A DNA stretch of 64,000 nucleotides. Source: Gammaproteobacteria bacterium (GTDB lineage: Bacteria > Pseudomonadota > Gammaproteobacteria > GCA-002705445 > GCA-002716945). The position numbers were made by a program, and so were the translations under genes. The notes beneath the pieces are model-generated. The model saw nothing but the letters and a program-made list of their open reading frames with translations, was not told the origin of the DNA and did not search any database. The stretch is from positions 701,605-765,604 of the forward strand of contig PBCF01000002.1 of assembly GCA_002716945.1 (NCBI GenBank). The letters are read 5' to 3'. Positions 1 to 64,000 of this stretch are shown here, in pieces. Numbering within the stretch: position 1 is the first letter of the stretch; every line of letters begins with the position of its first letter.

Positions 1-10
1 CTTCTTGCAT
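1..10 (-). CDS. 5' end (M-Q-E...) of a gene running off the left edge, downstream of ctaB; family not determinable from 3 codons
   Basis: Minus-strand ATG (complement of 'cat' at 8-10) 3 bp after the ctaB stop codon; only 10 nt visible. Confidence 0.3.
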
Positions 11-13
11 AAA

Positions 14-922
14 TCAATTCATATAATATATAAAATGATCAATGAGTAGTAATGCAAACAAAATTGCAAGATATGTTATTGAATATTTAAATAGATAAAT
101 TGCTTTTTCATCCGATTTTGTTACGAATAAAACGTATGATTCATAAACAAATTTAAGTCCAATTATAATTATACCAATCAAATAAAAAATATTACTCAAT
201 CCAAGTAAATATGGAAAAAGTGTTATGCAAAATAATAGTATTGAATATAATAAAATATGTAATCTTGTAAAATCACATCCATGCGTTACTGGTAACATTG
301 GTATTTTAGCTTTTTTGTATTCATTATATTTATAAACTGCTAAAGCCCAAAAATGTGGTGGTGTCCAAAGAAAAATTATCAAAAAAAGTAATAACGGGAA
401 AGAATCTATTTGATTTGTTATTGCAGTCCAACCCAATAGTGGTGGCATGGCACCAGCTATCCCTCCAATAACTATGTTTTGCGAAGTAAGATTTTTTAAA
501 TAAACTGAATATATCAGAGAATAAATAATAATAGTCAGGAATGTGAGTAATGCAGTCAACATATTCACGTACATTATTAGAATATAAATAGATGATATTG
601 AAAGACCAATAGAGAAATATATTGCATGGCTTGCTTTAATAGTGCCATGTACTAAAGGTCTATTTTTTGTTCTATCCATTATGCCATCAACTTTTTGGTC
701 TACCACCTGGTTAATTATTGCTGCTGCAGAAGCTGCAAGACCAATTCCAATACTTGAAATAAAAATCAAATAATAATTTATGTTCATGGAGGTATGAGCC
801 AATAACATACCAACAATAGCTGTGAACATGATTAACAAATTTACTCTTGGTTTAGTAAGAGATATGAACTCTTTTGTAAGATCATAAATATTATTTGAGT
901 TAAATATAGTAAGTTTAAGCAT
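14..922 (-). CDS. ctaB: Protoheme IX farnesyltransferase (heme O synthase)
   Basis: UbiA-type polytopic protein with TKPRVNLL, NQVVDQKVDGIMDRTKNRPL and WTPPHFWALA motifs; next to ctaA and cox genes. Confidence 0.96.
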   Translation of the reverse strand: MLKLTIFNSNNIYDLTKEFISLTKPRVNLLIMFTAIVGMLLAHTSMNINYYLIFISSIGIGLAASAAAIINQVVDQKVDGIMDRTKNRPLVHGTIKASHAIYFSIGLSISSIYILIMYVNMLTALLTFLTIIIYSLIYSVYLKNLTSQNIVIGGIAGAMPPLLGWTAITNQIDSFPLLLFLIIFLWTPPHFWALAVYKYNEYKKAKIPMLPVTHGCDFTRLHILLYSILLFCITLFPYLLGLSNIFYLIGIIIIGLKFVYESYVLFVTKSDEKAIYLFKYSITYLAILFALLLIDHFIYYMN

Positions 923-939
923 ATCCTTTAATTATAATA

Positions 940-1941
940 TCATTGTATACCCTTGTGTGTCGAATAATATAAGAGGGCTGATAATGATAATAATAATATT
1001 GCAGCATTGACTGTATGAAAAACTGCAATCATTAATGGTAAGCTATATACAACATTTGAGATACCTAATATTATTTGCAGAACAAAGATCGTAAGTATTA
1101 TTAAACCAATTTTTTGAAAAAATTTTTCACTCTGCATATAAAAGACATAAAAAAATAATATACCAAATAAAAAAGTGAGGACAAGCGCCCAAATTCTATG
1201 TATAAAATGTATGGTAATTTTATCATCATTGCTTAAAAATCCACCCTCATAATTTATATCTGGCAAGTTTGTTAACGTGAACGCTTTTATCATATTCATG
1301 TTTTCGGGCCACCATTTTCCTACACATTTTGGAAAATCTGTACATGCTAATGAAGCGTAATTTGTGCTTGTCCAACCACCCAAAAAAATTTGCGTAATTA
1401 ATCCTAAAATACATATAAGAGTGATTGTGATAAGTTTTAAATCATATCCATTTTTATTGATTTCAATAGGATAAAATTGCATACCATTCCAAAAAATTAA
1501 AACTGCAGTTAATATACCCATCATTAAATGTAATGTAACTATTGTTGGCTTAACTAATTCTGTAACTGTCCACATTCCTAATAAAGATTGTATGATAATT
1601 AAGATAACTAATAAGATAGGAATTAAATAAAATCTTGATTCGGAATGTTTGATACTTAAATATGATAATACAAATACATATATTCCAAGAACACCAGCAA
1701 AATATCTATGCAACATTTCCCTATATGCCTTACCTATATCAATATTCGCATTTGGATAAAGAGTATTAGCTTGATGTAATTCTAAATCAGTATCCGGCAC
1801 ACCTAAAATACCATAACAACCTGGCCAGTCCGGACACCCTAATCCAGCATCAGTTAATCTAACCCAAGCCCCTAATGAAATTACTGTTAAAGTAAAAATA
1901 ACTCCAAAAAAACTTAGGTACGCTAGAGTATTCTTTTCCAT
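940..1941 (-). CDS. ctaA: Heme A synthase (COX15/CtaA)
   Basis: GAWVRLTDAGLGCPDWPGCYG motif, multiple TM segments, HR/HTVNA motifs. Confidence 0.95.
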   Translation of the reverse strand: MEKNTLAYLSFFGVIFTLTVISLGAWVRLTDAGLGCPDWPGCYGILGVPDTDLELHQANTLYPNANIDIGKAYREMLHRYFAGVLGIYVFVLSYLSIKHSESRFYLIPILLVILIIIQSLLGMWTVTELVKPTIVTLHLMMGILTAVLIFWNGMQFYPIEINKNGYDLKLITITLICILGLITQIFLGGWTSTNYASLACTDFPKCVGKWWPENMNMIKAFTLTNLPDINYEGGFLSNDDKITIHFIHRIWALVLTFLFGILFFYVFYMQSEKFFQKIGLIILTIFVLQIILGISNVVYSLPLMIAVFHTVNAAILLLSLSALLYYSTHKGIQ

Positions 1942-1943
1942 GA

Positions 1944-2537
1944 TTAACCAATCCTAGAATGTTTCAATAATTTTTTTAAATCTTTCAGTAATTGTTTTCC
2001 ATTAAACTGACTTGGCCACATGAGTATAACGTTACCTAAAGGATCTACAAGAAAGATTTTTCTCGTATTTGTAAATTCCTTTAGTTTTAAAATAAAGTTA
2101 GTTTCTTGATCTATATTTGCCTCTAATCTTATAAGATCAGGATAGTTTTCTAATAAAAAATGCATTGTATTGAACCAGTTGTTTGAGCTTTTAGTATTAT
2201 CTGTTATGTAAGATCGTTGAACTCTATGAATATCTTTACCTAGTGCTGTGTGGATCTGCTTCAAAAGATAAATATCCTCTTTACATATACTATTACAAGA
2301 TAGATCGTTATTAAAATATAGTATCGTCCATTTTTTATCTAATGTTTTTATCTCGGTTGATTTAGAGGAACCAATAATTTTAAAATTATTAGTATTAATA
2401 GGGGGACTAATAATTTTTCCATAATTAGATGTGCCTAAATTTTCATTAATTCCTGATTGTAGAATAAAATATGCTGTTAAAAATGGAATTGAAAAAATCA
2501 AAATGATTATGATTAAATAATTTTTATTTTTATTCAT
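1944..2537 (-). CDS. SCO-like, membrane-anchored thioredoxin-fold cytochrome oxidase assembly protein
   Basis: N-terminal TM, WTILYFNNDLSCNSIC (CxxxC) motif, position between ctaA and SURF1. Confidence 0.7.
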   Translation of the reverse strand: MNKNKNYLIIIILIFSIPFLTAYFILQSGINENLGTSNYGKIISPPINTNNFKIIGSSKSTEIKTLDKKWTILYFNNDLSCNSICKEDIYLLKQIHTALGKDIHRVQRSYITDNTKSSNNWFNTMHFLLENYPDLIRLEANIDQETNFILKLKEFTNTRKIFLVDPLGNVILMWPSQFNGKQLLKDLKKLLKHSRIG

Positions 2538-3180
2538 CTTTATTCCTCTTTAAAAGCTTGAACGCAAAAATAAGAGCTATAATGGAAAAAAGAAACCATT
2601 GACCAGCATACATATAATGTTTTAATTCAGGGTTTTTTTTATATACTTTTTTTCTAATATATGAATTATTTTGATTTTCATTCATCATTAAAATATAAGG
2701 CATTACAGTTTGATTAAGTAATTTTTCTATAGAATCAAAATCAATATTTTGTATTATAAGAATATCATCTTGAGTATAAGTATCGGAACTAAGTTCATAT
2801 GTTTTATTATAATAATATATGTATCCTACTATAGATTGTTTTTGGTTAATAATATCAATATTGGGTACTATCTGACGATAATTATTATCAACCCAACCTC
2901 TATTAACTAGAATAATTTTATCTTTAACTTTAAAAGGTGTAATAATTTCAAAACCTGGTTTTCTGTTCACAACAACATTATCCAACAAAAATTGTGGCTT
3001 ATTCAGAAATTTACCTAAAATTTCTACTTTAGTAAAATTATTAAAATTGGTATCTAAATTCTCTATCTTAATTTCTTTTTGTTTTAATGACTGTGCAAAA
3101 TTCTCATATATCTCAGATTTTTCTTTTCCTCTTTCAATTTGCCAAAATGACAACATTAAGCAAGTGATAATTATTATCAA
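2530..3180 (-). CDS. SURF1 family cytochrome oxidase assembly protein
   Basis: FWQIERGKEK, NRGWV, ...YMYAGQWFLFSIIAL motifs and synteny. Confidence 0.88.
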   Translation of the reverse strand: MIIIITCLMLSFWQIERGKEKSEIYENFAQSLKQKEIKIENLDTNFNNFTKVEILGKFLNKPQFLLDNVVVNRKPGFEIITPFKVKDKIILVNRGWVDNNYRQIVPNIDIINQKQSIVGYIYYYNKTYELSSDTYTQDDILIIQNIDFDSIEKLLNQTVMPYILMMNENQNNSYIRKKVYKKNPELKHYMYAGQWFLFSIIALIFAFKLLKRNKDE

Positions 3181-3254
3181 AAAAAATAAAAATTTAATAG
3201 TGTTAATAACAGATCTTTTGTATGCTGATTTAATAATAAATACTACCTCTTTTT

Positions 3255-3467
3255 ATGAAATATATAATATTAACTTTATTAATACTCATAGTATATAACC
3301 TTATAGCGGGTTTTGTTTATATTATGAAGGACAAGTCTTCTTCTTCTAGAGGTTTTTATTCTTTAAGAACAAGAATAATTTTATCACTACTATTATTCGT
3401 ACTTTTAATCGTTAGTTATTATTTTGATCTTATTCAACCTCATTCAGTCAATGATTATAACCAATAA
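3255..3467 (+). CDS. Small twin-transmembrane protein, DUF2909-like
   Basis: 70 aa, two hydrophobic helices, SRGFYSLRTRIILSLLLF; lies between cox3 and SURF1 on the opposite strand. Confidence 0.65.
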   Translation: MKYIILTLLILIVYNLIAGFVYIMKDKSSSSRGFYSLRTRIILSLLLFVLLIVSYYFDLIQPHSVNDYNQ

Positions 3468-4309
3468 ACAAATACAAAAAGTCCCAACCAAACAACGTCA
3501 ACAAAATGCCAATACCATGCAACAGCCTCAAACCCAAAATGATTTTGATTAGTAAAATGACCATTAATACATCTAAATAAAATAACGGTCAACATGATAG
3601 CACCTAGTGTGACATGAAAGCCATGAAATCCAGTAAGCATATAAAAAGTTGACCCATAAATACCGGTTGTGAGTTTTAAGTTTAAATCAGAATATGCATG
3701 CATATATTCATATGCTTGAAAACCAACAAATATAAATCCTAATAATACTGTAGCTATTAATCCTAGTATAAGTTGGTTTCTTTTGGCTTCCTTAAGTCCA
3801 TGATGAGCCCAAGTAACTGTTAATCCGCTTGTTAATAAAATCAGTGTATTTAAAGCAGGTATACCACCAGCTTTCATGTGAATAAAATCACCACCATAAT
3901 TTGCTGGTCCATTTGATGGCCAAACATTTTCAAATTGGGGCCACAATACAATATTAGTCGACACTTTAGCTCCATCACCTCCTAACCAAGGTAATGATAA
4001 TTCACGCGCATAATATAAAGCTCCAAAGAAAGCAGCAAAAAACATAACCTCAGAAAATATAAACCATGCCATACCCCATCTAAATGACATGTCTACTTGA
4101 GCATTATATATTCCAGATTCACTCTCTTTTATTACATAAGAAAACCAACCATAAATCATAACCATTAGCAGTGCTAATCCTGTAAACATTAAAGTTAAAT
4201 CTGATTCATCATTTAAATAATTAGATAATCCAACAAATAAAATAATTAAAGCTACAGTTGATAAAAAAGGCCACTTTGTTTCATGAGGTATATAGTATGA
4301 ACCACTCAT
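3455..4309 (-). CDS. ctaE: Cytochrome c oxidase subunit III
   Basis: GMAWFIFSEVMFFAAFFGA, TGFHGFHVTLGA, WYWHFVDVVWLGLF motifs. Confidence 0.97.
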   Translation of the reverse strand: MSGSYYIPHETKWPFLSTVALIILFVGLSNYLNDESDLTLMFTGLALLMVMIYGWFSYVIKESESGIYNAQVDMSFRWGMAWFIFSEVMFFAAFFGALYYARELSLPWLGGDGAKVSTNIVLWPQFENVWPSNGPANYGGDFIHMKAGGIPALNTLILLTSGLTVTWAHHGLKEAKRNQLILGLIATVLLGFIFVGFQAYEYMHAYSDLNLKLTTGIYGSTFYMLTGFHGFHVTLGAIMLTVILFRCINGHFTNQNHFGFEAVAWYWHFVDVVWLGLFVFVYWL

Positions 4310-4848
4310 TTTAAACTCACTTTTTTATTTATATTTTTTTCTGTTATATCGAACATTGTGTAAGACAGAATTAATGAATCAGCATCATTAGGAATTTCTG
4401 TATCAATCATGAATTGAACTCCTAGCTCTTTTGTTTCGTTTGATTTAATTTCTTGATGATTAAAGCAAAAACATTCTATCTTTCTAAAATATTGTGACAT
4501 TTCGCCTGGAACTACACTTGGACTTGCAGTTGTTATCATGTTTGTTTTGGATGTATTGGTTATTAAGTATTTTGTATTGTATATTTTTCCAATCTGGACT
4601 GTCATTTCTTTTTCTATAGGATAAAACTTAACAGGAGCCGATTGCGCAACGTTAGACACAAATTTAATTTTTATAAATCTTTCAGATGGCTCTTCTATAA
4701 CTATAGCTTTTACTTTATTTGTTTTACCATTTAATCCAGTTATATCACAAAATAAATCGTATAAAGGAACAAGCATATATGAAAATGAAAACATAAAAAT
4801 TGTAAATGCTACTAATATATAATATGTTTTTTTAGTTTTAGTGTTCAT
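4306..4848 (-). CDS. ctaG: Cytochrome c oxidase assembly protein CtaG (Cox11)
   Basis: N-terminal [23 protein letters not shown] copper-site motif. Confidence 0.94.
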
Positions 4849-6413
4849 TCTACTTTAGGTGGTGTTTCAAATGAGTGGTAAGGAGGCGGAGACGATAATG
4901 TCCATTCTAATCCTTGAGCTCCATCCCATGCTTTTTCTCCCACAGTTACATCATCTTTTAAAGCTTTGTACAGAATATATAAAAATAAAACCTGTGCAAA
5001 ACCAAATCCAAAAGCACCAACTGATGCAATGGCGTTAAAATCTGTAAATTGAACTGCATAGTCTGGTATTCTTCTAGGCATGCCTGCTAGTCCAACAAAA
5101 TGCATTGGAAAAAATGTTACATTAACAAATATTGTGGTTAGCCAAAAATGAATTTTACCTAAAAATTCATCGTACATTTTTCCAGTCCATTTTGGAAGCC
5201 AATAATAAACTGCTGCAATGATTGCAAAAATAGCACCTGGAACTAATACGTAATGAAAATGAGCTACTACAAAATATGTATCATGATATTGAAAATCAGC
5301 AGGAACGATTGCTAACATTAATCCTGATAGACCGCCGATAGTAAATAAAACTATAAATGCAATTGAAAACAACATTGGGGTTTCAAAAGTCATAGAGCCT
5401 CTCCACATAGTTGCTACCCAATTAAAAACTTTAACTCCAGTAGGAACAGCAATTAACATTGTTGCAAACATAAAAAATAATTCCCCAGCTAAAGGCATAC
5501 CTACAGTAAACATATGATGAGCCCAAACAATAAATGAGAGAAGAGCAATTGAGGCTGTTGCATAAACCATAGAATCATATCCAAATAATGGCTTTCTAGA
5601 AAATGTTGGAAGAATTGTCGAAATAATACCAAATGCCGGAAGTATTAAAATATAAACTTCTGGATGCCCAAAAAACCAAAATATATGCTGAAACAATACA
5701 GGATCACCCCCGCCTGAAGCTGTAAAAAAGCTTGTTCCAAAAAATCTATCAGTTAATAACATTGTTATAGCGCCTGCTAATACTGGCATAGCTGCAATTA
5801 ATAAAAAAGCTGTTATTAGCCAAGTCCAAACAAACATAGGCATTTTCATTAATGTCATGCCGGGTGCTCTCATATTTAATATAGTAGCAATAATATTTAT
5901 TGCTCCTAGAATTGATGACAATCCAAGTAAATGAATTGAAAATATAACAAAGGGCATTGAATTTCCACCTTGAAGTGATAATGGCGGATATAATGTCCAT
6001 CCTGCTGCTGGACCTCCACCTTCAAAAAATAAAGTACTTATCATCATTGTAAATGCAAATGGTAGAATCCAAAAACTCCAGTTATTTAATCTAGGTAAAG
6101 CCATGTCTGGAGCTCCAATCATTAAAGGGACTTGCCAATTAGCTAGTCCAACAAAAGCTGGCATAACAGCACCAAATATCATAATTAAGGCATGCATTGT
6201 TGTCATTTGATTAAAAAAACCTGGAACAACTAATTGTAAACCTGGTTCAAATAACTCTGCTCTAATGACTAACGCCATCAGCCCACCAATAAAAAACATC
6301 AACAAACTAAAAAATAGGTATAGTGTTCCAATATCTTTATGGTTTGTAGTTGTAATCCAACGCATAATACCGCTTGGTTGATGATGTTCGGCATGCTCTA
6401 AATTTGCACTCAC
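4845..6413 (-). CDS. ctaD: Cytochrome c oxidase subunit I
   Basis: Heme-copper oxidase motifs [39 protein letters not shown]. Confidence 0.99.
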
Positions 6414-6421
6414 GATATCTC

Positions 6422-7225
6422 CTAATTCTCTTTTGTTGCTATTCTGTTATCTTTTTGAATTGAAACCCATTTATGATATTCAGATTTTGGTACAGCTTTT
6501 ACTACAATAGGCATAAACGCATGATCCTTTCCACACAGTTCAGCACATTGCCCTCTATAGATACCTGGCTCTTTGATATCGATCCACATCTCATTTATAT
6601 AACCTGGGATTGCGTCTTTTTTTCCACCAAGCTCAGGTACCCACCAAGCATGTAATACATCGCTTGCCGTTAATAAAATTCTAATCTTAGTATTAGTTGG
6701 AAGAACTACTGGGTTATCAACATTTCTTAAATAATGTTCAACTTTGTTGACATCTATTGATGAATTTAGACGTCTAGCTTTATTACTGTCTTTATCAATT
6801 TTACTAAAAAAAGCTATGTCATCTTCAAGATATTCATATTTCCACATCCATTGATAACCAGTTACTTTTAATGTAATTTCTGAATTTCTTGTGTCCTCCA
6901 TCATGATTAAGGTTTTTGTAGCTGGTATAGCCATACCAATCAATATTAAAAATGGTATTACAGTCCAAATAATTTCAACTTTGGTACTTTCATGAAATGT
7001 TGCTGCTTGATATCCTTTTGATTTTCTATGATGAATTATCGAATAGAGCATGACACCAAAAACAAGTATTCCTATAACAACAGTTATATAAAAAATCAGC
7101 ATATGTAAATCGTAGGCCGCTATACTTGTGGGAGTAACTCCCCTTGGCATATTGGTTTCCCAATCTGCTACTACTACTGCCGGCATAAGTGTTGATAACA
7201 ACACAAATATAATTATTTTCATCAA
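6422..7225 (-). CDS. ctaC: Cytochrome c oxidase subunit II
   Basis: CuA site [28 protein letters not shown]; signal peptide plus TM hairpin. Confidence 0.98.
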
Positions 7226-7338
7226 TCGTCCTTAATCAAAGTATAAAATATGGATTATTTCCTTATTTTCTACATGTTTACGTAAGTGTATTTTAACAAA
7301 ATATTAGTATTTATGGAATTTCTAATTTACTAAAATTT

Positions 7339-8166
7339 TTAGATTTCTTTGATTGGTATTATCTTATCTGATTCTGGGTTTTTTATTTTATTTTTTTTCC
7401 ATGCAGTTGCATAGATAAGTTCGTAGGTAATTGGAAATATATCTTTATAATCATTATTTTTATAAAATTTTCTATACTTTTCTTTGATTTTCATATTTGA
7501 TTTTCTTGTTTTATCTTTTAATAAGACATTTGATCCAGTTTCACGTAGTGAATTTATAGCGGTATTTAAATTTGGATATTCTAATTTAATTTTTTCAACG
7601 TCAACTACCGGATCCTCATATCCTTGAGATAAAAGCATATCTCCATAAATATGCATATCCAAAAAATCGTTAACATGTTGCTCGTTATCAATTTCTTTAA
7701 ATATGTTATTTAATTCTATTAGAGTATCAGGCCCAACAGTTGTAAATATCAATAACCCTTTTTCATTAAGTATTTTTATTATTGTGGATAAAAGTTTATC
7801 AATATCTTTACACCAATGAAATGTAAAACTTGATAACACAAAATCAAAACTCGAATCTTTAAAAGGTAAGTCCTCTGCATCAGCAACTAAGTGTAAAAGA
7901 TTTGGATATTTTTTTTTAGAAATATTTAACATTTGAGATGATAGATCTAAACATATTATTTCAGATTGCGGAAAAATAATTTTTAACTTATTTGACAAGT
8001 AACCGGTTCCGGATCCTATATCTAAAATTTTCTTCGGATTAATTTTTATCATTTTAATTCTATCTATCAATCTATCGGCAACTTCTCTTTGTATGATAGA
8101 ATATTCATCATATTTTTTTGCTCTTTTATTAAATGATTTTAATATTTTTTGTTTATAATCTTCCAT
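7339..8166 (-). CDS. bioC: Malonyl-ACP O-methyltransferase BioC
   Basis: SAM-binding ILDIGSGTGYLS, starts FNKRAKKYDEYSIIQREVADRL; adjacent to a BioH-like hydrolase. Confidence 0.85.
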   Translation of the reverse strand: MEDYKQKILKSFNKRAKKYDEYSIIQREVADRLIDRIKMIKINPKKILDIGSGTGYLSNKLKIIFPQSEIICLDLSSQMLNISKKKYPNLLHLVADAEDLPFKDSSFDFVLSSFTFHWCKDIDKLLSTIIKILNEKGLLIFTTVGPDTLIELNNIFKEIDNEQHVNDFLDMHIYGDMLLSQGYEDPVVDVEKIKLEYPNLNTAINSLRETGSNVLLKDKTRKSNMKIKEKYRKFYKNNDYKDIFPITYELIYATAWKKNKIKNPESDKIIPIKEI

Positions 8167-8167
8167 A

Positions 8168-8836
8168 CTACATATTTAAGAAATTAGTTATTACAGTATA
8201 CAATTCTTTTTTATGTGAAATGAATGGTATATGAGGTGCTTTTTTTAATAAATATCCATCTATATTTTTATTTGGCGTTATATAATCATTCTGGCTTATT
8301 ATATTTATTTCTTTTTTTGGCTTAGTGTATTCCTTGTGTAATTCAATATAACTATCTAAGTGATTTAATAATATTTTGTTCTCAGGAAATGCATTAATAG
8401 AAAAATTATCTATTATGGATTGGTACTCTTGTTTAGAGTTAAAAGAACCTTTAATACATTCAAAGATAAATTTTTTTATCGTTTGGTTTCTTGATGATTC
8501 TAAATTCTTTTTTAATTTTTCTATTGCTGTTATATCTAAATTATACACTGGATTAATATATATAACTTTATTTATACATTTGTGATTTTTTAGTAAAGGT
8601 GAGGATGTTAATACATTACCAAAAGAAAATGTAATTAAACAAGTATTGTCGTTAGTTTTAGAAAAAATACCTTCGCAGTAAGTTTTAAAATCTTGAGTAT
8701 TATTAATGTTCTTCCCATAACCCGGTAAGTCTATTTTAGTGACATTATAATTTTGTTTTAATAAATCATCTATCCCAAACCATATTCTACTATCAAATAA
8801 CCAACCGTGTATGAATATAATGTTGCAGGTTTTCAT
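8168..8836 (-). CDS. Short divergent alpha/beta hydrolase, candidate BioH (pimeloyl-ACP methyl ester esterase)
   Basis: FIHGWLFDSRIW, nucleophile-like TFSFG, SQND and KAPHIPF candidate acid/His; pairs with bioC. Confidence 0.65.
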   Translation of the reverse strand: MKTCNIIFIHGWLFDSRIWFGIDDLLKQNYNVTKIDLPGYGKNINNTQDFKTYCEGIFSKTNDNTCLITFSFGNVLTSSPLLKNHKCINKVIYINPVYNLDITAIEKLKKNLESSRNQTIKKFIFECIKGSFNSKQEYQSIIDNFSINAFPENKILLNHLDSYIELHKEYTKPKKEINIISQNDYITPNKNIDGYLLKKAPHIPFISHKKELYTVITNFLNM

Positions 8837-8888
8837 TTATAACTTATTATAACTTTAATTGAAGTGCTATTAATTATATATTACATAA

Positions 8889-9521
8889 ATGGAATCGTTT
8901 GTATATTTTTTCATAACTATTAAGCACCTTGGTTTAAACCATGGTTATCAAGAGATTTTTATTGTGTTAATTATTCTGTATATGATTGGATCAATACCAT
9001 TCTCTATAATAATTAGCAAAGTAATAGGACTTGAAGATCCCAGAAATTACGGTTCAGAAAATCCCGGCGCAACAAATGTGATGAGAAGTGGAAATAAAAT
9101 TGCTGCTATATCTACATTAGTTGGAGATTTTTTCAAAGGTTATATTCCAATATATTACTTATATAACCATCATGCATATACGTTGGAAGATGTGTGGATT
9201 CTATCATTCATAATTATTCTTGGTCACATATATTCTATTTTTCTGAGTTTTCATGGCGGTAAAGGTGTTGCAACATCTCTAGGAGTAATACTTGCTATAG
9301 ATTTTAATATTGGTTGTTTGTTATTAATTACATGGATAGCTGTTTTTTACATAACAAGGATATCAGGTCTCTCAGCATTAATATCATTTCTAGTTTTTCC
9401 ATTTTTTATAAATAATATTCTTGGATCTCATCTTCTATCTTTTGCAATATTAAATACTATTTTGATTTTTGCTTCACATAGAAAAAATATTTCTGAATTT
9501 TTAATATCGCTAAAGAGATAA
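8889..9521 (+). CDS. plsY: Glycerol-3-phosphate acyltransferase PlsY
   Basis: GSENPGATNVMR, GDFFKGYIPIYY, GGKGVATSLGV motifs. Confidence 0.93.
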   Translation: MESFVYFFITIKHLGLNHGYQEIFIVLIILYMIGSIPFSIIISKVIGLEDPRNYGSENPGATNVMRSGNKIAAISTLVGDFFKGYIPIYYLYNHHAYTLEDVWILSFIIILGHIYSIFLSFHGGKGVATSLGVILAIDFNIGCLLLITWIAVFYITRISGLSALISFLVFPFFINNILGSHLLSFAILNTILIFASHRKNISEFLISLKR

Positions 9522-10505
9522 AGAAGGGTTTGGTTGGACGTATAGAGAATTATCATATTCACCTTTTTTAAATTTCAAATTACCCAAATATGCTATCATT
9601 GCCCCATTATCAGTGCTGAATGATAGATTTGGAAAATGAATGAAAATATCATTATTTTTTTCATTATTAAATCTTTCTCTCAATCTTTTATTTGCACTAA
9701 CACCACCTGAGATAACAATATTTTTAATGCTATTTTCATTTGCAGCTCGTAATGTTTTTGTTATGAGTACATCTGAAATTGAGTTTTCAAATTCTAAAGA
9801 TATCTCAGAAATGACTTTATCATTTAACTGTAATTTTTTTATTTGATTAATAACATGTGTTTTCAATCCACTAAAACTAAAATTATAATCATTAGAATTA
9901 ATCATTGGTCTTGGAAATTTAAATGGAGTTTTCTCTATTTTAGACGAAAATTTTGAAATCTCTGGCCCACCAGGATAATTCAATCCTAAGTTTCTAGCTA
10001 CTTTATCAAATACCTCTCCCACTGAATCGTCTAATGTTTGACCTAGAATTTTATGTTGTAGTTTAGAATTTATTGAAGATAGTATTGTATGGCCTCCTGA
10101 TACCAATAAAGATAAAAATGGTGGTTTTAGTTTTTTTTCTGTGATCATAGGAGAAAAAATATGTGCCTCTAAATGATTAATTTCAATTGATTTGATATTT
10201 AAGGACCATGCTAATGTTTTAGCAAATGTTGCACCAGTTAATAGTGGTCCCATTAAACCTGGGCCGTTTGTATAAGCTATTAATTTAATATCTTTTAATG
10301 ATAACTGATTTTTAGATAATAATTCATTTAATAAAGGTATGAATTTTGAGACATGATCTCTGGATGCTAACTCAGGTACTACTCCTCCAAAATTAGCATG
10401 TATGTGTTTTTGCGAAGAAACTATGTGCTCCATCAAGCCCTTATCCTCGTCAAAAACCGCTAATCCTGTATCATCACATGATGATTCAATACCTAAAACA
10501 ACCAA
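9510..10505 (-). CDS. tsaD: tRNA N6-adenosine threonylcarbamoyltransferase TsaD; supplied ORF (to 10607) over-extended, likely TTG start at 10505
   Basis: VVLGIESSCDDTGLAV, NHLEAHI, SGGHT motifs; minus strand reads AAAGGAGTTTAAATTGGTTGTT, a clear Shine-Dalgarno before TTG. Confidence 0.93.
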   Translation of the reverse strand: MVVLGIESSCDDTGLAVFDEDKGLMEHIVSSQKHIHANFGGVVPELASRDHVSKFIPLLNELLSKNQLSLKDIKLIAYTNGPGLMGPLLTGATFAKTLAWSLNIKSIEINHLEAHIFSPMITEKKLKPPFLSLLVSGGHTILSSINSKLQHKILGQTLDDSVGEVFDKVARNLGLNYPGGPEISKFSSKIEKTPFKFPRPMINSNDYNFSFSGLKTHVINQIKKLQLNDKVISEISLEFENSISDVLITKTLRAANENSIKNIVISGGVSANKRLRERFNNEKNNDIFIHFPNLSFSTDNGAMIAYLGNLKFKKGEYDNSLYVQPNPSLSL

Positions 10506-10592
10506 TTTAAACTCCTTTAATATGATAAATCTTATTGCTTTATTACAATAATCAAGTAATATTACGCCATCAACAATAATTTTATATTTTTT

Positions 10593-10817
10593 ATGCCAAG
10601 TGTACAAATAAGAGATAATGAACCTTTTGAAATCGCCTTAAGAAGATTCAAAAGAGGTTGCGAGAAAGCGGGAATATTAACAGAAACTCGTAGAAGAGAA
10701 TTTTATGAAAAACCTACAGCTATGAGAAAAAGAAAACTTGCAGCTGCAACAAAAAGACATAAACGCAAAGTTAGTATGTCCTCAATAAGTAGAAAACCGC
10801 CTTATAAAAAATTTTAA
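10593..10817 (+). CDS. rpsU: 30S ribosomal protein bS21
   Basis: [42 protein letters not shown]...KRHKRK. Confidence 0.97.
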
Positions 10818-10825
10818 TTTATTGA

Positions 10826-11281
10826 ATGCCTGAAAATTCTATAAAGATAAAAATCCAACAAGATCAAATCACTTTCATGAAAAGTGGAAAAAAAGAAGAA
10901 TCCAATATTTTACGATTTGCGTTGTCATTTATAAATAAAGAAGAAAAAGATAAAAATAAAATACTTAATAATCCAGAAATTATACAGGTTCTTAAAAAAG
11001 TAATTAAAAGAAATTCTGAAGCTTATGATCAATATATGAAAGCCAAGAGAGACGATTTAGCAAAAAAAGAAAAACAAGAAATGGATTTACTAAAGAATTA
11101 TTTACCTGTTGAAAAAAATCAAGAAGAAACTGCAGAAATCGTAAAAATATTAATAAAAGATTTAGATATATCCTCTATAAAAGATATGGGTAAAATTATG
11201 TCTTCTATCAAACAAAATTATGGAGATGAAATTAATATGTCTTTAGTAAGTAAAATTGTTAAAGAACATTTGGATTCCTGA
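10826..11281 (+). CDS. yqeY: GatB/YqeY domain protein
   Basis: YqeY-type helical protein (EKQEMDLLKNYLP) directly after rpsU. Confidence 0.88.
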   Translation: MPENSIKIKIQQDQITFMKSGKKEESNILRFALSFINKEEKDKNKILNNPEIIQVLKKVIKRNSEAYDQYMKAKRDDLAKKEKQEMDLLKNYLPVEKNQEETAEIVKILIKDLDISSIKDMGKIMSSIKQNYGDEINMSLVSKIVKEHLDS

Positions 11282-11344
11282 TTCTATAAAATCAATAAAA
11301 ACATTATGAAAATCGTTACATTAACTGTAGGGCAATGTTTATGA

Positions 11345-12775
<1,431 letters not shown>

Positions 12776-13828
12776 ATGTCGCCCTCAATTAACCATTTAA
12801 TTTTAAATGCAATCCAAAAAAAACCTATAAATAGGACCCCAATTTGGATAATGAGACAGGCCGGTAGATATTTACCTGAATATAATAAAATTAAAGATAA
12901 AGCTGGCGGTTTTATTAATTTATTAAGAAATCCAGATTTAGCGTGTGAAGTTACACTACAACCATTGAAAAGATTTAACTTAGATGCGGCAATAATATTC
13001 TCCGATATATTAGTTGTAGCAGAGTTATTAAATTTAGAATTCGAATTTATAGAAAAAAAAGGACCTGTATTTTTTAATACAATTACAACTAAAAAAGATC
13101 TTGGAATAGTTCCAAATAAATTTGATATCTCAAAACTTAATTATGTGTTTGAAGCTATTAAATTGGTCAAAAATGAATTAAATAATAGCAAACCTTTAAT
13201 TGGTTTTATTGGTAGCCCATGGACAGTTGCTACATATGTGGTAGAGGGTAATTCAACAAAAAAATTTAATAAAATAAATAAATTAGTTGATGAAGAGAAT
13301 CCAATAATTGATGATATTCTATCATTAATAACCAATGCAAGTATCGAATATGTACAAAAACAAATAGATGCGGGAATAGATATTATTATGATATTTGATA
13401 CATGGAGTAATTTATTAACTAAAAATAATTATCAAAGATATTCTTTGAGTTATATTAATAAAATTAATGAAGTAATAAGAAAAACCAAAACACCTATAAT
13501 ATATTATTCTCGCAATACATATGAAAATTTGAATTTATTGAAACATTTAGATGTAGATGTTGTAGGGATAAATTCAGATGTAGATATTAAGATTGTTAAA
13601 AAAAACATAGGAGAAAGATTTGCTTTGCAAGGGAATTTGGATGTTAAAATTTTAAAAGAAGATAATAATACTATAAAAAATGAAGTTAAAAAAATTTTAA
13701 ATAACTATGGAATTGAATCTGGCCATATATTTAACTTAGGTACAGGAATAACTCCAGATATCAAACCTGAAAAAGTTGCATTGCTGGTGGATTTTATACA
13801 AAATATCAGTCCAGAATATCACTTGTAG
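12776..13828 (+). CDS. hemE: Uroporphyrinogen decarboxylase
   Basis: PIWIMRQAGRYLPEY, FSDILV, GFIGSPWTVATYVVEG. Confidence 0.97.
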   Translation: MSPSINHLILNAIQKKPINRTPIWIMRQAGRYLPEYNKIKDKAGGFINLLRNPDLACEVTLQPLKRFNLDAAIIFSDILVVAELLNLEFEFIEKKGPVFFNTITTKKDLGIVPNKFDISKLNYVFEAIKLVKNELNNSKPLIGFIGSPWTVATYVVEGNSTKKFNKINKLVDEENPIIDDILSLITNASIEYVQKQIDAGIDIIMIFDTWSNLLTKNNYQRYSLSYINKINEVIRKTKTPIIYYSRNTYENLNLLKHLDVDVVGINSDVDIKIVKKNIGERFALQGNLDVKILKEDNNTIKNEVKKILNNYGIESGHIFNLGTGITPDIKPEKVALLVDFIQNISPEYHL

Positions 13829-13837
13829 TACAAAAAA

Positions 13838-14350
13838 ATGAAAACTAATATTATTTATATTATTGGGTTAATGGGGTCGGGTAAGACATCTATCGGTAAA
13901 TTACTTGCTAAAAAAACACATAAAAAATTTTTTGATATAGATCAAATTATCATAGGAAATGAAAAGATGTCTATTAGTGAAATTTTTTCAAAGAAAAGTG
14001 AAAAATATTTTCGTGATATTGAACATTCAGCTTTAGATAAAATAAAAGACAATCAGAATTGCGTCATATCAACTGGCGGTGGCATAATACTCAGACAAGA
14101 TAATATAAAAATTATGAAAGAAACTGGATATATAGTATTCTTAGACGTAAATACTAAAGTTCAACTACAAAGAGTAAGAAATAAAAAAAATAGACCTTTA
14201 ATTAACAATAATAATATCGAAGAATCTTTACAAAAATTAAGAGATCAACGATTTAAGATATATGAAGATATTGCTAATATTATCATCGATAGTTCAAAAA
14301 ATGAAAAAATGAACATTGTTTCAGAATTAATAAAAAAATTACAATTATGA
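13838..14350 (+). CDS. aroK: Shikimate kinase
   Basis: Walker A GLMGSGKTSIGK, FDIDQIIIG, STGGGIILR. Confidence 0.94.
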   Translation: MKTNIIYIIGLMGSGKTSIGKLLAKKTHKKFFDIDQIIIGNEKMSISEIFSKKSEKYFRDIEHSALDKIKDNQNCVISTGGGIILRQDNIKIMKETGYIVFLDVNTKVQLQRVRNKKNRPLINNNNIEESLQKLRDQRFKIYEDIANIIIDSSKNEKMNIVSELIKKLQL

Positions 14351-15423
14351 ATAGGTTAAGTCTTAAAACTGAAAATCAAAAAGTTACAATATTAACTGGT
14401 AATAAGATTTTAAATAAAATTAATTTTAAAAATTTTATTAATGGTAATGATATTTGTATATTAAGTAATAGTAAGATAGCAAAATTATACTTGCAGCAAT
14501 TAAAGAAAAAATTAAATAATTTTAAAATAAATACATTCTTAATTCCAGACGGCGAAAAATATAAAAGTGTAAATATTCTAAATAAAATACATGATCATTT
14601 AATAAAAAACAAATTTGATAGACACTTAACAATAATAGCTTTGGGTGGTGGTGTTATTGGAGATTTAGCAGGATTGGCTGCAGATACTTTTTTGAGAGGT
14701 GTTAATTTAATCCATATACCAACAACTTTACTCGCACAAGTTGATTCTTCGATAGGTGGCAAAACCGGAGTTAATCATAGATTAGGAAAAAACTTAATAG
14801 GTACTTTCAAACACCCATCAGCAATTATTATAGATATTAATTTTCTTAAAACACTTCCAGATAAACAATTCAAATCGGGGCTGGCAGAAGTAATTAAATA
14901 TGGAGCTATATCTAATAGATCTTTTTTGAATTGGGTTAATAAAAATTCTAATAAAATTTTAAATCAAAATACAGATTCATTGCTGAAAATAATAAATTTC
15001 TCTATAAAAGCTAAAATTAAAATTGTTGAATTAGATGAAAGAGAATCAGGCGTTAGAGCTTATTTGAACTTTGGCCATACTTTTGGACATGCAATTGAAT
15101 CGGCCAAAAACTATAAAGGAATACTTCATGGTGAAGCTATAAGTTTGGGCATGATATTGGCTGCTGCTATATCTATGGAAAAAACCAATTTGAGTCTCGA
15201 AGATTTCAATTTAATAGAAGAAACAATAAGAAAAATAAAATTACCTACTAATCTTCCAAAAAACTTATCAAAATCAAAGATAATTAAATATTTACAATAC
15301 GATAAAAAAAAGAAGTTAGGTAGAAACAATTTTATATTACTTAAATCAGTTGGATCTTGTTGTGTTTCCAATACTATTACCACAAAGTATCTAATAGATA
15401 TCCTTGATAGCTTTCGGAACTAA
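14347..15423 (+). CDS. aroB: 3-dehydroquinate synthase
   Basis: IIALGGGVIGDLAGLAADTFLRGV, IPTTLLAQVDSSIGGKTGVNH. Confidence 0.97.
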   Translation: MNRLSLKTENQKVTILTGNKILNKINFKNFINGNDICILSNSKIAKLYLQQLKKKLNNFKINTFLIPDGEKYKSVNILNKIHDHLIKNKFDRHLTIIALGGGVIGDLAGLAADTFLRGVNLIHIPTTLLAQVDSSIGGKTGVNHRLGKNLIGTFKHPSAIIIDINFLKTLPDKQFKSGLAEVIKYGAISNRSFLNWVNKNSNKILNQNTDSLLKIINFSIKAKIKIVELDERESGVRAYLNFGHTFGHAIESAKNYKGILHGEAISLGMILAAAISMEKTNLSLEDFNLIEETIRKIKLPTNLPKNLSKSKIIKYLQYDKKKKLGRNNFILLKSVGSCCVSNTITTKYLIDILDSFRN

Positions 15424-15449
15424 TATCTTATAAAATATGCTAACATTAT

Positions 15450-18400
15450 ATGTTAGGTTCTATGAGAAAAAACACAAAAGAAAATTTGGGCTTATATTCT
15501 CCATATCACGAAAAAGATAGTTGTGGTTTTGGTTTAATTGCTCAAATGGATAACAAACCATCCCACTGGGTTGTAGAAACAAGCATAAAAGCTCTACAGA
15601 GACTTACACATAGAGGTGCTATATCTGATGATGGAAAAACTAGTGATGGTTGCGGGCTTTTAATAAAAAAACCAGATGCTTTTTTCAAAAAAATTGCAAT
15701 ATCCATGAATATACAGTTAAAAAACAATTATGCTTTTGGCTCCGTTTTTTTAAGTAAAGATAAAAAAATACAAAAAAAAATTAAAGAAACAATGAGGTTT
15801 CAATTAAGGAAACTCGGTCTTAATGTAGAAAACTGGAGAGTAGTGCCTATTAATAAAAAAGTATGCAGTAAAGATACTTTAAAAAATATGCCGGATATTC
15901 AACAAATTATTGTTACAGCATCTGACGATATTATAGAATCTGAGTTCGAAAAAAAGTTATATGTGGCAAGAATTGAATGTGAGAAAATTTTATCTAATGA
16001 ACAATCATTTTATATTGCAAGCTTATCTTCCAAAGTAATATCATATAAAGGCTTAATTATATCTAATAACATTAAAGAGTTTTTTTTGGATTTAAAAGAT
16101 CCTGATATGGAATCATCACTTGTTGTTTTTCACCAAAGATTTTCTACTAATACATTACCACAATGGAAATTAGCTCAACCATTCCGTTTTCTAGCTCATA
16201 ATGGTGAAATAAATACTATCCAAGGTAATAGACATTGGTATCTTGCAAGAAGATCAAAATTTAATATAGAATCATTACCAGAACTTAATAAACTACATCC
16301 TCTAATATCAGTTACAGATTCTGATTCATGTACTTTAGATAATATGTTGGAATTATTATTAGCTGGAGACATGGGAATATTTAGAGCTATGAGAACGCTT
16401 ATGCCACCAGCATGGCAAAATAACTCATTGATAGATTCAGATTTAAAAGCTTGTTATGAATATCATTCAATGCATATGGAACCATGGGATGGCCCAGCTG
16501 GTATAGTGTTGACGGATGGAAGATACGCCGCTTGTGCATTAGATAGAAATGGATTAAGACCAGCAAGATATATTATTACAGCAGACAGACATATAACTTT
16601 AGCCTCAGAAATAGGTGTATATGATTATGATGAGCAAGATATTATCGAAAAAGGAAGGTTAGCACCAGGAGAAATGCTAGCTGTTGATACAAAAAATGGT
16701 GAAATTTTACTAACTGAACAAATTGACAAAATATTAAAAGAAAGACATCCATATCAAGAATGGTTGAAAAAAAATTCCGTTCATACGGAAAAATTTGAAT
16801 CAAAAAATGAAAGTTCTCTAGGTTATTCAGAAGAAAAATTAATGACATATAAAAAACTATTCGGCATTACTTTTGAAGAAGAAAAAGAAATAATTATGCC
16901 ATTGGCAGAAATTGGACAAGAGGCTACTGGTTCAATGGGTGATGATACACCAATGCCCGTTATGTCCGGACATAATAGATCAATGTACGATTACTTTAGA
17001 CAACAATTTGCACAAGTCACAAACCCTCCAATTGATTCTCTTAGAGAAGCTAGTGTTATGTCCTTAGAAGTATGTTTTGGTAAAGAAAGAAATCTATTTG
17101 AAGAATCATCTAAACATGCGGATAGATTGATTATAGATAGTCCAATATTAGATAGACAAACATTTCAAAATATCTTAGATAAAAAATATAAAAATTACTC
17201 CAGTGATATTATTAACCTTAATTATGATGACAGTATAGATTTAGAAGAAGCTATAAATACCATTTGTGATAGGGTTGTAAGAAGTGTAAAAAAAGGCAAT
17301 ATAATAATTGTGTTGTCTGATATTAAAATAACTAAAAATCAATTACCAATACCTGCGCCTATGGCTGTAGGTGCTGTCCACCATAAATTAATTGATGTTG
17401 GACTTAGATGTAACTGTAATCTCATCATAGAAACTGCATCATCTAGAAATCCACATGAATTTGCTGTTTTACTAGGTTTTGGAGCAACTGCCATTTATCC
17501 ATATCTTGCTTATGAAGTACTTAATGACATGGTTATGAGAAAAAAAATAACAGTAAATACTTATACTGAAGCAATACAAAATTATAAAAAAGGAATAAAT
17601 AAAGGATTACTTAAAATCATGTCAAAAATGGGTATTTCATGTATATCTAGTTATAGAGGTGCACAATTATTTGAAATTGTTGGATTGTATGAAGAAGTAA
17701 TAAATTTATGTTTTAAAAATTGCATAAGTAAAATTTCTGGTTCAGATTTCAAAGATATTGAGCATGATCTTATTAAAAATCGTGATAACGCCTGGGATTT
17801 AAATGTGCATCCCGAAACGGGTGGTCATTTAAAATATGTCCATGGAGGAGAATTTCATGACTATAACCCCGATGTTGTTAAATCATTACAAGATTGTACG
17901 GCATCAGGTAGATATGAAGATTATAAAAAATTCTCAGATTTAGTTAATTCAAGAAATCCTAGCTTTATTCGTGATTTACTAAGGATTAAGAAAGCAAAAA
18001 AACCTTTACCTCTGAGTAAAGTTGAATCAATACAAAAAATTTATAAGAGATTTGACACAGCAGGAATGTCTTTAGGAGCATTATCTCCTGAAGCTCATGA
18101 ATCATTAGCAATAGCGATGAATAAATTAGGAGGTAGATCAAATTCAGGAGAAGGGGGTGAAGATGAAAAAAGATTTAACTCTAATAGAGTTTCAAAAATA
18201 AAACAAGTTGCATCTGGTAGATTTGGAGTTACACCACATTATCTGGTTAATGCAGAAGTTATACAAATAAAAATTGCGCAAGGTGCAAAACCAGGTGAAG
18301 GTGGTCAATTACCTGGGCATAAAGTGGACAGTATGATTGCGAAATTAAGATTCTCTGTACCTGGTGTAACTTTAATTTCACCACCACCTCACCACGATAT

Positions 18401-19919
18401 ATATTCGATTGAAGACTTGGCGCAACTAATATTTGATTTAAAACAAGTTAATAATAAAGCATTAATCTCGGTTAAATTAGTTTCACAAAGTGGTGTGGGT
18501 ACTATAGCTGCAGGCGTTGCTAAAGCATATGCAGATTTGATAACAATATCAGGATATGATGGAGGTACTGGTGCTAGCCCATTAACATCTGTAAAATATG
18601 CAGGCACTCCATGGGAACTTGGATTAAGTGAAACGCATCAAACTCTCGTGTTAAATAATCTTAGACATAAAGTAAGAATACAGACAGATGGTGGATTAAA
18701 AACAGGATTAGATGTTGTTAAGGGCGCAATTCTTGGTGCTGAAAGTTTTGGATTTGGAACATCAGTAATGATTTCTTTAGGTTGTAAATATTTGAGAATA
18801 TGTCATTTAAATAATTGCGCTACAGGTGTAGCGACACAAAATAAAATACTAAGAATGAAACATTTTACAGGTTCTCCTGAGAGAGTTGTTAATTACTTCA
18901 AATTCGTAGCACAAGAAGTAAGGGAAATACTTGCTTTATTAGGATACCAGTCTTTAGACGAAATCATTGGCAGAACTGATTTATTGAAATCAATAAATGG
19001 CATTACTAATAAACAACAAAAAATTAATTTAGACAAATTATTACTTAAAATTAATACAAAAGAAAAACCATATTGTACAAAAAAATCTAATGATCCATTT
19101 GATAAGGCAGTATTAGCAAAAAAAATGTTGTCAGATGTCTATCCATATATAACTAAAAGAAAATCAAAATCTTTTAAATATTCTATAAAAAATTTTAACA
19201 GAAGTATTGGCGCTAATATCTCTGGTGAAATTGCTAAACTTTATGGAAATAAAGGCCTATTAAAATCACCTATTAATATATTTTTAACAGGGACAGCAGG
19301 GCAAAGTCTAGGTGCTTGGAATGCAGGAGGATTAAATATTACATTAACTGGTGATGCTAATGATTATGTAGGAAAAGGAATGGCTGGAGGCAGAATCATA
19401 CTTAAATCACATAAATTACTAAAAGAAAAGGCACATAAAATGATTATCATGGGGAATACATGTCTCTATGGTGCTACTGGAGGCAAACTTTTTGCTGAAG
19501 GTAATGCAGGAGAAAGATTTGCAGTAAGAAATTCTGGGTGCAAAGCAGTTGTCGAAGGCGTAGGTGATCATGCTTGTGAATATATGACCGGTGGTTCTGT
19601 AGTCATTCTTGGTCAAACTGGAAATAACTTCGGCGCAGGTATGACTGGTGGACTAGCATTTGTTTATGATTCAAAAAATCAATTTAATAAAAAATATAAT
19701 ACTGAATCAATCGAAGTTCTAAAAATAACAAATAATAATTTTTTAAGTCATCAAAAATATTTGCTAAATGTTTTACAAGAACATTATAAAGAAACGAACA
19801 GTTTAGTGGCTCAGGAAATAATTCAAAATTTCAATGAATTAAAAAATAAATTCTTACTTATTAAACCAAAAGATTCTGATTACAAGCAATTGCTTGATAT
19901 TCTAATAAAAGTAGCATAA
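15450..19919 (+). CDS. gltB: Glutamate synthase large subunit; start may be ATG 15462
   Basis: KDSCGFGLIAQ (mature N-terminal Cys), HRGAISDDGKTSDGCG, GGRSNSGEGGED, C-terminal GXGXG repeats. Confidence 0.97.
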   Translation: MLGSMRKNTKENLGLYSPYHEKDSCGFGLIAQMDNKPSHWVVETSIKALQRLTHRGAISDDGKTSDGCGLLIKKPDAFFKKIAISMNIQLKNNYAFGSVFLSKDKKIQKKIKETMRFQLRKLGLNVENWRVVPINKKVCSKDTLKNMPDIQQIIVTASDDIIESEFEKKLYVARIECEKILSNEQSFYIASLSSKVISYKGLIISNNIKEFFLDLKDPDMESSLVVFHQRFSTNTLPQWKLAQPFRFLAHNGEINTIQGNRHWYLARRSKFNIESLPELNKLHPLISVTDSDSCTLDNMLELLLAGDMGIFRAMRTLMPPAWQNNSLIDSDLKACYEYHSMHMEPWDGPAGIVLTDGRYAACALDRNGLRPARYIITADRHITLASEIGVYDYDEQDIIEKGRLAPGEMLAVDTKNGEILLTEQIDKILKERHPYQEWLKKNSVHTEKFESKNESSLGYSEEKLMTYKKLFGITFEEEKEIIMPLAEIGQEATGSMGDDTPMPVMSGHNRSMYDYFRQQFAQVTNPPIDSLREASVMSLEVCFGKERNLFEESSKHADRLIIDSPILDRQTFQNILDKKYKNYSSDIINLNYDDSIDLEEAINTICDRVVRSVKKGNIIIVLSDIKITKNQLPIPAPMAVGAVHHKLIDVGLRCNCNLIIETASSRNPHEFAVLLGFGATAIYPYLAYEVLNDMVMRKKITVNTYTEAIQNYKKGINKGLLKIMSKMGISCISSYRGAQLFEIVGLYEEVINLCFKNCISKISGSDFKDIEHDLIKNRDNAWDLNVHPETGGHLKYVHGGEFHDYNPDVVKSLQDCTASGRYEDYKKFSDLVNSRNPSFIRDLLRIKKAKKPLPLSKVESIQKIYKRFDTAGMSLGALSPEAHESLAIAMNKLGGRSNSGEGGEDEKRFNSNRVSKIKQVASGRFGVTPHYLVNAEVIQIKIAQGAKPGEGGQLPGHKVDSMIAKLRFSVPGVTLISPPPHHDIYSIEDLAQLIFDLKQVNNKALISVKLVSQSGVGTIAAGVAKAYADLITISGYDGGTGASPLTSVKYAGTPWELGLSETHQTLVLNNLRHKVRIQTDGGLKTGLDVVKGAILGAESFGFGTSVMISLGCKYLRICHLNNCATGVATQNKILRMKHFTGSPERVVNYFKFVAQEVREILALLGYQSLDEIIGRTDLLKSINGITNKQQKINLDKLLLKINTKEKPYCTKKSNDPFDKAVLAKKMLSDVYPYITKRKSKSFKYSIKNFNRSIGANISGEIAKLYGNKGLLKSPINIFLTGTAGQSLGAWNAGGLNITLTGDANDYVGKGMAGGRIILKSHKLLKEKAHKMIIMGNTCLYGATGGKLFAEGNAGERFAVRNSGCKAVVEGVGDHACEYMTGGSVVILGQTGNNFGAGMTGGLAFVYDSKNQFNKKYNTESIEVLKITNNNFLSHQKYLLNVLQEHYKETNSLVAQEIIQNFNELKNKFLLIKPKDSDYKQLLDILIKVA

Positions 19920-19921
19920 TA

Positions 19922-21619
19922 ATGAAAAATTTAGATAGACAATTTATTGATAATTTGTTGTCAAATATAGATGTTGTAGATTTAATAGGACAAAAAGTAA
20001 GCTTAAAAAAGTTTGGGAATAATTATAAAGGCTTATGTCCGTTTCATGCTGAAAATACACCTTCATTCAATGTATCAAGCAGCAAACAATTTTATCATTG
20101 TTTTGGATGTGGAGCTTCCGGTGATGCCATAAGTTTTTTAAAGAATTATGAAGGATTAACTTTTTATGAATCAATTGAAAAATTAGCTAAAATTGCAAAT
20201 ATTGAAATCCCAACAAGTGCTACAAATAAAAACTTTGATAACAAAAATCTTATAAATATAAACAAAATTGCAGCTGATTTCTTTCAAAAAAATCTACAAA
20301 ATAATAATAAAGCAAAAGAATATTTATTATCAAGAAAAATTACTGATGATATAATAAAAAATTTTAACTTGGGATGTGCTAATGATAGCTGGGATGAACT
20401 AACTAAAGAAGCAAATAAAAAAAATATTATTAAAGATGCTCTTGAAGCTGGTCTTCTTGTTAAAAATAAAGACAAAATATATGACCGATTTAGAAATAGA
20501 ATTATTTTTCCTATAAAAGATGTACAAGAAAAAATTGTTGCATTTGGAGGAAGAACACTTGAAAAATCAGAATCAGCAAAATACATAAATTCTCCAGAAT
20601 CTAAAGTTTTTTTTAAAAGTTCACAATTATATGGCTTGTTTCAAGCAAAAAATTCTATAACAAAAAACAATAAAGTAATTATTGTTGAGGGATATACTGA
20701 TGTCTTATCATTACACAAAAATGGATTCAATAACTCTATCGCAACCTTAGGAACAGCATTTACTAAATTACACTTTAATAAGATTTTAAGATATACAACC
20801 AATATATATTTTTGTTTTGACGGTGATGAGGCAGGTAAAAAAGCAGCGTGGAAAGCCTTAACTAATTGTTTAGAAGAAATAAGAGACGGTGTTAATGTTA
20901 ATTTTATTTTTCTTCCAGAAGGTAAAGATCCTGATGATATATGCAGCGAATCCAAAAATTTATTTCAAAATTTAATAGATGAGAGCATTCCGCTTTCAGA
21001 ATACTTATTTCAAGTAGTTATAAAAAATAAAAAAATTGAAAAAATAGAAGATAAGTCAAAATTTATAAATGAAAGTATAGGATTAATTAAACAAATACCT
21101 AATGGTATTTTTAAAACATTGATGGAAAACAAATTAATAGAAACTGCAAATATAAATAAAGAAGAATTATATAAAATCACTCCAAAAACAAATAAATTAC
21201 GAGATACTAAAGACATAGACGAGGTTAAAAATAATGAAGAATTTTATATATTATCAATTTTGATTGAATACCCAGATTTAATCTTAGAGTATTTTGAAAA
21301 AATAAATAAATTATTATCTAACGATGTAACTAAGATTCTTTTAAGAACTTTATATGATATGAAAAAACAAAATTTTACAATAAATGTTTCCTCATTAATA
21401 GAAAAATTTCCAAATGAGGAAAATTCTATTAATAATATTTTCAAAATGAAAATTGAAGATAAAAATAAAGACAGTGTGATAGCAACAATTGATACAATAA
21501 TCAATAATTTTCAAAAAAAACTTGATGAAAATGAATATTTTGATTTATTAACTAAATATTCTAAAGGTATAAAACTATCTGAAGAAGAAAAAAATAAGCT
21601 AAAAAACTTCAAAAAATAA
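19922..21619 (+). CDS. dnaG: DNA primase
   Basis: CPFH...FYHCFGCGASGDAISFL zinc finger, VEGYTDVLSLHKNG and FCFDGDEAGKKAAW TOPRIM motifs. Confidence 0.96.
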   Translation: MKNLDRQFIDNLLSNIDVVDLIGQKVSLKKFGNNYKGLCPFHAENTPSFNVSSSKQFYHCFGCGASGDAISFLKNYEGLTFYESIEKLAKIANIEIPTSATNKNFDNKNLININKIAADFFQKNLQNNNKAKEYLLSRKITDDIIKNFNLGCANDSWDELTKEANKKNIIKDALEAGLLVKNKDKIYDRFRNRIIFPIKDVQEKIVAFGGRTLEKSESAKYINSPESKVFFKSSQLYGLFQAKNSITKNNKVIIVEGYTDVLSLHKNGFNNSIATLGTAFTKLHFNKILRYTTNIYFCFDGDEAGKKAAWKALTNCLEEIRDGVNVNFIFLPEGKDPDDICSESKNLFQNLIDESIPLSEYLFQVVIKNKKIEKIEDKSKFINESIGLIKQIPNGIFKTLMENKLIETANINKEELYKITPKTNKLRDTKDIDEVKNNEEFYILSILIEYPDLILEYFEKINKLLSNDVTKILLRTLYDMKKQNFTINVSSLIEKFPNEENSINNIFKMKIEDKNKDSVIATIDTIINNFQKKLDENEYFDLLTKYSKGIKLSEEEKNKLKNFKK

Positions 21620-21682
21620 CGTTTTTTGTTATAAAAAGAATAATAAAAATGTTATATTTCTTCAGAACTATACAATAATATA

Positions 21683-22849
21683 ATGAGTGATTTTCAATTT
21701 ACATCTGAAAGTGTTTCACCAGGGCATCCTGATAAACTATGTGATCAATTATCCGACACAATTCTAGATTATGCTTTAGCTGATGATAAAAAATCTAAAG
21801 TGGCTTGTGAAGTTCTTGCCAAGGGTGAACATAATAAATCTGGTTGGCTTGTAATAGCAGGAGAAATAACCTCTAATTCAAATTTAGATTTTGAAAATCA
21901 AATAAGAGAAGCGATTTGTAATATTGGTTACGATAGCGATGAACTCGGATTTAATGGTAAAACATGTATTATTCATAAAATGATAAATCAACAATCTCCT
22001 GATATTAAAATGGGTGTCGATAAAGACGATGAAGATAAACAGGGAGCTGGCGATCAAGGTTTAATGTTTGGTTATGCAACAGATGAAACAGAAGTATTAA
22101 TGCCTGCACCAATTTTTTATTCTCATAGATTGGTGGAAAAACAAACTGAAATATTCAAAAATAAAACCACACCTTGGTTAAGACCAGACGCAAAAAGCCA
22201 AGTTACGTTTTTATATGAAAATAATAAACCAAAACATATTGATACAGTTGTACTATCTACACAACATAGTAAGGATTTATCTTTGAACCAAATTAAAGAA
22301 TTTATTACTGAAGAAGTAATTTACAAAGTAATACCAAGAGAATATCTAACCAATCAAACTAAAATTTTAGTAAATCCAACAGGTAACTTTGTTATAGGTG
22401 GACCGTTAGGTGATTGTGGATTAACAGGCAGAAAAATTATTGTTGATACTTATGGAGGAATGGCTCGACATGGAGGAGGCGCTTTTTCAGGTAAAGACCC
22501 ATCAAAAGTTGATAGGTCTGCAGCATATTTGTGCAGATACATTGCTAAAAATATTGTTGCAGCTCATATTGCTAAAAAATGTGAAATACAAATTTCTTAT
22601 GCTATTGGTGTAGATGAACCAACATCTATTTCTATCAATACTTTTGGCACTGGAAAAGTTGATGATCTTAAATTAGTAAAGATAATAAAAGATATATTTG
22701 AAGTTAGACCAAGTAAAATAATTAAATCACTTGATTTACTTAATAAAAAATATGTTCCAACATCAGCTTTTGGTCATTTTGGTAGAACAGATTCTAATTT
22801 TTCGTGGGAAGAAACAAACAAGATTGATATACTAAAGGAGAGTATTTGA
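21683..22849 (+). CDS. metK: S-adenosylmethionine synthetase
   Basis: [45 protein letters not shown]. Confidence 0.99.
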
Positions 22850-25503
<2,654 letters not shown>

Positions 25504-25520
<17 letters not shown>

Positions 25521-26217
25521 GTTACATCGAATTTATTTAGATACACTAATAGAATTAGAGAAAAAAATTCTTATAAAGAAAGATATGAATCATAGATTAA
25601 ATAAAGTTCTAAGAATAAAAAAAAATGAAAATATAATAATATTTAATGGTAATGGATACGAATATATTAGCGAAGTAAAACTAGATAAAGATACATATAT
25701 TTATCCAATTCTCAGAAATAAAAGAACAGTTAAAACAAACCAAAAAATTATTTTGGCTCAGTGTATTTCAGCTATAAAATCTATGGAATTATCTATACAA
25801 AAGGCTGTTGAACTTGGTGTAGATTCAATAATTCCTGTCATTTCAAAAAGAAGTCATGAAGGAAATTATGAAAATAAAATAAGTCGTTGGCATCAAATTA
25901 TAATTCATGCGACCGAACAATCTAATGGTTTGGTTATTCCAACATTACAAAAAATAATAAATTTTGATAAATTTTTAGAACAACACAGCAAAACAAGTAA
26001 TTACAAAATATTATATGATTCAAGTGGTCGTAAAATACAAAAAAAAGACCTAAGTCATCAAAATTATACTATTCTAGTTGGGCCTGAAGGAGGTTTTACG
26101 AATGATGAATTACAAAATTCTATGAAAAAATACTGGAATATATTAGGTCTTGGAGATAGGATACTTAGAACAGAGACAGCATCAGTAGTTGGGCATACTC
26201 TAATAAAAAAATTTTAA
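25504..26217 (+). CDS. rsmE: 16S rRNA m3U1498 methyltransferase
   Basis: LVGPEGGFTNDEL, LGDRILRTETASVVG. Confidence 0.93.
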
Positions 26218-26218
26218 T

Positions 26219-27463
26219 ATGACTAAAAATCTTAGTAATGTTGAATATCTAAAACCATTTGCGAATGAAGACTTACATTTTAATATTATTTCTAAGCAAA
26301 ATTTAATTGAAAAATGGTTTAGGAACCAATGGACAAAATACCCTCCTCCTTTTTATAGTTCAATTGATATAAGGAATTCAGGATTTAAGATAGCACCAGT
26401 GGATACAAATTTATTTCCAGCTGGTTTTAATAATTTGGATAAAGAATTAGAATTTCTTTATATATCAGCAATTCAACATTTTATGGAACGTATATCACCA
26501 GAAATTTCAAAAATATTATTAATAACTGAAGATCACACCAGAAATAAATTTTACATATCCAGTATTGAAGCATTAAAATCATTAATAAAAAAATCTGGCT
26601 TTGATGTAAATGAAACAAAATTGATTGATTTATCTTTAAATCTAAAATCACTCAATCAGAAAAATAATTTACTAAATGTTAATGGTTTTATTCCTGATAT
26701 CATTATTTTAAATAATGATCTTTCTGATGGTGCCCCTAAATCTTTTGAACATATAAAACAACCTATTTTACCTAACAAAAATATTGGTTGGAATAATAGA
26801 TCTAAGACAGATCATTTTGAATATTATAGTGATATTACTGATAACTTCTCTAGATTACTTGAAATTGATTCTTGGTTGATAGCTCCTTATTTTCGTAATT
26901 GCGGAGAAATTGATTTTCAGACTAAACAAGGAGAAGAATGTTTGATATATAATGCAAAAAAACTTTTTCATATAATACAAGAAAAATACGATGAATATGG
27001 TATTACTGAAAAACCATATATTATGATTAAAGCTGATTCTGGAACTTATGGAATGGGTATTATTATGATTAATGATATAGATAGTTTAAAAAATCTAAAT
27101 AGAAAACAAAGAACGAAAATGTCAAAAATTAAGGGTGGCAATAAACTTAATAGTGTAATTTTACAAGAAGGTATTTACTCATATGAGAAATTTAAACCTA
27201 CAAATCATGTAGCAGAACCAGTGATATATTCATTCGGTCATAATTTAGTTGGAGGTTTCTATAGAATGCATGATTTGAAAAATAATTCTGAAAATCTAAA
27301 CTCACCTGGAATGAGTTTTCATCCAATACCATTTAAAGAAGCTTGTCTTAGTCCAAATTTAAATGAGACTATTTTTTCTGATACTAATAAATTTTACATA
27401 TATGGAGTTATAGCAAGACTTGCGATTCTGGCTGCATCTAAAGAAATATATAATACAGAGTGA
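26219..27463 (+). CDS. gshA: Glutamate-cysteine ligase, Acidithiobacillus-type GshA (TIGR02049-like)
   Basis: KYPPPFYSSIDIRNSGFKIAPVDTNLFPAGFNN, MIKADSGTYGMGI; followed by gshB. Confidence 0.87.
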   Translation: MTKNLSNVEYLKPFANEDLHFNIISKQNLIEKWFRNQWTKYPPPFYSSIDIRNSGFKIAPVDTNLFPAGFNNLDKELEFLYISAIQHFMERISPEISKILLITEDHTRNKFYISSIEALKSLIKKSGFDVNETKLIDLSLNLKSLNQKNNLLNVNGFIPDIIILNNDLSDGAPKSFEHIKQPILPNKNIGWNNRSKTDHFEYYSDITDNFSRLLEIDSWLIAPYFRNCGEIDFQTKQGEECLIYNAKKLFHIIQEKYDEYGITEKPYIMIKADSGTYGMGIIMINDIDSLKNLNRKQRTKMSKIKGGNKLNSVILQEGIYSYEKFKPTNHVAEPVIYSFGHNLVGGFYRMHDLKNNSENLNSPGMSFHPIPFKEACLSPNLNETIFSDTNKFYIYGVIARLAILAASKEIYNTE

Positions 27464-27466
27464 AGT

Positions 27467-28429
27467 ATGTTAAATTTTGGAATAATAATGGATTCGATAG
27501 AAAATATAAATCCAAAAACTGATACAACTTTTTCTATTGTAAAAGAACTTCAAAAAAAAGCAAAGATTAAATATATTCATCCAAACACATTATGCTTATC
27601 TAAGAACATTATCACTGCAAGAACATCCGAATTAAATGTGTATAAAAAAAATAAAAATTTCTATAAACTTAATAAATCAAGAAAAACAAATTTAAATAAA
27701 TTAGATTGCATTCTATTTAGAACAGATCCGCCAGTTGATGAAAATTATATCCATACTACTTTTCTTCTAGACATTGTTGAAAAAAAAGGTACTTTAGTCA
27801 TAAATTCTCCTCAATCCTTAAGAGATTTTAATGAAAAGATAATAGGTTTAAAATTTAATAAAGGCAATCTACCAACTATAATAAGTCGTAATATTAATGA
27901 AATACTAAAGTTTATAAAACAATTCAAAAAAGTTGTCGTTAAACCTTTGAATATGATGGCTGGAAAAAATATAGAATTATTACAATATAATGATTCTGAA
28001 TTAAAGAAAAAAATAAATAAATTAACTAATAATGAGATCAAATTTGTAGTTGTCCAAAAATTTTTAAATGTTTCAAAAAAAGGAGATAAAAGAATTATTA
28101 TTTATAATGGAAATGTATGTAAAAAGGTAATTACTAGATTTCCGCCAAAAAATGATTTTCGTGCAAATTTGAGATTTGGTGGTAAATATAAAATATCTAA
28201 TCTTGCAAAAGAATACTTAGATCATCTAGATAAAGTAGCTATCTATCTTAAAGCTCACAGAATATTTTTAGCTGGAGTAGATATGATTGGTGATTGTATT
28301 ACGGAAATAAATATTACATCACCAACGGGAGTACAAGAAATTGATAGGAATACTAAAATAAATTTATCTAATAAAATTTGCAGAGAACTGCTCAAATTAA
28401 CAAAATCATATCATGACAATAAAAAGTAA
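27467..28429 (+). CDS. gshB: Glutathione synthetase
   Basis: MDSIENINPKTDTTFSI, FRTDPPVDENYI, INITSPTGVQEIDR. Confidence 0.95.
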   Translation: MLNFGIIMDSIENINPKTDTTFSIVKELQKKAKIKYIHPNTLCLSKNIITARTSELNVYKKNKNFYKLNKSRKTNLNKLDCILFRTDPPVDENYIHTTFLLDIVEKKGTLVINSPQSLRDFNEKIIGLKFNKGNLPTIISRNINEILKFIKQFKKVVVKPLNMMAGKNIELLQYNDSELKKKINKLTNNEIKFVVVQKFLNVSKKGDKRIIIYNGNVCKKVITRFPPKNDFRANLRFGGKYKISNLAKEYLDHLDKVAIYLKAHRIFLAGVDMIGDCITEINITSPTGVQEIDRNTKINLSNKICRELLKLTKSYHDNKK

Positions 28430-28868
28430 TAATGATGTGAATACAAATCAATTTTATTTAGGAATAGATTTTGGAATAAAAAAAATAGGTTTTGCTATTG
28501 GTCAATTAATAACAAAAAAAGCATCTCCATTAACTATAATTTTAAATAAAAGTAAAAAAATTAATTTGGAAGAAATAGACAAAATCATACAAGACTGGGA
28601 TGTCAAAGTAATAATATTAGGATATCCATATTATAACGAAGCAAGTCCATTTACTAAAAAGTTGGATAATTTTTTCAATCAATTGCATGAAAAGTATAAG
28701 TCAAAAATAAAAATTATAAAATTTTCTGAAGAGCTTTCTACTGAAATTTCTAAGGAAGCCTATAGAGATTTGAGAAGAAACAATATTAGCAAGAAAAAGG
28801 AAGAATTAGATGATATATCTGCATCAATAATCTTGCAAAGCTGGTTTAATGAAAATATGATTAATTGA
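28413..28868 (+). CDS. ruvX: Putative pre-16S rRNA nuclease (YqgF/RuvX)
   Basis: YLGIDFGIKKIGFAIG, VIILGYPYYNEAS, C-terminal DDISASIILQSW. Confidence 0.88.
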   Translation: MTIKSNNDVNTNQFYLGIDFGIKKIGFAIGQLITKKASPLTIILNKSKKINLEEIDKIIQDWDVKVIILGYPYYNEASPFTKKLDNFFNQLHEKYKSKIKIIKFSEELSTEISKEAYRDLRRNNISKKKEELDDISASIILQSWFNENMIN

Positions 28869-28872
28869 AGCT

Positions 28873-29823
28873 ATGGAAATAGATTATAATATCCAATTTG
28901 ATTCAAAGAATAAGTTAAAACATTTTCTGAATATTGAGTTATTATCAGAAAGTCACATCAACCAAATATTAGATTTAGCTGAAAAATATGAAAAAAATGA
29001 AGGCAAGAAATTTGATGATTTAAATGGTAGCACAATTGCCAGCTTATTTTTTGAACCAAGTACAAGAACAAAAACTACATTTGAATTAGCAGCTAAACGT
29101 TTATCTGCCGATTTTATAAATATAGATATAGCTAATTCTTCTACATTAAAAGGTGAATCAATAAAGGATATGATTAAAACATTAGAAGCTATGAGCTGTG
29201 ATATGTTCATTGTCAGACATTCTGTTTCTGGCACATCTCATTATATTGCAAGTGAAGTAGATAAAAATATATCTGTAATAAATGCTGGAGATGGATCTCA
29301 TGCACATCCAACTCAAGCTATGTTAGATATGTTTACCATAAGAAAACATAAAAGTTCTTTTAAAAATTTAAAAGTATCTATAGTTGGAGACATACTTCAT
29401 TCCAGAGTTGCTAAATCAGTAATCACATCTCTTAAAATATTAGGGGTAAGTACAATCAATATCGTAGGACCTAAAAGTTTGATACCTAATAATTATGCAG
29501 ATATGGGTGTCGGTTATATAGAACAACTAGAAGATGGTATAAGTAATGTAGATGTGATCATCATGTTAAGATTGCAAATAGAAAGAATGCATGAAGCATT
29601 AATATCAACTGATGATTATTTCAAAGACTATGGATTAACACAAAAAAAACTATCTAACGCTAAAAGTGATGTTATTGTAATGCATCCAGGACCAATTAAT
29701 AGAGGAGTCGAAATAGATTCAGATGTTGCAGATGGTAAAAATTCTGTTATTTTAGATCAAGTGTCTTCGGGAATTTCAATTAGAATGGCAATATTATCAT
29801 TAATTTTAAATAACCGTAAATAA
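28873..29823 (+). CDS. pyrB: Aspartate carbamoyltransferase catalytic subunit
   Basis: SLFFEPSTRTKTTFELAAKRL, GDGSHAHPTQAMLDMFTI, VMHPGPINRGVEI. Confidence 0.97.
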   Translation: MEIDYNIQFDSKNKLKHFLNIELLSESHINQILDLAEKYEKNEGKKFDDLNGSTIASLFFEPSTRTKTTFELAAKRLSADFINIDIANSSTLKGESIKDMIKTLEAMSCDMFIVRHSVSGTSHYIASEVDKNISVINAGDGSHAHPTQAMLDMFTIRKHKSSFKNLKVSIVGDILHSRVAKSVITSLKILGVSTINIVGPKSLIPNNYADMGVGYIEQLEDGISNVDVIIMLRLQIERMHEALISTDDYFKDYGLTQKKLSNAKSDVIVMHPGPINRGVEIDSDVADGKNSVILDQVSSGISIRMAILSLILNNRK

Positions 29824-29831
29824 TTTGATGC

Positions 29832-30497
29832 ATGAACTCCCTTGTAAATAATTATCTAAATTTATACAAAGAAATTGATAAATGTTGTAAAAACAAACCT
29901 AAATTAATTGTTGTAACTAAATCTCAGAGTACAGCTAATATAATAAAAATAATTAATGCTGGACATAAAGATTTTGGTGAAAATTATGCAGATGAAGCAA
30001 TAGCAAAAATTAGTGATTTATCATCATATAATTTAGATTGGCATTTTATAGGAAAATTACAATCTAATAAAATAAAAAAGATTTGTAAAAATTTTAATTG
30101 GATACAAACATTATCAGATAAAAAGCATGCCGTAATAATTAATAATATATGTAATACATTAAATAAAACAATTAATATATGTATACAAATTAATATTGAT
30201 AATGAAAAAACTAAATCTGGAATACAAGTAGATGATTTAGAAAATTTTATTAATTCAATTAAAGATTTAAAAAATTTAAAAATACGTGGAATAATGGCAA
30301 TACCATCACCAAGCAATACTTTGAAACAAATGGCAAATTCATATAGTATACTTAGATTGACCTTTGATGAGTACAAAAATAAATTAACTAGTTTCGATAC
30401 ATTATCATTGGGTATGAGTAATGATTTTAAGATAGCTCTTCAGAATGGCTCAAACATGTTAAGAATAGGACAGCATATATTTGGCAAGAGAAATTAA
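29832..30497 (+). CDS. yggS: YggS-family PLP homeostasis protein
   Basis: LIVVTKSQS, FGENYADEA, WHFIGKLQSNK, LSLGMSNDFKIAL. Confidence 0.93.
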   Translation: MNSLVNNYLNLYKEIDKCCKNKPKLIVVTKSQSTANIIKIINAGHKDFGENYADEAIAKISDLSSYNLDWHFIGKLQSNKIKKICKNFNWIQTLSDKKHAVIINNICNTLNKTINICIQINIDNEKTKSGIQVDDLENFINSIKDLKNLKIRGIMAIPSPSNTLKQMANSYSILRLTFDEYKNKLTSFDTLSLGMSNDFKIALQNGSNMLRIGQHIFGKRN

Positions 30498-30498
30498 T

Positions 30499-31353
30499 AT
30501 GAAAAATTTTAGTCTTAATAATAATACTATAATAATTGGAGCTGGCAATCTAGGACAAGCTGTAGCAATAGGTAGAGTTGATATTTCTGTAACAATTTCA
30601 AATTTACGGAGCAAGACCGATGACATTTTTATCCATGACATAGATAAAAGGAAAAGAGATAATTTTAAAAAATATCAAAATATCAAATTTATAGAAAATT
30701 TATCTGATGTTTTAAAAAATTTTAAAATTGTAATATTGGCTGTTAAGCCAAAAGACTATAAAGTTGTTTGCAAAAATATAAAAGATTATATAAAAAAAGA
30801 TACTATAATAATGAGTTTAATTGCAGGAATAAAGATTAATGAGATCAAAAAAGAATTTTTTGATGATGTAAAAATTGTAAGAGTAATGACAAACATTAAT
30901 GTACAACGCGCAATAGGTATAAATTTTATCTATATAAATAATAGAATTAATAATAGTGACAGGAAAAAAATTGACTTATTTTGGAACCAACTTGGTTATA
31001 CACGTCATCTTAAATCCGAAACTAACATTGATAAATTTACTGCATTAACAGGAAGTGGACCAGCATATTTTATTTATTTTTGTGAGTGTTTAGTAAAAGC
31101 ATTTAAAAAGTTTGGCTTAACTGATCAAGATGCTAATAATTATGTAAGTTGGTTATTCAATGGTACAGCTAGTATCTCTAATCCACGTAATAGAAAATTT
31201 AGTCAAATAACTAAAATGGTTGCATCTAAAGGTGGGACAACTGAAGAAGCATTAAAAATATTGCAAACATCAAATTTTGAAAAAACAATAGAAAAGGCTA
31301 TTCGTAAAGCACATTTAAAATCAAAAAATATTTTAAATAAGAAAAATGGATAA
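30499..31353 (+). CDS. proC: Pyrroline-5-carboxylate reductase; ATG at 30499 preferred over the TTG at 30481
   Basis: IIIGAGNLGQAV, LTGSGPAYFIYF, VASKGGTTEEAL. Confidence 0.92.
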   Translation: MKNFSLNNNTIIIGAGNLGQAVAIGRVDISVTISNLRSKTDDIFIHDIDKRKRDNFKKYQNIKFIENLSDVLKNFKIVILAVKPKDYKVVCKNIKDYIKKDTIIMSLIAGIKINEIKKEFFDDVKIVRVMTNINVQRAIGINFIYINNRINNSDRKKIDLFWNQLGYTRHLKSETNIDKFTALTGSGPAYFIYFCECLVKAFKKFGLTDQDANNYVSWLFNGTASISNPRNRKFSQITKMVASKGGTTEEALKILQTSNFEKTIEKAIRKAHLKSKNILNKKNG

Positions 31354-31915
31354 TTATTATACAAACCCTATTGTTTTTATAATGACAATGATTGTTAGTT
31401 TCTTTCAATTTATATTAATAATGAGGCTCCTTTTTGAAATTAATAGAGTTAATTTTTATAATCCAATATGTCAATTTGTTGTTAAATTTACAAATCCTAT
31501 AATAAATCCCTTTAGATTATTACCTTTGAATATAGGAAGAATTGATTTATTTATTATAATTATTATTGTTCTTGTAACAGCACTCAAAATATATATTCCT
31601 TATTCATTTTCGTCATTTGACTTTAGTTTAAATACCTTGATAGTTTTTTCGTTCGGTAAATTTATTCAAGATGTATTAAATATATATTGGTTTTTGATAA
31701 TTATAAGTGCCATTGGAAGTTGGTTTCATGTATTCAACGATCATCCTTTATTCATTGTAATAGATGAACTATGCGTACCTTTATACAATGTAGTTAGAAA
31801 TTATTTACCTCCATTGTCTGGACTTGATTTTTCACCGATTATCATACTAATTATGTTAAAGTTAACTGAAATGATAATAATTCCACCAATATTTAATTTA
31901 GCCCAAAATCTATAA
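31346..31915 (+). CDS. yggT: YggT family integral membrane protein
   Basis: Two YggT-type repeats (PIINPFRLLP; LCVPLYNVVRNYLPPLSGLDFSPII). Confidence 0.9.
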   Translation: MDNYYTNPIVFIMTMIVSFFQFILIMRLLFEINRVNFYNPICQFVVKFTNPIINPFRLLPLNIGRIDLFIIIIIVLVTALKIYIPYSFSSFDFSLNTLIVFSFGKFIQDVLNIYWFLIIISAIGSWFHVFNDHPLFIVIDELCVPLYNVVRNYLPPLSGLDFSPIIILIMLKLTEMIIIPPIFNLAQNL

Positions 31916-33028
31916 ATGGATAATTCTGTAGGCACAGTTAAGCCCAAAATAATGAAAAGTAACTCTCCATTGAAATTAATCTCGGGTAAAGAGCTTGGTA
32001 CAGTCGAAATAGTTTACGAAACATATGGTGAACTAAATAGAGAAAAAAGTAATGCTATATTAATTTGCCATGCCTTATCTGGCAATCATCATGCAGCAGG
32101 TTATCATGAAAATGATGAAAAACCAGGATGGTGGGACAATATGATTGGCCCAAAAAAACCTATAGATACAGAAAAATTTTTTGTTGTAAGTCCTAATAAT
32201 ATCGGTGGTTGCCATGGCTCTACAGGACCAAAAAGTATTAATCCAAAAACCAATAAGTTTTTTGGTTCAGATTTTCCCATCGTTACTGTAAATGATTGGG
32301 TTAATTCACAAAAAATATTGATGGATTGTCTTGAGATCCCAGCTTGGAAATTTGTTGTTGGTGGAAGCTTGGGAGGGATGCAGTCATTTCAATGGGCGAT
32401 ACAATTTCCTAAAAAAATAAAGAATGCAATTATTATAGCTGCAGCGCCTAAATTAACTGCTCAGAATATTGCTTTTAACGAAGTTGCAAGGCAAGCAATA
32501 ATGAAAGATCCAAATTGGAAGGATGGAAAATACATGGAGCATGCAACAGCCCCTAATCAAGGATTAGCATTAGCTAGAATGTTAGGACATATAACATATT
32601 TGTCTGATGAATCCATGGGAGAGAAATTTGGAAGAGAATTAAAAAAGTCAAAATTAGATTTTAATTTCGATGTAGAATTCCAAATTGAAAGTTATCTAAG
32701 ATATCAAGGTGAAAAATTTGCACCTAATTTTGATGCTAATACATATTTATTAATGACAAAAGCATTAGATTATTTTGATCCAGTAAAAGATTATGGTGAT
32801 ACATTATTCCAAAAAATAAAAGCATCAAATACTAATTTTCTTGTATTATCATTTACTTCAGATTGGAGATTTCCTCCAATAAGATCAAAAGAAATAGTAA
32901 GGCTTTTAATGAATTGTAAAAAAAATATTTCATACGCTGAAATTAAATCAGGTGGTGGTCATGATGCTTTTTTAATGGAGAATCATGATTATTTTGAAGT
33001 TATGAGTAATTTTCTTTCAGAGAATTAA
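31916..33028 (+). CDS. metX: Homoserine O-acyltransferase
   Basis: CHALSGNHHAAGYHE, NNIGGCHGSTGPKSINP, GGSLGGMQSFQWA; paired with metW. Confidence 0.96.
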   Translation: MDNSVGTVKPKIMKSNSPLKLISGKELGTVEIVYETYGELNREKSNAILICHALSGNHHAAGYHENDEKPGWWDNMIGPKKPIDTEKFFVVSPNNIGGCHGSTGPKSINPKTNKFFGSDFPIVTVNDWVNSQKILMDCLEIPAWKFVVGGSLGGMQSFQWAIQFPKKIKNAIIIAAAPKLTAQNIAFNEVARQAIMKDPNWKDGKYMEHATAPNQGLALARMLGHITYLSDESMGEKFGRELKKSKLDFNFDVEFQIESYLRYQGEKFAPNFDANTYLLMTKALDYFDPVKDYGDTLFQKIKASNTNFLVLSFTSDWRFPPIRSKEIVRLLMNCKKNISYAEIKSGGGHDAFLMENHDYFEVMSNFLSEN

Positions 33029-33029
33029 A

Positions 33030-33623
33030 ATGGCATTTAGAAAAGATTTATTACTAATTAGTTCATGGATTAAGCCAAATACAACAGTACTTGATTTAGG
33101 GTGTGGTGATGGTGAACTAATTAAAATATTAATACAAGAACATTCTATTCATGGTTATGGTGTAGAAATTGATTTAGAAAATATAAAAAAATCAATAAAA
33201 AATAAAATTAATGTCTTACAAATGGACATTGACTCGGGATTATCTGAGTTTGATTCTAATTCTTTTGACTATGTAGTGCTTGCACAATCTCTTCAAGTTG
33301 TAAAAAATCCAAAAAACTTAATTGATGAAATGCGAAGAGTCGGCAAAGAGATCATTGTTTCTTTCCCTAATATGGGTCATTGGTCATCTAGATTAAATTT
33401 ATTATTGCAAGGAAAAATGCCTGTAACAAAAAATCTACCACATTCATGGTATAAAACCCCAAATATTCATTTATGTACAATTAAGGATTTTTTAATATTC
33501 TGTAAAGATAATAATTATAATATCATTGAAACTTCTATTACTAATAATCAACAGAAATCAAATATGATGGTTAAAATATTTCCTAATTTATTTGGTGCCG
33601 TTGCTACTTTTAGAATTAATTAA
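33030..33623 (+). CDS. metW: Methionine biosynthesis protein MetW
   Basis: VLDLGCGDGELIKIL, QSLQVVKNP, SFPNMGHWSSRLNLLLQGKMPVTKNLPHSWYKTPNIH. Confidence 0.96.
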   Translation: MAFRKDLLLISSWIKPNTTVLDLGCGDGELIKILIQEHSIHGYGVEIDLENIKKSIKNKINVLQMDIDSGLSEFDSNSFDYVVLAQSLQVVKNPKNLIDEMRRVGKEIIVSFPNMGHWSSRLNLLLQGKMPVTKNLPHSWYKTPNIHLCTIKDFLIFCKDNNYNIIETSITNNQQKSNMMVKIFPNLFGAVATFRIN

Positions 33624-33625
33624 AA

Positions 33626-34078
33626 TTATTTTAATTTAGCCTTAATAAAATCTTTATGTTTAACATATAAGAGATCTGCGATCTTTCTTATAGCATGATC
33701 TTCATACTTATCTATAACTTCATCAGCAAAGGCAACATCCCATAAAAATTCAATGACTCTTTTTTTTTCAGCGTATTCACATGATTCGTTTATTTTAGAT
33801 GTCCAATCATAAAGTGAAATCATTTCCTTGTTTTTTTGGTCTGCTAAATGAATAAGTAATCTAGTTTGATCATCATTAAGGTTGAAGTTGTTTTTTGCAA
33901 TTGATAATATTTTTTCTTTTTCTATATCATCAAAACTTTCATCAGACCTTGCTACTTCTATCATTAAAACACAAGTTGCTAGTTCTATATGATTTTCAAA
34001 TGAATCTTTGATTTGTATAGAAACTTCTTTGTCTGAAATAGGTACTAATTTACTTAGCAGGCTATCGAGAAATTTCAT
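33626..34078 (-). CDS. TerB-like family protein
   Basis: MIEVARSDESFDDIEKEKI, FADEVIDKYEDHAIRKIADLL. Confidence 0.8.
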   Translation of the reverse strand: MKFLDSLLSKLVPISDKEVSIQIKDSFENHIELATCVLMIEVARSDESFDDIEKEKILSIAKNNFNLNDDQTRLLIHLADQKNKEMISLYDWTSKINESCEYAEKKRVIEFLWDVAFADEVIDKYEDHAIRKIADLLYVKHKDFIKAKLK

Positions 34079-34086
34079 TTAAGATA

Positions 34087-34413
34087 TTAATTGAACGTTT
34101 GTTTTAATGAATAAACTCCACTGTTGTCATATTCATTAAAAAAAATATCTACAAAAGGATGATCGACGGGATCTGTACTAGAATCATTAGACAAATTACT
34201 TTCCGCCACGTATGTCTCATTGCCTTGGCCATGAACAAGTACATGATACCATGGTTTATTCTTATCTGGTTTTGACTTCGCAACATTTTCATACCATTCA
34301 TCGGTGCCCTGGAAATATGGGTCTACATCCACTATAACTCCTCTGTACTGAAAACTAGAATGGTATACAATTTGACCAAGTTGAAATTTTGCTTTTCTTT
34401 TTATTCTATCCAC
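34087..34413 (-). CDS. hspQ: Heat shock protein HspQ (GTG start)
   Basis: FQLGQIVYHSSFQYRGVIVDVDPYF, KPWYHVLVHG, YVAESNL. Confidence 0.93.
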   Translation of the reverse strand: MDRIKRKAKFQLGQIVYHSSFQYRGVIVDVDPYFQGTDEWYENVAKSKPDKNKPWYHVLVHGQGNETYVAESNLSNDSSTDPVDHPFVDIFFNEYDNSGVYSLKQTFN

Positions 34414-34418
34414 AATAC

Positions 34419-34434
34419 TACCATTATAATGGTA
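34419..34434. repeat. 16-bp perfect palindrome TACCATTATAATGGTA upstream of hspQ
   Basis: Read directly; 5 bp upstream of the GTG start. Confidence 0.85.
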
Positions 34435-34472
34435 ATTAGGAATTTTTTAAAGGTTAATAAAAAAATAAGTTT

Positions 34473-36032
34473 TCAATCATATAAAAAAGTTATATTAAGT
34501 CTACGATCAACATGGTTATCTTTAAAATGGAAATTATCAGTTGCATGAAATAGTTTAGAGTTGAAAATTACGGCTCTATTTTCTTTATATTCAATAACTT
34601 GTTTATTTATCTTCTCTTGACTGAGCATTTTTTCAATTTTGGAAGAGCTGTCTACTGAATTATACTCATTAAAACTCCATTCTTGTGGTGGTATTTTATC
34701 CCACAACACTAGACCACCGCCGCTAGAATCAAGATTAGATTCATTTTCTGTAATCCAAAAATTCACATTGACTGTAGCTTGATCAGCATGTATTCCTGTA
34801 CCTAGTCTTTTGCTATCATATTTGAATATCCATGCTTGAGTAAGTACTAAATTAGTGAATATTTTAGTAAATGATTTCCTTAAATCTTCACTTAATTTAA
34901 GTATAAAATGATTAGAAAGACCTTTTGTCAAAAAAGAACCAACATATCCATTATGAAATGCATATTTGAAAATATTTGCCTCATTACAATATTTTCTGAG
35001 TAAGATTAAGGCATCATCATCTAGAAAGTTATCTAGTACGAGTATTTCTGGATTACTATTTAAATATTCATTTTCTACATTATTAATATTATTTTTCAGA
35101 TTAATTAGATTTTTTTCTGAAATATCAGGATTTTTTTTATATCGTATTTTGAATAATTTTTGTTTAAATTCAATGGAAGGTGTATTTGTATTAAATCTAG
35201 CTGTATTAATTTTTGAATGTAGCATCTCTATACTTTGATAATATTCTTTATCAAAATCATCATTTTCAGATATATTATATTTTTCAATTAAATAAGATAA
35301 TTGTTCATATTCATGTTTGATTATAGTTTTTAAAGAATTTATATCATTGGCATATTTATTTATGTAAGTTTCAATGACATGAGGGTTATTTTGATCTAAT
35401 TTTACTGCTTGATTAAATGAGTTATTAGCATCTTCAATTTGTTTTAACCATAATTGAGTCATGCCTAAAGAAATATAAGCTCCTGTGTGATTCGGATTAA
35501 GTCTTAATAACTTAGATAAATATTTTTTTGAGTTCATAAGATGTACTTCATTTCTTGGCTTACTATTTAGGAATAATTTTTTATAAACTTCCGAAATTTT
35601 TAAATAAGATTCTTCAAATTCCTGATTACATTCTAATGCTTTCTCATAATACTCTATTGCTTTCTTGTATTCTGAATTATCATGATATAAATTTGCACAA
35701 TTAAAATATGATTTATAATTATTTTTATCTAAATTTATTGCATTAATAAAATATTTTTCAGCCAATTTATAGTCCTTAAGATTTTTATAAGCAATCCCAA
35801 TATTATTATTAATTTCAAAATTATTATTCAATTCTAGAGCTTTTTTAAAAAATATTAGTGAATCTTCATACTTTTTATTCTGCGATAAAACTAATCCATG
35901 TAAATGATTTGCATCAAAATTATTTTTATCTGATTTTAATATTAATTGATAAATTTCATCAGCCTCATTTAGTTTCCCATTATGATGCAGCTGTAATGCA
36001 GTATTTAAAAGCTTTAGAGTATCTTGTTTCAT
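34473..36032 (-). CDS. TPR-repeat protein with C-terminal 2OG-Fe(II) oxygenase-like domain
   Basis: Multiple TPRs (e.g. YKKAIEYYEKALECNQEFEESYLKISEVY); C-terminus with GIHADQATVNVNFWIT (HxD), LFHATDNF (distal H) and DRRLNITFLYD (Arg). Confidence 0.82.
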   Translation of the reverse strand: MKQDTLKLLNTALQLHHNGKLNEADEIYQLILKSDKNNFDANHLHGLVLSQNKKYEDSLIFFKKALELNNNFEINNNIGIAYKNLKDYKLAEKYFINAINLDKNNYKSYFNCANLYHDNSEYKKAIEYYEKALECNQEFEESYLKISEVYKKLFLNSKPRNEVHLMNSKKYLSKLLRLNPNHTGAYISLGMTQLWLKQIEDANNSFNQAVKLDQNNPHVIETYINKYANDINSLKTIIKHEYEQLSYLIEKYNISENDDFDKEYYQSIEMLHSKINTARFNTNTPSIEFKQKLFKIRYKKNPDISEKNLINLKNNINNVENEYLNSNPEILVLDNFLDDDALILLRKYCNEANIFKYAFHNGYVGSFLTKGLSNHFILKLSEDLRKSFTKIFTNLVLTQAWIFKYDSKRLGTGIHADQATVNVNFWITENESNLDSSGGGLVLWDKIPPQEWSFNEYNSVDSSSKIEKMLSQEKINKQVIEYKENRAVIFNSKLFHATDNFHFKDNHVDRRLNITFLYD

Positions 36033-36039
36033 TGTTAAT

Positions 36040-36112
<73 letters not shown>

Positions 36113-36116
36113 TGGG

Positions 36117-36386
36117 TTATTTTTTTTCTGGTGTATATCCCTCTGGTTTATCTGATCCATCACCAAACAAGAATTTTTCCATCTCTTCTTCAAGAAATTT
36201 TCGTGCTTTTGGATCAACTGGTGTTAATCTCATTTCGTTAATGAGCATAGTTTGATGATTTACCCACATCTCCCAAGCTTCGGCAGAAATTTGATTCATT
36301 ATCCTTGTTCCTAATTCACCGGGATAAGGTTGATAATCTAATGCCTCTGCTTCTTTTTTTAATTTAATACAGTTTACTTTAGCCAT
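36117..36386 (-). CDS. yggX: Fe(2+)-trafficking protein YggX
   Basis: [39 protein letters not shown]. Confidence 0.97.
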
Positions 36387-37434
36387 ATTTTTCTCTATAT
36401 AAATTTATAATTTTGTCCTGAAATCTAGGTATTCCACATTTTATATTTGATAGATTATACCAATAATCTTTGTTTTCACTAATCATTTTATTTGAATTAA
36501 TAGAACAAAAACTTACTATAAACATAATATTAATATGCGATAGTTGATGTTGGAAATCATATTTATCTTTTCTTAAATAATTCTCTAATTGATTATTTTT
36601 AATCCAAAGTAACATCTGCTGTTCTCTTTCAAAAATAGGACTGGAATATAATCCACTCCATAAATTTTTTAAACTTATTTCTTTTAAATATATATTATCA
36701 TTTTGGTTAATGATAAATATTGACCATATTTTTTTTTCTATTTTCTTTAGTGGTTTTTTATTAAATTTGAGAACAAAATCTTGTTTAGAATTTGACAAAC
36801 AACTCTTGTTTAAAGGGCAATAAGAACACTTTGGGCTATTTTTGGTACAGATTAAAGAACCCAAATCCATTAAAGCCTGAGCAAAATTATCAGTATTCTT
36901 TAAAGGTAGTAAATCTTCAGATATATTCCATAAGATATTTTCTAATTCTTTTAGAGGTAAGTTTTTATTAATATAAAAAAATCTAGAAAATAATCTTTTA
37001 ATATTTCCATCAAGAATTGGAAGTTTATCATTTCTTGAAAAGGTGAGAATTGCTGATGCAGTTGTTCTGCCTATCCCAGGTAATGCAATTATATCTTTAT
37101 ATTTTTTAGGAAATACACCATTGTATTTGTCTTTTATTATTAATGCGGTTTTAAAAATATTCTCTGCTCTTCTGTAAAAACCCAATCCGCTCCATATTGT
37201 TAATACATCATTTAAAGATGAATTGCTCAATGAATTTATATCAGGATATTTATTTATAAATTTTTTATAATATGGAATAACAGTTTTGACCTGTGTTTGT
37301 TGCAACATGATTTCGGAAATCCATATTTTATATATATCCAAAGTCTTCCATGGCAAATCTTTTCTTCCATATAATTCATACCATTTAAAAATGTTGGTTT
37401 GGATTCGATTTTTATTTTTAGAAAGGTAATTCAA
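36379..37434 (-). CDS. mutY: A/G-specific adenine glycosylase
   Basis: [43 protein letters not shown]-x6-C-x2-C-x5-C cluster motif. Confidence 0.96.
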
Positions 37435-38227
37435 TTTTTATTTTCTCTTCTATAGTTTTTTTAAGTATTTCTTTTGCTTTATCTTTCAATGGTTCAACAA
37501 TTTTCTTCTTAATCAATAAACCTATATCAACATTTACATCTGGATTATTTAATTTTCCTGATACTATGATTGGCACAACTTCTCCTACTAGATCATCAGG
37601 ATAGTTTTCCCCATAATTCTTTTTAGTTACATCATCGTCCTTTAATTTACTAATTATTTTAATATCTGTAATTTTACTTTCTAAATTTATTACACCTTGC
37701 GCTCGTCCTTTAACAAGAGCTGTCTCAATATCAATATCATTTATATCAAGAATATTCTTATTTATATCACCAGTGCCTTTTATATATATAAAGTTAGTAT
37801 GATTATTATTACGTTGATTAAAACTTGGATATTTACCGTGTTTCAAGATTGAATAAGTTTCTATAATTGTATTATCTATATTAATCCCAAAATATTTTAA
37901 ATTATGAGCTGAAATATTATTGACAGTAATCTTATCATTCATAAAATCAGAAAAATCTATATCAATATCCAGGCGTTGAATTTTTGCAATTATTTCTCTA
38001 GTATCACTATCACTTATCTCTATATTGGGAATGGTTGCATTGAGTGTAGTTGTGTAAGATACTTTAATTATTCCTTCATACTTAAAATTATAATCAATCT
38101 TCTCAGAAATTAAACTTTGTATTTCATTTTTATAATTGTTTAAATCAAAAAAGAAATTAATATATATGAAAGTTAAAAGAAATATAAACAAAATTGCTGA
38201 TAAAGTATATTTTATTAATTTTTTCAT
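37418..38227 (-). CDS. AsmA family protein
   Basis: N-terminal TM, AsmA-like N- and C-terminal motifs; upstream of mutY. Confidence 0.72.
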   Translation of the reverse strand: MKKLIKYTLSAILFIFLLTFIYINFFFDLNNYKNEIQSLISEKIDYNFKYEGIIKVSYTTTLNATIPNIEISDSDTREIIAKIQRLDIDIDFSDFMNDKITVNNISAHNLKYFGINIDNTIIETYSILKHGKYPSFNQRNNNHTNFIYIKGTGDINKNILDINDIDIETALVKGRAQGVINLESKITDIKIISKLKDDDVTKKNYGENYPDDLVGEVVPIIVSGKLNNPDVNVDIGLLIKKKIVEPLKDKAKEILKKTIEEKIKIELPF

Positions 38228-38229
38228 AT

Positions 38230-38721
38230 CTAAAGTTTATACTTACCTGATTTGCCGCCTTCTTTAAATAATAATTTAATTTCTCCAATAACCATACTGC
38301 GATCTAAATATTTGCACATATCATATATGGTAAGCAATCCAATTTGAACACCTATCAATGCTTCAATTTCAACTCCCGTTTTGCCATCACATTTAACTTC
38401 TGTAGTACAAGAAATAGTTTGTTTCGATTTTTCTATATCAAATTTTACATTTACACCAGTAACTTGAATATTATGAGTTAATGGTATAAGGGTTGATGTG
38501 TTTTTTACTGCTTGTACAGCTGCTGTACTTGCAACAGACAGTACATCCCCTTTTTTATTTATATTAGATTCTATAGAATCTATAACATCATTGGAAACAT
38601 TGATAATACCAGTTGCAATTGCTTTTCTTGTGGTAATTGACTTTTCACCTATATCAACCATTTGGACGTTGCCTTTTTCATCAAAATGATTATTTTTTTT
38701 ATGTTTTATTTTTGTCATCAA
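38230..38721 (-). CDS. moaC: Cyclic pyranopterin monophosphate synthase
   Basis: VDIGEKSITTRKAIA, LIPLTHNIQVTGVNVKF, KTGVEIEALIGVQIGLLTIYDMCK. Confidence 0.95.
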   Translation of the reverse strand: MMTKIKHKKNNHFDEKGNVQMVDIGEKSITTRKAIATGIINVSNDVIDSIESNINKKGDVLSVASTAAVQAVKNTSTLIPLTHNIQVTGVNVKFDIEKSKQTISCTTEVKCDGKTGVEIEALIGVQIGLLTIYDMCKYLDRSMVIGEIKLLFKEGGKSGKYKL

Positions 38722-38733
38722 TTTATTCTACAA

Positions 38734-38745
38734 TATTAGCTAATA
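38734..38745. repeat. 12-bp perfect palindrome TATTAGCTAATA in the moaC/rdgB divergent intergenic region
   Basis: Read directly. Confidence 0.7.
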
Positions 38746-38755
38746 ATTTAATATT

Positions 38756-39358
38756 ATGTCTAATATGAAGATTTTCTTAGCATCTAAAAATCAAGATAAA
38801 ATCTCAGAAATAAAGAAGATTTTGTCTAGAAATTCCATAGATTTACTAACATGCTATGATATTGATATACCAGATGTTGAAGAAAATGGGTCTACATTTG
38901 TCGAAAATGCTTTACTGAAAGCTAAAAGCGCATCAAAAACGACTGGTTTAGCGTCAATTGCTGATGATTCTGGAATTGAAGTTGATTATTTAAATGGTAG
39001 ACCAGGTGTTATATCAGCCCGTTATTCTGGTACAGATGCAACAAATGAAAAAAATAATTTAAAATTATTAGAAGAACTAGACGGTGTCCCTTTTGAAAAA
39101 AGAAAAGCCTGTTATAGATGTGTGATTGTATTTATGAGATTTCCAGAAGATCCTTTCCCTTTTATTTCTTCAGGCTCATGGACAGGATATATTGCAGATA
39201 AACCTAAAGGTTCAAATGGATTTGGATATGATCCTATATTTTATTTAAGTGATTATAAAAAAACTTCAGCTGAAATATCGCCTAACGAAAAAAATAAGAT
39301 AAGTCATAGATCGATAGCTCTGAGAAAATTTGAGGAATTTATTGGTAATATAATATAA
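38756..39358 (+). CDS. rdgB: XTP/dITP diphosphatase
   Basis: FLASKNQDKISEIKKIL, ADDSGIEVDYLNGRPGVISARYSG, GSNGFGYDPIFYL. Confidence 0.96.
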   Translation: MSNMKIFLASKNQDKISEIKKILSRNSIDLLTCYDIDIPDVEENGSTFVENALLKAKSASKTTGLASIADDSGIEVDYLNGRPGVISARYSGTDATNEKNNLKLLEELDGVPFEKRKACYRCVIVFMRFPEDPFPFISSGSWTGYIADKPKGSNGFGYDPIFYLSDYKKTSAEISPNEKNKISHRSIALRKFEEFIGNII

Positions 39359-39366
39359 TAATTATT

Positions 39367-40872
39367 ATGTTAAATAACAAATATATTAAATTGGTATTGT
39401 CTGTTTTTATTATGACAACACTTTCAATGTGTGCAAAAAATCCTGTCTCTGGTATGCCAGATTTTGTAACCATTACCGAACAACAAGAAATTTCAATAGG
39501 CGCATCCTATCATCAAAGTATTCTTGAAGAAGCTAAATTATTAGAAGATCGTGAAGTAAGTCAATATTTCACTTCGTTAGGGAAGAAAATTGCTAAAAAT
39601 AGTCATAGACCTGAATTAAAATGGCACTTTACTTTAATAGATGATCCAACATTTAATGCTTTTGCTACACCAGGTGGTTATGTGTATTTTTATAGAGGAA
39701 TACTAGCATATTTTAATTCAGAAGCTGAGTTAGCGGGCGTTATAGGCCATGAAATAGCTCATATAACAGCTAGACATGCAGTCAGGGGTATGAGTACAGC
39801 ACAAGTAACAAATGTCCTTATTGGACTCGTAGCATCAAGAGTGCCTGGTAGTCAATTAACTAATAACGCTTTCAATTTAATGAATCACATTATAAATAAA
39901 GGATACAGTAGAAAATATGAATTAGAAGCAGACAAAATCGGTGAAGAATATTTACTAAAATCTGGATACGATCCATCGGCTATGACTACATTTTTAAAAA
40001 CAATGAAAAATGTTGATGATCTTGAAATTAAAATTGCCAAAGAAGAAGGAAGAGAACCAAATATCGGTTATCATGGAATTTTTTCAACTCATCCAGCTAC
40101 TGAAAAGAGAATTAAAGCTTTAGAAGCAAAACCAAAAAATAATAGATCATCCGACAATAAAGAAAAGTTCTTAAAAATGATTGACGGTCTGCCATATGGT
40201 TCCAGCCCTGATGAAGGATTTGTTAAAAATAATATTTTTTATCATGCAGATCTCGCTATAAAGTTTAAAATTTTAGAGCCTTGGATCTTAGAAAATCTTC
40301 CTGATAGATTGATACTCAAAAAAAATGAGTCTTCAATAATTATAAGATATGAGGAATTATTAAAAGACGATATAGATAATGGTATAACTCCAAAAAAATT
40401 TCTAGATGATGGAATTAACAAAACATCATTTTTGTCTAGAAATGAATTAATAGAGTCTGAATCATTAAATGTAAACAATCTTAATGCACATACTATTTTA
40501 TACTCATCTAAAGGATTGACCAAAACTACGTTTAAGAGATTCACGGCAATTTTTGATATAAACAACAAAACACCCCATAATACTCAAGCCAAGCCAAAGG
40601 TATGGATATTTGTAACTACAAGTGACAGTATGAGAGATGATGAAGAAAGTAAGAAAATGTTTCAAGGCTTTTCAAAAATGACAAAAAATGAAATAGATAA
40701 TGCCAAAGGATTAAAAATAAAAGTAATTAGATTTAGAGATGGTATGTCTTATGATAAATTAGCAAAAGAATCTCCTTTAGGAAAATATGCTGTAGATAAA
40801 TTACGATTACTAAATGGTCATTATCCAGATGAAAATCCTAATGTTGGTGATTTGATTAAAGTAGTTCAGTAA
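39367..40872 (+). CDS. M48-family metalloprotease, putative lipoprotein
   Basis: Lipobox-like SMC at the N-terminus, IGHEIAHITARHAV zinc motif, ELEADKIG. Confidence 0.88.
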   Translation: MLNNKYIKLVLSVFIMTTLSMCAKNPVSGMPDFVTITEQQEISIGASYHQSILEEAKLLEDREVSQYFTSLGKKIAKNSHRPELKWHFTLIDDPTFNAFATPGGYVYFYRGILAYFNSEAELAGVIGHEIAHITARHAVRGMSTAQVTNVLIGLVASRVPGSQLTNNAFNLMNHIINKGYSRKYELEADKIGEEYLLKSGYDPSAMTTFLKTMKNVDDLEIKIAKEEGREPNIGYHGIFSTHPATEKRIKALEAKPKNNRSSDNKEKFLKMIDGLPYGSSPDEGFVKNNIFYHADLAIKFKILEPWILENLPDRLILKKNESSIIIRYEELLKDDIDNGITPKKFLDDGINKTSFLSRNELIESESLNVNNLNAHTILYSSKGLTKTTFKRFTAIFDINNKTPHNTQAKPKVWIFVTTSDSMRDDEESKKMFQGFSKMTKNEIDNAKGLKIKVIRFRDGMSYDKLAKESPLGKYAVDKLRLLNGHYPDENPNVGDLIKVVQ

Positions 40873-40887
40873 TATGAAATTTGTAGA

Positions 40888-42132
40888 ATGAAGAAAAATA
40901 TATTTTATGCACAATCAGGCGGCGTTACACCTGTAATTAATGCAACTGCATCCGGAATAATAAATTCATACTTAAAGAATAAAAAATACTTTGGAAAGTT
41001 CTTTGCTGGAAAAAATGGCATTATTGGAGCATTAAATGAAGAATTAATTGATGTAGAAAAAGAGAATATAAACCAAATAAAATTATTAAAATCTACACCT
41101 GGTGGTGCATTTGGATCATGTAGATTAAAATTAAAATCTCCTAGAGAATTTCAAAGAATTTTAGATGTTTTCAAGGCGCATAATATAGGATATTTCTTTT
41201 ATAATGGTGGAGGTGATTCTCAAGATACAACCAATAAATTAAATGAGTATTGTAAATCTCAAAATTATAGTTTAGTTTGCATTGGTCTGCCAAAAACAAT
41301 TGATAACGACTTATCCGTAACTGACAATTGTCCTGGTTTTGGTTCTGTAGCTAAATATATTGCAGTATCAACTTATGAAGCATCACTAGATGTTCAATCA
41401 ATGTGCCAATCATCTACCAAAGTATTTCTTCTTGAAGTGATGGGTAGACATGCTGGTTGGCTCGCTGCATCATCAGGAGTTTTAAAATCAAATAAGAAAG
41501 ATGCTCCCCACATAATACTTTTCCCTGAAAAAACTTTTGTGCAAGAGAGTTTTCTGAAAAAAGTTAAAAATACTGTTAATGAAAATGGTTATTGTGTAAT
41601 TGTTGCATCTGAAGGTATCAAGAATAGTAAAAATCAATTCATATCGGATTCAGGAGGTAAAGATAGTTTTGGTCACGCACAATTAGGGGGAGTAGCACCA
41701 ATACTAGCTTCGTTAATAAATAAATCATTAAAATATAAAGTTCATTGGTCAGTTGCTGATTATTTGCAGAGAGCTGCAAGACATGTAGCTTCAAAAATAG
41801 ATGTACAACAAGCTTATACTCTAGGCATGGAAGCTATCAAATATGCAAAAATAAAAAAGTCAGGAATAATGTTAACTATAGATAGTAAGAAATCAAAAAA
41901 ATATTCATGGTCTATTGGATATACAGATTTGAAAAATGTTGCAAATAAAGAAAAGAGGTTACCAAAAAAATATATTTCAAATGATGGATATGCAATAACA
42001 CAATCATGTAGACAATATATTTCAAATTTAATTAATGGAGAGGATTATCCAAAATACAAAAATGGCTTACCTTTGTATAGTAAGTTAAGAAAGATTTTAA
42101 TAAAAAAAAAATTAGATAAGTTTGAATTATAG
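40888..42132 (+). CDS. 6-phosphofructokinase, probably diphosphate-dependent
   Basis: GGGDSQDT and GLPKTIDNDL (Lys in PKTIDND, Asp in GGGDS), typical of PPi-PFK. Confidence 0.88.
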   Translation: MKKNIFYAQSGGVTPVINATASGIINSYLKNKKYFGKFFAGKNGIIGALNEELIDVEKENINQIKLLKSTPGGAFGSCRLKLKSPREFQRILDVFKAHNIGYFFYNGGGDSQDTTNKLNEYCKSQNYSLVCIGLPKTIDNDLSVTDNCPGFGSVAKYIAVSTYEASLDVQSMCQSSTKVFLLEVMGRHAGWLAASSGVLKSNKKDAPHIILFPEKTFVQESFLKKVKNTVNENGYCVIVASEGIKNSKNQFISDSGGKDSFGHAQLGGVAPILASLINKSLKYKVHWSVADYLQRAARHVASKIDVQQAYTLGMEAIKYAKIKKSGIMLTIDSKKSKKYSWSIGYTDLKNVANKEKRLPKKYISNDGYAITQSCRQYISNLINGEDYPKYKNGLPLYSKLRKILIKKKLDKFEL

Positions 42133-43125
42133 TTTAGAATTTCTATGTACAATATTTTCTAAAGCTTGAATAAATGTTTTATTCTCATTAATACATGGTA
42201 TATATTCAAATTTTTTCCCATTTGACTTCAAAAATAATTCTTTTGATTCATCATTAATTTCTTCGAGTGTTTCCAAACAATCTGATACAAATCCTGGACA
42301 AAATACTTGAATATGATTTATTCCTTCAGAAGGTAATTGTTTTAATCGTTCACTTAGATATGGTTTAATCCACTCAGAAAAACCAAACCTAGACTGAAAA
42401 ACTATTTCATATGAACCACGATCTAGATTTAAATATTTAGCAATTGAATTCGCTGTAGTTATACATTGTTTTTTATATGGTTCATCTTTTCCTAAATAAG
42501 ATTTAGGTATACCGTGAAATGAAAATAATATTTTTTGACATGATCCATTTTCATTTTGAAATTCTGAGATAGTCTCTGCAGTAGATTTAACATATAAATG
42601 TTCTTGAAAAAAATCTTTTACCAATTTTAGATTTAGACTTGAATATTTAGCTTTTTTATTAAAAATATCACGTATTTTTTCTTCAATAGATTTGGTTGTT
42701 GTTGTTGAATATTGAGGGAACATAGGTACCACTATAATTTCTCTATATCCTTCGTCATATAAAAAATTTATTTTTGATTCTATTGAAGGCGTACCATATC
42801 TCATAGCATATTCTACTTTAAAATTTTTTGATTCATTTTTATTGAGATTTTCTTGAAGAAGTCTTGCTTGTTTTTTTGTATGTACTAAAAGTGGCGAACC
42901 ATCATCTGTCCAAATTTTTTTATATAGTTGTGCACTTTTTTGTGGCCTGGTGTTCAGTATAATTCCATATAAAATAGGTATCCATATTAATCTTGGTATA
43001 CGTATTACATATTTATCCATTAAAAATTCTTTTAAATATTCTCGTACTTCAGGGGTGTTTGGTTTATCAGGCGTTCCAAGGTTAATTAAGAGAACGGCTA
43101 TATCATCTCTTTTGTTAGCATTCAT
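42127..43125 (-). CDS. hemH: Ferrochelatase
   Basis: LLINLGTPDKPNTPEVREYLKEFLMD, FSFHGIPKSYL, CPGFVSDCLETLEEI. Confidence 0.97.
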   Translation of the reverse strand: MNANKRDDIAVLLINLGTPDKPNTPEVREYLKEFLMDKYVIRIPRLIWIPILYGIILNTRPQKSAQLYKKIWTDDGSPLLVHTKKQARLLQENLNKNESKNFKVEYAMRYGTPSIESKINFLYDEGYREIIVVPMFPQYSTTTTKSIEEKIRDIFNKKAKYSSLNLKLVKDFFQEHLYVKSTAETISEFQNENGSCQKILFSFHGIPKSYLGKDEPYKKQCITTANSIAKYLNLDRGSYEIVFQSRFGFSEWIKPYLSERLKQLPSEGINHIQVFCPGFVSDCLETLEEINDESKELFLKSNGKKFEYIPCINENKTFIQALENIVHRNSKL

Positions 43126-43145
43126 ATGATTATTTTAGAGTATTA

Positions 43146-43730
43146 TTAATAAGTTGTGTATCTTTCAAATAAGGGGCTTGTCTTTGAAATATGGGACATT
43201 AAAAATTCCATTTGATCAGTCAGTATTTTTCGTCCTCTTAGAATTAAGTATTCTACTCTAGATGGACTAAATGGAATTGCAAGAAGAAGCATTTTGGCAT
43301 CTTCTGGCGTTTTTCCTCCTTTGTGGTTATTACATCTCCTACATGCTGTAACGACGTTTGTCCATGAATCAGTTCCTCCCAATGATATTGGTAACACATG
43401 ATCTCTAGATAAATCCTTAACTAAAAATACATCCCCGCAGTACATACAAGTATTGGCGTCACGTTTAAATAACGTCACATTTGTTAGAGGTGGAGTGTAC
43501 GCAGAATAGTCCAATTTTGTATGATTTCTCGTCGCAATGATGGAGTTTAATGAAATACTACTCTGTCTGCTTAACACCCTATTATACCCGCCTCTAATAA
43601 GCATAGAAGACGATCCACATTCGTATGCAATCTGGTCATTGCAATATAAACGTACAGCTGTCTGGTAATTAATCCATCCCGTAGGCTGGCCAGCTGAATT
43701 TAGCCTGAGTATTTGTTGATTGCCTTGCAT
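43146..43730 (-). CDS. HNH endonuclease family protein
   Basis: CMYCG...LSRDHVLPISLGGTDSWTNVVTACRRCNNHKGGKTPEDA. Confidence 0.9.
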   Translation of the reverse strand: MQGNQQILRLNSAGQPTGWINYQTAVRLYCNDQIAYECGSSSMLIRGGYNRVLSRQSSISLNSIIATRNHTKLDYSAYTPPLTNVTLFKRDANTCMYCGDVFLVKDLSRDHVLPISLGGTDSWTNVVTACRRCNNHKGGKTPEDAKMLLLAIPFSPSRVEYLILRGRKILTDQMEFLMSHISKTSPLFERYTTY

Positions 43731-43886
43731 AATAGCTTATAGTCCATATATTAAGTTTTAGTGAAACACTATTATATGCACTTAAACGAAACAATAAAAT
43801 ATTAATATCATCTAATCATCAATAAAAAGCGCTAAATGGCAGCGTTTAAATTAAAATTTAAGATAATTTTGTAATAAATAGGGACT

Positions 43887-44096
43887 TTATCAACAGGTTG
43901 TATGATAAGTAATAAAACATTAGTTTATTTGAAATCATCTGATTTAATATAAATATTTAACAGATAAGTTGTTGATAATTATATGAATATCAAATTGATT
44001 ATAAATTGTACGATTTGGTGAACATCAACTGATTAATCAATTAGATAGAAAAAATGACTGTTTTTCCACAATTTTATCCACAAAATCTGTGGATAA
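43887..44096. other. Cluster of DnaA-box-like 9-mers (candidate replication origin or DnaA-binding locus)
   Basis: TTATCAACA 43887-43895(+), TGTTGATAA 43970-43978(-), TTTTCCACA 44062-44070(+), TTATCCACA 44074-44082(+), TGTGGATAA 44088-44096(-). Confidence 0.55.
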
Positions 44097-44157
44097 TTAC
44101 ATTTCAAATTTTATACAAAATACAAAAAAAATAATCAAAAATGTATAATTTAAAATT

Positions 44158-46158
44158 ATGGCGAATATTGTCAATGTAGTACTGGATATACCAATTTATC
44201 ATTCTTTTGACTATTCTCTCCCCAAAGGTATGCAGAAATTGCAATCGGGTGTTAGAGTTGAAGTTCCATTCGGCAAAAGAAAATCTATAGGTTTGGTTAT
44301 ATCTAAAAAGAATGGCGCATCTCTCAATAATAATGACAAATTTAGTCTTAAAGAGATTATCTCGGTTATTGATAAAGAGCCAATATTAGATAAAAGTATA
44401 ATGAATTTATGTGAGTGGAGTGCAGATTATTATCAATATCCGCTTGGGCAAGTTATATTTACAGCGATTCCTCCTATATTAAGAAAAGGAAGATTAATAC
44501 AATCAATTAAAGAGAAAAAAAATGATTGTATTATATCTAATATAAAAAAACCTATAAAATTAAATGATGAACAAAATGCAATTTTTTCACAAATAATCAA
44601 AAATTTAAACAAATTTAAAAGTTATGTAATTGAAGGCATAACTGGAAGTGGTAAAACAGAATTGTATATAAAGATTTCTGAGTATATTTTATCTCAAAAT
44701 TCTCAAATACTCATAATAGTGCCTGAAATAAATTTAACACCACAAACAGTACAAAGATTTCAAAAATATCTTAATTATAATATTGAGACATATCACTCAT
44801 CTTTAACAGAATCAAAAAAATTAGGAATATGGTCAAGATGTAAAAAAGGGGAAATAGATATAGTTATAGGTACAAGATCATCTTCTTTTTTACCATTCAA
44901 AAATTTAAGTTTGATCATCGTTGATGAAGAACATGATAGCTCTCTTAAGCAACAAGAAAAATTTAGATACCATGCTCGTGATATTGCGATAGTTAGAGCA
45001 ATGAAGAGCAACATCCCTGTAATATTAGGAAGTGCAACCCCTTCATTTGAAACATTACAAAATTGTCATAACAACAAATTTATTAAATATGAATTAACAA
45101 AAAGATATCACAAAACTGCCCTACCTAAAATTATGATAATAGATACTAATATTGATGAACCCATAGATGGTATTTCAAGTGAATTAGAAAAAAACATTAA
45201 ATCAGAATTAAAAGACAAAAAACAGATTTTATTATATATAGGTAGAAGAGGTTTTAGTCATGCATTGATGTGCAAAAACTGTGACTGGATAAGTAAATGT
45301 CATAAATGTGATTCATATATGACCTATCATGATGTTTCTAAAACTTTATGGTGTCATTATTGCGGATATAGAAAAAAATTCAGTCAAAAAAAATTATGTG
45401 ACTGTCAGGAGAACTGTAATATAGTTCCTGTTGGATATGGAACTGAAAGAATTGAAAGAAGACTCAATGACTTGTTCCCAGATGCAAGAATAATGAGGGT
45501 AGATAGTGATACTATAACAAATAATAAAAAACTAATTGAATTTGTAGATAAAACAAATACAGGAAAAATTGATATACTTGTTGGCACACAAATGTTAGTA
45601 AAAGGACATGATTTTCCAAACGTTTCACTTGTTGGAATAATTGATATTGACTCTGGTTTGTTCAGTTTAGATTTTAGAGGATTGGAAAAAACTGCTCAAT
45701 TAATTACACAAGTATCTGGTAGATCAGGTAGACATAATGTTCAAGGTAAAGTAATTATACAAACAAGAAAACCAAATCATCATTTAATACTCGAACTTCT
45801 TAAAAATGGTTATAAAAATTTTTCAGCAAAAGCTCTAGTAGAAAGAAAAGAGGCATCATTGCCACCTTTCAGCTATATTGCTCTTCTTAGATCCTCATCA
45901 TATAAAAAAAATGATTGTCAAAACTTTTTAGAAAATATAAAAAATTATTTTCAAAATGACTCTAATGTCAATTTCTTTGGACCCGCTCCAGCACCAATAG
46001 CTAAGAAAAATAATAAATATTCATATCAAATGATGATAAGTTCTCTAAATAGAAAATTTTTACTACTAAAATCTTATCAAATAAGAGAATATATATTAAA
46101 AAGAAAATTAAATAACATAAAATGGTCAATCGATATTGATCCTATAGATTTATATTAA
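44158..46158 (+). CDS. priA: Primosomal protein N' (PriA helicase)
   Basis: EGITGSGKTELYI, VDEEHDSSLKQQEKFRYHARDIAI, Cys-rich zinc region, VSGRSGR. Confidence 0.97.
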   Translation: MANIVNVVLDIPIYHSFDYSLPKGMQKLQSGVRVEVPFGKRKSIGLVISKKNGASLNNNDKFSLKEIISVIDKEPILDKSIMNLCEWSADYYQYPLGQVIFTAIPPILRKGRLIQSIKEKKNDCIISNIKKPIKLNDEQNAIFSQIIKNLNKFKSYVIEGITGSGKTELYIKISEYILSQNSQILIIVPEINLTPQTVQRFQKYLNYNIETYHSSLTESKKLGIWSRCKKGEIDIVIGTRSSSFLPFKNLSLIIVDEEHDSSLKQQEKFRYHARDIAIVRAMKSNIPVILGSATPSFETLQNCHNNKFIKYELTKRYHKTALPKIMIIDTNIDEPIDGISSELEKNIKSELKDKKQILLYIGRRGFSHALMCKNCDWISKCHKCDSYMTYHDVSKTLWCHYCGYRKKFSQKKLCDCQENCNIVPVGYGTERIERRLNDLFPDARIMRVDSDTITNNKKLIEFVDKTNTGKIDILVGTQMLVKGHDFPNVSLVGIIDIDSGLFSLDFRGLEKTAQLITQVSGRSGRHNVQGKVIIQTRKPNHHLILELLKNGYKNFSAKALVERKEASLPPFSYIALLRSSSYKKNDCQNFLENIKNYFQNDSNVNFFGPAPAPIAKKNNKYSYQMMISSLNRKFLLLKSYQIREYILKRKLNNIKWSIDIDPIDLY

Positions 46159-46170
46159 AGAGTAATTATT

Positions 46171-47754
46171 TTGAAAGATAGTTTAAAAAAATTAATAATT
46201 GAGTCACTCAAAGACGATCTTGAGGTATCAGAATTACTTGATTTAGTAGAAGTGCAACAATCCACAACAAAACATATCAAAGCTGATTATTTTTCCAATA
46301 TTGCAATGAAATTAGCTAAAAAGCTTAATAAAGATCCTATAGATATAGCTGATAAAATTGTTGCTAAATTGCAATCCTCTGAAGGTCTTATCTGTGAAGT
46401 AGCTCAGCCTGGTTATATAAATTTTCTTATAGAAGAATCACAAAAAAACCATATCATCATTGATATTTTAGATTCAGAAGATTTATTGACAATATGTAAA
46501 ACCAAGAAACCTAAAAAAATAAATGTAGAATTTATTTCAGCAAATCCAACTGGGCCGCTGCATGTTGGTCATGGGAGAGGTGCAATATATGGCAATATAA
46601 TTGCTAAATTTTTGCAAATACAAGGACACAATGTTGTAAAAGAGTATTATGTAAATGATTTTGGCAACCAAATAAAAAAACTCTTAGAAAGTATATTTTT
46701 ATGCATAAATGACAATCAATATAAGTCAGACGATCTTTATCAAGGTGATTATATAAAAACAATAGCAACTGATGTAGAAAAGAAATTTGGTAAAAATTTT
46801 AACAAGGACACAAAAAAAATAAAAAAATATGTCCTAGAAAAGATTATGCGCCTTATACAAATACCTTTGAAAGGCCTTAATATCGTTTTTGATAACTGGT
46901 TTTATGAAACATCTCTTTTTGAAAATAATCTTGTTATAAACATTATAAATAAACTAAATGAATCAAACCAAACAGTTGAAAGTGAAGGTGCTATTATGTT
47001 GAAAGCTGATGAACCAAGAGTTTTGATTAAATCTAATGGTGAATATACTTATTTTGCGACAGATTTAGCATACCATGTTCAAAAAATGAAAAATTTTGAT
47101 ACGGTTATAAATATTTGGGGCGCCGATCATCATGGCTATACTCCGAGAATTAAAGCGGGCTTGAAAATACTTGGGTATGATGTTAAGAATCTTGATATTC
47201 ATTTAATTCAATTTGCTAATTTATATAGAAGAGGAAAAAAAATATCAATGTCTACCAGAAAAGGAGACTTTGTTGAGTTAGAAACTTTAAGAAAAGAAAT
47301 TGGCAATGATGCTATGAATTTCTTCTATCTAACAAAAAATAAAGATCAACATTTAGATTTTGATTTAGATGTAGCGGTTAAAGAGAATAAAAATAATCCT
47401 GTTTACTATATTCAGTATGCGCACGCAAGAATTGAAAAAATTTTAAATAAGATTGATGGTTTAAATAATTATAAATTTAATCCAAATGCATTAAATCATC
47501 AAAACGAAAAAGATATAATATCGCAACTTAATAATTTTAATGAAATTTGCAAGAATTCAATAATAAAATTACAACCTCACATTATGGCAAATTATCTTCA
47601 TAAACTTGCACAAGATTTTCATAGTTATTATGCAAATGTTAAATTTTTGACTGAAAAAATTGACTATAATAAAATATATCTAGTTAAAGCAGTACAGAAA
47701 GTTCTTAAGTGCGGATTAGATCTGCTAAATATAAAAGCACCCAAGGAAATGTAA
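46171..47754 (+). CDS. argS: Arginyl-tRNA synthetase (TTG start)
   Basis: SANPTGPLHVGHGRGAIYG, MSTRKGDFV. Confidence 0.97.
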   Translation: MKDSLKKLIIESLKDDLEVSELLDLVEVQQSTTKHIKADYFSNIAMKLAKKLNKDPIDIADKIVAKLQSSEGLICEVAQPGYINFLIEESQKNHIIIDILDSEDLLTICKTKKPKKINVEFISANPTGPLHVGHGRGAIYGNIIAKFLQIQGHNVVKEYYVNDFGNQIKKLLESIFLCINDNQYKSDDLYQGDYIKTIATDVEKKFGKNFNKDTKKIKKYVLEKIMRLIQIPLKGLNIVFDNWFYETSLFENNLVINIINKLNESNQTVESEGAIMLKADEPRVLIKSNGEYTYFATDLAYHVQKMKNFDTVINIWGADHHGYTPRIKAGLKILGYDVKNLDIHLIQFANLYRRGKKISMSTRKGDFVELETLRKEIGNDAMNFFYLTKNKDQHLDFDLDVAVKENKNNPVYYIQYAHARIEKILNKIDGLNNYKFNPNALNHQNEKDIISQLNNFNEICKNSIIKLQPHIMANYLHKLAQDFHSYYANVKFLTEKIDYNKIYLVKAVQKVLKCGLDLLNIKAPKEM

Positions 47755-48608
47755 TGAAACAAAATAAAATTGCAATAATATATGATTTTGATGGAACACT
47801 AACTCCAAAAACTATGCAAGAATATACAATCATCCCAAAATTGGGTATAAATTCTAAAAAATTTTGGGATTCGATTTCAAAAGAATCAAAATCTACCGGT
47901 GGAGAATTAATGATGATTTATATGAGACGTCTTTTAGATGAAGCTGAGAAAAAAGGTATTAAGATTTCAAAAAATGAATTTCATAAAATGGGCAAAAACA
48001 TAATTTATTATAAAGGGGTTAACACTTGGTTTAATAATATAAATAAGTATTCAAAAAAACTATTTTCTGATATTAAAATTTCACATTACATAATATCCGC
48101 AGGACATTTAGAAATCTTAGAAGGAATATCAATTAAAAAATATATAACAAAAATTTTTGCTTCAGAATATTTTTATAAAAAAAATGGATATGCTGTTTTC
48201 CCGAAAACTGTAGTAACTGACACTACAAAAACTCAATATTTATTTAGAATCAATAAAGGAAAAGAAAAGATTTCAGAAAGTATAAATACACATATGCCTG
48301 AAAATAAAAGACCTATTCCTTTTCATAATATTATATATATTGGCGATGGTATGACTGATGTCCCAAGTATGGCTTTAATCAAAAAAGAAGGTGGTCACTC
48401 AATTGCTGTGTATGAAAAAAATCAAAAAAAGCAAATCAAAATATGTAAACAGTTATTGAATGCAAATAGAGTTGATTTTATAGCAGAGGCAAATTACAAC
48501 GAAAAGTGTCAACTTTATAAAAGAACATGTTTGTTGTTAGATTATATAGTGTCAAAAATTAAATATAGTGCTGAATTAGAAAACTGCAAAAAAATTAAAA
48601 GTTATTAA
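47754..48608 (+). CDS. HAD superfamily hydrolase; start taken at 47754, overlapping the argS stop
   Basis: IIYDFDGTLTPKTMQEY, ISAGHLE, IYIGDGMTDVPSM. Confidence 0.78.
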   Translation: MKQNKIAIIYDFDGTLTPKTMQEYTIIPKLGINSKKFWDSISKESKSTGGELMMIYMRRLLDEAEKKGIKISKNEFHKMGKNIIYYKGVNTWFNNINKYSKKLFSDIKISHYIISAGHLEILEGISIKKYITKIFASEYFYKKNGYAVFPKTVVTDTTKTQYLFRINKGKEKISESINTHMPENKRPIPFHNIIYIGDGMTDVPSMALIKKEGGHSIAVYEKNQKKQIKICKQLLNANRVDFIAEANYNEKCQLYKRTCLLLDYIVSKIKYSAELENCKKIKSY

Positions 48609-48988
48609 CTTTGTTCTACTAAAGTTAAATTGTTAAGCCTATCTAAAAATTTATACTCAAGTTTTTTTATATCAAATGATTCTTGTAAATTATTTATTAC
48701 TATATTTATATCAACATCTTTACAACTATATAAATCTAATTGAAATAAACCTGGTTCAAATTCATCCCAAATATGTAAAACTATATGGCTGGTTTCTATA
48801 AGAGCCATACAAGTTGTACCTCTATTTCCTTTTTGATCAACATAAGAAATTGTTGGTCCTTGAAGTAATTTCATATCAATTAATTTAATTAAATGATTCA
48901 TCCAATTTAAGACTATATGAAGATCGCCTTTCTTTGGACAATTATTTACTTCTGCTCTAACTATCAAATGTTTATGTTCTAGTTTCAT
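48605..48988 (-). CDS. speD: S-adenosylmethionine decarboxylase-like proenzyme (SpeD family); start taken at internal Met (MKLEHKH)
   Basis: ETSHIVLHIWDEFEPGLFQLDLYSCKD resembles the SpeD ESH..H.W...DL.TC block; divergent from speE. Confidence 0.75.
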   Translation of the reverse strand: MKLEHKHLIVRAEVNNCPKKGDLHIVLNWMNHLIKLIDMKLLQGPTISYVDQKGNRGTTCMALIETSHIVLHIWDEFEPGLFQLDLYSCKDVDINIVINNLQESFDIKKLEYKFLDRLNNLTLVEQS

Positions 48989-49049
48989 TAGTATGCTGTT
49001 ATATTGATAATAGCAATTATATACTTTAATATAATTTTCTCTAACAAAA

Positions 49050-49778
49050 ATGAAAAAAAAATTAATATCTGAATATAACAAAGAGACTGATACAGTCTTT
49101 TCGGTTTATTATAGGAAGAGGCTTGTTAAATTAAAATCAGAATTCCAAACAATTGAAGTATTTCAAACAGAAAAATTAGGACGGGTATTGATTATGGATA
49201 AATGCTTCATGATAACAGAAAAAGATTATAAATATTATCACGAAAGTTGTTTAGAAATACTTAAAAATAAAATTGATAAAAAAATTGATATATTGATTAT
49301 TGGAGGAGGCGATTTTGCTTTAGTTAAAAGTTTAAGTAAATTTAAGAAAATCAAATCACTAACTCTAGTAGAAATTGATGAAAAAGTTATAGAAATATGT
49401 AAAAAATTTTTTCCTTACTTCTTCAAGTTTACTCAAGAATTTTATAAAAAAATTAATATTATTATTGAAGATGGTTATACATGGGCAAAAAAAAATCAAA
49501 AAAAATTTGATGTTACAATAATTGATTGTACAGATCCAAATAATATAGCTACAAAATTATACTCTTATAATTTTTATAAATATATCTTTCAGAATACAAA
49601 AAAAAATGGGTATATTATTCAGCAATCAGGTAGTCCAATTATTCACTCATCAACTATTATAAAACCAATGTGCAATAAACTTGAAAAAGTTGGTTTCAAA
49701 AAGCCGCAATTATTTACATTTCCAATGCCAACATATCCAATGGGTACTTGGTCTTTTGTAAAAAGTCATAAAGGTTAA
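49050..49778 (+). CDS. speE: Spermidine synthase-like aminopropyltransferase
   Basis: MITEKDYKYYHESC, IIGGGDFALVKSL, LVEIDEKVIEICKKFFP, DCTDPNN, PMPTYPMGTWSF. Confidence 0.85.
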   Translation: MKKKLISEYNKETDTVFSVYYRKRLVKLKSEFQTIEVFQTEKLGRVLIMDKCFMITEKDYKYYHESCLEILKNKIDKKIDILIIGGGDFALVKSLSKFKKIKSLTLVEIDEKVIEICKKFFPYFFKFTQEFYKKINIIIEDGYTWAKKNQKKFDVTIIDCTDPNNIATKLYSYNFYKYIFQNTKKNGYIIQQSGSPIIHSSTIIKPMCNKLEKVGFKKPQLFTFPMPTYPMGTWSFVKSHKG

Positions 49779-49784
49779 ATTTAG

Positions 49785-50141
<357 letters not shown>

Positions 50142-50194
50142 TTATTATAGTATAAGAATTCAATATGATAAACGCCCTCTAAAACCTATATCAG

Positions 50195-50905
50195 TTAAAA
50201 AGTCATTCCTACACTAATATTAAAATATTCGGTGTCTTGGTTCGAATTTGGTGAAGCTCCAGCTCCTCCATCATTATTGGCACCCACAACCCCGGTGACA
50301 TCAAAACCAGCTAAACTAGTTTCGTATGACAATTCGTGTGCTGCAGAATGCAGACTTCCTCCAGTAAATGTCATATAACTATAATTTACTGGTCCGAGTG
50401 GAACCGACAAAGTAAAATGGCCATAATCTGAACTTGCATTTGATCCATCTCCTTTATAACTTCCAAAAATTGCGCCGTCAATAGCAAACAAACCAAAATC
50501 CATTCCTACGTTTACTTCTTCATAATCACGATCCCAATCGTCAGTATAATAATAACCTGTGACACCAACATAGCTTGGTATGCCTAAAATTGTCATATTA
50601 TATCCAGCATAAATATCGTATTCCATTCCATTACCGCCGCTGCTACCACCACTATCACCAACACGTGCCCACCAGGTACCTATATAAAAATTACCTGATT
50701 CTATGTCAGCACCAAAACTATAAGATGAGTTTTGTTGGAAAGCACCTCGGAACCAATATTCCGTCATATAACCGACGTTCATGCTAAATCCGCCGCTTGA
50801 CTCTGATGCTGTTGAAGTTGATGGAGATTCACCCGCAAATGCGGTTGTAAAAGATAATAAAATTCCTGCAATAACAGAAAATATATATTGTATAAATTTT
50901 TTCAT
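50195..50905 (-). CDS. TorF family putative porin (copy 1)
   Basis: Signal peptide; NVGYMTEYWFRGAFQQNSSYSFGADIESGNFYIGTWWA; C-terminal beta-barrel Phe. Confidence 0.85.
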   Translation of the reverse strand: MKKFIQYIFSVIAGILLSFTTAFAGESPSTSTASESSGGFSMNVGYMTEYWFRGAFQQNSSYSFGADIESGNFYIGTWWARVGDSGGSSGGNGMEYDIYAGYNMTILGIPSYVGVTGYYYTDDWDRDYEEVNVGMDFGLFAIDGAIFGSYKGDGSNASSDYGHFTLSVPLGPVNYSYMTFTGGSLHSAAHELSYETSLAGFDVTGVVGANNDGGAGASPNSNQDTEYFNISVGMTF

Positions 50906-51013
50906 TCATTTCTCCGTATTTAATATAAGTTATTTAGTTGGACGTTTATCATTCATAATACATCGCCAAGGCAAAAGTATTAAAATTAGCCAACGCTACA
51001 ATAAAACACTGAT

Positions 51014-51035
51014 GTTAGTGTGTTAGTGTATACAC
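51014..51035. repeat. Tandem 8-mer (GTTAGTGT x2) overlapping palindrome GTGTATACAC upstream of TorF copy 1
   Basis: gttagtgtgttagtgtatacac read directly; 10-bp perfect palindrome at 51026-51035. Confidence 0.7.
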
Positions 51036-51142
51036 CTAAATTATAATATTAAAACAAGTGAAATGTCGATATATCTTATATATTAGAGAACCCTTATATT
51101 ATATAATTCTCCCAACCAAAAACTTACAATTAATCTAAATAA

Positions 51143-51844
51143 CTAAAAACTGTATCCTAATGAAAATACAGCATATGATGTGTCTGCTCTTTTTGTTTCT
51201 GCCGCTGTAATATCATCAGAGTTTTTAGCAACTTCAAGGCCTACATCAACTCCTTGTATGTTTGTACTATATGAAGCTGAAAACCAATCTCCTTTTAAAG
51301 TAGATCCACCCCAATCACCATAGGTAAGTGTAATTGGCAAACCCATACTACTCATGTCTACAGATACAGTTGTATGGCTGTAAGAATCATCAGTTGCTGT
51401 CTTATATTTACCATCAGCATAATCAACAGAAATCGCACCAAAAGAAATACCTACATTGAATTCTTCATAATCTGAATCAAAATTATCTGTATAATAATAT
51501 CCAGTTACTCCAAAATAAATGTCAGCACCTCCTGCCGACATGCTATATCCAGCGTAGTAGTCATGCTCCAGCCCTTGATCAACATCAGCCCACCAAGTAC
51601 CTAGATAGAAACCACCGGCTTCATAATCTGCACCAAAACTGACAGATGACTCTGATTGATATACACCTCTATACCAATACTCAGATGCATAACCTACATT
51701 AAAACTTACAGGACTACTACTTTCTTCATCAGCTATAACATCTGCAGAATAGAAAAATGTAGATGCTGTGATTATTATCCCTGTAAAAAGTGGTAAGAAT
51801 AATTGCTTAAATTTTATTTTCATTTTTATAACCTCTCCTTTCAT
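51143..51844 (-). CDS. TorF family putative porin (copy 2)
   Basis: FNVGYASEYWYRGVYQSESSVSFGADYEAGGFYLGTWWADV; same architecture as copy 1; C-terminal GYSF. Confidence 0.85.
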   Translation of the reverse strand: MKGEVIKMKIKFKQLFLPLFTGIIITASTFFYSADVIADEESSSPVSFNVGYASEYWYRGVYQSESSVSFGADYEAGGFYLGTWWADVDQGLEHDYYAGYSMSAGGADIYFGVTGYYYTDNFDSDYEEFNVGISFGAISVDYADGKYKTATDDSYSHTTVSVDMSSMGLPITLTYGDWGGSTLKGDWFSASYSTNIQGVDVGLEVAKNSDDITAAETKRADTSYAVFSLGYSF

Positions 51845-51924
51845 AAAATGGTTTATTTTTTAAAATATTAATAAGTAAGTTTCTAGTTGGGCGAATATAT
51901 AAAAAGCTCAACTATAATCACATA

Positions 51925-51940
51925 TGCATGAAACGTGCCA
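51925..51940 (-). promoter_or_regulatory. Sigma54 (RpoN) -24/-12 promoter
   Basis: Minus strand TGGCACGTTTCATGCA against consensus TGGCACG-N4-TTGCA: one mismatch, GG/GC spacing canonical; about 80 bp upstream of TorF copy 2. Confidence 0.75.
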
Positions 51941-52039
51941 AATAAAAAAAGAATGAATTTTCGTATCAAGGTGAGATATAATAATTTCTAAGAGAAAAAT
52001 GTAAATACAGAACAGAAATGTGTCATTTTATGTATATTT

Positions 52040-52056
52040 TGCACCATTTTAGAGCA
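52040..52056. promoter_or_regulatory. NtrC-binding-site-like sequence
   Basis: TGCACC-ATTTT-AGAGCA against TGCACC-N5-GGTGCA: one perfect half-site, two mismatches in the other; about 100-130 bp upstream of the sigma54 promoter. Confidence 0.5.
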
Positions 52057-52079
52057 AATAATTTGTTGGAGTATAAACC

Positions 52080-52304
52080 ATGATTGAATCTAAAGCGCTG
52101 ATTGAGTTAATTGAAAAAATAAATAAATTAATGCCAAAAAATGGAGATACGTTAAGATCTGATTTCAAAGAAAACATCAAAATACTCATTGAAGAATACA
52201 TAAAAAAAATGAACTTAATAACAAAAGAAGAATTTGATGTTCAAAAAGAAGTTTTATTAAAAACGAGATTAAAATTAGAAGAAATTGAAAAAAAAATAAA
52301 ATAA
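52080..52304 (+). CDS. ubiK: UbiK/YqiC family accessory factor
   Basis: 74 aa with C-terminal coiled coil: LITKEEFDVQKEVLLKTRLKLEEIEKKI. Confidence 0.85.
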   Translation: MIESKALIELIEKINKLMPKNGDTLRSDFKENIKILIEEYIKKMNLITKEEFDVQKEVLLKTRLKLEEIEKKIK

Positions 52305-52305
52305 T

Positions 52306-52800
52306 CTATTTTGATTTCTCTATTATATAATCTACAGCAGCTTTAACATCTTCATCTGACAATGAAGCTAAACCACCTTTTGCTGGCATTACGCCAATCC
52401 CATTAATTGCTGAATCATAAAGATGATCAATACCTTCACTAATTCTTGAAGCCCATTGTGACTGATTACCTGTTATGGGAGACCCTGCAGCTCCATTATC
52501 ATGACAAGATCCACAAACCATCTTATAAATTTTTTCACCAGAATTCGATGCATCAGAAGGTGCACCTGCCGCAAGTTGTATTGTAGATTTAATTTTTGGA
52601 TTACTAGACAAATTTTCATTCGATATAGGTGACGTTCTTTTATCAATTAATGAAATCAATTCGTCTTTATGATTTTCTTTACTAGGATTTGATGCAAAAA
52701 CAATCGAAAGAATTGTAATGAAAATAGAAAATAAAATGAATATAACGGTAATAATTGCAAAGTTTTTAAAAAAGGCTTGATCTGATGTTTCGTTATTCAT
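52306..52800 (-). CDS. Membrane-anchored cytochrome c5 family protein
   Basis: N-terminal TM; GEKIYKMVCGSCHDNGAAGSP (CxxCH), GVMPAKGG. Confidence 0.9.
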   Translation of the reverse strand: MNNETSDQAFFKNFAIITVIFILFSIFITILSIVFASNPSKENHKDELISLIDKRTSPISNENLSSNPKIKSTIQLAAGAPSDASNSGEKIYKMVCGSCHDNGAAGSPITGNQSQWASRISEGIDHLYDSAINGIGVMPAKGGLASLSDEDVKAAVDYIIEKSK

Positions 52801-52867
52801 TTTGATATCATGTGATTTTTCATTTGTTAGATTATACTAAAGATATAGTAAATTAAAACTATATTTT

Positions 52868-52941
52868 GCGCCTGTAGCTCAGTTGGATAGAGTGCTGGCT
52901 TCCGGAGCCAGAGGTCAGGAGTTCGAATCTTCTCAGGCGCT
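52868..52941 (+). tRNA. tRNA-Arg (anticodon CCG)
   Basis: GCGCCTGTAGCTCAGTTGGATAGAGTGCTGGCTTCCGGAGCCAGAGGTCAGGAGTTCGAATCTTCTCAGGCGCT cloverleaf, CTGGC-TTCCGGA-GCCAG arm; CCA not encoded. Confidence 0.97.
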
Positions 52942-53799
52942 TTATTCAGAATATGATAATCTTTCTGCAGCAATAATTGTATTTTCAATTAACGAACAAA
53001 CTGTCATAGGTCCTACGCCGCCTGGTACCGGAGTTATAGCTGATGCTTTTTGTGAAACAGAATCAAAGTCTACATCACCACATAGTTTTCCATCAATACT
53101 ATGTATTCCTACATCTATAACAATACATCCTGATGGCACTTGATCTCCTGTAACAAATTTAGGTTTTCCAACAGCAACTATAATAACATCTGCATCTGAT
53201 AATTTTGACGGGATATCACGTGTGCGAGAGTGACACATAGTGACAGTTGCATGTTGTTGTTGACATAATATAGAAACAGGCTTACCAACAATATTTGACC
53301 TACCTATAACAGTGACATTTTTCCCTTTTAAATCAAGGTTGATAGAAGCCAACATCTGCATGATACCCTTAGGTGTACAAGATACAAGAGTTTCTTCTCC
53401 TAAAAATAATTTACCTACATTAGTTGGAGTAAAACCATCAACATCTTTTGATGGATGAATGCTATTTAGTACTTTAGTAATAGAAATATGATCTGGAAGA
53501 GGTAACTGAACTATCACTCCATGTATATTTTTATCATTATTAATTTTTTCTATTTCCTTTAGAATTTCTTCCTCTGAAATTTGATCATTGAATTTCCTTA
53601 CTTCAGAATTGATACCTGCTTTACTGGCAAATTTTTCTTTTTGTCTTACATAACTAGCGGATGCACCTAAATCTCCAACCAATATAACAACTAATGTAGG
53701 TGTAATATTTTTTGATTGTAAATTTTCAACTTTTTTTCGTAAATCATTAGTTAATATTTTTTCTGCTACTTCTTTTCCGCTTATTATTGTGGCTGTCAT
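52942..53799 (-). CDS. folD: Bifunctional methylenetetrahydrofolate dehydrogenase/cyclohydrolase
   Basis: VGDLGASASYVRQKEKFASKAGI, VQLPLPDH, PSKDVDGFTPTNVG, GRSNIVGKPVSILC, PVPGGVGPMT. Confidence 0.98.
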   Translation of the reverse strand: MTATIISGKEVAEKILTNDLRKKVENLQSKNITPTLVVILVGDLGASASYVRQKEKFASKAGINSEVRKFNDQISEEEILKEIEKINNDKNIHGVIVQLPLPDHISITKVLNSIHPSKDVDGFTPTNVGKLFLGEETLVSCTPKGIMQMLASINLDLKGKNVTVIGRSNIVGKPVSILCQQQHATVTMCHSRTRDIPSKLSDADVIIVAVGKPKFVTGDQVPSGCIVIDVGIHSIDGKLCGDVDFDSVSQKASAITPVPGGVGPMTVCSLIENTIIAAERLSYSE

Positions 53800-53817
53800 T
53801 GTAATCTCCTAGAAATC

Positions 53818-54432
53818 TTATTTCTTATTTTGTCTCTCTTTTTCAACTAATAAAAAAACAATATTATATAATTCATCATATTCACTAACATAAGAACCAC
53901 TTGTTAAATATTTACCATTAACCACTAATGTTGGAACTGAATTTATTTGATACATTTTAGCTAATCTGCTATCTCTTCGTTCTCTTATCTCGGTACCAAA
54001 GGAATCATAATATTCAGCAAATTTTTTCTTGTCAAATCCATGTCCTTCTATAAATTCTTCAAGCTTATTTTTAGTGTCTAATCTATTATTATTAAGATGA
54101 ATTTCTTCAAAAATTTTTTCATGCAAAATATCATCAAGTTTCATTTGTTCAAGGGCATAATAGGCTTTAGCGTGGTTTAACCACGAAGGTCTCAATGCAA
54201 CTGGTACTTTTACTAAAATTGTATCTTCTTCTAGATTAGATTCTATTTTGTTTATTGTTGGCTCTATATTGAAACAGTGAGGGCATCCGTACCAAAAAAA
54301 TTCATAAATAACTATTTTTTCATGTTGTGTTTGTGCCTCATCAGAAATTTGAATATATTTTAAATTTGATTTTTCAGCAAAACCAATATTCACAAATGAT
54401 AATAAGATTATAAAAAGTAGTTTTTTAATCAT
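53818..54432 (-). CDS. dsbA: Thiol:disulfide interchange protein DsbA-like
   Basis: Signal peptide; FFWYGCPHCFNIEP (CPHC), VPTLVVNGKY. Confidence 0.92.
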   Translation of the reverse strand: MIKKLLFIILLSFVNIGFAEKSNLKYIQISDEAQTQHEKIVIYEFFWYGCPHCFNIEPTINKIESNLEEDTILVKVPVALRPSWLNHAKAYYALEQMKLDDILHEKIFEEIHLNNNRLDTKNKLEEFIEGHGFDKKKFAEYYDSFGTEIRERRDSRLAKMYQINSVPTLVVNGKYLTSGSYVSEYDELYNIVFLLVEKERQNKK

Positions 54433-55070
54433 TAATATAATCCTTGAATATAATGCGAGACTGCTCGCATTTCGTTGTCGGTCATTCTGTGTACAATGTT
54501 TCTCATCATCTTATTTTGATCATTAGATCTTAACCCAGATTGAAAATTCTTCAATTGTTGATATACATATTCAGCGTGTTGTCCAGAGAGCATTGGAATA
54601 CCCGCAGCATAATTACCAAGTCCATTTGGGCCATGGCATGCTATACATGCTTGTATCTTAATATCAATAACACCACCTCTATAAATATTTCTTCCTAAAA
54701 TTAAATACTTATCATCAGTAGTACCAATAGACTTCTCCAGTCCTGCATAATAGTCCGCTAGAACATCCATATCCCGGTCTGATAGTGTTTGAGCAATACC
54801 ATACATTACAGGATTATTTCTGCCACCTGTTGAGCCCTTCTTAAAAGCTTGGAGTTGTGATTTTAAATAACGTGGGTTTTGTCCAGCTAAATTAGGCCAA
54901 ATTGGGTTTGAACTTATACCTTTTTGTCCATGACACGCTACACATGTTTCGCTTTTATCAAGAACCTGAGTTTTTTCAGATGATATAGATATGTTAGAAA
55001 ATAACAAAAAGGCGATCGGCAACAATAGTAAGATTTTTCTCCTCATAGATGAAATATTATATCTCATCAT
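54432..55070 (-). CDS. Di-heme cytochrome c4
   Basis: CVACHGQKGIS and CIACHGPNGLG, signal peptide. Confidence 0.93.
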   Translation of the reverse strand: MMRYNISSMRRKILLLLPIAFLLFSNISISSEKTQVLDKSETCVACHGQKGISSNPIWPNLAGQNPRYLKSQLQAFKKGSTGGRNNPVMYGIAQTLSDRDMDVLADYYAGLEKSIGTTDDKYLILGRNIYRGGVIDIKIQACIACHGPNGLGNYAAGIPMLSGQHAEYVYQQLKNFQSGLRSNDQNKMMRNIVHRMTDNEMRAVSHYIQGLY

Positions 55071-55097
55071 GATAATTCTTCAAATAAACAGATTGTA

Positions 55098-57791
55098 TTA
55101 ATGAGCTTCGTCCCAATTATTTCCTATACCAATATCAACAATCAGTGGAACAGTTAATTTAACGGAATTAGACATCATTTTTTTTATTTGTTCCACACAC
55201 ACATCTATATCTTCTTCCCTTATTTCGAAAACTAGTTCATCGTGAACCTGCATGATCATTTTAATGTCATATTTAGAATTCAGTATCCAATCATAAATAT
55301 TAATCATAGCTAGCTTCAAAATATCTGCGGCAGTACCTTGAATTGGCGCGTTTATAGCAGTCCTTTCTGCCGCACTCCTAACTTGAAAATTACTATGGTT
55401 AATATTTGGTATGAAAACTCTTCTTCCCATTAATGTATCTATATAACCATTTTTTTTAGTTGTCGATTTAATTTTTTCCATAAATTTCTTAATATCCTTA
55501 TATTTTTCAAAATAGGAGACTATATATTCTTTAGCGGCATCATTTTCAATTTTCAATTGTCTTGCCAATCCATATGTTGATATACCATATATCAAACCAA
55601 AATTTATGGCTTTAGCTGCTCTTCTTTCTTCTGCTGTTGGCTCATTTTTCAAATTAAAAACTTCTTTAGCAGTAAATGCATGCACATCATCCCCATTAAG
55701 AAAATTTTTTATTAAATTTTTATCCTTTGATAAATGTGCCATAACTCTAAGTTCAATCTGCGAATAATCAGCAGAAACAATCTTAGTCTTTTTATCAGAC
55801 ACAAAGGCTGATCTTATTTTTCTACCCTCATTAGACCTGATAGGTATATTCTGCAAATTAGGATTAGAAGATGACAATCTTCCAGTTATTGTAACTGTTT
55901 GATTGTATGATGTATGTAATCTATTAGTGAACACACTTACCTGATCTCCAAGTTTATCTGTGTAAGTATTTTTTAATTTCATAAGATTTCGATATTGTAG
56001 TATAAATTTAGGTAGTTCATGGTTTTCTGATAATTCCTGCATAACATCTTCATTAGTAGAAGGCTGCCCAGTAGGTGTTTTCTTTATAACTTTAAATTTC
56101 AATTTATCATAAAATATTTCTTGTAATTGTTTTGGGGAAGAAATATTAAATTCCATACCAGCTAAAGTATAAATTTCTTTTTCTATTTTTTTTAACTGAT
56201 TTCCTAGTTTTTCAGTATGTTTTTTAAGCATTAATGAATCTATCATAACGCCTTCAGTTTCCATTCCGGTTATGACATGAATAAGAGGTTTTTCAATTTT
56301 TTCATAGAGATTTTTTTGATCATTTAATTTTTTTAATTTTTCACTAAAAAAATTAAATAATCTAAGTGTAATATCTGCATCTTCGCATGCATAATTACTT
56401 GCAGCTGAAAGTTCAACATCAGAAAAATCTAACTGAGACGAACCTTTACCAACTACTTCTTCAAACTTAGTTGTTTCATGATTTAAATATTTTTTTGACA
56501 GTGTATCCAAGTCATGTCTTCCAGATGAATTATAGACATAAGACAAAATCATACTATCTTCGATACTATTCGTAAATTTTATATTATATTTTGATAATAT
56601 ATGCATTTCATATTTTATATTTTGACAAATTATAGTTTTATTTTTATCTTCTATAAGATTTTTTAGAATTTTAAAAAATTTTTTTTCTTCAATTTGTAAG
56701 TTATCAGAAAGATTCTTATGGTTTATAGGAATATAATAAGCTTCAAATGGTTTCATTGAGAATGAAACTCCAACTATTTTAGCTTCTAAGTAATCTAAGG
56801 ACGTTGTTTCTGTATCAAAAGAAAACTTTTTGGATTTTCCTAAATTATTTATTAAATGATCAAAATCCTTCTCATTTTTTATTGTTTTATATATTAATTT
56901 AGGTGATTGTAAATTTTTATTTTTATTAATCGACAATGATTTTGCTATATTTGTAAGCTCATATTCTTCTGTTAATTTTGATAATTGTTTTTCATTTCTA
57001 TCATTTATTAAAAAATCATCTAAATCTTCTTGCAAATCAACATCATCTTTTAATTGTATTAATTTTTTTGCAATTTCAATTGTCTCTAATGAATTAGAAA
57101 AATTCTCATAGAGTTTTCCTTTCAATTTTTCAATATTTTTAATTATCCCATCTAATGATTTATATTTTTCCAATAAATCTATTGCGGTTTTAGGGCCAAC
57201 TTTGTTGACCCCAGGTACATTATCAGATTTATCTCCTACAAGAACTAGATAATCAAATATTTTTTCTGGTAACACTCCAAATTTTTCTTTTATAGCTTTC
57301 TTATCTAATAATTTATTATCAAAACTATTAACCAATTCAATATTTTGATCTACTAATTGCGCAAGATCTTTATCTCCTGAAGAAATAATTACTTTTTCGT
57401 TTTGGTTTGAAAATTTTTTAGCCAGTGTCGCAATCACATCATCAGCTTCAACTCCTTTTATTTGTATAACTTTAATACCTAATGATTCAATAAAGTTTAT
57501 GATGGGTTGGACTTGCTCAACTAATTCCTCTGGCATTGCTTTCCTAGTGCCTTTGTAATCTTTATAAATTTCGTGTCTAAAATTTTTACCTTTTGCATCA
57601 AAAATTACGACGATATGATCAGGATTGTGTGTTTTCATAAGCTTATTAAGCATATTTATAACGCCATGAATTGCACCTGTATTTTTTCCTGAAGAATTTT
57701 TTAGATTAGGTAAAGCATAAAATGCCCTATATAAATACGATGACCCATCAATCAGAACTAATTTTTTCCTATGTTTATTTGATAAAATCAT
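55098..57791 (-). CDS. polA: DNA polymerase I
   Basis: N-terminal FEN domain, FDTETTSL exo motif, polymerase motifs SADYSQIELRVMAHLS, RRAAKAINFGLIYG, QVHDELVFE. Confidence 0.98.
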   Translation of the reverse strand: MILSNKHRKKLVLIDGSSYLYRAFYALPNLKNSSGKNTGAIHGVINMLNKLMKTHNPDHIVVIFDAKGKNFRHEIYKDYKGTRKAMPEELVEQVQPIINFIESLGIKVIQIKGVEADDVIATLAKKFSNQNEKVIISSGDKDLAQLVDQNIELVNSFDNKLLDKKAIKEKFGVLPEKIFDYLVLVGDKSDNVPGVNKVGPKTAIDLLEKYKSLDGIIKNIEKLKGKLYENFSNSLETIEIAKKLIQLKDDVDLQEDLDDFLINDRNEKQLSKLTEEYELTNIAKSLSINKNKNLQSPKLIYKTIKNEKDFDHLINNLGKSKKFSFDTETTSLDYLEAKIVGVSFSMKPFEAYYIPINHKNLSDNLQIEEKKFFKILKNLIEDKNKTIICQNIKYEMHILSKYNIKFTNSIEDSMILSYVYNSSGRHDLDTLSKKYLNHETTKFEEVVGKGSSQLDFSDVELSAASNYACEDADITLRLFNFFSEKLKKLNDQKNLYEKIEKPLIHVITGMETEGVMIDSLMLKKHTEKLGNQLKKIEKEIYTLAGMEFNISSPKQLQEIFYDKLKFKVIKKTPTGQPSTNEDVMQELSENHELPKFILQYRNLMKLKNTYTDKLGDQVSVFTNRLHTSYNQTVTITGRLSSSNPNLQNIPIRSNEGRKIRSAFVSDKKTKIVSADYSQIELRVMAHLSKDKNLIKNFLNGDDVHAFTAKEVFNLKNEPTAEERRAAKAINFGLIYGISTYGLARQLKIENDAAKEYIVSYFEKYKDIKKFMEKIKSTTKKNGYIDTLMGRRVFIPNINHSNFQVRSAAERTAINAPIQGTAADILKLAMINIYDWILNSKYDIKMIMQVHDELVFEIREEDIDVCVEQIKKMMSNSVKLTVPLIVDIGIGNNWDEAH

Positions 57792-57850
57792 ATAATCTTT
57801 AGATTACTTTATTTCTTCGGAAGTTGTAACTTAAAATATTTAAAATAACT

Positions 57851-58792
57851 ATGTCTGTATATACAAAAATAACTGATGATGAATTAAATACTCATTTAGA
57901 GTATTACACAATTGGGAATGTAATAAGCTTTTCAGGTATATCTGAAGGTATTGAGAATACTAATTATTTACTAAAAACTAGTAGTGGTGATTTTATATTT
58001 ACTATTTTTGAAAATATTACTTCAGATAGAGTTAACGACTATTTATTATTTATGAACCATTTAAATAATAAGGGTTTAATATCTCCATTAGTAATAAAAA
58101 CAAACGATAAAGAATTATACAAAAATATCAAAAATAAACCTTCAGCTATAATAGAAAAATTGGAAGGAAAATCAATTATAGAATCAAAAGAAAATTATTG
58201 TGAACAGTTAGGTAAAGTAATGGCAGACTTTCATTCATATGGATCAGACTTTAATATTAAAATCAATAATTCTAGAGGTTTGCAATGGGCTAAAGAATCA
58301 TTAGAAAAATTAAAGAATTCAATTGATGAAAATCAATTAAAAATACTTAATGAATCCATTGAAATTCAGGAAAAATTTGTAAATAATTCTTTGCCATCTG
58401 GAATGATACATGCTGATTTATTTAGAGATAATGTTTTATTTTCAGAAAATAATATCACTGGAGTAATAGATTTCTATTATTCATGTTATGAGCCATACAT
58501 ATATGATTTAGCAGTAGTTGCAAATGATTGGTGTAATAATAAAAATAATGAGGTAGATCAGGATAAATTGAAAATATTGCTACGAGAATACAACAAGACT
58601 AGATTTATTACTAATGAAGAAAAATCTCAATGGAAAAGTGCATTGATAACAGCTGCTCTCAGATTTTATTTATCAAGGCTAATTGATTTACATTACCCAA
58701 AAATAGGAGAAATAACTCATATAAAAGATCCGTCTATCTTTGAACAAATATTAATAGATAGATTAAATAATGATTATCAAATTATAATATGA
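57851..58792 (+). CDS. thrB: Homoserine kinase (ThrB type II, APH fold)
   Basis: GISEGIENTNYLLKTSSGDFIFTIFE, IHADLFRDNVLF, GVIDFYYSCYEPYIYDLAV. Confidence 0.95.
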   Translation: MSVYTKITDDELNTHLEYYTIGNVISFSGISEGIENTNYLLKTSSGDFIFTIFENITSDRVNDYLLFMNHLNNKGLISPLVIKTNDKELYKNIKNKPSAIIEKLEGKSIIESKENYCEQLGKVMADFHSYGSDFNIKINNSRGLQWAKESLEKLKNSIDENQLKILNESIEIQEKFVNNSLPSGMIHADLFRDNVLFSENNITGVIDFYYSCYEPYIYDLAVVANDWCNNKNNEVDQDKLKILLREYNKTRFITNEEKSQWKSALITAALRFYLSRLIDLHYPKIGEITHIKDPSIFEQILIDRLNNDYQIII

Positions 58793-59283
58793 AAAAACTG
58801 CAAAATATTATAGATAATATTACTGACAAGATTGGATACTTCGTCAGTTATCTAATTGTGGTTATGGTATTTTTAGTAATCGTGATTCTTTTTTTGAGAT
58901 ATGTTTTAAATATTGGCAATGTAGCACTTCAAGAATCTGTGATGTATTTACATGCGATATTTTTCATGCTCGGTATCGCCTTTGCCATCAAAGAAAATTC
59001 ACATGTTAAAATAGACATTTTTGCTAACAAACTTAATAGTAAACAAAAAAATATAATATTTATTTTAGGAACTTTATTTTTTATTATACCATTTTCTTTT
59101 TTTATTATGTATATAAGCGCAGATATGGTTAGTAAATCCTGGCTAATCATGGAACAGTCGGGTGAAGCGGGAGGATTGAATTTTGTTTACATTTTAAAAA
59201 GCATAATACCCCTAACAGGATTTTTAATTTTCTTACAAAGTATTTCAGAACTTATCAAAAAAATTACTTCACTTCTACAATAA
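58789..59283 (+). CDS. TRAP transporter small permease (DctQ)
   Basis: 4-TM DctQ-type protein: LQESVMYLHAIFFMLGIAFAIKENSHVKIDIF. Confidence 0.92.
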   Translation: MKKLQNIIDNITDKIGYFVSYLIVVMVFLVIVILFLRYVLNIGNVALQESVMYLHAIFFMLGIAFAIKENSHVKIDIFANKLNSKQKNIIFILGTLFFIIPFSFFIMYISADMVSKSWLIMEQSGEAGGLNFVYILKSIIPLTGFLIFLQSISELIKKITSLLQ

Positions 59284-59285
59284 AT

Positions 59286-60644
59286 ATGGAATATATTGCA
59301 ATTTTTTTTATTTTAACAACTTTTATTTTCTTACTAACAGGATTTCCTGTTGCATTTGTATTAGCTGGAGTTTCTTTAATATTTGCCTACTTAGGAATTA
59401 TTTTTGATATATTTGATTATTCATATTTATTGGCATTCCCTAATAGGGTTTATGGAATTATGATAAATCAAAATTTGCTTGCTGTTCCATTATTTATTTT
59501 CATGGGTTCAGTTCTTGAAAAAACTGATATTGCCGAGAATCTTCTTAAATCAATGAATGAATTATACAAAAATAGTTCTAGCGGGCTAGGTGTCTCGGTC
59601 ATAATCGTTGGAACATTTATGGCCGCAAGTACAGGAATTGTTGGAGCTAGTGTTGTAACTTTAGGTTTATTATCATTACCAGTTATGCTGAAAAATGGTT
59701 ATCCATCGTCTCTTGCATGTGGCGCAGTGTGTGCTTCAGGGACTTTAGGACAAATAATTCCTCCTTCTCTAGTACTTATTTTACTTGCTGATGTTTTATC
59801 AGCAGCATACCAACAGGCTCAACTCAATTCTGGAATTTTTTCTCCTGAAACAATAACAATAGGAGATCTCTTTGCAGGTGCTATAATTCCAGGATTATTA
59901 CTTCCTATTCTTTATATTTTATATATAAAATCTAAAGATAAAGAAATAATTCATAATTCAGAAAATATCATAACAACAAATGTTGATATAAATATATTTC
60001 AATCAATTTTACCTCCAATAATTTTAATTTTTCTTGTTTTAGGATCAATAATTTTTGGAATTGCTACACCATCCGAAGCTGCAGGAGTAGGAGCAGCAGG
60101 TGCATTAAGTATTGCTTTTATACAAGGAAAACTTACAAAAAATATTCTAAAAAAAACATCGAGAGAGACTATCAAAATAACAAGCATGGTGTTTATGATA
60201 CTTTTAGGAGCAACATTATTCTCTCTTGTCTTTCGTGGTTTTGGTGGAGAAGTATTGATTCATGCACTTTTAATAGAAATACCTGAAGATAAATATATAT
60301 CATTATTAATAGTGCTTGTAATGATGTTTTTCTTAGGTTTTATTTTAGATTTTATCGAAATTATTTTTATAGTGATTCCATTATTTGGCCCTACTCTATT
60401 CTCACTTGGATTTGATCCCGTATGGATTGGAATTTTAATAGCGATGGTTTTACAAACTTCTTTTCTAACCCCCCCATTTGGATTTTCATTGTTTTATTTA
60501 CGTGGTGTTACACCTAAAAATATATCAACATCTGAAATATATAAAGGTGTTTATCCATATATTGCAATACAAATTATTGTAATAATAATTATTTATTTTT
60601 TTCCTGGCATGACTACATATCTACCGGAAGTTTTATTTAACTAA
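59286..60644 (+). CDS. TRAP transporter large permease (DctM)
   Basis: LTGFPVAFVLAGVSLIFAYLG, VPLFIFMGSVLEKT, PPSLVLILLAD, TPSEAAGVGAAGAL. Confidence 0.96.
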   Translation: MEYIAIFFILTTFIFLLTGFPVAFVLAGVSLIFAYLGIIFDIFDYSYLLAFPNRVYGIMINQNLLAVPLFIFMGSVLEKTDIAENLLKSMNELYKNSSSGLGVSVIIVGTFMAASTGIVGASVVTLGLLSLPVMLKNGYPSSLACGAVCASGTLGQIIPPSLVLILLADVLSAAYQQAQLNSGIFSPETITIGDLFAGAIIPGLLLPILYILYIKSKDKEIIHNSENIITTNVDINIFQSILPPIILIFLVLGSIIFGIATPSEAAGVGAAGALSIAFIQGKLTKNILKKTSRETIKITSMVFMILLGATLFSLVFRGFGGEVLIHALLIEIPEDKYISLLIVLVMMFFLGFILDFIEIIFIVIPLFGPTLFSLGFDPVWIGILIAMVLQTSFLTPPFGFSLFYLRGVTPKNISTSEIYKGVYPYIAIQIIVIIIIYFFPGMTTYLPEVLFN

Positions 60645-60645
60645 A

Positions 60646-61728
60646 TTACTCTCTGGAATTAATATATGATTTCTCAGATAACTCAGTCCATGGTATGACT
60701 TCTTTTTGAAATTTTTTATATGAAGCATAAACTTCTTGGGTAATTGAGTCAGTCTGGCCAATCTCATCAATAACCTCCATTGATAATTTTCTTAAAAATG
60801 TCATTACTTTTTTAGGGAACTCATGGATAATTATGTTCTCTGAAATCAAATACTGCAATGCTTGATTATTTTTTGAAGTGTAATCTGCAAGCATATCTAT
60901 GTTTGCAGCCTTACAAGAAATATCTATGATATGCTTCAAATCATTAGGTAATTTATTATAAACATCTCTGTTAATTATGCACTCTAATGTAGGTCCAGGT
61001 TCATGCCATCCAGGATAGTAATAATATTTTGCTGCTTTGTGCAATCCAAACGCTCTATCGTTATATGGTCCAACCCATTCTGTTGCATCAATTGCGCCTG
61101 TTTGTAAAGCCGTAAAAATTTCTGATCCAGGTAGTGTAATTGGAACACCTCCAGCCCTCGCCAAGACTTCGCCGCCAAGACCCGGTATTCTCATTTTTAA
61201 ACCCTGCAAATCTTTAGGTGAGTTTATTTTTTTGTTAAACCATCCGCCCATTTGAACCCCAGTATTACCAGCCGGACGTGGAACTAAATTAAATTGCATA
61301 TACAGCTTTTCCCATAATTTTAATCCATCTCCATAATACAACCAAGCATTCATTTCTTGGGCATTCAAACCAAATGGGACTGAAGAAAAAAATTGACATG
61401 CTTGGCTTTTGCCTTTCCAATAATATGCTCCTGAATGTCCCATCTCTGCTCCTCCAGACGATACATAATCAAAAACTTCAAGTGGAGGAACTAATTCATT
61501 AGCACCAAATACTTTTATCTTTATTCTATTATTAGATAAAATATTAATAATCTTGGCTAAATTTTCTGCTCCAACCCCTAATCCAGGAAAATTTTTTGGC
61601 CATGATGTGACCATTTTCCAATTAAATTCAGTTTTTTGCGATGAAGTAGATTTTTTTGGTAATAATAAGGATGATCCTAAAATAGAGTATCCAATAGATT
61701 TTAAAAAATTTCTTCTTTTAATTGCCAT
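60646..61728 (-). CDS. TRAP substrate-binding protein (DctP/TakP-like) with Tat-type leader
   Basis: KRRNFLK twin-Arg leader; KMVTSWPKNFPGLGVGAE, KMRIPGLGGEVLARAGG, DATEWVGPYNDRAFGLHKAAKYYYYPGWHEPG. Confidence 0.9.
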   Translation of the reverse strand: MAIKRRNFLKSIGYSILGSSLLLPKKSTSSQKTEFNWKMVTSWPKNFPGLGVGAENLAKIINILSNNRIKIKVFGANELVPPLEVFDYVSSGGAEMGHSGAYYWKGKSQACQFFSSVPFGLNAQEMNAWLYYGDGLKLWEKLYMQFNLVPRPAGNTGVQMGGWFNKKINSPKDLQGLKMRIPGLGGEVLARAGGVPITLPGSEIFTALQTGAIDATEWVGPYNDRAFGLHKAAKYYYYPGWHEPGPTLECIINRDVYNKLPNDLKHIIDISCKAANIDMLADYTSKNNQALQYLISENIIIHEFPKKVMTFLRKLSMEVIDEIGQTDSITQEVYASYKKFQKEVIPWTELSEKSYINSRE

Positions 61729-61731
61729 ATC

Positions 61732-63858
61732 TTATAGAAAGTCTAAATGCGCATAAGTTAAAACCAACCACTTTGGTCCATCATAATCTTCAAATTTTAT
61801 TTGAAGTTTTAAGTTATCATCAGATCCCTCATAACTCAATATTATTCCATCGCCAAATTTCATATGTCTTACTCTTTGACCAATTTTAAAAAATGGTTTC
61901 TTGGTATTTTTTTTGATTGAATTAAATTTTTTATTATCTCTTACTGGCTCTAATAATTCATCTGGTATTTCATTAATAAATCTTGAAGGATATAAATTGG
62001 TAAAATGGCCATGAAGATATCTCCCAGTAGCATATGTTAAATACAATATCCGCATCGCTCTAGTTATGGCTACATAACAAAGTCTTCTTTCTTCTTCTAG
62101 AAAATGAGAACTATCATTTCTATTTGCATTTGGGAAAATACTTTCTTCTAATCCAGTTAAAAAAACTATAGGGAATTCTAAACCCTTGGCGGAATGTATA
62201 GTCATCAGTTGTACAGGATCTTCATGTAGTTTAGATTGATATTCACCAGCTTCCAATGCTGCATTATCCAGAAAATCTTCTAAAATATTTTCACTATCAA
62301 AATTATTTCTAGAAAATCTGGCCGCTACAGAAATCAGCTCATCAATATTTTCAAGTTTAGATAAAGATTCTTCTGTTTTTTTCTGATTGAAATGAGAAAT
62401 TAATTGAGAGACCTTTGTGGTTTTATCTATTAGTGTTTGTAAATTTAAATTTTTTGCAAAATCAGCAATCTCAGAAATAATTTTTATAAAAGACTGAATA
62501 TTATTTGAAGCCCTCGAATTAGTTTTATAAATTTCTTTATTATTTATAGTTTCCCATAGTGAAAGTGAATTTTCTTTAGCAAAATCTCTAATAAGACTCA
62601 TACTTTTTTCTCCAATACCTCTAGGTGGCTGGTTTATAATTCTTTCAAAAGCATTATTATCTGATAGGTTAGTGGCCAATCTTATATATGCAATAACATC
62701 TTTAATCTCACTTCTTTCAAAAAACCTAAAACCACCATAAATGATATACGGGATTCCTCTTCCATTAAGTTCTTCTTCTAATCTTCGTGAAAGAAAGTTA
62801 TTTCTATATAAAATAGCTATATCAGATCTTTTGTAACCCTGCTTAACAAAATATTTTATTTTTTCAGCAATGAATCCCGATTCATCATCATTATTAAAAG
62901 CTTCATACAAATAAACTGGTTCTCCTTTACTTGTTTTCGTCCATAGATTCTTCCCTAATCTTTCTTGATTCTTAGAAATTAAGTTATTAGCAACCTTTAA
63001 GATTTTTTCTGTTGACCTATAGTTTTGTTCTAATTTAAAAATTTCAACGTTTTTGAATTCTTTTTTGAATAATTGAATATTTTCACTTCTAGCTCCTCTC
63101 CAAGCATAGATAGATTGATCATCATCTCCTACAGCATATAGAGAACCACTATCACCATTAAGTATTTTCAAAAGCTTAAATTGCAATGTGTTAGTATCTT
63201 GAAATTCATCCACCATAATATTTTTAAACCTTTCAGTATAATATTTTAAAAGTTCCTTATTATTTAATAGAGTTTCATATGTTGTTAGTATTAAATCTGC
63301 AAAATCTAATGATTTAGTTTGTTTGCAAATATCTTCATATTCCTTAAAAATTTGATTATATTTATCATTTTCTTTTTGAGATTTTCCAGATCTGAATCCC
63401 TTGTCTTTTTGTTTATTTATGTATGATTGAATTGATTTAGGATCATATAAGTTTTCATCAAGATTATCAGATTTTAAAATTCTCTTTATTATCCGAAGTT
63501 GGTCTTGTGAGTCTAAAATTGTAAAAAACTGAGATATTTCTGCTTCTTTCCAATGTATTTTTAAAAATCTCCGACATATACCATGGAAAGTTCCAAACCA
63601 TAAACCTTGTGTAGAAATCTTCAGAAGATTTTCTATACGTTGCTTCATTTCATTAGCAGCTTTATTGGTGAATGTTAGCGCGAGTATGTTGCTAGGCTTA
63701 ACATCAAAGCTATCTATTAACTTAGCAATTCTGTATGTTAAAACTCTAGTTTTTCCGCTACCAGCTCCAGCTAAGATTAATTTATTCCCCAAATGACAAT
63801 CAACCGCTTTTATTTGTTCTGAATTAAGTTTACTGGGAGATTGATTTTCCAAATGCAT
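61732..63858 (-). CDS. uvrD: DNA helicase II UvrD
   Basis: LAGAGSGKTRVLTYRI, VDEFQDTN, GDDDQSIYAWRGA, C-terminal VRHMKFGDGIIL. Confidence 0.96.
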   Translation of the reverse strand: MHLENQSPSKLNSEQIKAVDCHLGNKLILAGAGSGKTRVLTYRIAKLIDSFDVKPSNILALTFTNKAANEMKQRIENLLKISTQGLWFGTFHGICRRFLKIHWKEAEISQFFTILDSQDQLRIIKRILKSDNLDENLYDPKSIQSYINKQKDKGFRSGKSQKENDKYNQIFKEYEDICKQTKSLDFADLILTTYETLLNNKELLKYYTERFKNIMVDEFQDTNTLQFKLLKILNGDSGSLYAVGDDDQSIYAWRGARSENIQLFKKEFKNVEIFKLEQNYRSTEKILKVANNLISKNQERLGKNLWTKTSKGEPVYLYEAFNNDDESGFIAEKIKYFVKQGYKRSDIAILYRNNFLSRRLEEELNGRGIPYIIYGGFRFFERSEIKDVIAYIRLATNLSDNNAFERIINQPPRGIGEKSMSLIRDFAKENSLSLWETINNKEIYKTNSRASNNIQSFIKIISEIADFAKNLNLQTLIDKTTKVSQLISHFNQKKTEESLSKLENIDELISVAARFSRNNFDSENILEDFLDNAALEAGEYQSKLHEDPVQLMTIHSAKGLEFPIVFLTGLEESIFPNANRNDSSHFLEEERRLCYVAITRAMRILYLTYATGRYLHGHFTNLYPSRFINEIPDELLEPVRDNKKFNSIKKNTKKPFFKIGQRVRHMKFGDGIILSYEGSDDNLKLQIKFEDYDGPKWLVLTYAHLDFL

Positions 63859-63860
63859 AA

Positions 63861-64000
63861 TTATTTAGGTCTAAAATAGATAAATAAGATTAGTAAAATT
63901 ACAAATACTTCCATTATATAATTCAACATCCATATAGGTAACACTCCAAGGAAAGATAAACCAAATAAAATTATGAAAAAGATAAAAATAATCGTCGAAA
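63861..64000 (-). CDS. Small membrane protein, truncated by window edge
   Basis: Open frame STIIFIFFIILFGLSFLGVLPIWMLNYIMEVFVILLILFIYFRPK* on the minus strand; not in the supplied track because its start lies outside the window. Confidence 0.55.
   Translation of the reverse strand, partial: STIIFIFFIILFGLSFLGVLPIWMLNYIMEVFVILLILFIYFRPK

Follow-up and report, generated by a model that had tools for sequence, protein, structure and literature searches.

The gap before priA in the window (the whole stretch of 64,000 nucleotides that was analysed, C4:701605-765604 of a genome in six contigs) is probably not a replication start but a DnaA-recharging switch. On its sequence features, we consider it likely that a DnaA-reactivating site resembling DARS2 occupies a new locus here, with the order of the Fis and IHF sites reversed relative to Escherichia coli. 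DARS1 and DARS2 of E. coli convert ADP-DnaA to ATP-DnaA; DARS2 requires IHF and Fis, and DARS1 works without them.

The gap is bordered by a gene for an HNH-domain protein of 194 aa (43146-43730, minus strand; PF14279/PF01844), divergent from priA, and by priA itself (44158-46158, plus strand; replication-restart helicase PriA, 666 aa; TIGR00595, 557.8 bits against a cut-off of 230). At 427 bp (43731-44157), it is the longest stretch free of open reading frames in the 64-kb window, as an earlier note on this DNA had stated; the runner-up measures 235 bp. All five DnaA-box-like 9-mers listed in that note were found again in the gap at the positions it gave. One of them, TTATCAACA at 43970-43978 (minus strand), was not kept as a DnaA box, because the box is not conserved and the IHF consensus overlaps it. 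Another copy of TTATCAACA, at 43887-43895 (plus strand), lies 175 bp upstream of the core described below; in the family it reads TTATYAACA and is conserved at -175 from the core, or at -185 in one genus.

The core itself (44062-44096) reads TTTTCCACA-ATT-TTATCCACA-AAATC-TGTGGATAA, with N3 and then N5 spacers, and comprises the two facing boxes 5 bp apart and the adjacent box that the note had described. Box III (TTTTCCACA, 44062-44070, plus strand) could be aligned in 22 family members; box II (TTATCCACA, 44074-44082, plus strand) follows 3 bp past box III in the same orientation; box I (TGTGGATAA, 44088-44096, minus strand, where it reads TTATCCACA) is inverted, 5 bp past box II, so that the core pair is head-to-head. 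AT-richness spans the whole intergenic region. A terminator-like hairpin at 44074-44096 was rejected, being the inverted box pair itself with a poor T tail, and an RNA element was likewise rejected, no Rfam match being found in 43000-45000.

DARS1 and DARS2 have been described as three boxes with identical spacing and an inverted box I, the head-to-head pair being essential (PMC5742627; PMC10380432). As read from the fetched E. coli loci, their cores are TAATACACA-TGG-TTATCCACA-GGAAT-AGTGGATAA (DARS1) and TTCTTCACA-ACT-CTATCCACA-GAAAA-GGTGAATAA (DARS2); the double boxes of both loci agree with the ChIP-seq table in PMC11317965. Spacing (3/5) and orientation of the window core are identical to those of both. 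The inverted third box is absent from the E. coli polA, purH, datA, oriC/mioC, nrdA, and nrdD loci, and the E. coli priA upstream region holds no close triple; the 3/5 geometry discriminates DARS, because the seven other E. coli loci tested are without it. With DARS2 (rppH-mutH intergenic), the window site shares the three-box core, its spacing, the inverted box I, the intergenic position, IHF and Fis consensus matches on the box III side, and a host that encodes Hda, IHF, and Fis. It differs from DARS2 in lying between an HNH gene and priA instead of next to mutH, in having three boxes much nearer consensus, and in being the only DARS core in its genome. With DARS1 (bioD-uvrB intergenic), it shares the core geometry and a position upstream of a DNA-maintenance gene.

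The box cluster is beyond chance. Single boxes occur at chance level, both as near-boxes in the window (29 observed, 25.2 expected) and as exact boxes genome-wide (21, against 19 for the reversed control). The core triple has one mismatch in 27 at the fixed N3/N5 geometry, against 8 or 9 for the best N3/N5 triple that each of 20 shuffled 64-kb windows yielded, and is the sole triple with three or fewer mismatches in the 1,089,911-base genome. A DnaA-box density scan over 599 kb of sampled sequence gave this cluster the highest score (7), the next separate cluster scoring 3. Clustered exact boxes were found at priA only, in the own genome and in seven related genomes. This singularity, together with a distance from dnaA of about 11-12% of the chromosome, speaks for a pure titration site, a cluster of strong boxes soaking up DnaA as datA does in the old sense of that locus. 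We judge such a role quite improbable, because three boxes bind little DnaA and because titration would work without precise spacers of 3 and 5 bp and without Fis and IHF sites at set positions. Like the window site, datA is a group of DnaA boxes away from oriC, accompanied by an IHF site, but it promotes ATP hydrolysis, and its boxes lack the N3/N5 inverted geometry, with no head-to-head third box at 5 bp.

Conservation in relatives, one of the checks proposed in the earlier note, was found throughout the family: the triple precedes priA in 22 of 22 genomes (21 relatives and the own genome), with 0-3 mismatches in 27. In all 22, box I is the priA-proximal box and reads TGTGGAWAA; TTATTAACA also serves as box II in some family cores. 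The DNA immediately flanking the core is far less conserved in the family than the core. The HNH and hemH neighbours are also conserved upstream of priA in the family. The HNH protein (61-75% identity across the family, between hemH and priA) resembles IscB/Cas9 to some degree in their HNH region; its gene is not thought to be part of the element. The sequence TATAAT at 44144-44149 (plus strand), 8 bp before the priA ATG, is conserved in the family and on this conservation is the probable -10 element of priA; its position suggests that the priA mRNA may be leaderless or nearly so.

Beyond the family, a class-wide sample yielded the triple (two or fewer mismatches) in 7 of 27 other gammaproteobacterial priA upstream regions; the upstream DNA of triple-bearing priA loci in the class has 41-68% G+C where measured. 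When searched for independently of priA, the strict triple was present in 13 of 369 class genomes, in eight of these 13 directly before priA, and the exact head-to-head pair was present in 101 of 229 (reversed control, 0). Twelve of 30 inspected pairs lie at priA, and in nearly all inspected pairs a third box follows at a distance of exactly 3 bp; the remaining pair loci are near other genes (among them hemW, lon, tdk, and rsmA; names from sequence inspection, not from profile search). At such class loci, including L125, L133, and L152, many of the DARS-like triples are accompanied by Fis and/or IHF matches at the same offsets, and some sit downstream of genes; one locus (L094, genome G029) has a tandem pair of triples before priA (-466 and -194). 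The same module is present at unrelated loci, and its conservation is therefore not tied to one promoter.

Alternatively, the constant place before priA in many genomes could stem from a function in the expression of priA. In that case DnaA, together with Fis and IHF, would act on a priA promoter and tune PriA supply to the replication cycle, the DARS-like spacing being incidental; the element always faces priA just upstream of the conserved -10 element, and E. coli DARS1 likewise lies upstream of a repair gene, uvrB. This explanation appears unlikely to us, because the core stands at no set distance from the priA start (about 40-70 bp within the family and as much as about 470 bp outside it) while the internal spacings are fixed, because the same module occurs away from priA at places not obviously upstream of genes, and because no inverted third box is present in the E. 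coli DnaA operators tested. The DARS and priA-promoter roles could also coexist.

Further conserved blocks upstream of the core were taken from the family alignment. A Fis-binding consensus match (GATTATAAATTGTAC; no strand assigned) lies at 43997-44011, 65 bp upstream of the core start; the consensus used, GNNYANNNNNTRNNC, is that cited in PMC4585315, and it is matched exactly at -65 in 20 of 22 family members. An IHF-binding consensus match (TATCAACAACTTA, minus strand) lies at 43965-43977, 97 bp upstream of the core start; the consensus WATCARNNNNTTR is matched at -97 on the minus strand exactly in five of 22 family members and with one or no mismatch in 17. The offsets recur in 41 gammaproteobacterial loci of other genomes, priA-linked or not: Fis matches number 21 at -67 to -64 and six over the other 182 offsets, IHF matches nine at -100 to -97 and two over the other 184 offsets, the shuffled means at those offsets being 0.07 (Fis) and 0.03 (IHF). 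No other independent evidence supports the DARS-like reading as strongly as this common spacing of predicted sites across unrelated genomes. IHF and Fis sites flanking the core, as in DARS2, are thus represented by consensus matches at fixed offsets, that is, by predicted sites. At -65 and -97, E. coli DARS1 matches neither consensus. The order in E. coli DARS2 is core, IHF sites, Fis sites (PMC4245941), with consensus matches for IHF at -71/-87 and for Fis at -125, whereas the window has core, Fis (-65), IHF (-97). The window site is a variant and not a copy of DARS2, because the Fis/IHF order is reversed; this nearer position of Fis, opposite to that in DARS2, was counted against the DARS2-like reading, as was the fact that only a minority of sequences match the IHF consensus exactly.

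The earlier note had proposed 43731-44157 as oriC. The locus does hold the densest DnaA-box cluster found, in AT-rich DNA, and no perfect-box cluster lies near dnaA. We nevertheless regard a chromosomal origin here as extremely improbable: strand bias, parAB, two parS-like sites, and dnaA point to an origin on another contig. The note itself had remarked that dnaA, dnaN, gidA, and rpmH are not near priA, and all four are indeed on contig C3 (gene order recF-dnaN-dnaA|rpmH-rnpA-yidD-yidC-mnmE-gidA, with parA and parB beyond gidA). The two parS-like sites (C3:52488, TGTTTCACGTGGAAAA; C3:52953, GGTTTCACGTGAAACA) lie about 3 kb from dnaA, inside recF or close to it. GC skew in the own genome, read from sampled stretches and not from the full sequence, turns from positive to negative around C4:350 kb; between about C4:755 kb and 820 kb, from just past priA to the contig end, it is negative, and an origin at priA is disfavoured, because it would make the skew positive there. 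The relative G001 (780,947-base contig) was used for skew because the own contigs are unordered. In its sampled stretches, the skew and the direction of the genes switch at dnaA (53 kb), not at priA (181 kb), and switch back at 550-600 kb (near 570 kb), about half of the 1.1 Mb away. The distance from dnaA to priA is 123.7-128.2 kb in G001, G005, G010, and G013. If C4 runs on from its end into the start of C3, the own genome would have the two genes 130 kb apart.

The box arrangement also argues against an origin at priA, the head-to-head pair being a DARS signature and not the head-to-tail arrangement of oriC (PMC10380432). In the dnaA-dnaN intergenic region (C3:54526-54706; L036:4526-4706), DnaA boxes that are weak and conserved in part, together with an AT-rich tract ahead of dnaN, were seen in seven family members; the region is a candidate oriC, though without perfect-box clusters. 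No E. coli-type dif site was found within three mismatches in genome G000, and the terminus signal of the lineage may differ from the E. coli type. As a fallback, the earlier note had allowed for a DnaA-binding locus other than oriC, which was the right direction but missed the specific architecture of a DARS core.

The partners of a DARS are encoded in the genome. An Hda-like protein is encoded beside purM (172.6 bits, cut-off 194.8), IhfA after pheT (133 bits, cut-off 111), IhfB after rpsA (112.5 bits, cut-off 115), and HU after lon; a Fis-like protein of 86 aa scores 69.8 bits (cut-off 99). The Hda and Fis scores fall under NCBI's curated cut-offs, which weighs against the DARS2-like reading, and the neighbours pheT, rpsA, lon, and purM were named by sequence inspection. 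Domains III-IV of DnaA are 62% identical to those of E. coli DnaA; R227, D269, R285, R334, R399, and T435 are kept, and L290 is replaced by M. DnaA thus retains most of the residues on which DARS depends, and the kept residues include ones tested for DARS function in PMC4245941.

For the DARS2-like reading, we infer the steps beyond these sequence features from E. coli; that the proteins bind, that ADP is released, the timing of these events, and a possible side effect on the transcription of priA are all put forward by analogy. Hda and the sliding clamp would generate ADP-DnaA after initiation, and ADP-DnaA would bind the three core boxes. DnaA on boxes II and I would meet head to head, the AAA+ domain would be distorted and ADP released, with box III stabilising the DnaA complex. 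Nucleotide-free DnaA would then depart and bind ATP, so that active initiator is available again for the following round at oriC. IHF (about 97 bp upstream) and Fis (about 65 bp upstream) would introduce bends in the DNA and permit the reaction, as they do in E. coli DARS2, and would gate it by growth phase and cell cycle.

DARS/DnaA reactivation has, to our knowledge, been studied almost only in E. coli. DARS itself is already known. The DARS2 core is described as conserved in relatives of E. coli at the E. coli position (PMC4245941), and many proteobacteria are reported to carry DARS1/DARS2-like sequences (PMC10380432). No link between DARS and priA was found in the literature searched, the original 2009 DARS paper and homologue list lying outside that search. 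The three-part design recurs before priA in many distant bacteria without described switches of the DARS kind. As a tentative proposal, in which we place somewhat less than even trust, an ancient gammaproteobacterial DARS module (core, Fis at about -65, IHF at about -97) would have its commonest home in the priA promoter region, E. coli DARS1 and DARS2 would be its relocated and rearranged descendants, and the site at priA may couple DnaA recharging to PriA supply. If the priA site and its counterparts in many distant gammaproteobacteria do act as DARS, the ADP/ATP-DnaA cycle would be a general gammaproteobacterial control; core geometry with Fis and IHF at fixed offsets would give a sequence rule for finding DARS; and even a streamlined 1.1-Mb genome would keep a DARS-like module as its only clustered DnaA site.
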